Below, piece after piece: positions 1-64,000 of a DNA stretch of 64,000 nucleotides; position 1 is the first letter of the stretch; each line of letters begins with the position of its first letter. Location: NCBI RefSeq assembly GCF_024661895.1, contig NZ_CP102453.1, positions 496,001-560,000 of the forward strand, read 5' to 3'. The stretch comes from Fundicoccus culcitae (GTDB lineage Bacteria > Bacillota > Bacilli > Lactobacillales > Aerococcaceae). Below the pieces are notes generated by a model. That model ran no database searches, had not been told where the DNA came from, and saw only the letters and a program-made list of their open reading frames with translations. The position numbers were made by a program, and so were the translations under genes.

Positions 1-1756
1 TAATATTTTGAGCTAAAAGGTGCGCTTCGGCTTCAATACTTGCATCGAAACCTTCATCGATGTCACTTTCTAAGCTGTCATCTTCAACTGAATCCCCTTC
101 TTTAACATTTAGCAATAGTTCAATATTAAAGTCTTCATTCGGCGCAGGTGGAATAAAGCTTGTATTCCCTACTTTTAAGGACTCATTGTGACCATAGGAC
201 ATTTCACCGAACGCATCATCCATTAGACGTTCAAAAATAAAGTTAGCAAACTCAAGAATTTCAGCCCTTGATCGATAGTTTTTACCTAAAATAATCAATT
301 CGTGTTCATTATCAGCTTGGTAGCTATGGTATTTATTTAAAAAGAGGCTGGGTTCAGCCATACGAAAGCCGTAGATAGATTGCTTTACATCGCCAACCAT
401 AAAGAGGTTATTTTGCAATTCAACCTGTTCGTGACTTAACCAAGAAAGAATAGCTGCTTGAATCTCATTAATATCTTGATATTCATCAACTAACACTTCT
501 TTAAATAATTTATGATAGTAGGTTGCTGCAATACTCGCTTCCCTAAGCTGTGTCTGCGTATTATATGGGGCTAAGATTTCCAACGTTAAATGTTCTAAGT
601 CATTATAATCAATGACATTCATCTCAGCCTTTTTAGCTTCTAAACCTTCTTGAAACATTAAGGTTAAATGACTTAATTGTTCAATAACTTGATGGGCTTG
701 TGTTTCAATTTCCAGACTTTGCTCGTAGGCATAAGGAAACAGCGTTATGATTTGTTTGTTGACTTGATCTTTGGCTTGGTCACGTAACTGTTTGAGTTCA
801 TTAACAGCTTCATAATCGTCACTTTTCTTGCTATTACTTTTCCATTTCCCAAAAGCCAGCTGATTAATAGCTTGATATACTTTTTCTAACGAACCACTTT
901 CCAGTATATCTAACAACATCAGCAATTGATTTTTATCATCCGTAAGCGTGCCTTCATAGTTAGTGATGGTTTGTTGGCTTAAGGTTAGGAGCAGGTCATA
1001 GGCTTGCTCTAATAAAGCCAAACTACTATGCGCAGCGGTATTTATTTGGCTTTTTATGGTTTTGTTAAATAATTCTGATTGTCCAAATTCGGAAAAGTTG
1101 GCTGTCGATTCGACCATTTCAGCTAACCACATGGCTGGTTCCGTATGCGAACTAGCAAATAAGTAGAGCTCTTTGACTATATTGAATAAGCCGTCATCAT
1201 TACGTGCATTTGAAAAACGACCCAGTAAATCGTTTAAAGAGGCAACATCAATGGCTGTCGTAAAGGCGTCTGTCTTGCCTTCCCAAATCGCATTAACGAC
1301 ATCCGTCCAAACTTCTTCATACAACAATTGTTTTTGTGTTTCATCGGTCAACAATTGAACATTTGGATTAAAGTCAATTAAGTAGAAAAATTGTTGAATG
1401 ACTTGCAAACAAAAACTGTGTAAGGTACGAATGTGCGCAGTGGATAGTTTATTGACCTGATCTAATAAATACCGCTGCTCTTCGCCGTCTAAAGTCTCAG
1501 AAACCGCCTCATGTAAACTTGTTTCCATCCGCTGCTTCATTTCCTTAGCCGCTAATTCAGTAAATGTTACCACTAATAATTGGTCAATGGAGGCATATTT
1601 TTCGCGAATATGATACAAAATACGTTCGATTAAGACTTTTGTTTTCCCAGAACCTGCCGAGGCAGAAACGAGTATGTTGGTGCCAGCTGTATGGATGGCT
1701 TGCCACTGATCATCATTATACATCGATTGTTCTGGCTTAATAGGTATTTTACGCAT
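1..1756 (-). CDS. addA: AddA/RexA helicase-nuclease subunit, partial (N-terminal 585 codons)
   Basis: This is the large subunit of the AddAB (RexAB) enzyme, which resects double-strand breaks for RecA-dependent repair. The start at 1756 (MRKIPIKPEQ) is preceded by a GGAGGGGGAG ribosome site and overlaps the end of addB by 8 bp, so the two are translationally coupled. Residues 31-39 (SASAGSGKT) form the UvrD-type Walker A motif. DEYQDIN near residue 420 is helicase motif II. The frame stays open to base 1, so the remaining helicase motifs and the C-terminal nuclease domain lie outside the window. Family assignment is firm. RexA is the usual name in lactic acid bacteria. Confidence 0.96.
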   Translation of the reverse strand, partial: MRKIPIKPEQSMYNDDQWQAIHTAGTNILVSASAGSGKTKVLIERILYHIREKYASIDQLLVVTFTELAAKEMKQRMETSLHEAVSETLDGEEQRYLLDQVNKLSTAHIRTLHSFCLQVIQQFFYLIDFNPNVQLLTDETQKQLLYEEVWTDVVNAIWEGKTDAFTTAIDVASLNDLLGRFSNARNDDGLFNIVKELYLFASSHTEPAMWLAEMVESTANFSEFGQSELFNKTIKSQINTAAHSSLALLEQAYDLLLTLSQQTITNYEGTLTDDKNQLLMLLDILESGSLEKVYQAINQLAFGKWKSNSKKSDDYEAVNELKQLRDQAKDQVNKQIITLFPYAYEQSLEIETQAHQVIEQLSHLTLMFQEGLEAKKAEMNVIDYNDLEHLTLEILAPYNTQTQLREASIAATYYHKLFKEVLVDEYQDINEIQAAILSWLSHEQVELQNNLFMVGDVKQSIYGFRMAEPSLFLNKYHSYQADNEHELIILGKNYRSRAEILEFANFIFERLMDDAFGEMSYGHNESLKVGNTSFIPPAPNEDFNIELLLNVKEGDSVEDDSLESDIDEGFDASIEAEAHLLAQNI

Positions 1757-4700
1757 CGTTCTCCCCCTCCAATTCTTGTTGGATTTTGTCAATCAGTTGA
1801 TCTTTAGTCACGGTTTTGTTGCGATACACATTATAGTGTATGGTTGGATCAAAACCTGTAATTACACGATATTCGGCTTGCATCGATAAAGTAAAGTGCT
1901 CCTCTTTAAAGGGTTGTAAAGTGATCTTACCCTCCATTATTTCTTCGCCAGCTTTTTTAATTAAGTGATGCATATATTGGCTCAACAATTTAAATTCATC
2001 TTGCGTAAAATACTGGCTGAATCGATTATAGTCACCATTTTTAAGTAGGCTCGCCGGATAAATTTGACTTGTTTTCTTTTCACTTAATAAAGGTTCAATT
2101 TGACCTAAAGTAGCAGCATCGACGGTTAAAAAGCCTTTATAACGATTATTTTCCATCAACTGCTCAATAACAGCGGCTTGATTCGTTTGTTCTTGCCAAG
2201 TCTGCGCAGTCCCATTTTGGTAACTATTGACTAAAGGTTGATAAAAAGCGCCTAAAGGCTGAATATTGCTGTAATTATGCATGGCAACATTTAAATACGT
2301 TAAAATCTGTAAGTCAATGCCATAATAGACGTCTAAAGGGTCAAAGGATTTATTCCCTGACTTATAGTCAATGACTTGTAAAAAAGGGTCTTGTCCCTTT
2401 AATTGAATTTTATCAATCCGATCAATTTTCCCACTAATACTTAAACGACTACCATTGGATAAATGATAGTCAAATCCTTTGAGCGGGCTTTGCAGACCAA
2501 ATGTCGCTTCTGTACTTAAAATTTCAAACCGCGTTCTTTGTTGTTGTAATTGTGTCATTTGAGCAAATTGATATAATGTTCGATTTAGTTGGCCTTGAAT
2601 GGCTTCAAATCGCGGTTGACTGGATAATAAGTTAAAGCGATTATCTTCGCTTAAGCGCGCTAAAGTTTGTTGATAGCTTTGTATAAACTCAGCCTCATCT
2701 AATTGGGCCAGCTGTGTATCATTTTGATTCAACAAGGTCATCCATTGATCTAAAAATTCATGCATATAATCCCCCGTTTTAGCCGGCGTTAATGCAAATT
2801 GTTCTCTTTCGCGAATGCGCAAACCATATGTTAAGAAATGACTATACGGATCTTTATAAAACTGCTCTAATTTCGAAATGGATAAATTAATTTGTTCGCC
2901 ATAAAGAGCTCTAGCTGTCTCCGCTTGAATATAATCTGGCAAAGGGTTGGTATATAGTAGGGCATCAATTAATTGATAAATCGTACGGACACGTCCACTG
3001 AGATGCTGTTCCTGATACTCCCCTACTATATGTAAGAGGCTTTGCAGGTTATCTGAAATAGGCGATTTAGCTTCAAAATGATAGCGGATCATTTGTATAA
3101 TGGGGGTTAATTGAACCGCATATTTACCCACATCACTCGTATGCAACTGTGGCTGCGTTAAGTAATTCATTTGCGAATTAAAGCTAGTCGTATTTATTTT
3201 AAAGGTTTTTTGTAAGTCTTTTAAATGAGGGGCCAATTCGACTTGTTGATCGTTGACGTTACTGGCAAAACTTATATATAGTTGATCAGTTGCATTAAGT
3301 AATAACTGATGAATCAGCAATAACTCAAGATGGGTTTGTTTTTGTGGGGCATCGGTTAAATACTGATAAATTTCAAGCTTATCTTGAATGGATTGACGGT
3401 TTTCGGTCGTTAAAAGGGAGTCACTTTCTTGGTATTGAGGTAGAACCTGGTTATTCGCACCAATAATAAAGCAAATTTTCGCAGGCTTTACTTGCGGACT
3501 GGCCATATTGGTAATAGTGACTTGATCCATGGTGGGAGGAATAATATGGTAGCTACCTTCATTCAAGCCCGTTAGGATTAGCTCAGCAAAAAGATTAAAA
3601 TCGATGGTTTTATCTTGGTATAATTGATGGAATTCATTTAATGTATCCACAAATACTTGCCAAACTTGTTCGTGTTGCCGCGAAGCCTCTATATCCCCTT
3701 CTTCAATGGCTTGATCACGTAAGAAGATTAGACGGTCTTTGACACCACTTTTATCGACTAAATGATAAAACCATTGCGCAGCTTCATCCCCGGTAAATGT
3801 ATTTTGCCATTGATCTAATGGCTTAGCTAAGGATGTTAACATCCATTGTCTAATCGCTGTCGTAATTTGTTCATTCGTTCGTTGTGTCTTACGTCCATGG
3901 ACATCTTCATAAACGACGGATTCTTGATCATATGACCAAATAAATTTAGGATTAGTGAAGCGATAACCCAGATAGCCATTAGCCAAAATAATATTCTCAA
4001 ATAAATACTTCTGATGCTTCATTTCATCTATTTCATCATCCGTCCATAACAAGTCATCCTCTGATGTATCCATGGGATAATATAAATCCGATTTTAAGAC
4101 ATACATTAAATCATTAAATTGCCAGTTAAAGCGTTTTAAATTTAAAACGGATTCGAGCCATAGCATCAATGGATGTTGATCCATACGTGAGGTATGGTCA
4201 AAAAAGTATGGAATATCATTCATTTTAAAATAAGGCCTAACTAAGCTTTGATAACGATCCATATCCCTAGCGACCACTAATATATCGTGATAGCGATAAC
4301 CTTGTTTGTGGACTAAGTAATGAATTTGATTGCTTAAGTGACGTATTTCTGTTTGCAAAGTATCGGATTGCCAATAATAGACGTTTTCAACTGCTATGAC
4401 GGCAGTGCCAGCTTGCTGCTCATTATTTTGTGTATTTATCCGGAAATAATTGGCCAGTTGCAAAATATCCTTTTTATAATTGTAACTAGGACCTTGAATA
4501 TACCAATCTTTTTTAATAGCTAAATTTAAATAATTAGCTAAGTCTTTAATTTGAAGATAGGTATTTTTGGGAACTTGCGCAATGGGTAACCACAGGGTGT
4601 TTTCTATATCCGAATCTTTGAGGGGTAAGGTAATCCAAACATCCGTAAACGACCGTATCATTTCCATAATTAAAGCCATCTGTTGAGCATCAAAATAGTA

Positions 4701-5333
4701 AAAATGATCAATAAAAATATAATGATTATCAAAACTTTCTTTGGCTTGAATGTATTGAATTAAATCAGTGTATGATTGATAGTTGGCTAATTGTTTATCT
4801 TCAATAGCACTAATAAACGCTTGATACAACATAGCTAGTTCTTTAAGTCGTTGTTCTTCGACATCATAGTCCCCATCAAAAGTGTCTAAACGATTGGGGG
4901 TTATATTTTCCGGGCTAATGCGACCTTCATACAATTCTTCAAACAATTGCAAGAGTTTTTCAATAAAGCCTTGATACTGAATTTGATTGCGATAAACCAA
5001 TAATTCCTCTTGCTTATCTTGCAAAATCTGCCGAATCAACATGCTTAAGCCCACTTGCGTCAGTTGAGGTTTGTTTTTAGTGTTGGGTGGCAATAAAAAC
5101 CAAGCCAGACGCGTAAAACTCATCACTTGGATATCCAGCATGGCTTGTTGTTGGTTGCCTAGTAAATGTTCTAATTGCGTCAACAACAAAGATTCCATAT
5201 CAAATTTGATATGTTCAGGGACAATGTAGTAAATCACTGCTTCAGGATTCGATTGTTTAATGTCAAGCATTTTGTTGATTAAGATACTTTTTTTATCGGT
5301 ACTTAAATCACCTAAAACAAATTGTAAAGCCAT
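1749..5333 (-). CDS. addB: AddB/RexB ATP-dependent nuclease subunit
   Basis: This is the second subunit of the AddAB/RexAB repair nuclease, 1194 aa. The N-terminus (MALQFVLGDLSTDKKS) sits where AddB proteins carry a P-loop but has no GxxGxGK, which is the RexB pattern of Lactobacillales. A RecB-type nuclease core is visible near residues 985-1005 (VIDYKSG, then YGIDLQILTYL), with the Asp and Lys expected for metal-dependent cleavage. I see no C-terminal cysteine cluster like the one that binds an iron-sulfur centre in Bacillus AddB. The start at 5333 has AAAGGAGG in front of it. addA follows with an 8-bp overlap, and a terminator behind pepT lies just upstream. Confidence 0.95.
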   Translation of the reverse strand: MALQFVLGDLSTDKKSILINKMLDIKQSNPEAVIYYIVPEHIKFDMESLLLTQLEHLLGNQQQAMLDIQVMSFTRLAWFLLPPNTKNKPQLTQVGLSMLIRQILQDKQEELLVYRNQIQYQGFIEKLLQLFEELYEGRISPENITPNRLDTFDGDYDVEEQRLKELAMLYQAFISAIEDKQLANYQSYTDLIQYIQAKESFDNHYIFIDHFYYFDAQQMALIMEMIRSFTDVWITLPLKDSDIENTLWLPIAQVPKNTYLQIKDLANYLNLAIKKDWYIQGPSYNYKKDILQLANYFRINTQNNEQQAGTAVIAVENVYYWQSDTLQTEIRHLSNQIHYLVHKQGYRYHDILVVARDMDRYQSLVRPYFKMNDIPYFFDHTSRMDQHPLMLWLESVLNLKRFNWQFNDLMYVLKSDLYYPMDTSEDDLLWTDDEIDEMKHQKYLFENIILANGYLGYRFTNPKFIWSYDQESVVYEDVHGRKTQRTNEQITTAIRQWMLTSLAKPLDQWQNTFTGDEAAQWFYHLVDKSGVKDRLIFLRDQAIEEGDIEASRQHEQVWQVFVDTLNEFHQLYQDKTIDFNLFAELILTGLNEGSYHIIPPTMDQVTITNMASPQVKPAKICFIIGANNQVLPQYQESDSLLTTENRQSIQDKLEIYQYLTDAPQKQTHLELLLIHQLLLNATDQLYISFASNVNDQQVELAPHLKDLQKTFKINTTSFNSQMNYLTQPQLHTSDVGKYAVQLTPIIQMIRYHFEAKSPISDNLQSLLHIVGEYQEQHLSGRVRTIYQLIDALLYTNPLPDYIQAETARALYGEQINLSISKLEQFYKDPYSHFLTYGLRIREREQFALTPAKTGDYMHEFLDQWMTLLNQNDTQLAQLDEAEFIQSYQQTLARLSEDNRFNLLSSQPRFEAIQGQLNRTLYQFAQMTQLQQQRTRFEILSTEATFGLQSPLKGFDYHLSNGSRLSISGKIDRIDKIQLKGQDPFLQVIDYKSGNKSFDPLDVYYGIDLQILTYLNVAMHNYSNIQPLGAFYQPLVNSYQNGTAQTWQEQTNQAAVIEQLMENNRYKGFLTVDAATLGQIEPLLSEKKTSQIYPASLLKNGDYNRFSQYFTQDEFKLLSQYMHHLIKKAGEEIMEGKITLQPFKEEHFTLSMQAEYRVITGFDPTIHYNVYRNKTVTKDQLIDKIQQELEGENDA

Positions 5334-5363
5334 CTTTGCCTCCTTTACTTAATCCTATCACGC

Positions 5364-5425
5364 AAAAAAACCGAACTTTTAAATTATAGTGGGACCGTCC
5401 TTCATCCTATAATTATAAAGTTCGG
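5364..5425 (-). terminator. Rho-independent terminator of pepT
   Basis: On the minus strand a CCGAACTTT / AAAGTTCGG stem closes directly onto seven T residues (plus-strand A run 5364-5370). The inner part (TATAATTATAGG ... CCCACTATAATTTA) adds imperfect pairing, so the loop is much longer than usual. The loop holds AATTATAGTGGGACCGTC (plus 5382-5399), which is also found in the terminator behind sigA. The element separates pepT from addB. Confidence 0.85.
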
Positions 5426-5447
5426 CTTTCTGCTAAACAAGCTTAAA

Positions 5448-6680
5448 TTATAATGCGTTCCGTTTAATAATTTCAATAATGACTTCAGTTGCTTTGACCA
5501 TTGATTCAACGGCTACATATTCATAACGACCATGCATATTTTCGCCACCCGCAAAAATATTTGGCGTTGGTACACCCATAAAGCTAATTTTCGACCCATC
5601 AGTGCCCCCACGAATCGGAACGATGACAGGCTCAATATCTAAGGCTTCCATCGCTGACTGAGCTAATTCGACCGAAGTCATATCTTTTTGAATCACATCA
5701 GCCATATTATAGTATTGGTCAAACAAATCTAATTTAATCGGTTCGCTTGGGTATTTGCTATTAATGGTATTCACTACTTCAACCACAAATTCTTTGCGTT
5801 TTTCAAAAGCTTCACGGTCAAAGTCACGAATAATCATGCTTAATTCAACTTCATCCACCGTACCCGCCACATCACCAATATGATAAAAGCCTTCGCGACC
5901 TTCCGTTTGCTCGGGCACTTCATTGGCTGGTAAATGATCCATAAAATCATTCATAATGGTAATAGCATTAATCATTTTGCCTTTAGCCGTTCCAGGATGG
6001 ATATTTTTACCCGTAATCGTCAAGTTAGCCGCAGCCGCATTAAAACTTTCATATTCTAATTCACCGACTGGACCACCATCCATCGTATAAGCAAATTCAG
6101 CCCCAAAATGGTCGACATCAAAATGATCCGCACCGCGACCGATTTCTTCATCAGGACCAAAGGCTACTCGCACCTTACCATGTTTTATTTCAGGGTGTTG
6201 AATAAGATATTCCATGGCCGTCATAATTTCAGCAATACCCGCTTTATCATCAGCCCCTAATAAAGTTGTGCCATCAGTTGTAATCAATGTTTGACCAACA
6301 TAACCGAATAAGTTAGGAAAATCAGCTGTTTTCATTACAATATCTTTTTCAGCATTTAAAACAATGTCTTTACCATCATAATTGCTTACCACTTGCGGTT
6401 GAACATTTTCCGAATTAAAATCAGCCGTATCAACGTGGGCAATAAAACCGATCGTTGGAACTTTTTCATGCGTTGTCGCTGGTAAAGTTGCTGTCACAAA
6501 AGCATTTTTCGCATTGAATTCAACATCTTCCATACCGATTTCAACTAATTCGTCTTTTAACAGATTCAACAAATCCAATTGAATGGCCGTTGAAGGAATC
6601 GTGGTCTGCTTAACATCTGAGCGAGTATTAATTTTGGCATAGCGAATCAATCTTGTTTGCGTTCTTTCAAATAAATTCAT
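5448..6680 (-). CDS. pepT: Peptidase T (tripeptide aminopeptidase)
   Basis: This cytoplasmic M20-family zinc peptidase removes the N-terminal residue from tripeptides and feeds peptide-derived amino acids to the cell. The 410 aa match the family length. The dinuclear metal site is complete: H82 and D84 (AHVDTAD), D144 (LGADDKAG), E178-E179 (PDEEIG) and a C-terminal HGRYE segment. The start at 6680 follows AAAAAAGGGGA. It lies 17 bp downstream of the NIF3-family gene and is probably the last gene of the trmK-NIF3-pepT unit, which ends at the terminator 5364-5425. Confidence 0.96.
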   Translation of the reverse strand: MNLFERTQTRLIRYAKINTRSDVKQTTIPSTAIQLDLLNLLKDELVEIGMEDVEFNAKNAFVTATLPATTHEKVPTIGFIAHVDTADFNSENVQPQVVSNYDGKDIVLNAEKDIVMKTADFPNLFGYVGQTLITTDGTTLLGADDKAGIAEIMTAMEYLIQHPEIKHGKVRVAFGPDEEIGRGADHFDVDHFGAEFAYTMDGGPVGELEYESFNAAAANLTITGKNIHPGTAKGKMINAITIMNDFMDHLPANEVPEQTEGREGFYHIGDVAGTVDEVELSMIIRDFDREAFEKRKEFVVEVVNTINSKYPSEPIKLDLFDQYYNMADVIQKDMTSVELAQSAMEALDIEPVIVPIRGGTDGSKISFMGVPTPNIFAGGENMHGRYEYVAVESMVKATEVIIEIIKRNAL

Positions 6681-6697
6681 TAATTGTATCCCCTTTT

Positions 6698-7498
6698 TTA
6701 CAAATATTGAAATGGATTAGTGTTTTCCTTACTAGCAATAATGTCAATCGACCACTGATGTTCCAAATTCAATTGTCCTAACAAAGCCGCCATTTTAGCT
6801 ATAAAAATCTTCTCTGCATAATGCCCAACATCCACGGTCATCATATCATACTCATAACAATCATGCCCGTGATGATAAGTAATATCCCCCGTTAAATAAA
6901 TATCCGCCTCTTGTAAGGCAGCTGCTTCAGCAAATTCTGAACCTGACCCACCTACAACCGCTATTGTCTGATAAGTCGTTTTTGGTTTTTTTTCAATCAC
7001 GGTCAACCGTTCAATATCTAAAGCCTTTTTAATATAAGCCAATACCTCTGCTCTAGGCATCGGCTGTTGTAGTGCACCGATTCGACCGATATGGTTATCG
7101 GGATTTGGATCAGTGGCTAAAGCGACTACATGGCTTAATTGTAAAGTTTCCGCTAACCAATCATTCATGCCATTCGTTGCTTTATCCAAATTCGTGTGTA
7201 AGGCAAAAATATTTATTTGATTTTGGATAAGTTGTGAATACATATTGATTTGTGGGTTATCGATATCAAAGCGTTTGATAGGTTTAAAAATGGGTGGATG
7301 ATGCACAATAATCGTATCCACTTGCTTATCAATGGCTTCTTGAACAACCTTTGGACGTATATCCAATGAAACCAAGACTTTGGATACTTCGGCGTGTTGA
7401 CTACCAAAATGTAAACCAACATTATCATAGTCTTCAGCCAAGGCTGGTGGATAAAGTTTATCTAAGACGTCAATTATTTGCTTTAATGCTGTTGTCAT
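6698..7498 (-). CDS. NIF3-family dinuclear metal-centre protein (YqfO-like)
   Basis: This is a NIF3/DUF34 family protein of 266 aa. Family members form ring-shaped hexamers with a two-metal site, and their biochemical role is not settled; proposed links include GTP cyclohydrolase-like chemistry and metal handling. Visible family marks are the N-terminal LAEDYDNVGLHFG segment, the VHHPPIF metal motif near residues 65-71, and the late TGDITYHH and DVGHYAEK motifs. Bacillus YqfO has an inserted PII-like domain of about 100 residues, which this shorter protein seems to lack. The start codon lies inside trmK (29-bp overlap) and is preceded by AAAGAGGTG, as in the conserved trmK-NIF3 pair of Firmicutes. 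Confidence 0.9.
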   Translation of the reverse strand: MTTALKQIIDVLDKLYPPALAEDYDNVGLHFGSQHAEVSKVLVSLDIRPKVVQEAIDKQVDTIIVHHPPIFKPIKRFDIDNPQINMYSQLIQNQINIFALHTNLDKATNGMNDWLAETLQLSHVVALATDPNPDNHIGRIGALQQPMPRAEVLAYIKKALDIERLTVIEKKPKTTYQTIAVVGGSGSEFAEAAALQEADIYLTGDITYHHGHDCYEYDMMTVDVGHYAEKIFIAKMAALLGQLNLEHQWSIDIIASKENTNPFQYL

Positions 7499-8204
7499 CT
7501 GCTAGCACCTCTTTAATTAAATTAATTTTATGTTCTAATTCGGCTTGTTTTTGCCCATCAACGTGTTTTGATTGCTTAACCGAGGCGAGTATGCGTTGTA
7601 TGTTGTGGCGTTCGCGTTGCCATTTAGTAGAGAATTCTGGCGTCTGTTGACGTAAATTAAAGGGTCCAAACATTAGCTCTTCTTCAGTTAAAAGGGGCGT
7701 CTCTTCAACCTTTTGTGAGACCATTACTTCATAAAGACGTCCTTGATCAATCAGAACCGTCTCAGCAAGGATATCGAAGTGGTATTTATTTAAAAAAGAC
7801 CGTAAATTCTGCTCTGACGTATTAGGTTGTAACACTAGAATCGCGTTCATTTGTATTTTGTCTAAACCTTGCTTTAAAATATCACGAATTAAATTACCAC
7901 CCATCCCACAAATGCTGAAGGTGTTGATGGCATCTTGGGGATAAACTACTTCCAAGCCATCGCCTTTACGCACATCAATGGTTGCTTCCAGCGAATGGGC
8001 TTGCACCTCTCTTTGCGCAGATTGGAAAGGTCCTTCAACGACTTCCCCCGCAATCGCAAAGTCAATCTGTTGCTTTAAAACAAGGTGCACAGGTAAATAA
8101 GCATGGTCACTCCCAATATCAGCTAAGCGAATGGGTTGTTGACCAAAGGTTTGGATATATTGCGCCACCTGCTCCAAACGTGGCGATAATTGTTCAGCCT
8201 TCAT
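7470..8204 (-). CDS. trmK: tRNA (adenine-22-N1)-methyltransferase TrmK
   Basis: This SAM-dependent methyltransferase makes m1A22 in tRNA. The open frame extends up to 8261, but ATG 8204 (MKAEQLSPRLEQVAQYI) is the start because it follows a perfect AGGAGG at the right spacing. The product is 244 aa. The class I SAM-binding signature is the DIGSDHAYLP motif near residue 30, followed by GEVVEGPFQSA and, later, ICGMGGNLI. The C-terminal part is helical and basic (KQSKHVDGQKQAELEHK), as in the family. It heads a trmK-NIF3-pepT unit. About 250 bp of leader separates it from the sigA terminator. Confidence 0.93.
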   Translation of the reverse strand: MKAEQLSPRLEQVAQYIQTFGQQPIRLADIGSDHAYLPVHLVLKQQIDFAIAGEVVEGPFQSAQREVQAHSLEATIDVRKGDGLEVVYPQDAINTFSICGMGGNLIRDILKQGLDKIQMNAILVLQPNTSEQNLRSFLNKYHFDILAETVLIDQGRLYEVMVSQKVEETPLLTEEELMFGPFNLRQQTPEFSTKWQRERHNIQRILASVKQSKHVDGQKQAELEHKINLIKEVLADDNSIKANN

Positions 8205-8453
8205 AAAAACCTCCTCTAAAAACACATAGTCAGCGGGATTGAACGACCCTAAAATAAACAAGTAATAAGGCTATTCAACGTCCTTTCACTTGGCTGTTTC
8301 CGAAATCTCTCGGTCTTACTCTTCACGCTAACAAACATACTATTATTGTATCAAATTAGATAGATGTAGAGAAATAAAAATAGAAAATAGTTTGCCTTAT
8401 GCGTTCATTGTTTCAAACAAATAGATAACCTTATCTAAACCAGCCAATTTAAG
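8205..8453. other. Intergenic leader upstream of trmK
   Basis: This gap holds no convincing gene. On the minus strand TTTGATACAAT (around 8344-8354) could supply a -10 element, without a good -35. The following 130 nt or so contain small GC-bearing hairpins such as CCGAGAGATTTCGG and GGGTCGTTCAATCCC before the trmK ribosome site. I could not match it to a known riboswitch or T-box consensus. Confidence 0.4.
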
Positions 8454-8601
8454 CAAAAAAACCCGACAATTTCTAATTATAGTGCCAAGGATAAACCGGC
8501 TCACATCGGTCCCTTTTGGCTGATAAACCATTAGGGAGCGAATCGCTGGGCGAGTCTGGAGCCGTGCGGAAGACGGTCCCACTATAATTAAAAACTGTCG
8601 G
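8454..8601 (-). terminator. Long-loop terminator of sigA carrying a repeated motif
   Basis: On the minus strand a 22-bp imperfect outer stem (CCGACAGTTTTTAATTATAGTG pairing with its partner at 8462-8484) closes onto a T run (plus A run 8454-8461). The loop of about 95 nt is GC-richer than its surroundings and can fold into sub-hairpins. The stem-loop junction contains AATTATAGTGGGACCGTC (minus 8589-8572), identical to an 18-bp stretch in the terminator at 5364-5425. A 61-codon open frame across this element (8397-8582) is not a credible gene. Confidence 0.75.
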
Positions 8602-8623
8602 ATTTTGCAGCGTTTTCTAAATC

Positions 8624-9799
8624 CTACTCCAAGAAATCTTTCAGCTGTTTAGAACGACTAGGATGTCTCAATTTTCTTAAAGCCTTCGCTTCTATTTGTC
8701 TGATCCGTTCACGCGTCACACCAAACACCTTACCCACTTGTTCAAGCGTACGAATATTACCATCATCTAAACCGAAACGTAAACGTAAAACATTTTCTTC
8801 CCGATCCGTTAAAGTATCTAATACATCTTCCAATTGTTCACGCAATAAGGCTGAGCTAGTATAATCTTCAGGACTCATAGCCCCTTCATCTTCAATAAAA
8901 TCACCTAAATGTGAATCATCTTCTTCACCAATAGGCGTTTCTAAAGAAACCGGCTCTTGAGCAATTTTTAAGATTTCACGTACTTTTTCTGTAGGTAAAT
9001 CCATTTCTGCACCAATTTCTTCAGGTGTAGGTTCCCTACCTAAATCTTGTAATAATTGTCTTTGAACACGAACAAGTTTATTAATGGTTTCAACCATATG
9101 AACGGGTATCCGGATAGTTCTAGCTTGATCGGCAATCGCCCGTGTAATGGCTTGACGAATCCACCAAGTCGCATAGGTTGAAAATTTAAAGCCTTTGGTA
9201 TAATCAAATTTTTCAACTGCTTTCATTAACCCCATATTACCTTCTTGGATTAAATCAAGAAACTGCATCCCACGTCCGACATAACGTTTAGCGATGGAAA
9301 CAACTAACCGAAGATTAGCCTCAGCTAATTCTTGTTTAGCCAATTCATCACCATCAGCGATACGTTTTGCCAGCTCAATTTCTTCTTCACCGGTTAATAA
9401 AGGTACCCGTCCAATTTCTTTAAGGTACATTCTTACAGGGTCACTAACTTTTATTTTTGAAGCAGCGACTTTTGAAGCACTTGATTCCTCGACTTCTTCA
9501 ATGGCTATATCGTCTGCACGAACCATTTGTTGTTTGGTAGGACCACCATCATCACCTACAACAGCTATCCCACTATCTTCAACTTCTTGAATTAACTTAT
9601 CCATAGCATCTGCATCTAAATCATATGGACTAGCAATTTTTTGCGTTAATTCATCATAATGAATTTGACCAAGCGATTTTTTTTCTGCAATTAACTGTTT
9701 GGTTGCTTGTTCAAAACTAACGGTTAATTCTTGTTTGCTATCCTCTGTTTGGTCTAATTCTGTATTTGTTTCATTTAAATTTTCTGGTGTTTTAGCCAT
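8624..9799 (-). CDS. sigA: RNA polymerase primary sigma factor SigA (RpoD)
   Basis: This is the housekeeping sigma-70 factor, 391 aa. A short region 1.1-like N-terminus (about 25-85) with an acidic linker (85-115) is followed by region 1.2 ([12 protein letters not shown], 119-130). Region 2 (about 160-232) contains the core-binding and -10 recognition helices, with [18 protein letters not shown] and [14 protein letters not shown]. Region 3 spans about 240-300. Region 4 has the helix-turn-helix [17 protein letters not shown] (361-377). It is 12 bp downstream of dnaG, the classic macromolecular-synthesis pairing, and ends at the long-loop terminator. Promoters in this window with TTGACA/TATAAT-like boxes fit this factor. 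Confidence 0.98.
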
Positions 9800-9811
9800 A
9801 AACGTCTCCCC

Positions 9812-11662
9812 CTATGAGTTTGATTTAAGTTGACGTGTCAATTGTAATATCTTAATTGCGAGTGCATTTGCTTCATTATTTTTCTGTTCTTTACGATAAA
9901 CAACCATTTGCTGACTAAGTTCCTTAATCTCCAAATTGACAAATTCTTCATTCATCACCCTTAAACAATCGTTTATTATTTGATCGGAATAGGCCATGGG
10001 GTCTTTTTCCCAAATAATCGTTGTTAAAAAATGATTCATCTCAGGACTGGTAATTTGACTGACAACATCCGTAAGTGGTATAGGGTACCCTAAATCATAA
10101 TAAAAGTGTTGTAACTCAAAATACAGTTGTTGCGATTGTTCATGAAAAAAGATCAGTTCATCATTCATTTTCTCTACATAGGACCATGCCTCTTGATAAT
10201 AAATCAAACACGCCAACAGTGTTTTTTCTGCTTGAAAAGCTCTTTCGGACTTAATATTAAAGGCAGAAATAGTTTGTTGAGGTGCTTCTTGTTGAACGAT
10301 TTGCATTTGTTCACTGGATTGGTTGGCTTTTTGTTTTTTATTAATATAATTGGCTTGAGCGAGTTGCTCTTTAACTAATGATTCACTTAAATTAAATTCT
10401 TGAATTAAATTGTTTAAGCGTAATTGTTGTTCAATCGGCGATTGAATATTAGCGATTAATTTAATTAAAGCTTCAATATACCAAGCTAATTCTTGTTGAT
10501 TCGATAAATCATAGCTTTTCTTCAAATAATTCATTTGAAATTCAAAGGGACTCAAGGCTTGTACAATTAATTTTTGAAAAGATTCACTGCCATGTTGTTG
10601 AATCCACTCATCAGGATCCATCTTTTGCGGAATAATCAAACTTTTAAACGTATTATTAGGAAAAGCAACACTTAATTCAAACGCACGAGCAATCGCTTTT
10701 TGTCCCGCATCATCTCCATCAAATACAAATACAACCTCTTTAGCTAATTTAGTGACTTGCTTAAGATGAGATTCGGTTAAACTTGTTCCCATCGTCGCCA
10801 CCGTATTCTCAAAATTAGCTTGCGTTAAAGCAATAACATCCATAAACCCTTCACAAATTAACACTTGATTCGATTGTCTAATCGGTAAACGCGCACGATC
10901 TAAGTTAAAAAGTAATTGATTTTTTTGAAAAATGATTGTTTCAGGCGAATTCAAATATTTTGGCGACCGCTTGGACGTATCTTCAGACATTAAACGGCCC
11001 GAAAAACCCACGACTTTGCCTTGCATATTTCGTAAGGGAAACATTAAACGTCCATGGAAACGGTCAATCAATTGTTGCGAATTTTCAGAAAGATAAAAAA
11101 TACCACTATTAATCAACTCATCGTCAGTAAAATGTTCCTTTTTTAAAAACTGCCATAAAATTTGACTATTATCCGGAGCAAAACCAATCGCAAAATCATC
11201 GATTGTTTGTTGGGTTAAATTCCGCTTTAACAAATATTGTAAGGCAGCTTCCCCATTAACCGTATTATTCAAATAATAATGATAAAATTCACTGACTTTT
11301 TCATGGATGGAATAAAGGATTTGCTCACCTTTTGATTGCCCAGTCAGCGAGTCATTGGAATCAAAATAAGCATCCACCGAAACATTTGCCATTTCGGCAG
11401 CCTTTTTGACAGCTTGCGGAAATGTAATACCTTCAATTTCTTGCAGGAAACCAAATACATTCCCCCCACGTCCGCAAGAAAAACATTTATAAATCTGTTT
11501 TTGACTTTGAACTGAAAAAGACGGGTTGCGATCTTCATGAAATGGACAAGAAGCGGTATAACTATTGCCTCTTTTAGTTAACTGGACATATTGATTAATC
11601 ACATCAACGATATCTATTTTTTGTCTAATTTCTTGGATGACTTCTTCCGGTATTGTTTGCAA
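9812..11662 (-). CDS. dnaG: DNA primase DnaG
   Basis: This primase makes RNA primers for DNA replication and acts with the replicative helicase. The 616 aa show the N-terminal zinc ribbon (C39, H42, C60, C63), the catalytic core, and the TOPRIM motifs EGFMD (about 268) and FDGDDAG (about 313-319). A helicase-binding C-terminal domain of about 170 residues follows. The start is TTG at 11662, placed by an AGAGGTGA ribosome site seven bases upstream; no in-frame ATG is nearby. It lies between the UMF1 transporter (23-bp gap) and sigA (12-bp gap), all in one direction. Confidence 0.97.
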   Translation of the reverse strand: MQTIPEEVIQEIRQKIDIVDVINQYVQLTKRGNSYTASCPFHEDRNPSFSVQSQKQIYKCFSCGRGGNVFGFLQEIEGITFPQAVKKAAEMANVSVDAYFDSNDSLTGQSKGEQILYSIHEKVSEFYHYYLNNTVNGEAALQYLLKRNLTQQTIDDFAIGFAPDNSQILWQFLKKEHFTDDELINSGIFYLSENSQQLIDRFHGRLMFPLRNMQGKVVGFSGRLMSEDTSKRSPKYLNSPETIIFQKNQLLFNLDRARLPIRQSNQVLICEGFMDVIALTQANFENTVATMGTSLTESHLKQVTKLAKEVVFVFDGDDAGQKAIARAFELSVAFPNNTFKSLIIPQKMDPDEWIQQHGSESFQKLIVQALSPFEFQMNYLKKSYDLSNQQELAWYIEALIKLIANIQSPIEQQLRLNNLIQEFNLSESLVKEQLAQANYINKKQKANQSSEQMQIVQQEAPQQTISAFNIKSERAFQAEKTLLACLIYYQEAWSYVEKMNDELIFFHEQSQQLYFELQHFYYDLGYPIPLTDVVSQITSPEMNHFLTTIIWEKDPMAYSDQIINDCLRVMNEEFVNLEIKELSQQMVVYRKEQKNNEANALAIKILQLTRQLKSNS

Positions 11663-11685
11663 ATGAAATCACCTCTATTTCAAGC

Positions 11686-12936
11686 TTAATTGGTCTCTTT
11701 CGGTTTAGATTTATATAAGAAAAAAGCACCAATAATAAATTGTACAATAATTGCAAATACACCATTTAAGGAATTGCCTGTTTGTTGCGATACAATAGCT
11801 AAAATAGTCGTTCCTAAAACGGAACTAAATTTCCCGAAGATATTGTAAAAACCAAAAAACTGATTGGTTTTTTCTTTAGGTATAATTTGACCAAAATAAG
11901 AGCGACTTAAGGCTTGAATCCCGCCTTGAGCAGTTCCAACTAGAACAGCTAAAACAAGAAAATCATTAAACGTACGAATGCCTAAGGCCATCAGACAAAT
12001 AACAATATATGTCCCGATTCCAAAAAACAACATCGTGCGATTGCCAAACCGTTTGGCTAAAGTACCATAAATAATCGAACACGGAAAAGCAACAATTTGA
12101 ACCACTAGTAACATAATAATTAATTGATTAGCTGATAAACCTAAATCCGTACCCACCGAAGTCGCCATCCGAATAATGGTTCCCACGCCATCAATATAAA
12201 AGAAATAACCAATTAAAAATAAATAAATATGTGGATATTTTTTTAGTTCGCTTAAACTAACTTTCAACGAATCGAGCGTTGTTTTAACAATCCCTTCCGT
12301 TCTTTCCAAATAATGCGTTTGATGAACATTCTTCCAATAGGGAATCGTAAACACAAACCACCATACGGCCGTTATAATAAATCCAATATTAACCGTTGTC
12401 GTCGCACTAAAAATACCTGAAAGTTGAATAACCATAAAAATCAAGAAAGGAATCACACTACCAATATAACCAAAGCCATAACCAGCTGAACTAACCAAAT
12501 CAAGCCGTTCATCCGTTGTTGCATCTAAGAGAGAACTATCGTAAAAAATATTCGCAATACCAAAGCCAATGGCTGATAAAACATACAAAACAAGTAATAA
12601 ATTCCAATTACCCGTTGGCACAAAAATCATAGCTAAAACTGCAAAAATTCCGATGAGTGTACCGACAGTGAACAAAGGCTTGCGTACACCCCGATAATCC
12701 GCACTTGTACCCAAAAAGGGTGCTAAAACCCCAACAAATATTGTCCCAATTGAATTAGCATAACCTAGGTAGGCTGTTGAGTCGGCATCTGCAATTCCAG
12801 CAGCATCAGTCATCGCTTTATAGAAGATAGGAAAAATTGCAGTTGTAATCATTAAAGAATAAACTGAATTTGCCCAGTCTTGCATAATCCAACTCCACTC
12901 AACCGTCGAAAATTTATTTTTTAACGTTTTGAACAT
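11686..12936 (-). CDS. UMF1/Atg22-like major facilitator transporter
   Basis: This is a polytopic membrane protein of 416 aa with about 12 hydrophobic segments. The N-terminus (EWSWIMQDWANSVYSLMITTAIFP) carries the W-x-x-x-D-W-A-N-S motif typical of the UMF1 (Atg22-like) branch of the major facilitator superfamily. Members are called permeases or effluxers, yet the substrate of the bacterial ones is not established and cannot be read from this sequence. GTAQGGIQALSRSYFGQIIP near residue 330 is another family signature. It sits between engB and dnaG in an otherwise information-processing run. The flanking gaps are short (24 and 43 bp), suggesting co-transcription. Confidence 0.88.
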   Translation of the reverse strand: MFKTLKNKFSTVEWSWIMQDWANSVYSLMITTAIFPIFYKAMTDAAGIADADSTAYLGYANSIGTIFVGVLAPFLGTSADYRGVRKPLFTVGTLIGIFAVLAMIFVPTGNWNLLLVLYVLSAIGFGIANIFYDSSLLDATTDERLDLVSSAGYGFGYIGSVIPFLIFMVIQLSGIFSATTTVNIGFIITAVWWFVFTIPYWKNVHQTHYLERTEGIVKTTLDSLKVSLSELKKYPHIYLFLIGYFFYIDGVGTIIRMATSVGTDLGLSANQLIIMLLVVQIVAFPCSIIYGTLAKRFGNRTMLFFGIGTYIVICLMALGIRTFNDFLVLAVLVGTAQGGIQALSRSYFGQIIPKEKTNQFFGFYNIFGKFSSVLGTTILAIVSQQTGNSLNGVFAIIVQFIIGAFFLYKSKPKETN

Positions 12937-12979
12937 TGGTTACTCCTTAATAAAGATAGTTATTATTTTATCCAATTAC

Positions 12980-13567
12980 TTATGCTTCAATCATGTCTGA
13001 AATAATCTCCCAAATTAGGTCACTACCCTCGCCACTTTCGGCTGAAAATGGGAACAAGGCATCTACAGAAGGTAAATCTAAATCTTTTTTGAATAGACTC
13101 AAGTGACGTGTCCATTGGCTTTTTTTAATTTTATCCGACTTAGTAAGAATAATACCGTAAGGAATATCTAACTCTTCAACAAATTCTTTCATCGCAATAT
13201 CTAATTCTGTGGGTGGATGTCTAAAATCCATAAGTAAAAATACAAGTTGCAAGTTTTCCCTTTGACTTAAATATTTCTCAATCATCTTCCCCCAACTGGC
13301 TCGCTGTGTTTTAGCTACGCGTGCATAACCATAGCCTGGAACATCAACGAAACGGAACTGATGGTTAATATTATAAAAATTTAGTGTTTGTGTTTTACCA
13401 GGTTGACCAGAAGTTCTAGCTAGTCCTTTACGATTAATCATCTTATTAATAAATGACGATTTACCTACATTAGAACGACCAGCTAGAGCAATCTCAATGA
13501 TCTCATCTTGAGGATATTGATTTGGACTCACTGCGCTAGTAACCAATTCTGCGTGCGTTACTTGCAT
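12980..13567 (-). CDS. engB: Ribosome biogenesis GTPase EngB (YsxC/YihA)
   Basis: This small essential TrmE-Era-EngA-EngB family GTPase of 195 aa assists late assembly of the 50S subunit. The G motifs are in order: G1 GRSNVGKS (30-37), the G2 region TSGQPGKTQT (52-61), G3 DVPG (75-78), G4 LTKSDK (about 140) and G5 SAESG near the C-terminus. It follows clpX with a 12-bp gap, the usual clpX-engB neighbourhood of Firmicutes. The start at 13567 follows a GGTGAGA-type ribosome site. Confidence 0.96.
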   Translation of the reverse strand: MQVTHAELVTSAVSPNQYPQDEIIEIALAGRSNVGKSSFINKMINRKGLARTSGQPGKTQTLNFYNINHQFRFVDVPGYGYARVAKTQRASWGKMIEKYLSQRENLQLVFLLMDFRHPPTELDIAMKEFVEELDIPYGIILTKSDKIKKSQWTRHLSLFKKDLDLPSVDALFPFSAESGEGSDLIWEIISDMIEA

Positions 13568-13579
13568 CTTCTCACCCCA

Positions 13580-14824
13580 TTATGAAATCTTTCGATTATC
13601 TTCACCGTAATAATTCGGTGTTTGACTTCCATTAACATTTTCTTTGGTAATAATAATCTTAGCCACATCATCACGACTTGGAACTTCATACATAATATCT
13701 AACATAACTTCTTCAATAATAGAACGTAACCCTCTTGCACCTGTTTCACGACTTAAGGCTTTTTCGGCGATGGCTTCTAAAGCATCCTGTTCGAAATCTA
13801 GCTCAATGTTGTCAATTTCAAATAATTTTTGATATTGTTTCACCAAAGCATTTTTAGGTTCTGTTAATATACGAATTAAATCCTCTTTCGTTAATTTCTC
13901 TAATGACGCCATAACAGGTAATCTTCCAATAAATTCTGGAATTAACCCAAATTTAAGTAAGTCTTCAGATGAAATCTGCTGCATGATACTTTTATTTTCA
14001 TCTAACTTACCTTTAGAACTACCAAAACCAATGACCTTACTGCCAAGGCGTTCTTTAACGATGGTTTCAATCCCATCAAAAGCCCCTCCCACAATGAATA
14101 AAATTTGACTTGTGTCTAATTTTAAAAATTCTTGGTTAGGATGCTTTCTACCACCTTTTGGCGGTATATTCGCTTCTGTTCCTTCTAAAATTTTCAGTAA
14201 AGCTTGTTGAACCCCTTCACCACTAACATCCCGTGTAATCGAAACATTCTCTGATTTACGTGATATTTTATCAATTTCATCAATGTAAACAATCCCATGT
14301 TGCGCTAATTCTAAATCATAATCAGCGGCTTGTACTAATTTAAGCAAGATGTTTTCAACATCCTCACCGACATATCCGGCTTCAGTTAAGGTTGTTGCAT
14401 CAGCAATGGCAAAGGGAACGTTTAAGATGCGGGCTAATGTTTGAGCTAAAAAGGTTTTACCTGAACCGGTTGGTCCAATGAGTAAAATATTGCTCTTTTG
14501 AAGCTCAATTTCAGAATCCTTATTGATTTGATTGATGCGCTTATAATGGTTGTATACCGAAACAGCTAATGTTTTTTTTGCTTCATTTTGTCCAATCACA
14601 TATTCGTTTAAAATACTCATGATTTCGCTTGGTTTCAAGATTTTAATCGGATCATGTGTTTTTTCGTATTTCATTTCTTCATCAATGATGGATTTACATA
14701 ATTCAACACATTCGTCACAGATGTATACATCTGGACCTGCAATGATTTTATTAACTTCATCTTGTGATTTGCCACAAAACGAGCAAAAATAGTCATTTGA
14801 CCTATGATTAATATTGCGAGCCAT
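13580..14824 (-). CDS. clpX: ClpX, ATP-dependent unfoldase of ClpXP
   Basis: This AAA+ unfoldase feeds substrates to ClpP. The 414 aa carry the N-terminal zinc-binding domain (C14, C17, C36, C39), Walker A GPTGSGKT (117-124), the pore loop GYVGED, Walker [10 protein letters not shown], the RKH loop (GGRKHP), the ClpP-contacting IGFG loop near residue 265 and sensor-2 GARGLR. The zinc domain distinguishes it from ClpY. It lies downstream of tig, the conserved tig-clpX order, with a 121-bp gap holding a strong hairpin. GAGGGAGG precedes the ATG. Confidence 0.98.
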
Positions 14825-14861
14825 TTGACTACCTCCCTCTTATCTTTTATTCATACGCTAA

Positions 14862-14917
14862 AGAGGGATGCAATTGTCTACCTGTATCAGTGCGTGACAT
14901 TTGCAATCCCTCAATTC
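14862..14917 (-). other. Hairpin between tig and clpX
   Basis: On the minus strand GAGGGATTGCAAATGTC pairs with GACAATTGCATCCCTC around a 20-nt loop, with one or two mismatches. Only three T residues follow, so termination would be weak. It may attenuate read-through, protect the tig mRNA end or be a processing site. No CIRCE element (TTAGCACTC) was seen here. Confidence 0.6.
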
Positions 14918-14945
14918 ATATGTACTAATCTACTTATTATTATAA

Positions 14946-16226
14946 TTAAACTTCTTCGACTGAGTCAATAATTAAGCTCATCGCTTTTTTCATTTTAATA
15001 TCAGAAGCCAGCATATCGGTTGTTACAATACCACGAACTTGTTCAACATCCATACCATATTGATCGGCAAGATCAGTAATTTCTTTCTCGATTTCATAAT
15101 CATCCACTTGGATATCTTCAGCTGCAACAATCGCCTCTAACACTAAATTCGTTTTCGTACGTAATTCAGCTTCTTCACCAAATTGATCATGTAAATCAGC
15201 TTCAGTTGTACCTGTAATTTCGTAATACATCTTTTCATCAATGCCTTGACGACGTAAGTTGTTTAAGAAATGATCCATTTGACGATGTATTTCATCGTGT
15301 ACCATTTCATGAGGTAATTCAACAATTTCAGCATTTTCTACCGCTTGACGAAGCGCTAAGTCGTCGATAACATCTTTAGCTGCTTTATCTTTTTGTTCGC
15401 TTAATTGAACTTTAATTTTATTTTCTAATTCGGCTAATGATTCTACTTCTTCATCAGCATCTTTAGCAAATTCATCATCCAATTCAGGGACTTCTTTGGT
15501 TTTCACTTCATGAACAGTTACTTTAAATGTAACAGCTTTACCTTTCAAGTCCTCCGCATGATAGTCTTCAGGGAATGATAAATTAACATCAACTTCATCA
15601 CCTGCTGAAGTACCAACTAATTGTTCTTCAAAACCAGGAATGAAAGAATTAGAACCTAATTCAAGTGAATGGTTTTCAGCTGTTCCACCTTCGAACTGCA
15701 CATCACCGTCGAAGCCTTTATAATCAATAACAACTGTATCGCCTAGTTCAGCCGCTTCTTCTTTAACCACTAATTCAGTTAAAGCTTGACGTTTTTTTTC
15801 AATTTCTGCTTGAACATCTTCATCAGTCACTTCACGATCTTGTTTTTCAACTTGTAGACCTTTGTATTCACCTAATTTAACTTCAGGTTTTAAAACAACT
15901 TGTGCTGTTAATACCCAAGGACTATTTTTTTCAACCGTCTCAATATCAAATTTAGGTTCAGTGACTACTTCAAGAGCTGTTTCTTTGATGGCTTTTGAAT
16001 AAGCATCAGGTAAAACCATATTAATAGCATCTTCATATAAAGATTCTTCGCCATAAACATTATTAAATATTTGACGTGGCACTTTGCCTTTTCTAAATCC
16101 TGGCACCGTCAAGTTCTTTTGTACTTTTTTAAATGCTTTATCTAAAGCTTTTTTTACTTCATCAGTAGGAACTTCAAACGTTAATTTTCCCTCGTTAGCT
16201 GATGTTTTTTCAAAATTCGCTGTCAT
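14946..16226 (-). CDS. tig: Trigger factor (ribosome-associated chaperone, PPIase)
   Basis: Trigger factor binds at the ribosomal exit tunnel and shields nascent chains. The 426 aa include the ribosome-docking loop GFRKGKVPRQIF (43-54), an FKBP-type prolyl isomerase domain around 160-240 (VVIDYKGFDGD, then LGSNSFIPGFEEQL) and a long helical C-terminal chaperone domain. The start at 16226 follows a GGAGGTC ribosome site, with a good promoter 47-75 bp upstream. It is the first gene of the tig-clpX-engB-transporter-dnaG-sigA series. Confidence 0.97.
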   Translation of the reverse strand: MTANFEKTSANEGKLTFEVPTDEVKKALDKAFKKVQKNLTVPGFRKGKVPRQIFNNVYGEESLYEDAINMVLPDAYSKAIKETALEVVTEPKFDIETVEKNSPWVLTAQVVLKPEVKLGEYKGLQVEKQDREVTDEDVQAEIEKKRQALTELVVKEEAAELGDTVVIDYKGFDGDVQFEGGTAENHSLELGSNSFIPGFEEQLVGTSAGDEVDVNLSFPEDYHAEDLKGKAVTFKVTVHEVKTKEVPELDDEFAKDADEEVESLAELENKIKVQLSEQKDKAAKDVIDDLALRQAVENAEIVELPHEMVHDEIHRQMDHFLNNLRRQGIDEKMYYEITGTTEADLHDQFGEEAELRTKTNLVLEAIVAAEDIQVDDYEIEKEITDLADQYGMDVEQVRGIVTTDMLASDIKMKKAMSLIIDSVEEV

Positions 16227-16272
16227 ACTGATATGACCTCCAAACTACGATTTTATATTTGCATACTTAAAT

Positions 16273-16301
16273 AGTATAGCTTAAAATAAGTAGGTTGTAA
16301 A
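16273..16301 (-). promoter_or_regulatory. SigA-type promoter of tig
   Basis: On the minus strand TTTACA (16301-16296) and TATACT (16278-16273) are 17 bp apart. This gives a short 5' UTR of about 40 nt before the tig ribosome site. Confidence 0.8.
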
Positions 16302-16535
16302 TAAAAACCCACTGATTCAACCCTTTATCTCTACGAAATAATTTGACCTTCAAAAAATAAGTAGACCTGTGATATTTATTAGATTAATTTGGCGCTTTTA
16401 AGTCGTAAAAAGGATTATTTAAGTAAATATCTCAATTTTTTTACAGTAAATTCACACAATTATAACCAATTGTTCATGAGTTTTACTATTATCAAGCTAA
16501 ATCTTTCGCTATAATAAAACATAAGGAGAGGTTTT
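16302..16535. other. Divergent intergenic region between tig and recU
   Basis: About 230 bp of AT-rich sequence lies between the tig promoter and recU. A perfect TATAAT at 16510-16515 on the plus strand is the likely -10 of recU, but no convincing -35 lies 16-18 bp before it. AAGGAGAGG directly precedes the recU ATG. I see no other gene or known RNA element. Confidence 0.5.
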
Positions 16536-17138
16536 ATGGTAAAATACCCATCAGGTCATTCACCCCAACCAAATGGTGATACCTCAAATAATGAATCAAA
16601 AACAAATTATGGCGGACGTGGTATGTCGCTAGAAGAAAAAATTAACCAAAGCAATACTTATTACCTTACTAAGGAACGGGCTGTTATTCATAAAAAACCT
16701 ACGCCCATTCAAGTGGTACAAGTAGACTATCCACATCGAAGTGCTGTAAAAATTACGGAGGCTTATTATAGACAAGCTTCAACCACTGATTATAATGGAG
16801 TATATAAAGGTAAATATATCGACTTTGAAGCCAAAGAAACTAAAAATAAGACGAGCTTTCCCCTCAATAATTTACCCGAACACCAACGGGAACATATGTC
16901 CAATTGTATTAAACACGGTGGCATTGCTTTCTTATTAATTTCTTTCAAAGTGAGAAATGAAGTCTATTTAATTCCTTATGAAAGCATTGAAACCCAAATG
17001 GCTTCATCGAACAAAAAAAGTTTAACCTATCAATTTATACAAAATAATGGTTATCTTTGCCAAACAGGTGTCTTTCCCATGCTGGACTACTTATCAGCAT
17101 TGGATATTTATTTAGAGAAACTTGAGCGAAGTAACTGA
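16536..17138 (+). CDS. recU: Holliday junction resolvase RecU
   Basis: RecU cleaves four-way junctions made by RecA and moved by RuvAB, both of which are encoded in this window. The 200 aa are typical. The conserved block GGRGMSLEEKINQSN (27-40) is followed by the active-site region TDYNGVYKGKYIDFEAKET, with D85, E98 and K100 as likely catalytic residues. The start ATG 16536 follows AAGGAGAGG. The gene is directly upstream of ponA, the recU-ponA (prfA-pbp1) operon conserved in Firmicutes, and the ponA ribosome site straddles the recU stop. Confidence 0.96.
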   Translation: MVKYPSGHSPQPNGDTSNNESKTNYGGRGMSLEEKINQSNTYYLTKERAVIHKKPTPIQVVQVDYPHRSAVKITEAYYRQASTTDYNGVYKGKYIDFEAKETKNKTSFPLNNLPEHQREHMSNCIKHGGIAFLLISFKVRNEVYLIPYESIETQMASSNKKSLTYQFIQNNGYLCQTGVFPMLDYLSALDIYLEKLERSN

Positions 17139-17151
17139 AAGGATGATGTTA

Positions 17152-19650
17152 ATGGCTACAGGGAGTCGTATCGAAAGAAAGAAATACGAAAAAAAGAACG
17201 GTCGACAGTCAAATCGCAAGCAAACTCCGCGTCCTAAAGGTCGAAAAATAATTAAAACCACGCTTATTGTGTTAATTGGTCTCGCCTTCTTAACCATTAT
17301 TGGGGGTGCAGGCTTATTTGGCTACTATGCCATGGGAGCCCCAACGGTCACAATGGACGATTTAAGAGGCCAAGTATCCAGTAAAATCTATGATAACGAA
17401 GGGGATTTAGTTTTAGAATTAGGTGGACAGTCACGTGATTTACTTGAACCTGATGAAATTCCGCAAGTGTTAGAAGATGCGGTCCTTGCGATTGAAGACA
17501 GTCGTTTTTATAGTCATCTCGGTGTCGATCCCATTCGGATTGTTGGTTCATTCTTAGCCAATTTACGCGCTGGCGAAATTACCCAGGGGGGTAGTACGAT
17601 AACCCAACAGTTAATTAAACTATCAGTCTTCTCAACTGATTTTCAAGATCAAACCTATGAACGGAAGGCACAAGAAGCTTGGTTAGCCCTCCAATTAGAA
17701 CAAGAATTATCCAAAGAAGAAATTCTTGCATTATATTTAAATAAAATCTTCTATTCTAATAATACCTATGGAGCCAAGACGGCCGCAAGAAACTTTTTCG
17801 GCAAAGATATCAAAGATATTACCCTGTCAGAAGCTGCCTTGTTAGCTGGAATTCCTCAAGCACCTTCTGATTATGATCCTTATAGTAATCCAGAAGCAGC
17901 CAAAGAACGACGTGATCTTGTCTTAGCGGTTATGCTTGATGATGGTTTAATTAGTCAACAAGAACATGATGAAGCCGTGAATCAATCCATTGAATCCATG
18001 CTCGTTCCTTTGGATAATAATGAAGGTGAAGCACCGGAATTTATTTTAAATGGTTATATTGATGTCGTTGCCCAAGAAGTTCAAGATAAAATGAATATTA
18101 ACATTTATACCGATGGTGTCGAAGTTTATACTAACTTAGACGCCGATGCCCAAAGACATATTTATGATTTAGTCAATAATAATACTGAAATAGGCTTTAC
18201 GGATGATAATATGCAAACCGCTGTTTCAGTTGTTGATGTGGATACAGGTGCTTTAGTTGCGGTCATTGGTGGACGTAAACTTGAAGTCGCTCTTGGGTTA
18301 AATCGCGCAAATTCTTTAAATCGTAGTGTTGGGTCAACGATGAAGCCACTATCGGCTTATGGCCCTGCCATTGAATATTTAAATTATTCTACAGGGACTT
18401 TGGTCGTCGATGAAGCCTATACCTATTCCGATGGAACGCCTATTAATAACTATGACTTTAATTATCTAGGCAATCAAACAATGCGTGAAGCACTCGCTGG
18501 CTCAAGAAATATCCCTGCCTTAAAAATGCTACAAGATGTCGGCTTAGATAATGCCTATGCCTTTTTACAAAAAATGAACATTAATATTTTGAATAACAAC
18601 CAAAGAGAATTAGTTGAATCCAATGCTATTGGTGGTGAAGTAACCCCTATACAACTAGCAGCTGCTTATGCAACCATCGCAAATTATGGTGAATACAATG
18701 AACCAACCGCTGTGATTCGAGTGGTAACTTCAAGTGGTACGGTGGAAGAGTTTACCGGCCAAAGTCGTCAAGCGATGAAGGAAACAACGGCTTATATGTT
18801 AGTTGATATGCTGAAAGATGTGCCAGGTACCTTTGCCTCTGCAGCTCAAATTGAAGGTTTAAATCATGCAGGTAAAACCGGAACAACCAACTATACCGAT
18901 GAACAACTCGCTCAATTAGGCTTAAATTCAACCGACTATGCTGCCCCTGATGGTTGGTATGCCGGTATAACACCCCAATATGCCATGGTTGCTTGGGTCG
19001 GCTATGATAACCCAACATCACCCGGTAATTATTTAACCTTAGAAGAAACGCGGATACCACAAAGTATTTATCGTGAAACGATGACATTTTTAATGAAAGA
19101 CGTGCCAAATACCGACTGGGTCATGCCTAGCAATATAAAACGTGTTGAAATTGAAAAATATACGGATCCGATTAGTTTGCCTGGTCCTTATACACCAACG
19201 GAAATGCGTTCAGAAGAGATCTTTATTCTTGGAACTGAACCAACAACCCAATCATTAACGTACGGACGTTATCTCAATGGTCCGACAGCTTTCGATGCTA
19301 GTTACATTGAAGATTCACAAAGTATTTATGTGAGCTGGTCTGGAGCGTTAGATGGTAATGCGCAATATGAATTGTCATTAAACGGTACAGTCATTTACAC
19401 TGGAACAGGAACGAGCTTTACTATTTCAGCAGCTGCTGATGGTGAATATGTCTTCCGTCTACGCATCGTTGAAGGAAATAGTTCGTCCGATACGTCTGTT
19501 ATTACCGTTACATTAACCACAGAAGCCCCGCCTGAGTCCGAGGAAAGTTCTGAAGAAAGTCTGTCTGAAAGTGCCAGTGACCCGCCAGCTGAAAGCGAAG
19601 TTCCCACTGAAAGCCTTCCAGAAGAGTCAATATCTGACCCAGCTGGTTAA
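17152..19650 (+). CDS. ponA: Class A penicillin-binding protein 1A
   Basis: This bifunctional peptidoglycan glycosyltransferase/transpeptidase is anchored in the membrane. The frame is open from TTG 17122 and has ATGs at 17143 and 17146. ATG 17152 is preferred because AAAGGA ends eight bases upstream, giving 832 aa. A basic cytoplasmic tail is followed by a membrane segment (about 34-62), a GT51 domain with catalytic E115 (EDSRFYSH) and GGSTITQQL, then the transpeptidase with S395-x-x-K (STMK), S451-R-N and K575-T-G. After about residue 680 come an Fn3-like region and a Ser/Glu/Pro-rich tail. It follows recU and ends at a strong bidirectional terminator. Confidence 0.96.
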   Translation: MATGSRIERKKYEKKNGRQSNRKQTPRPKGRKIIKTTLIVLIGLAFLTIIGGAGLFGYYAMGAPTVTMDDLRGQVSSKIYDNEGDLVLELGGQSRDLLEPDEIPQVLEDAVLAIEDSRFYSHLGVDPIRIVGSFLANLRAGEITQGGSTITQQLIKLSVFSTDFQDQTYERKAQEAWLALQLEQELSKEEILALYLNKIFYSNNTYGAKTAARNFFGKDIKDITLSEAALLAGIPQAPSDYDPYSNPEAAKERRDLVLAVMLDDGLISQQEHDEAVNQSIESMLVPLDNNEGEAPEFILNGYIDVVAQEVQDKMNINIYTDGVEVYTNLDADAQRHIYDLVNNNTEIGFTDDNMQTAVSVVDVDTGALVAVIGGRKLEVALGLNRANSLNRSVGSTMKPLSAYGPAIEYLNYSTGTLVVDEAYTYSDGTPINNYDFNYLGNQTMREALAGSRNIPALKMLQDVGLDNAYAFLQKMNINILNNNQRELVESNAIGGEVTPIQLAAAYATIANYGEYNEPTAVIRVVTSSGTVEEFTGQSRQAMKETTAYMLVDMLKDVPGTFASAAQIEGLNHAGKTGTTNYTDEQLAQLGLNSTDYAAPDGWYAGITPQYAMVAWVGYDNPTSPGNYLTLEETRIPQSIYRETMTFLMKDVPNTDWVMPSNIKRVEIEKYTDPISLPGPYTPTEMRSEEIFILGTEPTTQSLTYGRYLNGPTAFDASYIEDSQSIYVSWSGALDGNAQYELSLNGTVIYTGTGTSFTISAAADGEYVFRLRIVEGNSSSDTSVITVTLTTEAPPESEESSEESLSESASDPPAESEVPTESLPEESISDPAG

Positions 19651-19659
19651 CAACTATCA

Positions 19660-19722
19660 AAAAAACCGAGCCAATTCTAACGTCTGCTGTAAAATGCAGA
19701 CAATAGAATTGGCTCGGTTTTT
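19660..19722 (+). terminator. Bidirectional terminator between ponA and dnaD
   Basis: A 15-bp perfect stem ACCGAGCCAATTCTA / TAGAATTGGCTCGGT (19665-19679 and 19704-19718) encloses a second GTCTGC / GCAGAC stem. A runs on the left and T runs on the right make it functional for convergent ponA (+) and dnaD (-) transcription. Confidence 0.9.
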
Positions 19723-19762
19723 AATTTGTTTGTATAAAGCGAACGCCCACAATCAATTCGAA

Positions 19763-20479
19763 CTAGCTATCTGAATTAAATCGATCCTTTTGATTATAAC
19801 GTAAGATAGGAATTTCAATATTATCATACTGACTATCATCAGCTTGTTTTGCTCTTGTTTGATGCTTCTGATTGAATTGCTCGATTTGTTTTTCGGCTTC
19901 ATGCACTGTGCGAACATTACTTTTTTGCCAGTTTAAAAGAATTGCCTCGATATATTTAAAACTAAAAGCTTGATTTAGAACTGCTTGTTTCAACGCTAAT
20001 TTAATCAAATCTTCTGGATATTTATCCGTCACAATCCAATTATTGAGAACTTCCAGTTCAATCGGCGATAGAACGCGACCAAATTCTTTCTCAAAATATG
20101 AAACCAATGACGTATCTTCGGCAACGGCTGTTATTTTTTCTTCTTTTTGAAAAAAAACACTATCCAATTTCTCAAACAGAGGACGTAAGGTGTAATGATC
20201 TGATTGCTTACCATTTTGATCTGGAACAAGTTCAATCGCTAAATAATCTTTGTCCATTAAACTGTTTAAATGGTCAAAAATCTTTTGTTGATCCCAACCT
20301 AATGAAATAGACATATGATCGATTTGATTAGAGCTTTGACTATTTGAAATCTGTGTCATTAAATATAGAATCAGTACAAACTCATCCCCAGTAACATTTA
20401 ATTTATGAAATTGGTTTAGTAAGATATTTGGAACCATTGAGTGTCCTGATTTTAACCAATCGTAAATCGTACTTTTCAT
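19763..20479 (-). CDS. dnaD: DnaD-like replication initiation protein
   Basis: DnaD-family proteins act in primosome assembly together with DnaB and DnaI in low-GC Gram-positives. The 238 aa start with a winged-helix N-terminal domain (about 1-95, MKSTIYDWLKSG, DEFVLILYLM) and continue with a DnaD/DnaB C-terminal helical domain containing the YIEAILLNW motif (YxxxIxxxW type). A charged tail follows. AAAGGAG precedes the ATG. It lies downstream of asnS, the common asnS-dnaD order, but a small terminator-like hairpin stands between them. Confidence 0.92.
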   Translation of the reverse strand: MKSTIYDWLKSGHSMVPNILLNQFHKLNVTGDEFVLILYLMTQISNSQSSNQIDHMSISLGWDQQKIFDHLNSLMDKDYLAIELVPDQNGKQSDHYTLRPLFEKLDSVFFQKEEKITAVAEDTSLVSYFEKEFGRVLSPIELEVLNNWIVTDKYPEDLIKLALKQAVLNQAFSFKYIEAILLNWQKSNVRTVHEAEKQIEQFNQKHQTRAKQADDSQYDNIEIPILRYNQKDRFNSDS

Positions 20480-20500
20480 CCTAAACTCCTTTACATCAAT

Positions 20501-20530
20501 AGAAAAGGAACAACTGGAGCCAATTGTCCC
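20501..20530 (-). terminator. Terminator-like hairpin between asnS and dnaD
   Basis: On the minus strand GGGACAATTGG pairs with CCAGTTGTTCC (one G-T and one mismatch) and is followed by TTTTCT. It probably lowers transcription from asnS into dnaD, whose ribosome site begins about 12 nt later. Confidence 0.6.
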
Positions 20531-20555
20531 TTATCCTTAATAGACATCCTACGGC

Positions 20556-21854
20556 TTATGGATAAATACGGTTTAATAAGCGTGGGAATGGTGCTGATTC
20601 GCGAATATGTTCGGTACCACAAATCCAAGTAACAGCCCGTTCTAATCCAATCCCAAATCCAGAGTGAGGAACACTACCATATTTACGTAAATCCAAATAC
20701 CATTGGTAAGTATCAACATCTAAACCAAATTTAATAATACTTTCTTTTAATGTTTCATAATCATCTTCACGTTCTGATCCTCCGATAATTTCGCCATAGC
20801 CTTCTGGCGCAATCATATCCGCACATAAAACAGTCCGTGGATCGTTAGGATTAACTTTCATATAAAAAGGTTTAATTGATTTTGGATAATTAACGATAAA
20901 AATAGGTTGCTCATATTGTGAAGCAATGAACGTTTCATGTGGTGAACCAAAATCATCGCCCCATTGAATGTCATCAAAACCATTCTTTTGTAGTAATTCA
21001 ACCGCTTCAGTATATTCAATTCTTGGATAAGGTAATTGTGTATATTTTTTTAATTGCTCCACATCACGTTCCAAGGTTGTTAGTGCTAATTGACAATTAT
21101 CGATGACCGATTGAACAATATAAGCCACATATTTTTCTTGCAAGGCTAAGGATTGTTCATGGTTATAGTTAGCCATTTCTGGTTCCATCATCCAAAACTC
21201 AATCAGATGCCGTCTTGTTTTCGATTTTTCAGCTCTAAAGGTTGGCCCAAAAGTAAATATTTTTCCAAAAGCCATCGCAGCTGCTTCAGCATACAATTGC
21301 CCACTTTGCGATAAATAGGCTTCTTCATCAAAATATTCCGTGTGGAACAATTCAGTCGTATTTTCAGGAGCACTTCCGGTTAATATCGGGGCATCAATTT
21401 TGACAAAGCCTTCTTGGCGCATAAATTGGTAAGTCGCATAAATTATTTCATCACGGATTGTCATAATGGCATGTTGTTTGGAAGAACGAAGCCATAAATG
21501 ACGATGATCCATCAAGAAATCTGTCCCATGTTCCTTAGGTGTAATTGGATAATCATGACTTTCACCAATGACTTCGATTTCTTTAACTAAAAGTTCATAA
21601 CCCAGTTTGCTTCGATCATCGACTTGAACGATGCCCACTATACGAACACTCGTTTCCTGCGTTAAATTTTTAGCTAAATCAAACGTTTCCTCAGTAACAT
21701 CATTTTTCACTACAATACCTTGAAAGTAAGCTTGACCATCACGTAATTGTAAAAAAGCAATCTTACCACTGCTTCGTTTATTAGTGACCCAGGCATAAAT
21801 TGTTACTTCTTGTTCAACATAATCGGCTGCTTGTCGCATCGTAATTGTATCCAT
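20556..21854 (-). CDS. asnS: Asparaginyl-tRNA synthetase
   Basis: This class IIb aminoacyl-tRNA synthetase charges tRNA-Asn. The 432 aa consist of an OB-fold anticodon-binding domain (about 1-105) and a catalytic domain with motif 2 ([21 protein letters not shown]) and motif 3 ([15 protein letters not shown]). HLWLRSSKQ and the length fit AsnRS rather than the longer bacterial AspRS. AGGAGG precedes the ATG. It follows ypmB with an 8-bp gap, matching the ypmB-asnS-dnaD order of Bacillus. Confidence 0.96.
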
Positions 21855-21862
21855 AAATCCTC

Positions 21863-22339
21863 CTAAATATTCTCAATTGTTTGTACCCATGTTCCATTGA
21901 CGGCATTAAGGTAGTAATAAGTTAAGGTGCCATTGGCATTACGCAACGTTATTTCCCATACTGGATTGTTGGCTAACTTCCCTAAGCGAGCTTGGATAAT
22001 ATCAACCTCACCCATATTGGCTAGCGTTAATTCTTTGGCTTGTGGTTCGGAAATAAGTTCATCATAGGTGTAATAATCCGTATCGCCACCTTCTTGACTA
22101 ATAATTGCATAACGTTGGACTTCTTGATTATCAAAAAAGTCTAAGCTAAAAAATGTTTCATCAAAGGTTACCCAATAGAATTCATTGACTTGTTTGACAG
22201 GGTAATCTACTTCAACGATAGCTACAGCTTCGTCTTCAGCTTGATAAATACTAGCCTGACTTTCCATAAAAAGCCAAAACATGCCCACGAGTATGACTAA
22301 TAAAATAATACTGATGGTTGTGACTGTTTTTCGACTCAA
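21863..22339 (-). CDS. ypmB: YpmB-like membrane-anchored DUF5590/PepSY-type protein
   Basis: This is a small protein with one N-terminal membrane helix ([17 protein letters not shown]) and an extracytoplasmic domain of about 130 residues resembling the tandem PepSY-like fold of YpmB/DUF5590. Its function is unknown. The longest frame starts at ATG 22357, but no ribosome site precedes that codon. A perfect AAGGAGG lies just inside the frame, eight bases before TTG 22339, so I start the 158-aa protein there (MSRKTVTT). It lies between dinG and asnS with short gaps, as in other Firmicutes. Confidence 0.8.
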
Positions 22340-22392
22340 GCTATTAGCCTCCTTCATTAAATCTATTTAATATAATACCGTAAAATAATCTA

Positions 22393-24921
22393 TTAGTCAT
22401 CGGAAATCGAAAAATTTAACCAAGGGTTTAAATTATTCCTAAGTTGATAAGAATAATACTTTGTATAGATCCGATCATCAAATAAATACACCTTATCATA
22501 TTCAGAATTAATGGCTAATTGTAAGAGTAAATCATTCAGTCGCGATTGCATTAAGGGCAAATGCAATTGATCAAATTCAAGATGGCTATCAAAGTGATAA
22601 TAATTGGCGATTGCGTTTAATAATGGAATTTTAGGATTAACAAACGGTAATCGCTGAATCAAAATCGAACGTTTTATCTCTGAAAAATCTAACTGTTGAC
22701 TAAAAACATTAGCCGAAGTTAAAATCAAAATACTATTTTCCATCTCATCCTGCCGTCGCAAAACCCGCTTTAAACTACCATGTATACCTGGACACAGCAC
22801 ACCAAACTGATTCATCAAGCTACTGGATTGTTTTAGCATTTGATAGGTTAATTCTTTGGCTTGTTGATTAGGCACAATTACTAATACACGCCGGTTGAGT
22901 TTGTTTTTTTGATCATTAATAAAGTCGATTTGTTGCTTAATAGCAGACACCTGATCAAGGGGTAAATCCTGATTATCTTCTACCCCATCACCCATTCCCC
23001 CTTCTTCATTCATATAAGCTAGAGGTACTTCAATCGTTAGGGATTGTTCCAGTTGATTAGGTAACTTAATTGGCGTAAAATCATTCTGTTTTAGCCACTG
23101 ATACGAACCTGTTTTTTGTTTATAATCATAAAAACGTCGACTAAATAAATAAACTTCTTGTTGAGGATGTTGAACAAAGGGATTTTCAATAAATAACGGC
23201 CGTGAAATCAATTCAATATCATGAATAAATTGATTCGTGCTTTGCGCTTTAACGAGAGAGTATACGCCATTTTCAAGCCATTTAAAGTCCAGAATTAATT
23301 GCATTAATTGTTGTAAGCGGTAGTCCGTTGTCATTGTCGATTGCTTTAATTTTTTTTGAATATCAAAAGCAATACTGCTTATTACATCGAGCGTGTGATC
23401 AATGGATAGCTCTCTAACATCGGCTGGACTTAAATAACTTTCTACCCGATTGACCGAACTAAAAACGGCTTTTTCTTTCAACACATAGTGTTTTAAAATG
23501 TCTAACAATTGATAAACAGCATCAATTAATTGATTTAATAGACTGGCAATGTCAGAGTCACCGGCTTGAATGCTTGCTTGATAAACGTAATAGTCAAATA
23601 CGGACTGAAGTTCAGTAAACAATTGACTCACCGGTAATTTTTTTTGTTGAAGATAGCGCTCTTTCTCAATCCAATCCTCGTAGTTTAAAATCAGTATGCT
23701 CCGCTTTTTTAAATAGTTTTCCCTTTCCAACAGCGCTTTTGATAGCATTTGGGTTTCGATTAAAATAACATCCGCCGTTTTTGTCCGCTTAAGTAAAGCT
23801 TGATAGTAAAAATTTGTCTGATTAACTAAGGTTGAACGACAATATTTTTCTAATAAAGATTGGACCACTAATTCTTCACGGATTTCAGCATAGTCACCCG
23901 TTTTTGTTTGCTTAAGCCAACGAATGGTAGCTGCAATACTAATAATTTCCTGCTGATTGAGTGTATCGACTTCTTTTTCCACTAGTAGTTCTTCAAACGC
24001 AGCTAAATGGATAAATTCTTTGGGCTTTTTTATGACGACGACTTCCCTATGTCTTTTCAACCCACTTAACTGATCTGAAAACCAGTTTAAACTGTTCATC
24101 GATTCAACACCGACAACAATTGATTTAGTTAAAGCAATTTGACTGATTACTTCGATAAGTTCGGTGTTTTTGATTGAAGGGTTCATCTTCTCAAAAATAA
24201 TTCTAATGTCAGTCCTTTGCATGTTTTCAACAATCAATTGACTGAGTAATGAAAAATCAGCCGCGTCTTTTGGGACTTGATTGACTATCATGACTTCACG
24301 GTTAATATCTGTTGTTATCCTAAATTCTTTTGGATTAATAAATAAAGCCTGTTCATCATTAGGTAGTTGTCTAATATATGGCATCATTTTTTGGAAGGTT
24401 TGCTTATCTAAACTTAGAACTTCATCGGCTAACTTTGATAGTAATTGCATCGTAAGAAAAGCATCCGAGGCAGCGTCATGAGCATCTGTATAAGGTATTT
24501 GATAATATTGAGCCAATTGGGTTAAGTTGAAGCCGTCTGCCCATGGAACCAAGATTTTCGCTAATTTTACAGTATCTAAAGCAATGGGTTGGAAATCGAT
24601 TTGATTAGCCCACATAAAACTTTCTTGTAACATAACTAAGTCAAAAGCTAAATTATGCGCAATAATTACACAGTCTTTTAGCCGCTCATACCATAAAGAT
24701 GCTACTTGTTTAAAGGTCGGTGCTTTTTCAACAACTTCCTGACTGATACCTGTCAGCTGTTGAATATGCTGAGGTATCGTTATTTCAGGATTGATATACA
24801 TATTATGTTGCCCAAGGATTTGACCTTCTTGATAAATAACCGCTGCGATTTGAATCATTCTGTCCCCTTTTTCAAAATTAGGACCCGTTGCTTCAATATC
24901 AACGACAGCAATTTTGCGCAT
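22393..24921 (-). CDS. dinG: DinG-family exonuclease with a degenerate helicase domain
   Basis: This 842-aa protein has the Firmicutes DinG architecture: an N-terminal DEDDh 3'-5' exonuclease (about 1-170) fused to an XPD-like helicase region. The start ATG 24921 has GAGGT eight bases upstream and is preferred over 24936. The exonuclease residues are complete: D8, E10 (DIEATG), D94 (AHNLAFD), H148 and D153 (HDAASD). The helicase part is unusual. The Walker A position reads EKMNPSIKNT (about 244-253), the DEAH position LILNYEDW (about 410-417), and the terminal motif VI has no QGxGRxIR. No GK[ST] occurs anywhere in the protein, and an iron-sulfur cysteine cluster is also absent. Only LPFVNPKIP and DDRIYTKYY survive as family marks. 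Confidence 0.88.
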   Translation of the reverse strand: MRKIAVVDIEATGPNFEKGDRMIQIAAVIYQEGQILGQHNMYINPEITIPQHIQQLTGISQEVVEKAPTFKQVASLWYERLKDCVIIAHNLAFDLVMLQESFMWANQIDFQPIALDTVKLAKILVPWADGFNLTQLAQYYQIPYTDAHDAASDAFLTMQLLSKLADEVLSLDKQTFQKMMPYIRQLPNDEQALFINPKEFRITTDINREVMIVNQVPKDAADFSLLSQLIVENMQRTDIRIIFEKMNPSIKNTELIEVISQIALTKSIVVGVESMNSLNWFSDQLSGLKRHREVVVIKKPKEFIHLAAFEELLVEKEVDTLNQQEIISIAATIRWLKQTKTGDYAEIREELVVQSLLEKYCRSTLVNQTNFYYQALLKRTKTADVILIETQMLSKALLERENYLKKRSILILNYEDWIEKERYLQQKKLPVSQLFTELQSVFDYYVYQASIQAGDSDIASLLNQLIDAVYQLLDILKHYVLKEKAVFSSVNRVESYLSPADVRELSIDHTLDVISSIAFDIQKKLKQSTMTTDYRLQQLMQLILDFKWLENGVYSLVKAQSTNQFIHDIELISRPLFIENPFVQHPQQEVYLFSRRFYDYKQKTGSYQWLKQNDFTPIKLPNQLEQSLTIEVPLAYMNEEGGMGDGVEDNQDLPLDQVSAIKQQIDFINDQKNKLNRRVLVIVPNQQAKELTYQMLKQSSSLMNQFGVLCPGIHGSLKRVLRRQDEMENSILILTSANVFSQQLDFSEIKRSILIQRLPFVNPKIPLLNAIANYYHFDSHLEFDQLHLPLMQSRLNDLLLQLAINSEYDKVYLFDDRIYTKYYSYQLRNNLNPWLNFSISDD

Positions 24922-24932
24922 GTAAGATGACC

Positions 24933-26174
24933 TCATTTCTTTGGATCGGCTACATAGGCCTCCACAAACTTTTCAATTGCATCTTTTGTGTTTTCCATTT
25001 GACGCAGTATAATTCTTTCTTCAATAATCGCTAAAAGTTCACCGACAATAGGTTGCCCTTTTTTTAGATTCAATAAAGCCATGATATCTTTGCCATTGAC
25101 CGCCATGTCATTACGTCTCTTAATCGGTAAATCATCCAAACGCTGTTGAACGGATGGTTGAATCACTACACCTATCGCCTGCATGTATTGCTCCACTTCA
25201 AATAAGATATCGTTGGGATAATGATAAATAATTTGTGGGCTTAATTGATTAGTCTCAAATACAGGTATTAACTCAGTGATATGCTTGACATCTTTAATCA
25301 ACTGATTACTATGTGTCCATACTTTTAAAAAGTGTTGCTTATCAACAACAGATTGATAAGGTAACTCCATTAATAATAATGCCCAACTCATCGCTTCCGA
25401 AAACACATAAGGATAATCAATCATCGCTTGATATTTATTGGATAGCTGGTCTAAAACCGCTTGAATATTTAAAATATTCAACATGGGAAGATGTTGGTAA
25501 ATGCGTGAATCAATTAATAACTGGTAACTGTTAGCAAAATAATCACCTTGTAAAAATTTTGTCATCTCAACACGAATTCGTTCCATCGAAACTTGATTAA
25601 GATTTTTAGCTAAGGCTTTCATAGAACGAAAGGTCTCACCGTCTACTTCAAAGCCTAATTGCGAGGCAAATCGAATAGCGCGGAAAATTCTTAACGCATC
25701 TTCATGAAAGCGTTCCATCGGATTGCCGACGGCTCGGATTACCTTGGCATCCAAATCTAATTTACCGCCATGGTAATCATAAAGTTTACCCTTAATATCA
25801 AAAGCTAAAGCATTAATCGTAAAATCACGTCTTAAAGTATCTTCTTGTAAATCCCTTACAAATTTAACATTATCCGGATGCCGATAATCACTATAAGTAT
25901 CTTCCGTTCTAAAGGTCGTAATTTCATACGTTTCTTGTTGCCAGACAACAATCACAGTCCCATGTTTTTTCCCTAAATCAATGGTATTTGAAAAGATAGC
26001 TTCGACTTCTTCAGGACGTGCACTGGTAGCAATATCGATATCATGAATAGGCAAATTCAATAAGGTGTCTCTAACACATCCCCCAACAAAATAAGCCTCA
26101 TAACCATGAGACTCAATTTGCTTCATAACTGATTTAGCTTTTTGAAAAAGTGGATTTGCCAAACTATAATTCAT
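24933..26174 (-). CDS. cca: CCA-adding tRNA nucleotidyltransferase
   Basis: This enzyme builds or repairs the 3' CCA end of tRNAs using CTP and ATP without a template. The 413 aa contain the class II head domain with GGCVRD (32-37), the DxD metal site (HDIDIA) and RRDFTINALAFD, then the neck segment RFHEDALRIFRAIRFASQLGF that selects nucleotides, and helical body and tail domains. The start overlaps the ypiB stop by 11 bp, with AAAGGAAG upstream. dinG follows 11 nt behind its stop codon. Confidence 0.96.
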   Translation of the reverse strand: MNYSLANPLFQKAKSVMKQIESHGYEAYFVGGCVRDTLLNLPIHDIDIATSARPEEVEAIFSNTIDLGKKHGTVIVVWQQETYEITTFRTEDTYSDYRHPDNVKFVRDLQEDTLRRDFTINALAFDIKGKLYDYHGGKLDLDAKVIRAVGNPMERFHEDALRIFRAIRFASQLGFEVDGETFRSMKALAKNLNQVSMERIRVEMTKFLQGDYFANSYQLLIDSRIYQHLPMLNILNIQAVLDQLSNKYQAMIDYPYVFSEAMSWALLLMELPYQSVVDKQHFLKVWTHSNQLIKDVKHITELIPVFETNQLSPQIIYHYPNDILFEVEQYMQAIGVVIQPSVQQRLDDLPIKRRNDMAVNGKDIMALLNLKKGQPIVGELLAIIEERIILRQMENTKDAIEKFVEAYVADPKK

Positions 26175-26712
26175 AGTCGCTTCCTTTCAATTGTTCAATC
26201 AAGTTAACAAAATAATCGGCTTGTTCATAATTATGTTGATCAAGCGCCTCATCAAGTTGTTGGGTTATATATTTAATATAAGCCTGAGTACTAATTTGAT
26301 TTAAGGTTTGATTGGTACTTTCTAATAAATTTTTATCCTCAGGAGCGAAGGGGTTTTCTTCAAAAACATCTAAAACGTATGCCAGTTGAAAATACTGAGG
26401 AACATTTAATTCAATATAAAAAATCTCCTTTTTATACATCATATTAAGGCGCATATCATGAAAAGCTTGCTCATAGTTGGTATAAGTCCGTTGATTTTTA
26501 TAATATATAAATGGTACAGCCGAATTATATTGATAAGATACATAAATGCCTCTTGGTGCATACTTGACTTGATCCGTAAAAACTATCGTATCCATAATAT
26601 TCGGTTGTTTTATCAAATAATTCATTAAATACGTTACAGAGGGGTTTACATGTTCATACCGATTGACGATTTGAGTTAAAAATTCTCTTTTCATTTGGTT
26701 CTTATTCAACAT
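26164..26712 (-). CDS. ypiB: YpiB/ReoY-family protein (UPF0302 + IDEAL domain)
   Basis: This 182-aa cytoplasmic protein has an N-terminal UPF0302 domain (about 1-120) and a C-terminal IDEAL-type helix pair (YITQQLDEALDQHNYEQAD). The Listeria homologue ReoY works with ReoM in ClpCP-dependent control of MurA stability, so a role in regulated proteolysis and cell-wall synthesis is likely by family. It is not shown by this sequence. It follows ypiA with a 36-bp gap, as in Bacillus and Listeria. GGAGGTG precedes the ATG. Confidence 0.88.
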   Translation of the reverse strand: MLNKNQMKREFLTQIVNRYEHVNPSVTYLMNYLIKQPNIMDTIVFTDQVKYAPRGIYVSYQYNSAVPFIYYKNQRTYTNYEQAFHDMRLNMMYKKEIFYIELNVPQYFQLAYVLDVFEENPFAPEDKNLLESTNQTLNQISTQAYIKYITQQLDEALDQHNYEQADYFVNLIEQLKGSDYEL

Positions 26713-26748
26713 TTGGCACCTCCATTTATGCTTTTTGTGTATTTATAC

Positions 26749-28047
26749 TTATTCTGCTAAGTAATTATCAATTTGCTTCGAAAGTGTCTTTAATGCTTCT
26801 GAAGAATATATACTATCTTCAAAGCGCTTAACCAATTGTTGGGCTTCTTCATAACGGTTATCATTAATCAAAAAGTTCGCATAATCGACAATCAGATTAT
26901 CTTCATTGACCAAATATTCAATCGCTTTTTGATAATTTTTATCGGCTTCTTCTTTATTATTTAATGCTTCAAATGTTTTGGCATACCAATAACTTAGGTA
27001 ACTTTGATCCTCAAAAGAATCACCGAGTGTGCGTAATTGATGCAAGGCATGAGCATAATCCCCTTGCTGCAAATAGTAATTGACAATAACCGAGATAATC
27101 TGGTATTGATCGGCTTCATCATCTGCTAATAAATAATAATCTTCAAGTTTATTAATTAATTCAATGCTTACTTCATCAACATTAATAGCTACTTCAACTA
27201 AACGTAAAATAGTGGCATCAAATGGCGGTAACGATTTAGCCAACCAAGTAATTTCCTTTTTTAAAGCGGAAGCTTTGTTTGTATCCTGATACAATTCCAT
27301 CAAAAGAAAATGACTGTTAAAGTTATCGGCATTAAGTTGGATCGATTTTTGCGCCATCTCGATGGCTGTATCAAATTGCTTCGCTTTTTGATAAGCAACC
27401 GCTAATAAATAATAATCTTCATCATCTTTTTCAAGCTCTTCATTTTCATAGAGCTTTTCAATTTTTTCAATATCCATCATTTCTTTATTAATCTCAAAAC
27501 CTACTAAATCTTTACGAATAGCTAATTGATCAATTTGCTTAGGAAAATAATCATACGCCACTTTTAAATAATATTCAGCTCGATCGACATTACCGTGTTT
27601 TTCATACATTTTGGCTAATACAATATAGGGCTCTGCTTGCGTTGGAAACTCTTTGATGATTTCAATTAATAAGTCTCTGGCTTCATTATAGTCATTAAGA
27701 CTATCTAAGATACGCGCCTTTAAAAAAGCATATTTAAATGTTAATTTATTTGGATAAACTTCTTCGATCCATTCGTAGGCTTGCTCATAATATTGGTATT
27801 GATAATAAGCTAATGCAATTTGATAGCCAACATTTCTTATGGGATTAATTTCATATAATGTTTCCAATACAATAATACCAAAGTCACGATACCCTAGTCG
27901 ATTCAAATACTTAGCCGTTTCGATTAAAGCATTATAGTAGGCTTCATCATCTAGCGCCCGATCATAAAATGGAGATAGGGTTTCATTTAAATCTTCAACT
28001 GTTTCAATCTCTTTTATTTCTTCTAATATTTCTTCGAACAACGACAT
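26749..28047 (-). CDS. ypiA: Tetratricopeptide-repeat protein YpiA
   Basis: This 432-aa cytoplasmic protein consists almost entirely of helical TPR-like repeats, for example AEPYIVLAKMYEKHGNVDRAEYYLKVAYDYF and DTAIEMAQKSIQLNADNFN; a count of about ten repeats is my estimate. It has no signal peptide or membrane helix. YpiA homologues are conserved next to YpiB and have been linked to ClpCP-dependent MurA control; the exact role is inferred from the family. CTGGAGG precedes the ATG. It heads the ypiA-ypiB-cca-dinG-ypmB-asnS-dnaD series. Confidence 0.85.
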   Translation of the reverse strand: MSLFEEILEEIKEIETVEDLNETLSPFYDRALDDEAYYNALIETAKYLNRLGYRDFGIIVLETLYEINPIRNVGYQIALAYYQYQYYEQAYEWIEEVYPNKLTFKYAFLKARILDSLNDYNEARDLLIEIIKEFPTQAEPYIVLAKMYEKHGNVDRAEYYLKVAYDYFPKQIDQLAIRKDLVGFEINKEMMDIEKIEKLYENEELEKDDEDYYLLAVAYQKAKQFDTAIEMAQKSIQLNADNFNSHFLLMELYQDTNKASALKKEITWLAKSLPPFDATILRLVEVAINVDEVSIELINKLEDYYLLADDEADQYQIISVIVNYYLQQGDYAHALHQLRTLGDSFEDQSYLSYWYAKTFEALNNKEEADKNYQKAIEYLVNEDNLIVDYANFLINDNRYEEAQQLVKRFEDSIYSSEALKTLSKQIDNYLAE

Positions 28048-28076
28048 CCAATAACCTCCAGTGATTCAGTAACTCT

Positions 28077-28082
28077 ATTATA
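28077..28082 (-). promoter_or_regulatory. Probable -10 element of the ypiA operon
   Basis: A perfect TATAAT lies about 30 bp before the ypiA start on the minus strand. No good -35 is found 16-18 bp upstream (AACGTT at the 17-bp position). The group II intron and the A/T tract begin about 90 bp further upstream. Confidence 0.45.
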
Positions 28083-28164
28083 ACATGAAGCTAGCAACTA
28101 ACGTTATGTAAATGTTACAAATTTCGTATTCTTTTGCTGAATGGGTTTGAAAACTAATTGTATC

Positions 28165-28197
<33 letters not shown>

Positions 28198-28240
28198 TCG
28201 AGTAGGAGACTAGTCATTAATTGACTAGTCGACCTCTCAC

Positions 28241-28274
28241 ACCACCGTGCGTACGGTTCCGTACACGGCGGTTC
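28241..28274 (-). ncRNA. Group II intron domain V
   Basis: Thirty-four nucleotides starting GAACCGCCGTGTACGG and ending ACGCACGGTGGT form the short helical hairpin of domain V, the catalytic centre of the intron RNA. It lies 43 nt from the proposed 3' splice site, the expected spacing with domain VI in between. Confidence 0.85.
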
Positions 28275-28291
28275 AATAACTTAAATATCTT

Positions 28292-29613
28292 TTATCGCTC
28301 ATATAAGTAGGTTAGATCCTTCAATCCCCAGATAGCGAGCCTTTTGTTTGTGATGGCTCGGTGTAAAATTTCACTCCGTGAAAGTCTCCAATAAGCCTTA
28401 CGACTCCCTGCCATCTTGAGCGAATCATCATGGTCTATGCCTAGTCGCCTAAGTTGTGTATACCGAGTGGATACTTTCTTCCATCTTTTCCAGATGAGCT
28501 GTCGCAATCGATGATTCAACCAGCTCTGAGTTTCTATCATGAAAGATTTCATAAAACCAATTTTGTAGTAATTTATCCACCCTACAGTCACTCGATTGAT
28601 TTCTACTACTATATCTTCAAATGACCCAGGTCGATTACGACGAGTTAACTTCTTGAGCTTGGTGCGAAACTTTTGTTTAGCCGACTGACTAGGTCGGCAT
28701 CCTACTTTCCCGTGCTATTATGAATATGAAACCCCAGGAATTTAGATTGGGTGGGTGTCGTCACTCGGCTTTTTTCCTTATTCACCGTTAGACGTAATTT
28801 CCCTTCAATAAAGTCTGTAATACCTTCCATCACACGTTCGCCTGCCCGTCTACTCTTTACATAGATGACAAAATCATCCGCGTATCGAGCGAACTTATGA
28901 CCTCTACGCTCAAGCTCCCTGTCTAAATGGTGTAAATAGACATTCGCTAGTAACGGAGATAAGGGGCCTCCTTGTGGTGTTCCCATATCCGTTTCAACAT
29001 AAAAGCCTTGGTCCAGGATGCCTGATTTAAGAAAGTTCCAGATAATTCTTAAAACAACTTTATCCTGAATATAGTATTCAAGATTATTTCTAAGAATTTG
29101 ATGGTTGATGGTATCGAAATAATTCTTCAAATCACAGTCTACTACTACACGATAACCTTCTTCGTAGTAACTGATGACTCGTGCCACCGCTTGATGAGCG
29201 TTGCGACCTTTTCGAAAACCGTAACTAAATTCAGAGAAATGCGGGTCAATTATCGGGTCAATCACTTGAAGTATCGCTTGTTGTACGACTCTATCCCTTA
29301 CCGTTGGAATACCCAAAAGGCGGACTCCACCGTTAGCTTTGGGTATTTCAACTCGTTTCACAGGTTGTGGTTGATAGGTTCCAGCCTTGAGCTTTCGAAC
29401 AATGGCTGACCCATAAGTCGCCATATGTTCGTCTAGTTCATTAACCGTCATCCCGTCTACACCGGGTGCTCCCTTATTTTTGCGAACTTTAGCGATAGCT
29501 TGTTCCATGTTTGTTTGACTGACTACTTGGTCAATCAGTAAGATATCATTTTGTTTATTCATATCTGTGCTACGACACCTCCGCACTCCTACATATCTTT
29601 TTGCTTCCAGCAT
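28292..29613 (-). pseudogene. ltrA: Group II intron reverse transcriptase/maturase, frameshifted
   Basis: The intron-encoded protein is split into two frames. The first part (from 29613, or from ATG 29562 as MNKQNDILL) carries reverse-transcriptase blocks ending with ARYADDFVIY, so the catalytic YADD is intact, and it stops at 28702 after FLGFHIHNSTGK. The second part continues in another frame from VGCRPSQSAKQKF through the maturase X domain (GWINYY, YWRLSRSEILHR) to a stop at 28292. There is no HNH endonuclease domain, as in class C. One extra A in the AAA at 28706-28708 would restore about 423-440 aa. It may be a real inactivating deletion or a sequencing error. Confidence 0.88.
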
Positions 29614-30072
29614 ATCCTTCTGTAGGCAGCCATCTCTTCGAACTTAATCACGATGTTGTCTGCGTTATCGGTGACGTATCCACCTCCTTGATTTTCAAAA
29701 TTGTTATTGTTCTGTCCTTCCTAGCTATAGGCTAGTACTATGACGTCTGCTGACTTCTCATCATTCGTTGTTACTACGATTAACTATCGTTGATGAGACC
29801 TCCCCGGGTAAGAATGACAACCTTCCACTCATGTCACTGCTTCATCTACTGTATGGGATTCGTGCAGTATTGGACTTTACTTTGTAAGGCAAGCTCGTCC
29901 GTCCCTGTTCAGCCTTAATATGAAGTTTCTGTTCGTCAGTGCGAGTGTTTGCCTCCGGCTTCCTTCAGATTCCACCTCACGATGGACACCCTTGCCTTTA
30001 GCTAACAGTTCCTACTGCCAAGCCTGTAGTGGACTTTCACCACCAAGTTGTCACCCATGCCGGGCGCACCTC

Positions 30073-30106
30073 AAAAAGACCGTTGAAGCTTTTTGCCTCA
30101 ACGGTC
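30073..30106 (-). terminator. Rho-independent terminator of hup
   Basis: On the minus strand GACCGTTGA pairs perfectly with TCAACGGTC (30106-30098 and 30086-30078), followed by TTTTTGAG. The group II intron begins directly after this sequence, so the terminator is probably the insertion target and still works. Confidence 0.9.
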
Positions 30107-30118
30107 ATATAGATGAAA

Positions 30119-30394
30119 TTATTTTACTGCATCTTTTAGGGCTTTACCAGCTTTGAATCCTGGAACTTTACTTGCAGCGATTTGAATTTCTTCGCCTGTT
30201 TGAGGATTACGTCCTTTACGAGCTGCACGATCACGAACTTCAAAAGTACCAAATCCAATAATTTGTACTTTTTCACCGTCTGCTAATAACTCTTGCACAG
30301 TTTCAAATAACGCTTCAACCGTAGCAGTTACATCTTTTTTAGTTAAATTTGTTTTTGCTGCTACTTTTTCTACTAATTCTGCTTTGTTTGCCAT
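30119..30394 (-). CDS. hup: HU-family DNA-binding protein
   Basis: This histone-like protein of 91 aa binds and bends DNA as a dimer and compacts the nucleoid. The N-terminal helices ([20 protein letters not shown]) and the beta-arm region [22 protein letters not shown] are canonical, and the end LKDAVK is typical. GGGAGG precedes the ATG. Its own promoter is at 30478-30506 and its terminator at 30073-30106, so it is monocistronic, and the intron insertion does not disrupt it. Confidence 0.98.
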
Positions 30395-30477
30395 AAATAA
30401 TTTCCTCCCAATTGATTGCTATTCAGCAAATTTTTGAAATACAATTGCTAGAACTCCTAACAATTATTTCATATCTA

Positions 30478-30506
30478 AGAATAGCATATCAGACTTGATA
30501 ATACAA
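30478..30506 (-). promoter_or_regulatory. SigA-type promoter of hup with a structured leader
   Basis: On the minus strand TTGTAT and TATTCT are 17 bp apart. The 5' UTR of roughly 80 nt can form a long imperfect hairpin (GAAATAATTGTTAG pairing with CTAGCAATTGTATTTC, plus 30441-30475), which may affect HU mRNA stability or translation. Confidence 0.7.
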
Positions 30507-30540
30507 CATTTTGGACTTGATATTCGTTAAATTTAACGGA

Positions 30541-31854
30541 TTATTCTCGTTCACGAACAATTAAGCGTAATGGTGTTCCTTCAAAATAGAAAGATTGGCG
30601 CAATTGGTTTTCAAGAAAACGCTCATAACTAAAGTGCATGAGTTCTTTATCATTTACAAAAACAACAAATGTAGGTGGATTGACTGCAACTTGTGTCAAG
30701 TAAAAAATCTTTAACCGTCTACCCTTATCCGTTGGAGTTGGATTCATGGCCACAGCATCCATTAAAACATCATTCAACAATGACGATTGAATACGTCGAT
30801 GACGATTTTCGTAAATCGTAACGAGCATTTCAGGTAATTTATTTAAACGCTGACCTGTCTCAGCGCTGACAAACAAAATGGGTGCAAAACTTAAATATTG
30901 GAATTCTTTACGGATATCCTTTGTAAATGATTCAAATAATTTATCACTCTTATCAACTAAATCCCACTTATTGACGAGTATAATAATGCCTTTATTCGCT
31001 TCATAAGCATATCCAGCAACTTTTTTGTCTTGTTCTCTAATACCCGTTTCGGCATCTAAAACTAAACAGACAATATCGCTACGCTCGATGGCTGACATGG
31101 CTCTTAAAACACTGTATTTTTCCGTTTTTTCATAAACTTTGCCACGTTTACGAATACCGGCTGTATCTATCATTGTAAAAGAATGACCATCTGCAGCTGT
31201 AAAATAAGTGTCAACCGCTTCTCGCGTTGTCCCTTCAATATTTGAGACGATGACGCGTTGCTCATTTAAAATAGCATTAACCAAACTCGATTTACCAACA
31301 TTCGGACGCCCGATAAAACTAAATTTTATGGTTTTATCGTCATCCTCATGACTCGCATCCGATGGAAAAGAAGCCACTACCGCATCGAGTAAATCACCAA
31401 AACCTGTACCATGTGATCCAGAAACGGCAAATGGCTCCCCATGACCTAAGGCATAAAAATCATAAGTTTGCATTCTTTGTTCAGGATTATCCGTTTTATT
31501 AACGGCTACAACAACAGGTTTATGAGTCCGATGTAATTGATTGGCGATATTTTCATCGATATCGGTTAAACCTTCACGTGCTGAAACGACAAAAATAATC
31601 ACATCCGCTTCTTCCATCGCAATCTCGGCTTGGTAACGAACCTGATTCATCAGCGGTTCATCGGATAAATCAATACCACCGGTATCAATCAAACGAAATT
31701 CACGGTTTAACCAGCTAGCAGTTGCATAAATTCGATCACGTGTCACACCAGGTACATCTTCGACGATTGAAAGTCTTTCACCAATTAAACGATTAAAGAT
31801 GGTTGATTTACCTACATTGGGGCGACCAACAAGGGCAACAACAGGAATACTCAT
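30541..31854 (-). CDS. der: Ribosome-assembly GTPase Der (EngA)
   Basis: Der is an essential GTPase with two tandem G domains, needed for 50S maturation. The 437 aa show the first domain with GRPNVGKST (10-18), DTGGID and NKTD, a second domain with GRPNVGKSS (about residue 185), [10 protein letters not shown] and NKWD, and a C-terminal KH-like domain ending [16 protein letters not shown] precedes the ATG. It lies behind the rpsA terminator and ahead of hup, the conserved cmk-rpsA-der-hup order of Firmicutes. Confidence 0.97.
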
Positions 31855-31880
31855 TATTTCACCTCTTTTTCTTTTTAAGC

Positions 31881-31914
31881 AAAATAAAAGACTGATGCAT
31901 CAAGCGTCAGTCTT
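31881..31914 (-). terminator. Terminator behind rpsA
   Basis: On the minus strand AAGACTGA pairs with TCAGTCTT (31914-31907 and 31895-31888) and runs into TTATTTTGC. The T run is interrupted, so partial read-through into der is likely, and I find no clear separate der promoter. Confidence 0.7.
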
Positions 31915-31937
31915 CATAAATTAAAATGAATGGTTAA

Positions 31938-33386
31938 TTATTCATCATCACTTTCAGATCTTAAAGCTTTTAACTCATCGCTACCTAATAAGTCAGCAAA
32001 TGAAAATCCAGATTCATTACTTTCTTCTGAAGTATATGAACTTGTATTACTTTGTTTGTTACTACGTGGACGATTGTTATTTGATTGATTTCTACGGTTT
32101 GATTCTGGGGCTGTATGTCCTTCTTCAGAAACAGGTTTATCTAACAAAGCTTTAATCGATAATGATAAACGTTGTTCTTGTGGATCAGCACTTAAAACTT
32201 TCACTTGAATTTCTTGACCTTCTTCAAGTTTTTCATGAGGTGTAGCAATATGATCATGCGAAATTTGTGAAATGTGAACTAATCCTTCAACGGCAGGGAA
32301 TACTTCCACAAATGCACCAAAGCTTGTTAGACGTTTAACGGTTCCCGTTAAAACAGATCCTTCAGGAGCTCTTTCTTCGATATTATCCCATGGTCCCGCT
32401 AAAGTATCCTTGATTGATAAGGATACACGACCTCTATCTTTATCAACAGATAAGATTTTAACATTAACTTTTTCACCAATAGTTAATTTATCACTTGGTT
32501 TATCAATATGTTCATGCGCAATGCGACTAATATGAACTAAACCATCAATACCACCTAAGTCAATAAAGGCACCGAAGTTCGTTAAACGAGCAATTGTACC
32601 TTCTACGATTGAACCTTCTTCTAAATTATCTAAGATTTCAGCACGTTTTTCTTCTCTTTCTTTACGTGCGATTTCTTTATGTGATAAAATTAAACGATTT
32701 TCGCTTGGTTCAATTTCAACGATTTTGAATTCTAATGTTTTACCTTTATAAGGTGAAAAATCTTCCACAAAGTAATCTTCAACCATTGATGCAGGTACAA
32801 AACCACGTACACCAGCATCAACAACTAAACCACCTTTAACAACATCTTTAACCGGTGCTTCAATTGTTTCACCACGATCAGCTTTTTCTTGGATTTCAAC
32901 CCAAACTTTTTTAGCATCTACACGTTTTTTAGATAAATAATAATTTCCATTTTCTTTATCTTTAATTGGACGTAAAACCACTAATTCAATTTCATCGCCA
33001 ATATTTACGATTTCAGATGGATCTTCAAAGGGTGTAGAAGACAGTTCTTGGCGTTCAATGACACCTTCTAAACCACCACTTTCTTTGATAGCAACACGTA
33101 CTTGTTTATCATCAAAAGCTAGCACATCTGCCCAAACAGTATCGCCCACTTTAATTTCAACAACACTGTCAAGTGCATCTTCCATTGTTTCCATTGCAGT
33201 TGGTTCTTCTGATTCAGTAGCTGCCTCTTCTACCACTTCAGATTCTTCTGCATTATTTTCTTCAGTATCAGTAGTAGCTTCTTCTACTACCTCTTCAGCT
33301 GATTCTACCACTTCTTCTGTAGTTTCAACTGTTTCTTCGTTATTCACTTCTTCGTTCAATTCATTGTTCTCAACAAACTCTGCCAT
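31938..33386 (-). CDS. rpsA: Ribosomal protein S1 homologue (four S1 domains) with acidic N-terminal tail
   Basis: This RNA-binding S1-type protein has 482 aa from ATG 33386, chosen because AGGAGG lies nine bases upstream; the open frame reaches 33464. Residues 1 to about 72 are almost purely Glu/Asp/Thr/Val/Ser (EEVVESAEEVVEEATT). Four S1 domains follow at about 78-150, 165-230, 250-320 and 335-405, with the last two showing NFGAFIDLGG-DGLVHISRI and SFGAFVEVFPAVEGLVHISQIS. The C-terminal 75 residues are Asn/Arg/Ser-rich and then acidic. Firmicutes S1 homologues usually lack such an acidic head. The cmk-rpsA-der context is conserved. Confidence 0.93.
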   Translation of the reverse strand: MAEFVENNELNEEVNNEETVETTEEVVESAEEVVEEATTDTEENNAEESEVVEEAATESEEPTAMETMEDALDSVVEIKVGDTVWADVLAFDDKQVRVAIKESGGLEGVIERQELSSTPFEDPSEIVNIGDEIELVVLRPIKDKENGNYYLSKKRVDAKKVWVEIQEKADRGETIEAPVKDVVKGGLVVDAGVRGFVPASMVEDYFVEDFSPYKGKTLEFKIVEIEPSENRLILSHKEIARKEREEKRAEILDNLEEGSIVEGTIARLTNFGAFIDLGGIDGLVHISRIAHEHIDKPSDKLTIGEKVNVKILSVDKDRGRVSLSIKDTLAGPWDNIEERAPEGSVLTGTVKRLTSFGAFVEVFPAVEGLVHISQISHDHIATPHEKLEEGQEIQVKVLSADPQEQRLSLSIKALLDKPVSEEGHTAPESNRRNQSNNNRPRSNKQSNTSSYTSEESNESGFSFADLLGSDELKALRSESDDE

Positions 33387-33530
33387 GTACCCGTTCCTCC
33401 TAAGCAATTGCCTTAAAATTGTTGCCAAAAATAAATAATGGCTCACATAATCATATTTTATCAAATTTTTTAACTATCGTCTAGTAAAGGATTGCTTTAA
33501 TTCGATATATTCAGAAATTCGATAAGTATT

Positions 33531-34205
33531 TTATTGATTTAGTTCATAAATATTTTGAATTATAAATTCTATAACATCTTCGATACTCATCTTACTAGAA
33601 TCAATTAGTATCGCATCTTCCGCTTTTTTTAAAGGGCTGATCTCTCTAGTTGAATCATAATGGTCACGTCGAATAATATCCGCTTCAATTTCCTCTAGTG
33701 TTTGACTTGTTAAATTATTTTTTAGATTTTGCTGATATCGTCGTTCAGCTCGCACGCTGGGTAAAGCTGTTAAAAAGAATTTATACTTAGCATCTGGTAA
33801 TACAACTGTTCCAATATCACGACCATCCATCACCACAGAGACTCCTTTAGCAATTTCCCTTTGTTTCTCAACTAAAATTTCTCTTACAATCGGTATGGCG
33901 GATACCTCGGAAACATTCCGTGTAACTTCAACCGAGCGAATTTCACTCGCTACGTCTCTTTCATTAACGAATAGATGTAATTCTTGATTAATATAATTGA
34001 ATTTAAAATCTACCTGCTTAAGTAACGCTTCAATTTGATCAAGTTGATCAAATTCGATGTTAGCTTCCATTAACAAAAAAGTAATCGCGCGATACATCGC
34101 ACCTGTATCTATATAAATAATATCTAATCGTTGTGCGATAGCTTTGGCCACCGTACTCTTTCCCGATGAAGCAGGTCCATCGATCGCAATAGCAAAATTT
34201 TCCAT
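33531..34205 (-). CDS. cmk: Cytidylate kinase
   Basis: This enzyme phosphorylates CMP and dCMP to the diphosphates in pyrimidine nucleotide recycling. The 224 aa show the P-loop GPASSGKST (10-18), DTGAMYRAIT (36-45) and the MDGRDIGTVVLPDA nucleotide-binding segment, plus the lid Arg-rich region RAERRYQQ. The ribosome site is weak (AAAGTGAG at long spacing). It sits between the lysM terminator and rpsA. Confidence 0.96.
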   Translation of the reverse strand: MENFAIAIDGPASSGKSTVAKAIAQRLDIIYIDTGAMYRAITFLLMEANIEFDQLDQIEALLKQVDFKFNYINQELHLFVNERDVASEIRSVEVTRNVSEVSAIPIVREILVEKQREIAKGVSVVMDGRDIGTVVLPDAKYKFFLTALPSVRAERRYQQNLKNNLTSQTLEEIEADIIRRDHYDSTREISPLKKAEDAILIDSSKMSIEDVIEFIIQNIYELNQ

Positions 34206-34246
34206 AAATTAATGAATCTCACTTTCTAGAACCGTTATGTACTCAT

Positions 34247-34373
34247 AAAAAAGCCGAACTTTCAATTATAGCCTTCCAGAATGAACTGACTTATTCAACC
34301 CCTAAGACTAAAGTCAGTCGATTAGGAACTGGGTAATCAGATGATTCTGACGCTGTAACTAATTGAAAGTTCG
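34247..34373 (-). terminator. Long-loop terminator behind the LysM gene
   Basis: On the minus strand a perfect 14-bp stem CGAACTTTCAATTA / TAATTGAAAGTTCG (34373-34360 and 34268-34255) closes a 91-nt loop and is followed by GCTTTTTT. The loop can form an inner hairpin with ACTGAC and GTCAGT arms. The architecture resembles the terminators at 5364-5425 and 8454-8601. Confidence 0.75.
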
Positions 34374-34404
34374 AATTTCTAAAACAATGATGTTTTATTT
34401 ATAA

Positions 34405-35058
34405 TTAAGGTACAACAATTTGCATACCTGGATAAATCGGCGTATCAATTGTTGCTCCATTCATCTGGACTAAATCATAAACATTAATACCAAAGTTAAC
34501 CGAAATACTCCACCAAGAATCGCCTGCTTGAATCGTATAACTTCCCGTTGCAGGTGTTTCCGGCACCGTGACCTCAGGAGTTTCGACGGGTGTCGTCGGT
34601 GTTTCGACTACTGATTCAACAACCTCAGGTACCGATTCAGCGATTTCGATCGAGCTCACACTTTCTTCAGATGAGCTTTCAGATCTAGATTCTGATTCAC
34701 TTTCAGATTCGCTCGTTTCGGATTCACTCATACTTCGGTTGATTGAAAGATTCTCCATAGATGACGTAGACACTTCTGTATCCTGTCTCGTCGCATTAAC
34801 AGCCCAGTAAAGCATAAACGGTGAAATTAATACAGCAATTATCAGAAATAACAGCACTTTCGAAAGCGTTGTAGCTTCTTTGTTTGGCTGATTACGCGCT
34901 GAACGTGAAAACTGCCGTTTTTTAGGGTTCTCATCTTGTCCAAAACCACGATTCCAAGGTGCCTTGTTATCTCCTTGCTGTTGGTTAGAACGGCTTGAAT
35001 TTTCTTGACGCTCATTTTGTTTGTCTTCATTTTGATTTGGATAATTATCATTTGACAT
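34405..35058 (-). CDS. Membrane-anchored LysM domain protein (YpbE-like)
   Basis: This 217-aa bitopic protein begins with a hydrophilic Asn/Gln/Arg-rich cytoplasmic region (1 to about 65), then one membrane helix (KVLLFLIIAVLISPFMLYW, about 67-86). An external Ser/Glu-rich linker (SESETSESESESES, then Pro/Val/Thr repeats) leads to a C-terminal LysM domain (YTIQAGDSWWSISVNFGI ... GMQIVV) that should bind peptidoglycan. This matches the layout of Bacillus YpbE, which also neighbours fer. The function is unknown, possibly a cell-wall sensor or scaffold. AGGAGG precedes the ATG. Confidence 0.85.
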   Translation of the reverse strand: MSNDNYPNQNEDKQNERQENSSRSNQQQGDNKAPWNRGFGQDENPKKRQFSRSARNQPNKEATTLSKVLLFLIIAVLISPFMLYWAVNATRQDTEVSTSSMENLSINRSMSESETSESESESESRSESSSEESVSSIEIAESVPEVVESVVETPTTPVETPEVTVPETPATGSYTIQAGDSWWSISVNFGINVYDLVQMNGATIDTPIYPGMQIVVP

Positions 35059-35200
35059 TCTAATTCCTCCTACATGTGTTACAATATTTAGGTATGTAAT
35101 TGTTTTGTTTGATAAATATATACTACTGAACTATACTAACATAAATATACACGAAATCGATTAAAAATAGCAAAAGTTAAACGCTTTTATACTAATTTGA

Positions 35201-35216
35201 AGCTTAATTGTAAGCT
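35201..35216 (+). promoter_or_regulatory. Short palindrome in the fer 5' region
   Basis: AGCTTA-ATTG-TAAGCT is a perfect 6-4-6 palindrome, overlapped by direct repeats of AATTGTAA (35206-35213 and 35218-35225), between a TATACT -10-like box (35188-35193) and the fer ribosome site. No regulator can be named. Confidence 0.35.
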
Positions 35217-35241
35217 AATTGTAACATAAGGAGATGTTTTT

Positions 35242-35445
35242 GTGAAATTTTTTGTTAAAACGGAAAAATGTATCGCATGTGGTCGTTGCTACTTAAATTA
35301 TCCCGATATATTTGACTCTACTGACGAAGGGATTGCATTTGTAAAAGAAACCGCCAATGAAAAAGACCACACTGCTAGTCGCAATGTAGTCTATGAATGT
35401 CCTACGCGTGCGATTCAGATGGTTGAACCGGACGCTCAAGTCTAA
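35242..35445 (+). CDS. fer: 4Fe-4S ferredoxin
   Basis: This 67-aa electron carrier has C10-x-x-C13-x-x-C16 (CIACGRC) and a distant C-P pair near residue 53 (ECPTRAI), the four ligands of one 4Fe-4S cluster. It resembles the Bacillus Fer type with an acidic middle. The start is GTG, preceded by AAGGAG. Its last 44 bp overlap the 3' end of ribU on the other strand. The redox partner is not evident from the neighbours. Confidence 0.9.
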   Translation: MKFFVKTEKCIACGRCYLNYPDIFDSTDEGIAFVKETANEKDHTASRNVVYECPTRAIQMVEPDAQV

Positions 35446-36043
35446 CCTTTTCGTGATAACTTGGATAAAGCATATCACGTTTTTCCAAAATAGGGACGAT
35501 AGAACGTATCACTATAACTTGACCGATACTTAAAATAATTCCCTTAATAAGATTAAAAGGAATAATAACTGACATTATATAAGCTATAAAGTCATCAATT
35601 GGGAAATTTAAAACGGTCGTGTAGATAGGTAAAGCCACATAGTAATTAATGAGCGACATGGATACAACCAATGAAGCTGTTAAAGTAATACTCATTAAAA
35701 TCGCTGTAAAGGTTGATCGTTTAGCTCGCGTATATTTCAAGATAAAATGGGTTGGTAAAAACATGGCTAAAGTGGCGATAAAACTCATTATTACCCCGAT
35801 AGGAATCCCGGCTTCCCCACCACCGGTGATATAGTTAACAACATCACGAATACCTGCAACAATAACAAGACCAACAGGACCATATGCTAACATTCCAATT
35901 AAAGCCATTAAGTCACTAAAATCAATCTTTAAGAATGGGGCTGCTGGTAAAATGGGAAAATCAATAAACCGTAACACGATTGCCCACGCACCTAAAATTG
36001 ACAACAGAACCATTGCTTTAACCGACAACTTTCTTTTTACCAT
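35402..36043 (-). CDS. ribU: Riboflavin ECF transporter S component RibU
   Basis: This 213-aa substrate-binding integral membrane protein captures riboflavin for the energy-coupling factor transporter, whose ATPase module is not in the window. About six hydrophobic helices are visible. Family marks are the N-terminal basic segment with AWAIVLRFIDFPILP, FLKIDFSDLMALIGMLAYGP and the GGGEAGIPIGVIMSF loop. An FMN riboswitch in the leader confirms the substrate class. The C-terminal tail overlaps fer by 44 bp. GAGGAGT precedes the ATG. Confidence 0.95.
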   Translation of the reverse strand: MVKRKLSVKAMVLLSILGAWAIVLRFIDFPILPAAPFLKIDFSDLMALIGMLAYGPVGLVIVAGIRDVVNYITGGGEAGIPIGVIMSFIATLAMFLPTHFILKYTRAKRSTFTAILMSITLTASLVVSMSLINYYVALPIYTTVLNFPIDDFIAYIMSVIIPFNLIKGIILSIGQVIVIRSIVPILEKRDMLYPSYHEKVRLERPVQPSESHA

Positions 36044-36089
36044 AAACTTTCTACTCCTCTATTCGTCTTACAATAGAGCCTCATGCAAT

Positions 36090-36134
36090 AAAAAAAATAC
36101 GCCATCTACTAAGGGTCCTCAGCAAATAGCGTAC
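36090..36134 (-). terminator. Riboswitch-controlled terminator of ribU
   Basis: On the minus strand TACGCTATTTGCTGAG pairs with CTTAGTAGATGGCGTA around GACC, followed by eight T residues. It lies between the FMN aptamer and the ribU ribosome site, so FMN binding should favour termination. Confidence 0.85.
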
Positions 36135-36170
36135 ATTAATTATCTAAATTTAGATAAATTGCACAAAATT

Positions 36171-36283
36171 CTTCTTCCATCCAGACTGTACTGTCGGTAC
36201 TGGAATTACACCAGATCGGCCTTAACATAATGTTTAGGTTCGTGGACTTTACCACCGGTCGGGAATTTCACCCTGCCCTGAAG
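36171..36283 (-). promoter_or_regulatory. FMN riboswitch aptamer (RFN element)
   Basis: The minus strand shows the conserved blocks of the RFN element in order: CTTCAGGGCAGGGTGAAATT, CCCGACCGGTGGTAAAGTCC, CACGAACC, GGCCGATCTGGTGTAATTCC, AGTACCGACAGTACAGTC and TGGATGGAAGAAG. It controls the ribU gene through the terminator at 36090-36134. Confidence 0.97.
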
Positions 36284-36305
36284 ACGTTATTTAATTTATA
36301 AATTC

Positions 36306-36333
36306 ATTTTACCATATTTTGACAATAATACAA
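36306..36333 (-). promoter_or_regulatory. Promoter of the ribU riboswitch transcript
   Basis: On the minus strand TTGTAT and TAAAAT are 16 bp apart, ending about 23 bp before the aptamer. Confidence 0.65.
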
Positions 36334-36379
36334 GCCCATAGACTTAAATAGTTATAAAATTCACATAAGAATGTTGATG

Positions 36380-37102
36380 TTAAACATTCTTGGCCATTTG
36401 TGTTAGCTTATTAACTTCAAAAGCTGTTAATTCACGCCAATCTCCTGGATTCATTTTACCTAAATCAAGAAAACCAAATTTTTCACGTTTTAACTTAGTC
36501 ACAGGGTGTCCAATCGCTTCAAACATTTTTTTCACTTGATGATTCCAGCCTTCATGAATCGTTAACTCAATAACACTGGTATTTTGGTTCTTATTTTGTT
36601 GCAAGATAGACACCCGTGCAGGAGTCGTTTGCTTGCCATCAATCACTACCCCTTGTGTCAGTTTTTTGATGCTTTCCATCGTAGGAATCCCTTCGACTTT
36701 AGCTACATAAACCTTATCAATTTGATATTTTGGATGCATTAACAAATTGGCAAACTCACCATCATTCGTAAGTAACAACAATCCCGTTGTATCATAATCT
36801 AAACGACCGATAGGGTAGATTCTTTCATTAACTAAATGAATATAATCCGTCACCACTTCCCTACCCTTATCATCTGAAACGGCGCTAATAACATTTTTAG
36901 GTTTATAGAGCAAAATATACTTCGGTTCTTCTTTATAAATAGGGACACCATCAACTTCAATTAAATCATTAGCATTCACTTTGGTCCCTAATTCCGTTAT
37001 TTTAATCCCATTAACCGAGACACGACCTGCTAAAATGAGATCTTCTGACTTGCGACGACTAGCCACGCCGGCATGGGCTAATACTTTTTGTAATCTTTCC
37101 AA
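36380..37102 (-). CDS. rluB: 23S rRNA pseudouridine synthase RluB
   Basis: This RsuA/RluB-type pseudouridine synthase has 240 aa. An N-terminal S4 RNA-binding domain (MERLQKVLAHAGVASRRKSEDLI) is followed by the catalytic core with the active-site Asp in GRLDYDTTGLLLLTNDG (near residue 100) and a late HEGWNHQVKKMFEAIGHPV motif. The start is TTG at 37102 with AGAGGG eight bases upstream. It lies 12 bp behind scpB, the conserved scpA-scpB-rluB order. A hairpin (AAGAATGTT arms) overlaps the stop codon but has no T run. Confidence 0.94.
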   Translation of the reverse strand: MERLQKVLAHAGVASRRKSEDLILAGRVSVNGIKITELGTKVNANDLIEVDGVPIYKEEPKYILLYKPKNVISAVSDDKGREVVTDYIHLVNERIYPIGRLDYDTTGLLLLTNDGEFANLLMHPKYQIDKVYVAKVEGIPTMESIKKLTQGVVIDGKQTTPARVSILQQNKNQNTSVIELTIHEGWNHQVKKMFEAIGHPVTKLKREKFGFLDLGKMNPGDWRELTAFEVNKLTQMAKNV

Positions 37103-37114
37103 TTTTTATACCCT

Positions 37115-37717
37115 CTATTCTTCATCAGTTGAAGCTTCATCGTCAAAAAAATCCACTTCCCATTCTTTAATATTAAATAAATCACTATATGATTCTTCAC
37201 TATTCAATGGTAAAGCTTGAATTTCCGGTAAGTCTTCTAAAGAATTTAAGCCAAAATAATCCATAAAATAATCGGTCACCGCGTAGAGTATCGGTCGGCC
37301 TGGCGCTTCCACTCGACCAACTTCTTTAATTAAATCGCGACCTAGTAAGCGTTGGATCATAGCTGCCGAGTTGACGCCCCTAATTTGATCGACTCCCATT
37401 CGCGTAATCGGTTGTCTATACGCAATAATCGCTAAAGTTTCAACCGCTGAACGTGATAATTGGGTGGTAAAAGGCGAACGCGCAAAATTAATTAGAGTTG
37501 ATTCCAATTCTTTTTTTGTTACTAAACGATAACGTTGATTGTAATTGACCAATTCAATCGGACTGTCTAAATTCTCTTGTAAATCAAGCTTTAATTGCTG
37601 CAGTCCATTTGATATAGACTCAAGGTCAGCATTTAAAACTTGTGCCAATTCTTCACGACTAACCCCTTCTTCACCTGCCACAAAAATTAATCCATGAATT
37701 TGCATTTTTAGGTTCAT
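37115..37717 (-). CDS. scpB: Segregation and condensation protein B
   Basis: ScpB is a winged-helix kleisin partner that dimerises and joins SMC and ScpA in the bacterial condensin. The 200 aa show two winged helices (1 to about 90, about 90-165) with ETLAIIAYRQPITRMGVDQIRGVNS as the family signature, then an acidic tail. The ATG overlaps the end of scpA by 4 bp, and AAGGATG is the ribosome site. Confidence 0.96.
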   Translation of the reverse strand: MNLKMQIHGLIFVAGEEGVSREELAQVLNADLESISNGLQQLKLDLQENLDSPIELVNYNQRYRLVTKKELESTLINFARSPFTTQLSRSAVETLAIIAYRQPITRMGVDQIRGVNSAAMIQRLLGRDLIKEVGRVEAPGRPILYAVTDYFMDYFGLNSLEDLPEIQALPLNSEESYSDLFNIKEWEVDFFDDEASTDEE

Positions 37718-38478
37718 AAATCCACATCCTTAAGTGCTTGATTCCGTTTAATTTTAATAGCATCTAAGGCATGAGGTTGAAAAAAAACAATCTGCTGTTT
37801 ACGAACAAGTTCTAACATGGCCAAAAAAGTAGCAATATATTCCTGCTTGCTCGAAGAGTTTACTAAATCGGTCAATTCAATTTCATCATCCCAATCTAAT
37901 TGCTCTAGAACACCCTTTATATCATTAATTTTTTCTTCAACCGTAATCGGATCATGTTTAATTTCTTTTAATTTTGGTTGACGTTCATAAGCATTAACTA
38001 AAACTTGCATCATTGCCTGCTGCAGATCACTGACATCCAATTCATTCTCTTTTAATGGAATAAAGGTTTGATATTCGGTTAAATCTGTCCTTGGTCGTGT
38101 ATATAGTTTAGACCGTTGATTTTGCTTTTCTTCCAACTCATCCGCAACCGTTTGAAATTGTTGGTACAATAATAGTTGTTGAACCAGTAGTTGCCGTGGA
38201 TCTTGTTGATCGTAATTATCTTCTAAGTCTTCGTTGGGTTCAATAGGCAATAAGAGGCGACTCTTTATTTCTAATAAAGTCGCCGCCATGACTAAATAAT
38301 CCCCTGCAATATCCAACTCTAGTTCCTGCATTGAATGAAGGTATTCCATGTATTGCGTTGTGATTTCATGCATAGGTATATCATTAATATCAACTTTTAA
38401 TTGCTTAATAAGATGTAATAATAAATCAAAAGGTCCTTGAAAAGCTTTTAACTCTAATTTTAATGCCTCTTGACTCAT
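37714..38478 (-). CDS. scpA: Segregation and condensation protein A (kleisin)
   Basis: ScpA bridges the SMC heads in condensin. The 254 aa have the N-terminal motif LELKAFQGPFDLLLHLIKQLKVDINDIPM, the acidic middle (EPNEDLEDNYDQQDP) and a C-terminal winged helix ending in FQPHALDAIK. It overlaps ribT by 4 bp upstream and scpB by 4 bp downstream, indicating translational coupling. Confidence 0.97.
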   Translation of the reverse strand: MSQEALKLELKAFQGPFDLLLHLIKQLKVDINDIPMHEITTQYMEYLHSMQELELDIAGDYLVMAATLLEIKSRLLLPIEPNEDLEDNYDQQDPRQLLVQQLLLYQQFQTVADELEEKQNQRSKLYTRPRTDLTEYQTFIPLKENELDVSDLQQAMMQVLVNAYERQPKLKEIKHDPITVEEKINDIKGVLEQLDWDDEIELTDLVNSSSKQEYIATFLAMLELVRKQQIVFFQPHALDAIKIKRNQALKDVDL

Positions 38479-38891
38479 AGCTCTTCTTCAACCTCACTGG
38501 CGGCTTCGTGATATTTTTTTGACCATTTCGCTAATAAATCACTGGTTTTGATTGAGCCAATTAACGTGGCATTTGGATAGAGCTTGCGTAAATTTGAATA
38601 AATTTTAAAACCAACACCTTCATTTCTAAAAGAAGGGATAACGGCAATCCTTGGTACTAAAATAGTTTCAATGTCGTCTTCAGATTCATTATCTAAATGA
38701 TTACGTTCTATGGTAACAATCCCAACAAAATTATCAGATTGATCATCTTTATATAAATAAATCTCTTTATCAGGATCATTACGATATTCTTCAAGTAATT
38801 TCCGCTGTTCTTCAGTGGTTGAATGATCGAGTGTATAGGATAACAATCCCATAACGATTTTTTCATTTTTATTTTTTGAAGGTATGAGCAT
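38475..38891 (-). CDS. ribT: RibT-like GNAT-family N-acetyltransferase
   Basis: This 138-aa protein resembles Bacillus RibT in the start MLIPSKNKNEKIVMGLLSYT and in the acetyl-CoA-binding segment VPRIAVIPSFRNEGVGFKIY (Q/RxxGxG/A type). The substrate is unknown. In Bacillus the gene closes the riboflavin operon next to scpA, while here the riboflavin biosynthesis genes are absent and only the scpA link remains. A good promoter and AAAAGGAGGG precede it. Confidence 0.82.
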   Translation of the reverse strand: MLIPSKNKNEKIVMGLLSYTLDHSTTEEQRKLLEEYRNDPDKEIYLYKDDQSDNFVGIVTIERNHLDNESEDDIETILVPRIAVIPSFRNEGVGFKIYSNLRKLYPNATLIGSIKTSDLLAKWSKKYHEAASEVEEEL

Positions 38892-38926
38892 CTATTTCCC
38901 TCCTTTTAGCCATTTTCACTTGATGA

Positions 38927-38955
38927 ATCATAACATTATCTAAAAAATAATTCAA
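38927..38955 (-). promoter_or_regulatory. SigA-type promoter of the ribT-scpA-scpB-rluB operon
   Basis: On the minus strand TTGAAT and TATGAT are 17 bp apart, about 35 bp before ribT. No terminator is visible between punA and this promoter. Confidence 0.75.
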
Positions 38956-38978
38956 ATTAATCATATACCTTTGCAAAA

Positions 38979-39779
38979 TCAGATATTTATTAATAGTTTT
39001 TCAATTACTTGTTTGAATTTGGGTTTCACAATTGTTGACACTTCTACGACTTCATCGTGATTTAGGCTTGATTGCATACCGGCAGCCAGGTTTGTGATGC
39101 ATGAAATACCAATGACCTCTAGCCCGCAATGCTTAGCTACGATGGCTTCTGGTACGGTTGACATACCGACGGCATCACCGCCAATCGTGCGTGTAAATTT
39201 GATTTCAGCAGGTGTTTCATATGTTGGTCCAGCAAACCAGGTATAAACACCTTCTTTTAATTCAATGCCTAATTCGGCCCCAATTTGTTTTAATAAAGCT
39301 TGCCCTCTGCGGCTATATGTTTCGGTCATATCAACAAAACGCGGTCCATGATTATCGATATTTTGACCAATCAGTGGGTTTTCACCCGTTAAATTAATAT
39401 GATCCGTAATAATCATTAAATCGCCTGGTGTAAATGATTCGTTTACGCCACCCGCCGCATTGGTAATAACAACCGTTTTAACGCCTAATTCTTTAAAAAT
39501 ACGGACGGGATAAGTAACTGTTTTTAAATCATAGCCTTCATAATAATGGAAACGACCTTTCAAAGCGATAACCTTTTTAGATGCTAAATCACCATAAACC
39601 AGTTCACCCGCATGTCCGGCTACCGTTGCAACAGGAAAATCGGGGATATCTATATAGGGAATTGTAATAGGTGATTCAATTTGATCGGCTAAATCACCTA
39701 AACCAGAACCTAAAATAAGAGCGACTTCCGGTTGCGTCATCCCTTTATATTTTAAAAAATTGATTGTTTTTTCATACAT
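38979..39779 (-). CDS. punA: Purine nucleoside phosphorylase (trimeric type)
   Basis: This enzyme cleaves purine nucleosides with phosphate to base and (deoxy)ribose-1-phosphate. The 266 aa fit the trimeric PNP family: ILGSGLGDLADQI (phosphate loop), TVAGHAGELVYG, GRFHYYEGYDLKTVTYPVR, VITNAAGGVN and the substrate region MSTVPEAIVAKHCGLEVIGIS. deoB lies 15 bp upstream and makes ribose-5-phosphate from the product, so the pair is a nucleoside salvage module. Confidence 0.95.
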   Translation of the reverse strand: MYEKTINFLKYKGMTQPEVALILGSGLGDLADQIESPITIPYIDIPDFPVATVAGHAGELVYGDLASKKVIALKGRFHYYEGYDLKTVTYPVRIFKELGVKTVVITNAAGGVNESFTPGDLMIITDHINLTGENPLIGQNIDNHGPRFVDMTETYSRRGQALLKQIGAELGIELKEGVYTWFAGPTYETPAEIKFTRTIGGDAVGMSTVPEAIVAKHCGLEVIGISCITNLAAGMQSSLNHDEVVEVSTIVKPKFKQVIEKLLINI

Positions 39780-39794
39780 ACCTTCACCAACTTC

Positions 39795-40964
39795 CTATTT
39801 TAATTGATCTAAAAATGAATGACCATTTTCAGTTTGTCTTACCTTAAAGTTTTCTGAAATAGTTGCTGCTATATCGCTGAAGTAACGTGCATTTAATTCT
39901 TTTGGTTCAGTTAATTTTGGTCCGTAAACTAAAATGGGAACATATTCACGTGTATGATCCGTTCCAGCATAAGTTGGATCATTCCCATGGTCTGCCGTAA
40001 GTATCAACAAATCATCGTCTTGCATATGCGAAATAATTTCGGGTAAACGTTGATCGAATTCCTCTAAGGCTTGCGCATAACCTTGTGGATTACGACGATG
40101 TCCATACAAAGCATCAAAGTCTACTAAGTTGGTAAAACTTATCCCTTTAAAGGGTTGATCCATTACTTTTATCAACTGGTCGACACCATCCATATTGGAT
40201 TTAGTCCTAACCGCTTGGGTAATCCCTTGACTATTAAAGATATCATCAATTTTCCCTACAGCTATCACATCATAATTCGCTTCTTTTAAGAAGTCTAGCG
40301 TCGTTTCTGAAAAAGGACTTAATGCATAGTCGTGGCGGTTACTAGTCCGTGTAAAATTACCGGCTTCGCCTACATATGGTCGCGCAATAATTCTACCAAT
40401 CATATAAGGGTCTTCAAGTGTTATTTCACGGCAAAATTCACAAATAGCATACAATTCCTCTAAAGGAATAATTTCTTCATGGGCGGCGATTTGAAGCACG
40501 GAATCGGCTGAAGTATAAACAATTAAATCACCCGTTTCCATTTGATGTTGACCTAATTCCACTAAGATTTCAGTCCCAGATGCGGGCTTATTCCCTACAA
40601 CTTTACGACCTGTATGTGTTTCTATTCTTTCAATCAGTTCAGCTGGAAATCCGTTAGGAAAAACACGGAAGGGTGTTTGAATGTTTAGACCCATAATTTC
40701 CCAATGACCTGTCATTGTGTCTTTACCAGCGGAAACTTCTTCCAATTTGGTCCAATAACCCGTGGTGGCTTCCACAGGATCTAAACCTTCAATCATTTCA
40801 ATGTTTGCTAAGCCCATTTTTACCATGTTAGGCAAGGATAAGCCAGCTGTTTTTGCAATATTACCTAAAGTATGTGCCCCTAAGTCATTAAAGGCTGCCG
40901 CATCGGGTGCTTCCCCAATTCCCACTGAGTCTAATACAACTAAATGAATACGATTAAATTCCAT
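39795..40964 (-). CDS. deoB: Phosphopentomutase
   Basis: This alkaline-phosphatase-superfamily enzyme interconverts pentose-1- and 5-phosphates in nucleoside catabolism. ATG 40964 ([22 protein letters not shown]) is chosen over 40979 because GAGGAGA lies seven bases upstream; the product is 389 aa. Metal-binding blocks are LDSVGIG at the N-terminus, [10 protein letters not shown] (the phosphorylated Thr region, near residue 85) and late [19 protein letters not shown]. It lies between xerD and punA with very short gaps. Confidence 0.96.
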
Positions 40965-40984
40965 TCGATTTCTCCTCACTTTTT

Positions 40985-41896
40985 TTATGCTCTAGGAAAA
41001 GCTTTACGATAAACTTCTTGTAGTCGCTGTTTCGAAATATGTGTATAAATCTGGGTTGTTGAAATATTCGAATGCCCTAAAAGTTCTTGAACCATCCGCA
41101 AATCGGCACCATTTTCCAATAAATGGGTCGCAAATGAATGACGCAACATATGCGGTGAAACAGATTGTGTAATTCCAGCTTGTTGGACATATTTATTTAA
41201 ATTTTTCCAAATCCCTTGACGGGTAAACATCGCACCTCGTTCAGTTAAAAATAAAGCATTAGTTGTTTTGCTACTTTTTTTACTAAAACTGGGTCGCACT
41301 TCTTCTAAGTATTTCTCAATCCAATAAGCAGCTTCATCCCCAATGGGTACAATACGTTCTTTATTACCTTTACCAAGTGTTTGGATAAAACCTAAGTCTA
41401 AATGCAATTCATCTAAAGACAAATGCGTTAACTCACTCACACGTAAGCCCGAAGCATACATTAATTCGAAAATGGCACGATCACGCAAACCCCATGCCGT
41501 TTTTATATCAGGCGCCTCAATGATTGCTTCCACTTGTTTCATCGATAAAGCTTTAGGTAAATGCTGGGCTTTTTTGGGCGATTGAATCATATACATCGGA
41601 TTCTTTGAAATAACACCTTCTTTAAGCAGAAATAAGAAAAATTGCTTTAAAACCGAAATCATTCGACTCGTTGAACTAGCCGCATAATTATCAGCCTTTA
41701 ATTTAGCTAAATAAAGTTGAATGGTCGATTGGTCGATGTCATTAAGCGATGTTATGGCTTGCTGTTGAAGATACTGTTGAAATTTATTTAAATCACGCAA
41801 ATAACTAGTTACCGTATTTTCAGCTTTGCCTTGATCGATAATTAGATAGTTTTTAAAGTCGATAAAATAACTATCAAGAAAATTATTTGTTGCCAC
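40985..41896 (-). CDS. xerD: Tyrosine recombinase XerD
   Basis: This site-specific recombinase resolves chromosome dimers at dif. The frame is open from ATG 41941, but GTG 41896 has AAGG eight bases upstream and gives 303 aa, the normal XerD length; the start overlaps the cvfB stop by 14 bp. SAM-like N-terminal (about 8-95) and catalytic domains (about 110-300) are present. The active residues are R in [10 protein letters not shown] in [30 protein letters not shown]. The ending KAFPRA is XerD-like rather than XerC-like. It leads directly into deoB. Confidence 0.92.
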
Positions 41897-42770
41897 CCTT
41901 GTCACCTTCTGACAATAACCAAATACCTTCGCCTTTTTCATGTTTGATTAAGCCTTTTTTCATTAATTGACCCACTGCGCGTTTAAATTGGCTTTTACTA
42001 ATGCCTAATTTAGATTGAATCACGGTAGAATCTGAACGATCATGGTAAGGCAAAAAATGATTAGGTTGTCGCTTTAATAACACCAGCAACATTTGGGCAT
42101 CATCATCAATCATTTCATGTGCTCGTGGTTTTAAAGAAAGATTCATACTACCCTCATGATGAACATCAATCACACGTCCACGGACAACTTGCCCCATTCT
42201 TAAGGGTTCCACTTGTTCATTTTGATGAATAAACACGCGATAACCTTCGATGGAAATACCGGTAGAACCTTCCATTTTGACTCTTAAAATGGTTGCATCA
42301 ATCGTTTGATTTTTTGTATTCGGTTTGGCAGCCTTATATAAAGTCGCTAATTGTTCATCTGTTGCTAGTTTCCCCCATAGTCGGTTCTTAGCATCCACTT
42401 CCCAAGTTAAATACAGTCGATCACCTTTACGTGGCCAAATATCTTTGTTTTCGGGCAGATCATCCAATGATACAACCACATCTTTTTCCATTAGTCCCAC
42501 GTCAACAAAAACACCTAAATCTTTACGCACTTGTGTGACGGTTCCCCAGCCAAAATAGCCAGGTCGAATATCAGGTAATTGACTTTGTAAAACCTTATGG
42601 CGATTCATATCTTCATAAATTAAACCTTCAATGGTTTCCCCCAATTGATAGGTTTCGCCGTCTAAATGCTTTTTATCAACCGCAAAGGTTTCACCTTGAA
42701 CCTGAGCAAAGTAACTTTTGTCATTTTCGTCGGTAATAATCGCTTCAACAATTTGTCCCCATTTATTCAT
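41883..42770 (-). CDS. cvfB: S1-domain RNA-binding protein CvfB
   Basis: This 295-aa protein has three S1-like domains (about 1-65, 68-140, 150-215) and a C-terminal winged helix (GISKSQFKRAVGQLMKKGLI), the CvfB/YitL layout. CvfB binds RNA and affects virulence gene expression in Staphylococcus; here a general RNA-linked role is the safe reading. AAAAGGAGG precedes the ATG. It lies 41 bp behind argS and overlaps xerD. Confidence 0.92.
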   Translation of the reverse strand: MNKWGQIVEAIITDENDKSYFAQVQGETFAVDKKHLDGETYQLGETIEGLIYEDMNRHKVLQSQLPDIRPGYFGWGTVTQVRKDLGVFVDVGLMEKDVVVSLDDLPENKDIWPRKGDRLYLTWEVDAKNRLWGKLATDEQLATLYKAAKPNTKNQTIDATILRVKMEGSTGISIEGYRVFIHQNEQVEPLRMGQVVRGRVIDVHHEGSMNLSLKPRAHEMIDDDAQMLLVLLKRQPNHFLPYHDRSDSTVIQSKLGISKSQFKRAVGQLMKKGLIKHEKGEGIWLLSEGDKGGNK

Positions 42771-42811
42771 TTAAGTTCATACCTCCTTTTACGAAAATCA
42801 TTTAATAAATA

Positions 42812-44503
42812 TTACATTTTATTCGGTGCTTTTATACCTAATAAGCCTAAGCCATCTTTTAAAACGATTGTTACAGCTTTAACTAAGGCAATGCGTGATT
42901 GAATCGCTTCATCCTCGTCTAAAATACGTGTATTCCCATAATATTTATTAAATAATTGAGCTAATTGAATAACATACTTGGCAATAACTGAAGGCTCATA
43001 GCGTGTTGCAGCTTGCTGAACAATGGCTGGGTAATCATCTAGTTTTTTAATAACCGCCCAAGCATAATCATCGTCAAGCGTAAAAGCAGCTTGGTCATCG
43101 AGTGCTTGATTGTATTTTTCTAAAATACTATGTGCACGTGCGTGGGTATATTGAACATATGGTCCTGTTTCACCTTCAAATTGTACAACTTCTTCTAAAT
43201 TGAAGTCAAAACTATTTAAGCGGTCGGTTTTCAAGTCATGGAAAATAACGGCACCTACGCCGACTTGATGAGCAACTTCTTCTTTATTTTCTAAATCAGG
43301 ATTTTTCTTAACGATTTGTTCCATAGCCAATTCAATGGCTTCATTTAAGACTTTTTCGAGTAAGACAATTTGCCCTTTACGGGTAGATAGTTTTTTTCCG
43401 TTTAAGGTGATTAAACCAAATGGAATATGATGCATATCATCCGCCCAGTCATTACCGAGTCGTTTTAAGACAGCTTTTAATTGTTTAAAGTGGTTCGATT
43501 GTTCATTGCCAACCACATATAAGCTTTGATCAAAATGATAGGTATTATAGCGATAATAAGCCGTTGCTAAGTCACGTGTCATATATAAAGTCGCACCGTC
43601 TGACTTTTTAATTAATGCTGGTGGAAGGTTTTCGGCTTCTAAATCAACAATGGTGGCACCATTGTCAACGGTAGAGACACCTTTTTCTTCCAATTCATCG
43701 ACCACGGCTTGCATTTTATCATTATAAAACGCCTCACCATTGTATGAATCAAATTGCACATCTAACATTTCGTAAACTCTGGTAAATTCCTTCAAAGATT
43801 CATCTTTAAACCAAGTCCATAAACGAATCATTTCAGGATCGCCATCTTCCAATTTTTTGAATGCTGCGCGTGCTTCATCTTCTAAGGTTGGGTCTTTTTC
43901 AGCTTTTTCGTGGAAATCAACATATAATTTTACTAATTCATTCACAGGATCAGCCATGACAGCCGCTTCATCGCCCCATTTTTGATAGGCAACAATTAAC
44001 TTACCAAATTGCGTTCCCCAATCCCCTAAGTGATTGATGCGGATAACATTGTAATTTAATTTTTCTAAAATTAAGCCCACTGAATTTCCAATAACGGTTG
44101 ATCTTAAATGCCCCATCGACATTGGCTTAGCAATATTGGGTGATGACATATCAATCGGAACATTTTTATCCGTCCCAATGTCAGTTGAACCATAAGCTGA
44201 TCCTTGATCTAAAATCGTTTTTAAGGTTTCATTGGATGCTTCATTACGGTCCAGTAAGAAATTAATATAAGGACCAATAGCGACCACTTGGTCAAATTTT
44301 GATGAATCAATTTGTTCAACTAAATCAGCTGCGATTAAATTAGGTGCTTTACGGAAGGTACGAGCTAATGTATACACGGGAAAGGCTAAATCCCCGTGTT
44401 CGGGATTAGCTGGCACCTCAATCATTCGCTCAATTTCTTCAGCGCTTAAATGTTCGTTTAATAAGGGTAATAATGTATCTACTATCAATTGTCTGCCTTG
44501 CAT
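42812..44503 (-). CDS. argS: Arginyl-tRNA synthetase
   Basis: This class I synthetase charges tRNA-Arg. The 563 aa include the Arg-type N-terminal domain, SPNIAKPMSMGHLRS (121-135, HIGH-type), HLGDWGTQFG, the KMSKS equivalent KLSTRKGQIVLL and the DALR-type anticodon domain. AATGGAGAGA precedes the ATG. It has its own promoter and a 220-nt leader with an intrinsic terminator that stops right at the ribosome site, so expression is probably attenuated. Confidence 0.96.
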   Translation of the reverse strand: MQGRQLIVDTLLPLLNEHLSAEEIERMIEVPANPEHGDLAFPVYTLARTFRKAPNLIAADLVEQIDSSKFDQVVAIGPYINFLLDRNEASNETLKTILDQGSAYGSTDIGTDKNVPIDMSSPNIAKPMSMGHLRSTVIGNSVGLILEKLNYNVIRINHLGDWGTQFGKLIVAYQKWGDEAAVMADPVNELVKLYVDFHEKAEKDPTLEDEARAAFKKLEDGDPEMIRLWTWFKDESLKEFTRVYEMLDVQFDSYNGEAFYNDKMQAVVDELEEKGVSTVDNGATIVDLEAENLPPALIKKSDGATLYMTRDLATAYYRYNTYHFDQSLYVVGNEQSNHFKQLKAVLKRLGNDWADDMHHIPFGLITLNGKKLSTRKGQIVLLEKVLNEAIELAMEQIVKKNPDLENKEEVAHQVGVGAVIFHDLKTDRLNSFDFNLEEVVQFEGETGPYVQYTHARAHSILEKYNQALDDQAAFTLDDDYAWAVIKKLDDYPAIVQQAATRYEPSVIAKYVIQLAQLFNKYYGNTRILDEDEAIQSRIALVKAVTIVLKDGLGLLGIKAPNKM

Positions 44504-44723
44504 TTATGTCTCTCCATTCTTTCAAAAAAAATAACCTCTGGAATCAGCCCAGAGGCGAATTTAACGGTGTAAATCTGGTTTCATCCGCATACTTTTAGAC
44601 ATAACCGCCGCAATTATTTAAGTCATCGACGCGTTATGTGTCAGTGAAAGCAATAGAAGCCAAGAAATTGTACACGCAGTCAGCTTACAAGGATGTCGTC
44701 TAATCACTTTCATTATGATTTCG
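44504..44723 (-). promoter_or_regulatory. Regulatory leader of argS, class unknown
   Basis: From the predicted start near 44723 the leader can form a long-range helix ACATAACGC / GCGGTTATGT (plus 44597-44643 region) and CATCC/GGATG contacts before the terminator. The T-box signature GGGTGG-ACCGCG is absent on the minus strand. A 31-codon frame (44713-44618, beginning MKVIRRHPC) starts about ten bases into the transcript, has tandem Arg codons AGA-CGA at positions 5-6 and no Shine-Dalgarno site. It could be a leader peptide or chance. An 8-bp palindrome (GACTTACA / TGTAAGTC, 44764-44793) lies just upstream of the -35. Confidence 0.55.
44524..44555 (-). terminator. Leader terminator directly upstream of argS
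   Basis: On the minus strand a perfect 7-bp CCTCTGG / CCAGAGG stem with a short loop (GCTGATT) is followed by TTATTTTTTTT. The T run ends 20 nt before the argS ATG, the position expected of an attenuator. Confidence 0.85.
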
Positions 44724-44729
44724 TTTGTT

Positions 44730-44758
44730 ATTATAACATACTCACCTACTCCGTTCAA
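44730..44758 (-). promoter_or_regulatory. SigA-type promoter of argS
   Basis: On the minus strand TTGAAC and a perfect TATAAT are 17 bp apart, 227 bp before the argS start. Confidence 0.85.
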
Positions 44759-44868
44759 TCAATGACTTACACAGATACAAGCGGCTGTAAGTCTTTGTGA
44801 GGAATATATCTTGGCCCAGATGTTCATAAAATTAACTAGAAAGGCATCTATTATTTGTAGATTGAATC

Positions 44869-44916
44869 AAAAAAGCACCAAAGCTACCTATCTTTGTAAA
44901 AAGGATAGCTTTGGTG
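44869..44916 (-). terminator. Terminator of the pfkA-pyk operon
   Basis: On the minus strand CACCAAAGCTA pairs perfectly with TAGCTTTGGTG and is followed by CTTTTTT. It starts 12 bp behind the pyk stop. Confidence 0.92.
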
Positions 44917-44928
44917 ATAGTTATTTGT

Positions 44929-46689
44929 TTAAATACTGATTGTCGCTCCGCGGAAAATAACACCTCGACGAGCATCCACAGTAATTAATTCATTATTTTG
45001 GATGTTTTGCATAGCATCTTTAGTGCTTACAATAACAGGAATACCACGTTCTAAACCAATGATAGCAGCATGTGAGGTAATGCCACCTTCTTCAGTAATA
45101 ATAGCACCTACTTTTTCTAAAGCTGGAGCATAATCTTTGTTGGTTGATTTAGTAACTAAAATTGAACCAATAACAGCATTTTTGTTAGCTGTTTCTGCAT
45201 CGGCTGCAACAACGGCTTTACCGATAAAGTGGGCATTACCTACCCCTTCACCTTTAGCAAGTTGGGTGCCAATAATTTGGATTTTCATAATGTTAGTTGT
45301 ACCAGCTTCACCCACAGGCACACCTGCTGTAATAATGATTAAGTCTCCTTCTTTAGCAAACTCTTCTTTAGTTGCTAAATCAGCAGCTAAATCGAGCATC
45401 TCATCTGTTGAAGTTGGGCGACCAATAACAAAGGCTTCAACACCCCAAGCTAAAGCTAACGAACGTGCAACCTCTTCACTAAAGGTTGCTGCAACAATGG
45501 TCGCATTCGGACGATATTTGGAAATCATCAAAGCGGTATGACCTGATGATGTTGCTGCTACAATTGTTTTAATATTTAAGTTTTTAGCCGTGTGTCCAAC
45601 CGCTTGACCAATGGCTTCCGTCATATCGGATTGATCATAACGTTTTAAGGTCATAGCGTCTTGACCTATTAATGCTTCTTCCGTTCGTGTACAAATGTCA
45701 GCCATTGTTGTAACAGCTTCAATTGGGAAATCCCCAGCGGCAGTTTCACCAGATAACATAACGGCATCTGTACCATCGAAGATAGCGTTAGCAACGTCAC
45801 CTGCTTCAGCACGCGTTGGGCGTGGGTTTCTTTGCATAGAGTCTAACATTTGCGTTGCAGTAATAACAGGTTTGCCTGCTTCATTACATTTTTTAATCAT
45901 AACTTTTTGAATAATAGGTACTTCATGCGTAGGAATTTCTACCCCTAAGTCACCACGGGCTACCATAATACCATCAGAAACGTCTAAAATTTCATCTAAA
46001 TTGTCAACCCCTTCTTGGTTTTCAATTTTAGAAATAATTTTAACTTTAGGTTTACCTTCTTCTTCCAATAGTCGACGGATTTCCATGACATCTGAAGCCC
46101 GACGGATAAAGCTGGCTGCTATATAATCAATTCCATTGCGAACACCAAAACGAATATCAGCTTCGTCTTTTTCCGTAATTCCAGGCAAGTTAATCGATAC
46201 ATTTGGAACGTTAACACCTTTTTTAGATTTAATAATTCCACTATTTTCTACGGTTGTAATAATTTCATTATTTTCATGATCGATTCCAGTAACAAGTAAA
46301 TCAATTAAACCATCATCTAACAAAATATGGCTACCTGGTTCAACATCATTAATTAATTCAGAATAAGAAACAGAGAATTTTTCCGATGTACCTAAAACTT
46401 GTTTCATCGAAATACGGACTTCATTACCACGAACTAATTCAACTAAGTTATTTTCCATATCATGTGTACGGATTTCAGGTCCTTTGGTGTCTAACATAAT
46501 TGCTGTGTAAGGACGCCCAGCTTCTTCTCTTGCAGCTTTTAAATTATTGAAACGATTTAAATGTTCTTCATGATCACCATGAGAGAAATTGAAACGAGCA
46601 ACGTTCATTCCCGCATCAATTAGTTTTACCATCATCTCTTTTGAATCTGTAGCAGGTCCTAAGGTACATACAATTTTTGTTTTCTTCAT
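44929..46689 (-). CDS. pyk: Pyruvate kinase with C-terminal PEP-utiliser-like domain
   Basis: This enzyme catalyses the last glycolytic step, PEP + ADP to pyruvate + ATP. The 586 aa include the TIM-barrel core ([49 protein letters not shown]), a B domain, the C domain, and an extra C-terminal domain of about 110 residues with [20 protein letters not shown]. That last domain copies the phosphohistidine region of PEP-utilising enzymes and is typical of Bacillus-type pyruvate kinases. AAAGGAGA precedes the ATG. It is 32 bp behind pfkA in one operon. Confidence 0.97.
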
Positions 46690-46721
46690 TAAAATTTGTC
46701 TCCTTTAATTGAGTAAAAGCT

Positions 46722-47690
46722 TTATTTATCAGTTAAATCTAAATTCAATTGATATAAGTCGTGACGAACGATATGAGACTTTTCTTGCAAAGTTTCAGCA
46801 ATATCAAAGGTGGCTAATTGTTCGCCACGGATACCCATATAAATACCATTTTGACCGTTTAACAAAGCATCAACAGCCTTAGCACCCATTAAGGTAGCAA
46901 AAACACGGTCACGTGCTGTTGGACTACCGCCACGTTGAATATGTGCTAACGTTACACCACGAATACTGTGTTCAGGATCCACAAGTTTAAAGTTGCGAAC
47001 AAATTCATTCACACCCATAACACCTTCAGCTAATACAATAATCGAATGATCTTTACCACTTTTACGTCCATTATTCACACGTCTAACAACATCTTCCATA
47101 TCAAAATCAGCTTCAGGAATAATTATTGAATCCGCTCCAGAGGCAACTCCAGCCCACGTAGCGATATCGCCCGCATGTCGACCCATAACCTCAACAACAA
47201 ACGTCCGATTATGCGAAGCGGCTGTATCAGAAATTCGATCAATTTCTTCTAGCGCTACATTTGTAGCCGTATCAAAGCCAATTGTATATTCAGTACCAGG
47301 AATATCATTATCAATCGTCCCTGGAATACCAATAATAGGGAATCCTACTTTCTGAAGTTGCAATGCTCCATTAAACGTTCCATCTCCACCAATCACGATT
47401 AATGCATCGATTTCATTACTTTTCATTTGTTCTACCGCTTTTAATTGGTAGGCTTCCTCTTTAAATTCAGGATATCTTGCAGAGTATAAGAAAGTACCAC
47501 CCCGACGAATTTTGTCTTGGCAATCTTCTATTGTTAGTTTACGGAAGTCTCCTTCAACCAAACCTTTATAACCATAAAAAACTCCAAACACTTCAATCCC
47601 ATGGTGTGCGGCTTGGTCTACTACTCCACGTATAGCTGCATTCATACCTGGTGCATCTCCACCACTGGTTAAAACTGCGATACGCTTCAT
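46722..47690 (-). CDS. pfkA: ATP-dependent 6-phosphofructokinase
   Basis: This enzyme commits glucose to glycolysis (fructose-6-phosphate to the 1,6-bisphosphate). The second of two adjacent ATGs (47690) has the better spacing to GAGG, giving 322 aa. Motifs are LTSGGDAPGMNAAIRG (ATP loop), GIPGTIDNDIPGTEYTIGFDTA (catalytic Asp) and HIQRGGSPTARDR (effector and substrate site). It leads the pfkA-pyk glycolytic operon and has its own promoter with a palindrome at the transcript start. Confidence 0.97.
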   Translation of the reverse strand: MKRIAVLTSGGDAPGMNAAIRGVVDQAAHHGIEVFGVFYGYKGLVEGDFRKLTIEDCQDKIRRGGTFLYSARYPEFKEEAYQLKAVEQMKSNEIDALIVIGGDGTFNGALQLQKVGFPIIGIPGTIDNDIPGTEYTIGFDTATNVALEEIDRISDTAASHNRTFVVEVMGRHAGDIATWAGVASGADSIIIPEADFDMEDVVRRVNNGRKSGKDHSIIVLAEGVMGVNEFVRNFKLVDPEHSIRGVTLAHIQRGGSPTARDRVFATLMGAKAVDALLNGQNGIYMGIRGEQLATFDIAETLQEKSHIVRHDLYQLNLDLTDK

Positions 47691-47725
47691 CATTTCACCT
47701 CAAAACATCTAATTTTAAAATAAGC

Positions 47726-47780
47726 AGTGTAAATCTACACTATCCTTTGCTATTTTACCATTAATTTTTCTATAAGTCAT
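47726..47780 (-). promoter_or_regulatory. pfkA-pyk promoter with operator-like palindrome
   Basis: On the minus strand ATGACT (47780-47775) and TAAAAT (47757-47752) are 17 bp apart. A perfect 6-4-6 palindrome AGTGTA-GATT-TACACT (47741-47726) lies just after the predicted start site, a position suited to a repressor or an RNA hairpin. It is not a CcpA cre site. Confidence 0.6.
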
Positions 47781-47823
47781 ACTTTATTCATTTTAATTAA
47801 CTTTATGAGAATAAACTCATTTT

Positions 47824-50800
47824 TTACTTAAAAACAACATTTTTATAACCGAAATGTTGTTTCAATTGTTCTTGTACTTTAAAGCTGTAGGAAATTTTGA
47901 ATTGCGACGCTAATTCCCAATGATTATCACTCGCAATACTTACGATAATCCGGCAAGGGCCAGGGTTCTGACTGGCTATTCGTTTAATCCATTCAATTTG
48001 TTGAGTTTGATCTCCCATGCGATTTAAACGGATATAACAGGCTTGATAAGCTTTTTTTTCAATATGTTCATTTTGATTTTCCATACTTTGGATCTGGTTA
48101 GCAATAATGACTAGTTCATCTTTTTTATCAACATCTACGCTAGCCGTTACTTGTATAAGATTATTTACTTTTAATAAATAATTGGATTTTTGCCACACAT
48201 TTGGAAAAACAACCATCGTAATGGATTGAACTTCGTTTCCAATCACAACAAAAGCCATGGGTTCATTGTTTTTGGTCTGAATTAGTCGGATAGATTCAAT
48301 TAAACCAATCGTTTTAATGTGGTCACGCTTTTTAAACAAGGATATTTGCTCAATCGGTGTAAAATCACTTTGTTTAAACCAATCTGCATAATTATCAATT
48401 GGATGACCTAAGGTACTAAAACCTAGCCATTCTTTTTCAATATTAATTAACTCTAAAAAACTGTATTCTTCTTGCCAAATAATTTTAGGTTCCAGTTCAT
48501 TGAACAAACTGATATTTCCACCACTAAATTGGACATTTTTAATAAGACTATCCAGATTTTCTTTTAATGTTTTACGGTTATACCCTAAATTATCAAACGC
48601 TCCCGTTAAAATTAAGGGTTCTATATATTTTATTTGCAGATATTTATTCGGAATGCGACGTAAAAATTGAATAAAATCCTTAAAAGGTCCCCCATAATTA
48701 CGTTCTTCTAAGATCGCATTAATCCAATCTCGAGGAATGTGTTTAATGGATTCAAAACCTAATTGTAACTGTTGATTAACCATTGAAAAACCAACTTGAC
48801 TTTGATTAATATCAATACCATGTATTTTACCAGTTACTTGCCGCGCTTCATGTAAATAATTTAAATCGGCTTTCCCCGTATTTAGGATGGCTAAATAGAA
48901 TTCGACCGGATAATGTGCTTTCAAATAAGCCAATTGGTAGGCTAAATAGGAATAAACCACCGCATGCGAACGATTAAAACCATAACTAGCAAACTCATAA
49001 ATATAAGCGTAGGTTTTTTCAGCCACCGACTGACTGACACCCCGTTTTAAACTCCCTTCAATAAATGCTTGTCGTTTCTCAGACATGACATCTTCTTGCT
49101 TTTTCCCCATTGCACGTCGTAAAATATCAGCTTCACCCAATGTAAAACCTGCCATCGTTTGACAGACTTGCATCACTTGTTCTTGATAGACAATAATCCC
49201 ATACGTTTTAGCTAAAATAGGTTCAAGCATGGGATGAATATAGTCATAACGTTCTTTTCCATGTTTACGATTAATAAAATGCGTAATTTGTTTCATGGGA
49301 CCAGGCCGAAATAAGGCATTGACCGCTACAATATCTTCAAAATTATCCGGTTTTAATTGCCTTAAAACATTTTTCATACCATTTGATTCAAATTGGAAAA
49401 CCCCATTGGTTCTAGCTTGGCTAAAGATAGCAAAGGTATCCGCATCATCCAAGGGTATGGCTTCTATATCAAAGTCTGGGTGGTTGATTTTCACATGTTG
49501 TAAAATCTCATCTAATACTTGTAAATTACGCAAACCTAAAAAATCCATTTTAAGTAAGCCAATTTCTTCAATGTCGTACATGGTAAACTGGGTTAACATT
49601 AACTGATCATTACGATCGATCACTGGGATAATTTCATCTAAGTTAAAATCATTAATAATTACCGCTGCCGCATGTGTCGAAATATGGCGTGGAATCCCTT
49701 CAATCGTTTTTGCTAATTGGAAGACTTGTTGATTTTCAGCATTTTGATTAACAAGTTCGCGCAATTGACTGGAAGAAGCATAGGCTTTTTCTAGATTAAT
49801 ATTTAATTCATTAGGGATGGCGTTTGACCAACGTTTCAAACTCTGACTGTCATAGTCCAAAACTCTTAATACATCTCTAATAGCGGATTTAGCGCCAAAT
49901 GTCCCAAACGTACTAATTTGAGCCACCCGATTATAACCATAACGCTCAGCTAAAAATTTTAACACTTGATCACGTTTAGAATCAATAATATCAATATCAA
50001 TATCGGGCATATTATACCGCTCAGGATTTAAAAAACGTTCAAAAAGTAAATCATATTTAATCGGATCAAGCGCCGTTATGGTTAACAAATAGCTGACTAA
50101 CGATCCAGCAGCTGAACCTCGCCCAGGTCCAATTCGGATATTATTTTCATGACAGTAGCCCACGATTTCCCAAACAATTAAAAAATAATCACTAAAGCCC
50201 ATTTGCTTAATTGTGTCTAATTCGTAATTTAGTCGATCGATATATTCTTGTGACTCACTTAAACCAAGTTTTTCCAATTGCTGAAACGTTAACTGTCGCA
50301 AATATTGATCGGCATTTAATGGTTCAGGCGCTTTAAAACGTGGCAAGTAACTCGTATTCTTTGGAAAAACGACATTTAATTGGTCGACTAAGCGTTGACT
50401 ATTTTCAACGCAAAAACCTAACCCTTTAGCTTGGTATAGTTCCTGTAAGTCTGAAAATGTATATAAATACGTCCCACTTTGCATATTCATCAGCGTTCGA
50501 TCAACACTCTCATTATTGCCAATAGCTTCTAAAACCTTTAAACTAAACGCTTGATCGCTATGCAAGGTATTTACTTCTTGTCCAATCACCATGGGTATTT
50601 GATGTTGGTCAGCAAATTGAGATACTACTTGTATTTCTAGCTCATTATAAGGATAGGCTGAAACCCCTATATATATATTTTCCTTGCCAACTAGCGTCAC
50701 CCAACGGCTTAAGACGTCTTCAGCTAAGGCTATATCATCATGAATCAAGGCTTGTTCTAACTCACTTTTTTTCCCTAACGAAATTAAAACAAGATCCTCT

Positions 50801-51147
50801 GCTTCATGTTCAAAATAATCCCATAGCTGTTTTTGCGAGTCATTGGTTTGATTGACTAGACGTGAAATTTTAATTAAATGCTGGTAGCCAACAATACTCT
50901 TGGCATATAATAAAACAGCATAGTTTTGTGAGCTATCGTAAAAACCTGGCATTTGCAAGGTCATTCCAATAAGGGGTTTAAGGCCTTGTTTGATGGTTTG
51001 TTGGTAAAAAGTAAACACACCATGTAAAACATTCACATCGGCAATTCCAATACTGCTATAACCATAGTCCTTAGCTGTATGGACATATTCTTCAATTTTT
51101 AAACTACTTTTCAACAAAGTAAAAACAGTATGAACATTTAATAACAA
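47824..51147 (-). CDS. dnaE: DNA polymerase III alpha subunit DnaE
   Basis: This replicative C-family polymerase extends primers on the lagging strand in low-GC Gram-positives, with PolC elsewhere. The start is TTG 51147 (MLLNVHTVFTLL), eight bases behind GGAGG; an earlier TTG at 51162 would include the ribosome site. The product is 1107 aa. The order is PHP domain (1 to about 260), the palm with NMPDIDIDI (catalytic Asp triplet near residue 385), the fingers (RRAMGKKQEDVMSEKR), tandem helix-hairpin-helix, and a C-terminal OB fold. No 3'-5' exonuclease is inserted, so it is DnaE not PolC. Confidence 0.96.
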   Translation of the reverse strand: MLLNVHTVFTLLKSSLKIEEYVHTAKDYGYSSIGIADVNVLHGVFTFYQQTIKQGLKPLIGMTLQMPGFYDSSQNYAVLLYAKSIVGYQHLIKISRLVNQTNDSQKQLWDYFEHEAEDLVLISLGKKSELEQALIHDDIALAEDVLSRWVTLVGKENIYIGVSAYPYNELEIQVVSQFADQHQIPMVIGQEVNTLHSDQAFSLKVLEAIGNNESVDRTLMNMQSGTYLYTFSDLQELYQAKGLGFCVENSQRLVDQLNVVFPKNTSYLPRFKAPEPLNADQYLRQLTFQQLEKLGLSESQEYIDRLNYELDTIKQMGFSDYFLIVWEIVGYCHENNIRIGPGRGSAAGSLVSYLLTITALDPIKYDLLFERFLNPERYNMPDIDIDIIDSKRDQVLKFLAERYGYNRVAQISTFGTFGAKSAIRDVLRVLDYDSQSLKRWSNAIPNELNINLEKAYASSSQLRELVNQNAENQQVFQLAKTIEGIPRHISTHAAAVIINDFNLDEIIPVIDRNDQLMLTQFTMYDIEEIGLLKMDFLGLRNLQVLDEILQHVKINHPDFDIEAIPLDDADTFAIFSQARTNGVFQFESNGMKNVLRQLKPDNFEDIVAVNALFRPGPMKQITHFINRKHGKERYDYIHPMLEPILAKTYGIIVYQEQVMQVCQTMAGFTLGEADILRRAMGKKQEDVMSEKRQAFIEGSLKRGVSQSVAEKTYAYIYEFASYGFNRSHAVVYSYLAYQLAYLKAHYPVEFYLAILNTGKADLNYLHEARQVTGKIHGIDINQSQVGFSMVNQQLQLGFESIKHIPRDWINAILEERNYGGPFKDFIQFLRRIPNKYLQIKYIEPLILTGAFDNLGYNRKTLKENLDSLIKNVQFSGGNISLFNELEPKIIWQEEYSFLELINIEKEWLGFSTLGHPIDNYADWFKQSDFTPIEQISLFKKRDHIKTIGLIESIRLIQTKNNEPMAFVVIGNEVQSITMVVFPNVWQKSNYLLKVNNLIQVTASVDVDKKDELVIIANQIQSMENQNEHIEKKAYQACYIRLNRMGDQTQQIEWIKRIASQNPGPCRIIVSIASDNHWELASQFKISYSFKVQEQLKQHFGYKNVVFK

Positions 51148-51196
51148 AAGAATCACCTCCAACTAATAAAATTTTGTCAAAAAGCGTAAGAAAGAG

Positions 51197-51224
51197 TTGT
51201 TATTTAGAAAAAAAGTGATAGAAT
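51197..51224 (+). promoter_or_regulatory. Promoter of the DUF2929 gene
   Basis: TTGTTA (51197-51202) and TAGAAT (51219-51224) are 16 bp apart, just before an AGAAGG ribosome site. Confidence 0.65.
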
Positions 51225-51248
51225 TAATTTCTGAAAGAAGGTTAATAT

Positions 51249-51449
51249 ATGAAGTATATTGTCACCATGTTTTGGGGGTTCATTTTAGGTCATGTTGTTT
51301 ACTATTTAGGTAGTTCTTTAACAAGTACAACTTATGATTTTAACTTGGCATCCATTTTAGGTTTAGTAATGTCTATAGCCACATTTGTTTTGGGGCACAT
51401 CCTATTAAATGTTGAGGATGGAAACAAAGCTTCATCTGATCACTCATAG
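51249..51449 (+). CDS. DUF2929-family small membrane protein (YjzD-like)
   Basis: This 66-aa protein has two membrane helices (IVTMFWGFILGHVVYYLGSSL and ASILGLVMSIATFVLGHILL) and a short charged tail, matching the DUF2929 family. The function is unknown. It is monocistronic with its own promoter and terminator, standing divergent from dnaE and convergent to queA. Confidence 0.8.
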   Translation: MKYIVTMFWGFILGHVVYYLGSSLTSTTYDFNLASILGLVMSIATFVLGHILLNVEDGNKASSDHS

Positions 51450-51470
51450 TCTTTAGTACAATTATAATGC

Positions 51471-51514
51471 AAAGACACTCAAGAACCAACCGTTCTGAGT
51501 GTCTTTTTGTTTTA
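51471..51514 (+). terminator. Terminator of the DUF2929 gene, possibly also queA
   Basis: AAGACACTCAAGAAC pairs with GTTCTGAGTGTCTT with one bulge around CAACC, followed by TTTGTTTT on the plus strand. The minus-strand T run is only three long, so it is stronger for the plus direction. Confidence 0.85.
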
Positions 51515-51518
51515 TCGA

Positions 51519-52553
51519 TTATACAATCAGCATCGCGTCGCCAAAACTAAAGAAGCGATATTTTTCTTGAACCGCATGTTCATAAGCAGCCATGATATGA
51601 TCACGATCATAAAAAGCACTGACTAACATCATCAAGGTCGACTCAGGTAAATGAAAATTCGTAATTAAGTGGTCAACTACTTGATACTTAAAACCAGGAG
51701 TAATGAAAATGGATGTCCACCCTGAACTTGCCACAATTTTACCTTTGTTTTCAGAAGCGATAGTTTCAAGCGTACGCACACTCGTTGTGCCCACAGCTGT
51801 AATTTTTCCGCCAGCTGCTTGTACTTGTCTCAGTGTGTCGGCAGATGTTTCACTTAATTGATAAAATTCGGCATGCATGTGATGGTCTTCAATGCGTTCA
51901 GCTGAGACAGGCCGAAACGTACCTAATCCAACATGTAAAACTAAAGGGACGATGTGGATACCTTTTTCTTTAACCTTTTCTAATAAATCAGGCGTAAAAT
52001 GCAAACCTGCTGTTGGCGCAGCGGCTGAACCGTTGGTTTTGGCATACACAGTTTGATAACGATCTGGGTCATTTAATCTTTCCTTGATGTATGGTGGTAG
52101 CGGCATTTGACCTAATTGCTCAAGAATTTCCAAAAAGACACCTTCATAGAAAAACTCAATGATTCTACCGCCATGAGGTAATATCTCAATAACTTTAGCC
52201 ATTAACTGTTGGTTATCCCCAAAATAAATAACTGTCCCTACTTTGGTCCGTTTAGCCGGTTTAATTAACGTTTCCCACTGATTCCCTTGGGTATTTTTTA
52301 ACAATAATACTTCGATATGGGCAAGGGTCTCTGCTTTAACACCCATTAAACGCGCCGGTAATACCCGGGTTTCATTAACCACTAAGGCATCACCCGGATT
52401 TAAATAATCCAAAACATGACTAAAGTGTGTATCGGTTAACTGATGACTTTGACGATCAACCACCAACAAACGTGATGAAGCACGATCCTGTAAAGGTGTT
52501 TGCGCAATTAATTCTTCAGGTAAATCATAAGCAAAATCTTTTGTTTGATACAT
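51519..52553 (-). CDS. queA: S-adenosylmethionine:tRNA ribosyltransferase-isomerase QueA
   Basis: QueA makes epoxyqueuosine in the wobble position of tRNAs by transferring ribose from SAM. The 344 aa carry [23 protein letters not shown] at the N-terminus, [19 protein letters not shown] (substrate loop) and a late YYRFF-like [21 protein letters not shown] segment. Its ATG overlaps the ruvB stop by one base (TAATG). It is the last gene of the mutSL-msrB-ruvAB series, the ruvAB-queA order being conserved. Confidence 0.97.
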
Positions 52554-53572
52554 TAAAGGTTCTCATCCAATCTATACATTCTATCAATTCCTAAATGATC
52601 ATAAGCTAAGTCCGTGACAACTCTTCCGCGAGGGGTTCGTTTTAAAAAACCATTTTGAAGCAAAAAGGGTTCATACATATCTTCAATGGTTTCCGTATCT
52701 TCGCCAATATTGACGGATATCGTTTTTATGCCTACTGGACCGCCATCATATAACTCAATCATAGCCAATAATAACTTTCGATCAATGGCATCTAAGCCTT
52801 TTTCATCAATATCCAAAATACTTAACGCTTCTTGCGTTAACTCTTTGGTCACACGCCCATCAGCTTTTACTTGCGCATAATCACGTACCCGTTTTAAAAT
52901 CCGATTAGCAATCCTTGGTGTCCCTCGACTTCTTAAAGCCACTTCCAAAGCACCTTCAGCATCAATTTCTGTATTAAAAACTTTCGCACTCCGCTCCACG
53001 ATATGATACAAATCATTCGTTGTATAGTAGTCCATATGGGCTAAAATCCCAAACCGATCGCGTAAGGGTTGCGTTAGCATACCTGCACGGGTTGTTGCCC
53101 CTATTAAGGTAAAAGGTGGTAATTCAAAATGAACAGCATGCGCCCCACTACCTTGTCCAATTACTATATCAACATAATAATCTTCCATAGCAGAGTATAA
53201 TACCTCTTCAATCACCCGTGGTAAGCGATGTATTTCATCAATAAATAAAATATCTCCAGGATTTAACTCATTTAAAACAGCCAATAAATCCCCAGAACGT
53301 TCGATGGCAGGTCCACTCGTTGTTTGAATATTAACATTGAGCTCATTAGCTACCACCATAGCTAAGGTTGTCTTACCTAGTCCAGGTGGACCATAAAACA
53401 ATACGTGGTCTAGCGCTTCATCACGCATTTTAGCTGCTTGAATATAAATACTGAGCTCTTCTTTTATTTTATCTTGACCAATATATTCTTTTAAAAAACG
53501 AGGTCTTAAACTAAATTGCTGGACATCTTCTGGATGAAGTTGACCTTCAACTATACGTTTTTCATCTTCCAA
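52553..53572 (-). CDS. ruvB: Holliday junction branch-migration ATPase RuvB
   Basis: RuvB is the AAA+ motor that moves Holliday junctions with RuvA. The 339 aa contain [19 protein letters not shown], Walker A GPPGLGKT (61-68), Walker B FIDEIHRL, sensor and Arg-finger regions ([18 protein letters not shown]) and a C-terminal winged helix ([15 protein letters not shown]). The start is TTG with GAGGTG seven bases upstream. It follows ruvA by 16 bp. Confidence 0.97.
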
Positions 53573-53588
53573 GTTTAATCACCTCGTT

Positions 53589-54188
53589 TTATTTATTTAA
53601 TAATAATTTAAAAGCTAAACTAAGTGCCTCTTGGGTTGTACTTAAGCCTGCTTCTTTAATGGGTTTTTCAATACGTTTTACTTCTCTTTGCGAATAGCCT
53701 AAACCTAAGAGAGCTTCAACAACTTCATTGATGACCGAGCTATCGGTTGTGGATTCATTGGTGGCATCTTCAGCCACTTCAGGAACAAAATCTAATTGTC
53801 CTTTTAAATCTAACACCATTTGTTGGGCTGTCTTTTTACCCACACCAGGAAATTTAGTTAAATAATCACTGTCGCCTGTCTCGATGGCAGTCACTAAGCC
53901 ATCATGATCATTAGCTGCCAAAATCGACAAAGCACTTTTAGGACCAATCCCTGATACACGGTTTAATTTTAAAAATAACTGTTTTTCAAAAAAATTAATA
54001 AAACCGTACAAGATCATAGCATCTTCCCGCACCACTAATTCGACAAACATGGTCAATGACTGATTCAAAGAGTCTTGTAAGCGATACGGGTTGGGTGTTT
54101 GAATTTGATAGCCTATGCCAGCTGCTTCAATAACAATATAAGTAGGAGCAATCTTTGTCAATTGCCCCTTAATATACTCGTACATCAT
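53589..54188 (-). CDS. ruvA: Holliday junction DNA-binding protein RuvA
   Basis: RuvA tetramers hold the four-way junction for RuvB. The 199 aa have the N-terminal OB domain (MYEYIKGQLTKIAPTYIVIE), tandem helix-hairpin-helix (VSGIGPKSALSIL and FPGVGKKTAQQMVLDL) and the small RuvB-binding C-terminal domain (VEALLGLGYSQREV). Two adjacent ATGs are possible and the ribosome site is weak. The gene starts 3 bp behind the msrB stop, suggesting re-initiation. Confidence 0.96.
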   Translation of the reverse strand: MMYEYIKGQLTKIAPTYIVIEAAGIGYQIQTPNPYRLQDSLNQSLTMFVELVVREDAMILYGFINFFEKQLFLKLNRVSGIGPKSALSILAANDHDGLVTAIETGDSDYLTKFPGVGKKTAQQMVLDLKGQLDFVPEVAEDATNESTTDSSVINEVVEALLGLGYSQREVKRIEKPIKEAGLSTTQEALSLAFKLLLNK

Positions 54189-54190
54189 CG

Positions 54191-54628
54191 TTAATTTACC
54201 AAAGCTTTATATTCACTATACCCCTTTTCATCCATTTCATCATAAGGGATGAATTTCAAAGCGGCTGAATTAATACAGTAACGTAAACCACCTAATTCTT
54301 CTAAGCCATCGTCGAAAACATGACCTAAATGGGAGTCTGCATCGGAACTTCTGACTTCTGTCCGTACCATAGCCAAACTTGCATCAACTTCCTCAACAAC
54401 ACTTGTTTGATTAATGGGTTTTGAAAATGATGGCCAGCCACAACCTGCATCATATTTATCGGTTGATGCAAACAAAGGCTCACCACTCACAATATCAACA
54501 TAAATCCCTTTTTCATAAAAATCATCGTATTCACCTGTAAAGGGTCTTTCAGTGGCATTTTCTTGTGTCACCTTATATTGCATTGGATTTAAAGCATCGA
54601 TTTCTTTAGTGTATTTATTTTGACTCAT
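54191..54628 (-). CDS. msrB: Methionine-R-sulfoxide reductase MsrB
   Basis: This enzyme repairs methionine-R-sulfoxide in proteins. ATG 54628 ([14 protein letters not shown]) is chosen because AGAGGT lies eight bases upstream; the frame extends to 54700. The 145 aa show [25 protein letters not shown] and the catalytic C118 in [13 protein letters not shown]. The zinc CxxC pairs of proteobacterial MsrB are absent, as in many Gram-positive forms. It stands between mutL and ruvA without an MsrA partner. Confidence 0.94.
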
Positions 54629-54739
54629 AGTATTACCTCTTTCTCTATCATCAATATATCTTATCATAACTAAGTCCACTTTTATAAGCAAACAAGACAC
54701 ATTCTGTGCGGTTGATTGTTGCAGGGATATCTTATTTAA

Positions 54740-56629
54740 TTAGAAAAAAGTGGGGGTTTCGTGAGGGTCTTGAATACGTTTAAAGAGTTTTTCGAGTGTT
54801 TTGCTAGTGATGGCTACTAAAACTGGGCGTCCGTGGGGACAAAAATAAGGATCTTTTAACTGAGCCATTTGATGAATCAAAGATATAGCTTGTGCTTTAT
54901 CCAAATAATGGTTGGCTTTAATCGCTCCTCGACAACTTTGCATAATAATAGACTTTTCCTTCACTTGTGCAATGGTTAAAGTCGGTTGTTCAATCAGTAA
55001 TTCTGTCATATCGCCCACAATTTTCTCAACTTGATCGGCATCTAACCAATTAGGATAAGATTCGAGTTGATAACTGCTAGGACCAAAAGCTTGCAATTCG
55101 ATCCCAATATTGGCTAAGCGGGGCAAGACATCTTCGATTTCAGCCATTTCACTCTGCCTAAAATTAAAAACAATCGGAAACAATAATTGTTGCTGATCAT
55201 CTGTTCCGTATTCATCTGCCATCATTTGTTCATATCTTATTTTTTCCTGGGCTGCATGTTGATCAATTAAATAAAAACCGTCTTCATATTCGGCGATTAG
55301 ATAGGTCCCATGTATTTGACCCACATACCGTAATTGGTTAAAATCCACACGTGCTTGACTAGGATTGACAAGCTGTGACTCGTTAAAATTATCTTCAGTT
55401 GCTGAGACCGTGTCAGAAAAGGTGTTTTGGCTCTTGACTGGCTTTGCGGTTTGATAATTTGGGTTTTCATCATTTGAAACTCTAAAATCAGCCTTAGGGT
55501 CTGTCGTTTTATTTTCGTTAATTTGAGGATTTCCCCATCCATGGCTTGACTGATTAAAATCCAAAGGCATGGTTTCAACCGTTGAAGTTGGTACTTGCTG
55601 GGGATTTAGTTCATTAAAAGCAGCCTTGGGAACGGGATTCAGTTGCATTAATTGTTTCTGGATGGTTTCGGTGATTAATTGAGCTAATTCTTCTTCTTTA
55701 CTAAAACGGACCGTTTGCTTGTTCGGATGAACATTTACATCGACCAGGCGTGGATCTAAGTGGATATGGATAACGGCAATGGGATAGCGCCCAATCATCA
55801 ATTGTTTGCCATAAGCTTTAATGAGGACTTGTGTCAATAGGTTACTTTTAATCGGACGATGATTAACTAACCAATGGATATATTGCCGACTTGTTCTGGT
55901 TATCGATGGGGGCGAAATAAAGCCTTCCAAGTTAAAATCATTATCTTCATTTTGGATGGCTATCATTTCACGCGCTAGTTGAGGTTGGTAGACATTCGCA
56001 ATGGTTTGACGCAAATCGCCATTTCCATAAGCTAAAAAAATACGTTGATCATTATTAGTTAGTTGAAAACGAATTTCTGGATGCGCCATTGATGTATCTT
56101 GAATAAAATTCAAAATATGCTTTAATTCTGTTTTAGTTGAACTTAAATGTTTTAGACGCGCAGGTGTATTATAAAACAGACTATCAACAATAACCGTAGT
56201 CCCGCTTTTAGCTTTTGTAATACCTTTATTGCTTAAGGATGAGCCTTCAACTTCAATAAAGTGTCCTTTATCAGCTGACTCTTTTAACGTTGATTCAATC
56301 CTTACTTTAGCAACCGATCCAATGCTAGCTAGTGCTTCCCCACGAAACCCTAAAGAATGAATTCGTTGTAAATCTGACAGTCGAAAAATCTTGCTCGTCG
56401 CATGAGGCAGAAAAGCCATTTCTAAGTCGCTTTCATCCATCCCTTCACCGTTATCAGAAACGATAATCTGCTGAATACCAGCTTCTTTTAATAAAATTAC
56501 AATGTCAGTACTGCCTGCATCAATCGCATTTTCAACCAATTCTTTAACGACTGAGGCGGGTCTTTCGACAATTTCACCTGCTGCAATTTGATTAGCTAAC
56601 GTCTCATCCATTTGTTTGATTTTACCCAT
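54740..56629 (-). CDS. mutL: DNA mismatch repair protein MutL
   Basis: MutL is a GHKL ATPase with a latent endonuclease that nicks after MutS recognition. The 629 aa contain the N-terminal ATPase (VKELVENAIDAG, DNGEGM, GFRGEALASIGS), a long low-complexity linker (about 335-430) and the C-terminal domain. The endonuclease motif DQHAAQEKIRYE near residue 460 and CPHGRPV near the end show that cleavage competence is kept. A good GAAGGGAG site precedes the ATG, 18 bp behind mutS. Confidence 0.97.
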   Translation of the reverse strand: MGKIKQMDETLANQIAAGEIVERPASVVKELVENAIDAGSTDIVILLKEAGIQQIIVSDNGEGMDESDLEMAFLPHATSKIFRLSDLQRIHSLGFRGEALASIGSVAKVRIESTLKESADKGHFIEVEGSSLSNKGITKAKSGTTVIVDSLFYNTPARLKHLSSTKTELKHILNFIQDTSMAHPEIRFQLTNNDQRIFLAYGNGDLRQTIANVYQPQLAREMIAIQNEDNDFNLEGFISPPSITRTSRQYIHWLVNHRPIKSNLLTQVLIKAYGKQLMIGRYPIAVIHIHLDPRLVDVNVHPNKQTVRFSKEEELAQLITETIQKQLMQLNPVPKAAFNELNPQQVPTSTVETMPLDFNQSSHGWGNPQINENKTTDPKADFRVSNDENPNYQTAKPVKSQNTFSDTVSATEDNFNESQLVNPSQARVDFNQLRYVGQIHGTYLIAEYEDGFYLIDQHAAQEKIRYEQMMADEYGTDDQQQLLFPIVFNFRQSEMAEIEDVLPRLANIGIELQAFGPSSYQLESYPNWLDADQVEKIVGDMTELLIEQPTLTIAQVKEKSIIMQSCRGAIKANHYLDKAQAISLIHQMAQLKDPYFCPHGRPVLVAITSKTLEKLFKRIQDPHETPTFF

Positions 56630-56647
56630 ACTATCACTCCCTTCAAT

Positions 56648-59239
56648 CTAAGAAAGTTCGTTTTGTAATTCTTGTAACAGCTGTAAAGCTTCCATTGGTG
56701 TCGTCTGGTTTAAATTTTGTTTCTGCAAACGTGCGATAACCTCTTGGTCAACCGAATTCGTTTCTTTGTTCATCGTTGAAGCTTCTTCTTCTACTTTGAA
56801 TAAATCCAATTGAACAGCTTCTGTTTGTCGTAGTAAAGCCGCATTCGACTCTAATTCAATTAAAATAGCTTGACTATGCTGAATAATTTCATCAGGTAAG
56901 CCAGCTAATTTCGCTACATGTATACCGTAACTTTTATCGGCTGGTCCATCAAAAATTTTGTGTAAAAAGACCAACTCTCCCTCATGTTCCGTCGCGCCTA
57001 CGTGGATGTTTTTCAACGTATCAATCGAATTTTCAAGGGCTGTTAGTTCATGATAATGAGTTGAAAAAATGGTCGTAGCTTTAACCTTTTTGGCTATATA
57101 ATGAATAATTGCCTCCGCTAATGCCATACCATCAAAGGTCGCTGTTCCGCGACCAATTTCATCAAATAACAACAAAGAACGCGAGGTTGCTTGACTTAAA
57201 GCTTGTTGCGTTTCCATCATTTCCACCATAAACGTACTTTGACCACTTGAAATATCATCCGAACTACCAATACGCGTAAAAATTTTATCGATGATAGGCA
57301 TAATGGCTTTTTTTGCCGGAACAAAACAACCTATTTGATTCAAAATAACCGCATAAGCTACTTGACGCATATAGGTAGACTTCCCTGACATATTGGGACC
57401 AGTTAATAACAATAGATACTGATCGGAGTTAATCTTAACATCATTAGCGACGAAATTGGTTGACCCTATCAAATGTTCAACAACGGGATGACGACTTTCA
57501 ACTAATTCAATCGTTTGGTTGTCGGTTGTTAAAATGGGTCGCACATAGCCTTCTTCCTCACTAATTTTTGCAAAATTACACAAAACATCCAACTCAGCTA
57601 TTTGTCGGGCTAAGGTTTGTAAGGTCTTAATCGATTCATTCACGGTTTGACGTAAACTCAAAAAGATTTGATATTCTAAATCGGTCGATTTCTCGGTAGC
57701 TTCCATGATTTTTTCTTCGATCGCCTTCAGTTCATCCGTTATATAACGCTCATTATTCGATAAAGTTTGTTTGCGATGGTAGCGGTCATCATTTAATTGA
57801 GCCGCTTGTAATCGACTAATTTCAATATAATAACCAAACACTTTATTATAACCAACTTTTAATGTTTTTAAACCAGTCTTTTCACGCTCGGTTTTTTGTA
57901 AATCCATTAACCATTGTTGGCCATTTTCCAACGATTCACGGTATTCATCAAGTTTTGCATTATAGCCTGACTTAATAATATTACCTTCAGTTAAACTGAT
58001 GGGTGGATCCTCTACAAGCACATCCTCTAATAGTTGCTCTAAAGCAGTATGTTCATCCAGTAAAAGAAACTGTGGTTCATGATCGTTCAAACCATTCATT
58101 TGCTCTTGATTAATTCGGACTAAAATATCATTAATAAGTGGTATTTGCCTCAAGGACTGTCTTAGCTGACCCATATCCCTAGCATTTGCCGTTCCTAAAC
58201 TTATTTTTGAGACTAATCGCTCCAAATCATATATTTTAACAAATGATTCAGTTAACTCAACCCGTTCAAAATACATATTGATCAGTGTTTCAACCCGCTC
58301 ATGACGTTTTTCCAAAGTTTGCATAGATAGCAATGGTTTATCTAACCATTGATGTAATAAGCGCCCTCCCATGGCTGTCTCGGTTTTATCCAATAACCAT
58401 AACAAACTACCCTTTTTCCGTTGTGTTCTTAAAGAACGTGTCAGTTCAAGTTGCGTTTTTGCATAATAATTCATTTGTAAAAAAGAACTTATTTCATAAC
58501 GTTCGATTGGCTTAACATGTTGAGCTGCCTTTTTTTGAACATTAAATAAATAGCCAAATAAATAATCCAATAAATGCCGCTCAGCCTGATTGGCATCTTT
58601 TAAATCCCAAGAAAATTCTACATTAGCCTCTTTTTCATTGTATGGGAAATAACTATAATGCGTTGTCACTTTTTCTTTTAGCTCTTTAACCCATTCAGCG
58701 TCTTGTTGGTAGTAGACCAATTCTTTAATTGCTAGCGTTCGAATTTCATTGATTAAAGACAAGCGGTCCGGCGTTGATGTTATCATTGCATCACCAGTTG
58801 AAACATCGATATAGGCCAAATAATACAAATCGTCAATGAAGGCTACACTGGCTAAATAATGATTCTCTTTTGATTCTAACGCCTCATCTTGTAAAATCGT
58901 TCCGGGGGTAATCACTTGGACAACCTCACGTTTTACCATGCCTTTTGTTGCCTTGGGATCTTCCATTTGTTCACAAATAGCCACTTTATGTCCTGCCTCA
59001 ATCAATCTCTGAATATAAGTTTGAGCCGAATGATAAGGAACGCCACACATAGGGATGGGGTTTTCAGCATTCTTATTTCTAGAGGTTAAGGTAATTTCTA
59101 AGATTTTCGAAGCTTTTAAGGCATCTTCATTGAACATTTCATAAAAATCACCTAATCTAAAAAACAAAAAAGCATCAGGATATTGTGCTTTTATTTGATT
59201 ATATTGTTCCATCATTGGCGTTGTTGTAGCTTTTGCCAT
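56648..59239 (-). CDS. mutS: DNA mismatch recognition protein MutS
   Basis: MutS binds mispairs and small loops. ATG 59239 (MAKATTTPMMEQYNQIK) is preferred over GTG 59248 because AAGG lies eight bases upstream. The 863 aa show the mismatch-reading N-terminus with FFRLGDFYEMF (Phe and Glu of the wedge), the connector and lever domains, and the C-terminal ATPase with GPNMSGKST (about residue 610), LFDEIGRGT and STHYHEL. ymdB lies upstream and mutL downstream in a likely operon. Confidence 0.97.
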   Translation of the reverse strand: MAKATTTPMMEQYNQIKAQYPDAFLFFRLGDFYEMFNEDALKASKILEITLTSRNKNAENPIPMCGVPYHSAQTYIQRLIEAGHKVAICEQMEDPKATKGMVKREVVQVITPGTILQDEALESKENHYLASVAFIDDLYYLAYIDVSTGDAMITSTPDRLSLINEIRTLAIKELVYYQQDAEWVKELKEKVTTHYSYFPYNEKEANVEFSWDLKDANQAERHLLDYLFGYLFNVQKKAAQHVKPIERYEISSFLQMNYYAKTQLELTRSLRTQRKKGSLLWLLDKTETAMGGRLLHQWLDKPLLSMQTLEKRHERVETLINMYFERVELTESFVKIYDLERLVSKISLGTANARDMGQLRQSLRQIPLINDILVRINQEQMNGLNDHEPQFLLLDEHTALEQLLEDVLVEDPPISLTEGNIIKSGYNAKLDEYRESLENGQQWLMDLQKTEREKTGLKTLKVGYNKVFGYYIEISRLQAAQLNDDRYHRKQTLSNNERYITDELKAIEEKIMEATEKSTDLEYQIFLSLRQTVNESIKTLQTLARQIAELDVLCNFAKISEEEGYVRPILTTDNQTIELVESRHPVVEHLIGSTNFVANDVKINSDQYLLLLTGPNMSGKSTYMRQVAYAVILNQIGCFVPAKKAIMPIIDKIFTRIGSSDDISSGQSTFMVEMMETQQALSQATSRSLLLFDEIGRGTATFDGMALAEAIIHYIAKKVKATTIFSTHYHELTALENSIDTLKNIHVGATEHEGELVFLHKIFDGPADKSYGIHVAKLAGLPDEIIQHSQAILIELESNAALLRQTEAVQLDLFKVEEEASTMNKETNSVDQEVIARLQKQNLNQTTPMEALQLLQELQNELS

Positions 59240-59274
59240 TATTTTCACCTTATCCTTAGTTATTTATTACAAAG

Positions 59275-60099
59275 TTAAATTTCAGTTGCTTTCATACTGG
59301 TTGGTTGATGGGTATATTTTTTATCCGTCAGATAAATCGGTTCAATTCGTGTAGTGAGTCCTGTCCGATCATTAATATCTAAGTAGACTGCACTTAACAA
59401 GACATGATTTGAAATAGATTCTTCTAAACGAACAGGCAGTTGACTGACAAAGCGATGAATCACATCAGTAGGCTTAAAGCCAATAATACTTTGAATGGAT
59501 CCAGTCGTGCCGACATCGGTAATATAAGCGGTTCCTCCATCAAGAATCCGAGCATCTTTCGTTTGAACATGTGTGTGCGTCCCTAAGACAGCTGTCACTT
59601 TCCCATCAAAAAGCCATGCAATAGCTTGTTTTTCACTACTAGCTTCTGCATGAATATCAATAATAATGTGTTTTGTCCGCTCCTTGACTGTATCGACTAA
59701 GTCAATGAGTGATTGAAACACTTCCTGTGAGGCATTCATAAAGGCGTTACCTAACACATTAATAATAGCCAATTCGATCTCATTTACTTTAATAAAGCGT
59801 ACACCTTGTCCGGGTGTTTTCTTAGGCAAGTTATATGGTCTAATGAGACTTTGAGCATCTTCTATAAAATTAAAAATATCGCGATTATCAAAAGCATGGT
59901 TTCCTAAAGTAATAGCATTCACGCCTTGATTTAAGAGCCATTTATATAACTTTTCAGAAATCCCACGACCGTTACTTATATTTTCGCCATTTGCAATGGT
60001 AAATTGAGGCCGATAATGTTTCTTTAATTGAGGTAAATATTTTTCAATTGCACTTTGCCCACTTGTCCCAACAATATCACCAATAAATAAAACCCTCAT
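59275..60099 (-). CDS. ymdB: YmdB-family calcineurin-like phosphodiesterase
   Basis: This 274-aa metallophosphoesterase has GDIVGTSG (8-14), NGENISNG, GNHAFDNRDI and GTHTHVQTKDARIL, which hold the two-metal site. Bacillus YmdB hydrolyses 2',3'-cyclic nucleotides and affects biofilm gene expression and RNase Y-linked processes; this is known of the family, not shown here. It is downstream of rny, the conserved rny-ymdB pair, separated by a terminator. GGAAGAGGA precedes the ATG. Confidence 0.93.
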   Translation of the reverse strand: MRVLFIGDIVGTSGQSAIEKYLPQLKKHYRPQFTIANGENISNGRGISEKLYKWLLNQGVNAITLGNHAFDNRDIFNFIEDAQSLIRPYNLPKKTPGQGVRFIKVNEIELAIINVLGNAFMNASQEVFQSLIDLVDTVKERTKHIIIDIHAEASSEKQAIAWLFDGKVTAVLGTHTHVQTKDARILDGGTAYITDVGTTGSIQSIIGFKPTDVIHRFVSQLPVRLEESISNHVLLSAVYLDINDRTGLTTRIEPIYLTDKKYTHQPTSMKATEI

Positions 60100-60173
60100 A
60101 GAATCCTCTTCCTAATTTTTGTCTAAAACTTATTTTAACAATCAATCTAACAAATTGAAAGTCTTCCCATTTG

Positions 60174-60212
60174 AAAAAGAAAAAACAGCTAGTCATTGAC
60201 TAACTGTTTTTG
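60174..60212 (-). terminator. Terminator of rny
   Basis: On the minus strand AAAACAGTTAGTCA pairs with TGACTAGCTGTTTT (one mismatch) followed by TTCTTTTTC. Read-through or a weak promoter (TAAAAT near 60142) must supply ymdB. Confidence 0.85.
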
Positions 60213-60215
60213 CAA

Positions 60216-61775
60216 TTATTTCGCGTACTCAATGGCTCTCGTTTCGCGAATTACGGTTACTTTAATATTTCCAGGGTATTTCATTTCTTCTTCTATGCGT
60301 TTGCGAATATCTCTAGCAAGTTGAACAGCTTGAGCATCACTGATTTCATTGGGTTGTACTATAACACGGATTTCACGTCCCGCTTGAATGGCATAGCTTG
60401 TAGTCACTCCGCTAAAACTATTAGATATTTCTTCTAATTTTTCTAAGCGTCGAATGTAGTTTTCAAGTGACTCACTACGTGCTCCAGGTCTAGCAGCCGA
60501 TAAGGCATCAGCGGCAGCAACTAAAACGGATATCGCTGAAGTTGGTTCCGTATCCCCATGATGCGAAGCAATAGCATTAATCACTACTTCAGGCTCATTA
60601 TATTTGGCAGCTATTTCAGCACCAATTTCGACGTGTGACCCTTCTATTTCATGGTCTAAAGCTTTACCAATATCATGTAGTAATCCAGCGCGTTTAGCTA
60701 AGACAATATCTTCCCCTAATTCTGCAGCCATTACACCAGCGAGTTTTGCTACTTCAATACTATGTTGCAAAACGTTTTGACCATAACTGGTACGATAAGC
60801 TAAACGACCGAGAATTTTAATTAAATCAGGATGAAGTTGATGTACACCTACTTCAAAAGTAGCTTCTTCCCCTACTTCACGAATCTTCTCATCAACTTCT
60901 TTACGCGCACGTTCAACCATCTCCTCAATTCTTGCAGGATGAATTCGCCCATCTTGAATTAATTTATCAAGGGCAATTTTAGCTATTTGACGTCTAATAG
61001 GATCAAAACCACTTAGAACAACTGTATCAGGGGTATCATCAATAATTAAATCCACCCCGGTTAAGCTTTCTAACGTACGAATATTTCGACCTTCACGACC
61101 AATAATACGTCCCTTCATTTCATCATTGGGCAAATGAACGACCGTTACAGTATTTTCAGTGACAATATCAGATGCGCTTCTTTGAATGGCTTGTAAGATG
61201 ATATTTTTTGCATTTCGATCAGACTCATCTTTTGCTTTTTGTTCAGCATTCTTAATTAAAACGGCTACTTCTTGTGACAAGGAAGCTTCAGTTTCTTCCA
61301 AAATAATCTCTTTAGCTTCACTCCTAGTTAACATCGCAACACGTTCTAATTCATTCTGCTGATCAATAATCAATTGCTGAATTTTCTCTTCATTGAGAAT
61401 TAAAGCATTATTTCGGTTGATATAATCTTCTTCTTTTAGTTCAATATTTGATTCACGTTTATCAAGAATACTACTTTTCTTATCTAAGTTGTCTTCTTTT
61501 TGAATTAATCGCTTTTCCAATGAAGTCGTTTCTGCTTTTTTATCTTTCAACTCTTGCTCAATTTCATTACGGTACTTTAAATTTTCTTCCTTCGCTTCAA
61601 ATAGCGCTTCTCGTTTAAGAAGTTGGGCTTGTTGAATGGCATCATCAACAATGGTTTCAGCATTCTCTTTTGCACTAGACATTCTTTTATCATCTGAAGA
61701 TTTTTTCACATAGAATCCGACAATAAAACCAATAATTAAAGCAACTATCGCGAAGGCGTATGATACTAAGTCCAT
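60216..61775 (-). CDS. rny: Ribonuclease Y
   Basis: RNase Y is a membrane-bound endoribonuclease that starts mRNA decay in Firmicutes. The 519 aa have an N-terminal membrane helix ([17 protein letters not shown]), a long coiled coil (about 30-200), a KH domain ([20 protein letters not shown]) and an HD domain with [14 protein letters not shown] holding the catalytic His-Asp. GGAGGTG precedes the ATG. It has a strong promoter with a palindrome at the start site. Confidence 0.97.
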
Positions 61776-61837
61776 AATTTCACCTCCGAATCTTCTTTAA
61801 TTTTTGTATTCATTTTAAAAGTTGACGTAAAATAAAT

Positions 61838-61855
61838 AGTGTGAATACACACACT
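61838..61855 (-). promoter_or_regulatory. Operator-like palindrome at the rny transcription start
   Basis: A perfect 6-6-6 inverted repeat, AGTGTG-TGTATT-CACACT on the minus strand, begins four bases after the -10 box, so it covers the predicted start site. A repressor operator or a 5' RNA hairpin are both possible. The outer bases resemble the pfkA palindrome (AGTGTA / TACACT). Confidence 0.5.
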
Positions 61856-61858
61856 TTT

Positions 61859-61887
61859 ATAATAGTATTTTATTTCAAAACTGTCAA
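61859..61887 (-). promoter_or_regulatory. SigA-type promoter of rny
   Basis: On the minus strand a consensus TTGACA (61887-61882) and TATTAT (61864-61859) are 17 bp apart, one of the best promoters in the window. Confidence 0.88.
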
Positions 61888-62150
61888 TATATCCATGAAA
61901 TCGTAGTCAACAAAAACAGAATTTGCATATCTTAATTAGTAGCACATTGACTAATTAAGACAATTATACTTGTCTGTTTTAACACGTTTATTATGCTAAA
62001 CAGTTTTAAAGTTTTGGATATATTAGTTATTTTGCACTTATTAGTTAGTTTGTAATGATTGAAATACTAAATAGAATAAACTTATTTCTGCAATTCAATA
62101 TTCTATGTCAAACAAATGGGTTAACAAATACGCTTATATAATCGCATTAT
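61888..62150. other. Non-coding gap between recA terminator and rny promoter
   Basis: About 260 bp of very AT-rich sequence without a credible gene. A perfect 11-bp inverted repeat TCTTAATTAGT / ACTAATTAAGA with a 9-nt loop lies at 61930-61960. It has no adjacent T run and is not an obvious terminator. Confidence 0.5.
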
Positions 62151-62198
62151 AAAAAACCATTGTCTGCATTTGATAAATTAATCAAATGTAAACAATGG
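62151..62198 (-). terminator. Terminator of recA
   Basis: On the minus strand CCATTGTTTACATTTGAT pairs with ATCAAATGCAGACAATGG (two or three internal mismatches) followed by TTTTTT. It lies 43 bp behind the recA stop. Confidence 0.9.
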
Positions 62199-62241
62199 CA
62201 ATTTATTATTATGTTAAATCTTTTAAGCAGTACACCCTTAT

Positions 62242-63303
62242 TTAATCTAAGGGTAACTCTGTGACTAATTCTTCTTCAGCTATATTTGATTCAACTGCTT
62301 GTCCATTATCACCAGCTATTTGGTAATGCGCACGAACTTTAACATCTATTTCATTTCTGATATCTGGATGATCTTCTAAAAATTGTTTAGCATTTTCGCG
62401 ACCTTGTCCGATGCGATCATCGCCATAAGAATACCATGAGCCAGCTTTATTAATAACATCAATTTCAGCTGCCATATCGACTAATTCTCCCGTTTGCGAG
62501 ATACCTTTCCCATACATGATATCAACCATCGCTTCTTTAAATGGTGGCGCAACTTTATTTTTAACTACTTTTAACCGTGTGCGGTTACCAATAATTTCTG
62601 AGCCATTTTTAATCGATTCAGTTCTTCTAACTTCTAATCGAACAGTAGAATAGAATTTTAGGGCTCTACCACCAGGGGTCGTTTCCGGATTTCCAAACAT
62701 AACACCAATTTTTTCACGAATTTGGTTAATAAAGAAACAAATCGTCTTTGTTTTGTTAACTGATCCAGAGAGCTTCCGTAAAGCTTGAGACATCAGGCGA
62801 GCTTGTAGCCCCATATGTGAGTCTCCCATTTCTCCTTCAATTTCAGCTCTAGGAACTAGGGCTGCAACAGAGTCAATAACCACAATATCGATTGCTCCTG
62901 AGGATACTAAAGCATCTGCAATCTCTAATCCTTGTTCACCCGTATCTGGTTGTGATAAGAGTAGTTCGTCAATATCTACACCTAAATTCGCTGCATAATC
63001 TGGGTCTAAGGCATGCTCAGCATCGATAAAGGCTGCAATTCCACCTTTTTTCTGTACTTCGGCGATGGCATGTAACGCAATGGTTGTCTTCCCTGATGAT
63101 TCTGGTCCATATACTTCAATAATTCTACCACGAGGATATCCACCAACACCTAGAGCAACATCTAAAGCCAATGATCCAGATGGGACAGTCGAAATCTTGG
63201 TGTCTGTTTTTTGTCCCAATTTCATTATTGACCCTTTACCAAAACTCTTTTCAATATTTTTCATAGCCATTTCTAGTGCTTTTTCTCTATCTTTGTCTAC
63301 CAT
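62242..63303 (-). CDS. recA: Recombinase RecA
   Basis: RecA forms filaments on single-stranded DNA, performs strand exchange and triggers LexA cleavage. The 353 aa include Walker A GPESSGKT (66-73), [21 protein letters not shown], the L1/L2 DNA-binding loops around [22 protein letters not shown], and an acidic C-terminus ([11 protein letters not shown]). GGAGGAG precedes the ATG. It has its own promoter with a LexA-type box upstream and follows cinA, the conserved cinA-recA order. Confidence 0.98.
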
Positions 63304-63323
63304 AATACTCCTCCAATCTCTTG

Positions 63324-63351
63324 TATATATACTTTAGCTAAACTTTGACAA
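63324..63351 (-). promoter_or_regulatory. SigA-type promoter of recA
   Basis: On the minus strand TTGTCA and TATATA are 16 bp apart, 21 bp before the recA ATG, so the untranslated leader is very short. Confidence 0.7.
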
Positions 63352-63367
63352 ATAATCAAGTAAAATG

Positions 63368-63381
63368 CGAACATTTGTTCT
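63368..63381. promoter_or_regulatory. LexA/DinR SOS box of recA
   Basis: CGAACATTTGTTCT matches the Firmicutes SOS consensus CGAAC-N4-GTTCG at all but the last base. It lies 17 bp upstream of the recA -35 and overlaps the cinA stop codon. Confidence 0.85.
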
Positions 63382-64000
63382 ATTTTTTTAATAATTCGCG
63401 AATTAAGTTTAAAGCTTCATTTTTACTTTGATAACGTATGACATGTCTGGGTTTATTTGGGATATTAAGTTCAATAACTTGGGTTTCGCTATTTTTTTGT
63501 GCTAAGGCAATAAAGACCTGTCCGACAGGATGACCTTCCAAGGTATCTGGGCCTGCAACCCCCGTTAATCCCAAAGCAAAGTCGGTACCACAAATCTTTA
63601 TACACGCTTCTGCCATAGCTTGCGCAACTTGCGGACTAACGACACTATTATCCTCTATTAATTGAGGACTAATTTTAAGCAAATCAATCTTAGCTTGATT
63701 TGTATAAGTAACAAATCCACCTTTTAAAACTTTCGAAACACCCTCAATATCCGTTAGTGATTCTAAAACTAAGCCACCTGTTACACTTTCAGCAAGGCTC
63801 AATGTTTTTTTATGCTGAATAAGTAATTGAACAACATCTTCTTCGATGGTGTAATTTTGGCCATAACCTAAAAAAGCAGAAGATAATCGATTAATGATGA
63901 TATTAGCTAACTCTTGATTAAGGGCTTGAGCCTGTTGCGCTAGATACGCATTAGCCGTTAGCCTTACCGTAACTAATTTTGGTTTAGCATAAATCGCTAT
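63380..64000 (-). CDS. cinA: CinA competence/damage-inducible protein, partial (C-terminal part)
   Basis: The frame is open from the window end, so only the last 206 residues are seen and the start is outside. The upstream part (KPKLVTVRLTANA, QNYTIEEDVVQLLIQ) belongs to the region joining the MoCF-like N-terminal domain. The C-terminal nicotinamide-nucleotide amidase (PncC) domain begins at LSLAESVTGGLV and contains KGGFVTYTNQAK, GLTGVAGPD and GQVFIAL. The Ser and Lys of the amidase site are present. TTG 63802 is an internal codon, not a start. recA follows. Confidence 0.95.
   Translation of the reverse strand: MAIYAKPKLVTVRLTANAYLAQQAQALNQELANIIINRLSSAFLGYGQNYTIEEDVVQLLIQHKKTLSLAESVTGGLVLESLTDIEGVSKVLKGGFVTYTNQAKIDLLKISPQLIEDNSVVSPQVAQAMAEACIKICGTDFALGLTGVAGPDTLEGHPVGQVFIALAQKNSETQVIELNIPNKPRHVIRYQSKNEALNLIRELLKK

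Follow-up and report, generated by a model that had tools for sequence, protein, structure and literature searches.

An ExoDinG without ATPase motifs, with intact exonuclease residues and retained strand-contact residues, in Fundicoccus culcitae and related genomes

The dinG locus and its neighbours

The analysed DNA (the window, a stretch of 64,000 nucleotides to which all coordinates refer) belongs to the 3.22 Mb genome of Fundicoccus culcitae, which is assembled as one contig. Its dinG gene lies on the reverse strand among the following features:

20532-20505, 3' of asnS: terminator-like hairpin, a consensus match (4 such hairpins found vs 4.7 expected)
20556..21854, (-): asnS, the next gene downstream, above the NCBIfam cut-off of PRK03932
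21863..22357, (-): ypmB/tseB-like gene (PepSY), directly downstream of dinG; PepSY score of 22.6 bits, slightly short of the cut-off (24)
22393..24921, (-): dinG (ExoDinG), 842 amino acids plus stop in an uninterrupted open frame; the helicase motor lacks ATPase motifs
24933..26174, (-): cca (tRNA nucleotidyltransferase), directly upstream of dinG, above the NCBIfam cut-off of PRK13299

The PepSY gene at 21863..22357 is presumably ypmB. The start codon of dinG is the ATG at 24921, with a GAGG nine bases 5' of it, and another ATG in the same frame, at 24936, shares the sequence ATGA with the stop codon of cca. A cca and a ypmB-like gene flank dinG in all 22 loci that were examined from the clade of relatives described below, in which the ATPase motifs are lost as well. 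At 104 loci with an intact dinG, for which flanks of limited length were available, the same queries found YpmB 64 times, AsnS 67 times and Cca 35 times. Since dinG encodes the sole PF13307 protein of the genome and these flanks recur throughout the clade loci, the window gene is an ordinary chromosomal dinG at its ancestral locus, which was vertically inherited. A second DinG/XPD helicase that replaces the motor was rejected, as the only PF13307 match is dinG itself. A search of the genome with PF06733 gave no match either, with the restriction that this is a weak search whose control set also misses B. subtilis.

Two further elements were observed in the window. A group II intron at 28197-29986 (-) was recognized by Rfam matches to D1-D4-3, D1-D4-1 and the catalytic core, and its reverse transcriptase frame is broken into two ORFs (303 and 99 amino acids). 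We take its neighbours to be a gene for a TPR-like protein on one side and an HU-like gene on the other. An FMN riboswitch was found at 36165-36289 (-) with 115 bits.

Loss of the ATPase motifs and its distribution

The window protein has the architecture of an ExoDinG, i.e., an N-terminal DEDDh exonuclease followed by MD1, arch, pseudo-FeS domain (pFeS) and motor domain 2 (MD2). The following parts are discussed first:

24421..24921, (-): DEDDh 3'-5' exonuclease domain (Pfam RNase_T), residues ~1-167, with D8, E10, D94, H148 and D153
24163..24192, (-): former Walker A loop, residues 244-253 (EKMNPSIKNT), from alignment columns
23674..23688, (-): former DEAH box, residues 412-416 (LNYED), from alignment columns
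22396..23040, (-): MD2, residues ~628-842, with a Helicase_C_2 match at 674-833
22519..22533, (-): former motif VI (QxxGR), residues 797-801 (DLLLQ), from alignment columns

RNase_T matches residues 6-161 with an E-value of 3.7e-26, and the exonuclease domain reaches a pLDDT of 90-98 in the AlphaFold2 model. The original prediction of a full-length DinG with its DEDDh residues in place was borne out, with 842 codons free of stops and all five residues invariant in a 22-member alignment. They are likewise kept in 42 of 42 decayed copies, that is, those without intact ATPase motifs, from the family of the window genome and from outside of it.

In the helicase part, Helicase_C_2 (PF13307) matches residues 674-833 narrowly above its cut-off (E 4e-07, 30.7 vs 25.3 bits). 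EKMNPSIKNT and LNYED align with the columns that hold the P-loop and the DEAH box in intact DinGs and DLLLQ falls on the motif VI column, in agreement with the predicted loss of all three motifs; the Walker A, DEAH and motif VI signatures of an active superfamily 2 DinG/XPD helicase are absent. A P-loop relocated elsewhere was rejected, as the 842 residues of the window protein contain no GK[ST] at all. Its three cysteines are scattered (84, 361 and 710), and the four-cysteine set of an FeS-cluster DinG/XPD is missing, as had been predicted. Because a pseudo-FeS domain is described for the ExoDinGs of Bacillales and Lactobacillales (PMC11981726), this absence is no peculiarity of the window copy.

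With S. aureus-based residue numbers (G279, G281, K282, W370, E449 etc.), none of the 29 clade members has any of the P-loop residues G279, G281 and K282 or the motif II residue E449, whereas all 135 intact relatives have each of them. The glycines of motifs V and VI are absent from all 29 as well, and the motif VI arginine from 28. Among six other decayed copies of the family, a single aligned K282 and a single aligned E449 persist. Aligned columns were used for these counts in place of a loose DExH text pattern, which gave matches in 9 of the 29 clade members, all of them devoid of the motif II glutamate. Judged from the sequence, ATP binding by the window protein is very unlikely. A remodelled pocket that still binds a nucleotide in a non-canonical way, and thereby regulates the nuclease, would suit the apparent conservation of the MD1 and MD2 fold in the model described below. 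However, none of the P-loop, motif II and motif VI residues persists in the window protein, no other GK[ST] could take their place, and the losses extend over the entire clade, so we give this reading hardly any credence. The original prediction had also described S. aureus DinG (SaDinG) as a nuclease without helicase activity; this has been overtaken by a study from 2025, which reports 5'-3' helicase activity and ascribes the inhibition of the nuclease by ATP to metal chelation and a lower DNA affinity (PMC12345164).

The distribution of the loss was followed in several sets of genomes. A first set consisted of the window genome and 59 relatives, and a dinG ORF was found in 59 of these 60 genomes. 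Another 73 sequences, drawn from 80 named loci, were added to give an alignment of 132 DinGs, 28 of them without and 104 with ATPase motifs; five of the latter have DETQ or DEGH, for which a strict pattern initially classed them as mixed. Within the family, dinG is present in 76 of 76 genomes examined, with 35 decayed copies and 41 counted as intact, of which 40 were verified, as the 41 include a copy with a split frame in which the P-loop alone was seen (G066). In this draft genome, dinG (L229) lies in two frames of 446 and 522 amino acids, while the motifs are intact in those congeners that were read; the split is due to an assembly error or to a recent disruption.

The main decayed group comprises 29 genomes from 14 genera, which were assigned to one clade. 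On a PolC tree, 22 of them form one clade with a support of 100, and the other seven were assigned by profile score and genus codes shared with tree members. The decayed state is old and common to 29 of the 76 family genomes, and the window gene is not a single odd copy. Six further decayed family copies occur in three genera, and five of them are represented on the PolC tree. Since the best 40-row tree separates these five from the main clade (with decayed G010, G018 and G030 beside intact G009 and G025, support 98), while an AU test did not reject a single clade of the 27 decayed family genomes on the tree (p 0.257) and a 38-row tree joins the pair G013/G028 to the main clade with weak support (31), the motor was lost one to three times within the family. 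The 38-row tree and the AU analysis were calculated without G039 and G053, which have long branches.

At the level of the order, 295 genomes were sampled, 47 of them from the window's family, and 294 have a DinG match at 1e-60 or better. Eight order genomes with weak, missing or doubtful matches were inspected. The ATPase motifs are lost in G106 and G288 (family code f3) and in G315 and G272 (f9), whereas GKT is kept and motifs II and VI are gone in G207 and G255 (f9). In G271, all motifs are present in pieces, seemingly split by assembly gaps, and in G040 no dinG match was found at an E-value of 1e-25 beyond the PolC exonuclease. Furthermore, the copy of G039 (f5) is decayed, with DEA remaining at motif II. 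Decayed copies from outside the family thereby number at least seven, for a total of 42; seven is a lower bound, with copies of middling score read in part (G315 and G106, at ~600 bits, were decayed). Because the copies read before in four f3 and three f9 genomes are intact, the f3 and f9 losses were very probably independent of the window's loss. The ExoDinGs of G255 and G207 (L263 and L264) look intermediate, with GKT present, METP[TS]Q at motif II and the strand-contact residues of MD2 gone.

Retained strand-contact residues, fold and selection

Among the helicase columns, 36 are conserved to at least 95% in the 104 intact proteins. Just seven of these are kept to at least 90% in the 22-member clade, namely L802, P803, F804, F823, D856, R858 and Y864. 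In the crystal structure of SaDinG, the MD2 residues F804, F823, R858 and Y864 are located at the ssDNA, and they have been mutated (PMC12345164). All four contacts are among the 36 columns and all four are among the surviving seven (hypergeometric p = 5.9e-4). Together with the pseudo-FeS signature, they are located in the window as follows:

22642..22644, (-): F760, equivalent to SaDinG F804 by alignment, ssDNA stacking (role from PMC12345164)
22573..22575, (-): F783, equivalent to SaDinG F823 by alignment, ssDNA stacking (role from PMC12345164)
22471..22473, (-): R817, equivalent to SaDinG R858 by alignment, ssDNA contact (role from PMC12345164)
22453..22455, (-): Y823, equivalent to SaDinG Y864 by alignment, ssDNA contact (role from PMC12345164)
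23884..23919, (-): pseudo-FeS-domain signature W335..G342..E346, for the most part retained across the clade

Each of the four residues is kept in 29 of 29 clade members and in all six other decayed family copies. The ATPase residues of the same MD2 serve as an internal control for this retention, as E785, G786, Q837, G840 and R841 remain in 4, 0, 4, 0 and 1 of the 29 clade members, respectively. The earlier proposal that the domain is kept as a scaffold or nucleic-acid clamp has thus gained residue-level support for the clamp, with the four contacts present in 35 of 35 decayed family copies. Outside the family, all four are kept in two of seven decayed copies (G106 and G288) and not in the other five (G039, G315, G272, G207 and G255), so that the grip is retained in 37 of 42 decayed copies overall, but not by rule. 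Other positions are more variable: the basic contact K801 is K or R in 15 and the MD1 residue K336 is K in 11 of the 29 clade members, while W370, G377 and E381 of the pseudo-FeS signature are kept in 26, 24 and 26 of them. A clade-specific LNQxEL stretch lies N-terminal to this signature, with N322, Q323, E325 and L326 at 82-86%.

Folding could be the reason why these four residues are kept, and this would speak against strand holding. The helicase remnant would then be a structural scaffold that stabilizes the exonuclease alone, with the four residues packing against it, and the conserved length and predicted fold as well as the retention of L802, P803 and D856 are in line with this. However, in SaDinG three of these side chains are aromatic and stack on bases or riboses, while the remaining one provides an arginine contact, and their exchange affects DNA handling: Kd more than doubled in F804A and F823A, the affinity was moderately lower in R858A and Y864A, and none of the four mutants unwound DNA (PMC12345164). 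We consider a scaffold without strand holding unlikely, albeit the strongest of the competing readings. Still less probable is that the remnant is a docking platform, either for RecA and PolA as in B. subtilis or for the translation machinery encoded next door, by means of surface motifs such as LNQxEL. Such a role would agree with the interaction of B. subtilis DinG with RecA and PolA (PMC12525004), with the clade-specific residues of this stretch and with the constant cca-dinG-ypmB neighbourhood of the 22 clade loci, but ypmB-like, asnS or cca genes also lie beside many intact dinG copies.

A fold model had been proposed as a check of the nucleotide pocket. The AlphaFold2 model, calculated from 75 sequences, has a mean pLDDT of 79.2 and a pTM of 0.73 and corresponds to SaDinG from end to end (Foldseek E 2.9e-35; VIA Z 27.4 and 4.8 A over 736 residues against 9ii8), with a pLDDT below 50 at residues 207-254, where the former P-loop is included. 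The underlying alignment consists mostly of intact DinGs, on which the model may lean, and a control calculated from two decayed sequences alone gave an uninformative pLDDT of 35. A profile of 22 relatives matches residues 3-874 of SaDinG (8zef) with an E-value of 2.8e-76, and this match is free of the bias towards intact DinGs because the profile was built from the decayed clade alone. With regards to both approaches, the fold of MD1 and MD2 appears to be kept along the whole length.

The selection on the helicase part, likewise suggested as a check, was estimated as dN/dS by Nei-Gojobori for three decayed and six intact pairs. These are relatives of the window copy, as no second genome of the window's genus was found. 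For the decayed pairs, omega was 0.105-0.155 in MD1 and arch, 0.095-0.107 in MD2 and 0.024-0.053 in the exonuclease, compared to 0.039-0.172, 0.051-0.118 and 0.040-0.120 for the intact pairs, three of which stem from one genome trio. Synonymous saturation is close in four of the nine pairs (two decayed, two intact), in which dS exceeds 1 for two or all of the three parts. For the decayed pair that is unsaturated, G024/G034 (dS ~0.3), the values were 0.105 for MD1 and arch and 0.095 for MD2. In related pairs, the helicase remnant is clearly under purifying selection. With YN00, the same decayed pair had an omega of 0.235 after the exonuclease, vs 0.137-0.178 in four intact pairs, and the constraint on the remnant is perhaps somewhat weaker than in intact relatives.

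A recent pseudogene was rejected in view of open frames across the clade and an omega of ~0.1. Neutral decay, in which the unselected motor merely awaits deletion, would match the low identity of clade members to the window protein (24-34%, with seven invariant columns outside the exonuclease), the somewhat raised YN00 omega in one decayed pair and the lost grip of the five decayed copies outside the family. On the other hand, the frames from stop to stop span 832-863 codons in all but one of the 29 clade copies (the exception, G060, has 768 in a genome that is 77% complete), the Nei-Gojobori omega is ~0.1 in both motor parts, and specific residues are invariant across the clade. We therefore disfavour neutral decay and regard it as very improbable.

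Proposed mechanism and comparison with known systems

We favour, with moderate confidence, that the window gene encodes a vertically inherited ExoDinG which now acts as an ATP-independent 3'-5' exonuclease, with the former motor passively holding the strand. The DEDDh domain would remove nucleotides from the 3' end of ssDNA and/or RNA. The two RecA-like domains are expected to keep their fold and neither bind nor hydrolyse ATP, which would preclude translocation and unwinding. Instead, MD2, with F760, F783, R817 and Y823, and probably the pseudo-FeS domain would grip the strand for the active site. Such a static holder would set the affinity and the final product length, and strands shorter than the combined footprint of MD2 and exonuclease would fall off.

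Exonuclease activity without the motor has precedents, as the 3'-5' activity is kept in the Walker A mutant K290A of B. subtilis DinG (PMC12525004) and in the DEAH mutant E465A of L. monocytogenes DinG (PMC12774634). The role of MD2 as the holder is deduced from the SaDinG crystal, which shows seven nucleotides on MD2 and four on Exo, 11 in total (PMC12345164), and from the products of 11 +/- 2 nt that B. subtilis DinG forms at limiting enzyme (PMC12525004). The motor does matter somewhere, since ATPase-dead DinG did not restore mitomycin C resistance in S. aureus, where crosslink repair needs both DinG activities (PMC12345164). Crosslink repair should not be supported by the window enzyme, and its cellular role may rather be in the turnover of R-loops, stalled forks or rRNA; cutting-only roles at R-loops, stalled forks or immature rRNA could be feasible.

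Among the closest known systems are other ExoDinGs. SaDinG (8zef, 9ii8) has the same domain order, predicted fold, DEDDh site, pseudo-FeS domain and four MD2 contacts, but it carries the P-loop, DEAH and QGxGR motifs together with the reported 5'-3' helicase activity (PMC12345164), while the window protein lacks these motifs. The DinGs of B. subtilis and L. monocytogenes are ExoDinGs as well, and their exonuclease works in ATPase-motif mutants (PMC12525004, PMC12774634). Their wild types differ in carrying the ATPase motifs, as read here in the B. spizizenii copy (L099), and B. subtilis DinG is an ssDNA-stimulated ATPase.

The subgroups in the ExoDinG review include pExoDinG and sDinG (PMC11981726). 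The Caulobacter-type pExoDinG is similar in being ExoDinG-like with one of two enzymes predicted to be dead, but it is the mirror image of the window protein, as its exonuclease centre is incomplete and its ATPase site is kept (PMC11981726); the window protein, with its exonuclease residues kept and its ATPase site gone, does not belong to this subgroup. The cyanobacterial sDinG is also DinG-like, with an ATP site for which a block is predicted; however, it consists of MD1, MD2 and arch only, without exonuclease, FeS or pFeS domain (PMC11981726). Hna, an anti-phage protein likened to ExoDinG, has kept its ATP motifs (PMC13381803). In AddB and RecC, a dead helicase fold is reused within a nuclease complex to bind ssDNA at the old tracking site (PMC4824097). 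Unlike the window protein, these belong to superfamily 1, recognize Chi and work beside an active motor, and the likeness is one of analogy only, not of membership.

An ATPase-dead ExoDinG is not named in the available part of the review (PMC11981726), and no report of one was found in the open-access literature. It appears to be an undescribed ExoDinG variant, and the main new result is the retention of the four MD2 contacts amid the loss of the motifs. As the ATPase motor is lost while the strand-holding residues are kept, this suggests that the old motor is now a passive grip. More tentatively, and with somewhat less than even confidence, we propose a recurrent route in Lactobacillales from a helicase-nuclease motor to a passive grip, in which a holding exonuclease would be the selected core of ExoDinG and crosslink repair would be dispensable.

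The evidence on the purpose of the helicase half of ExoDinG is divided, with S. aureus needing both activities for crosslink repair and the mutants of B. subtilis and Listeria keeping the exonuclease without the ATPase. A clade that has dispensed with the motor but retains the residues for cutting and for strand contact amounts to a separation-of-function experiment by nature, from which the phenotypes that require no more than holding and cutting can be predicted. In addition, a DinG of the window type offers an ATP-free protein for structural work. For annotation, the label 'DinG helicase' would misstate the activity of decayed copies, and the window DinG scores below the NCBIfam DinG cut-offs, with 209.7 vs 547.7 bits for TIGR01407 and 209.8 vs 789 bits for PRK08074.
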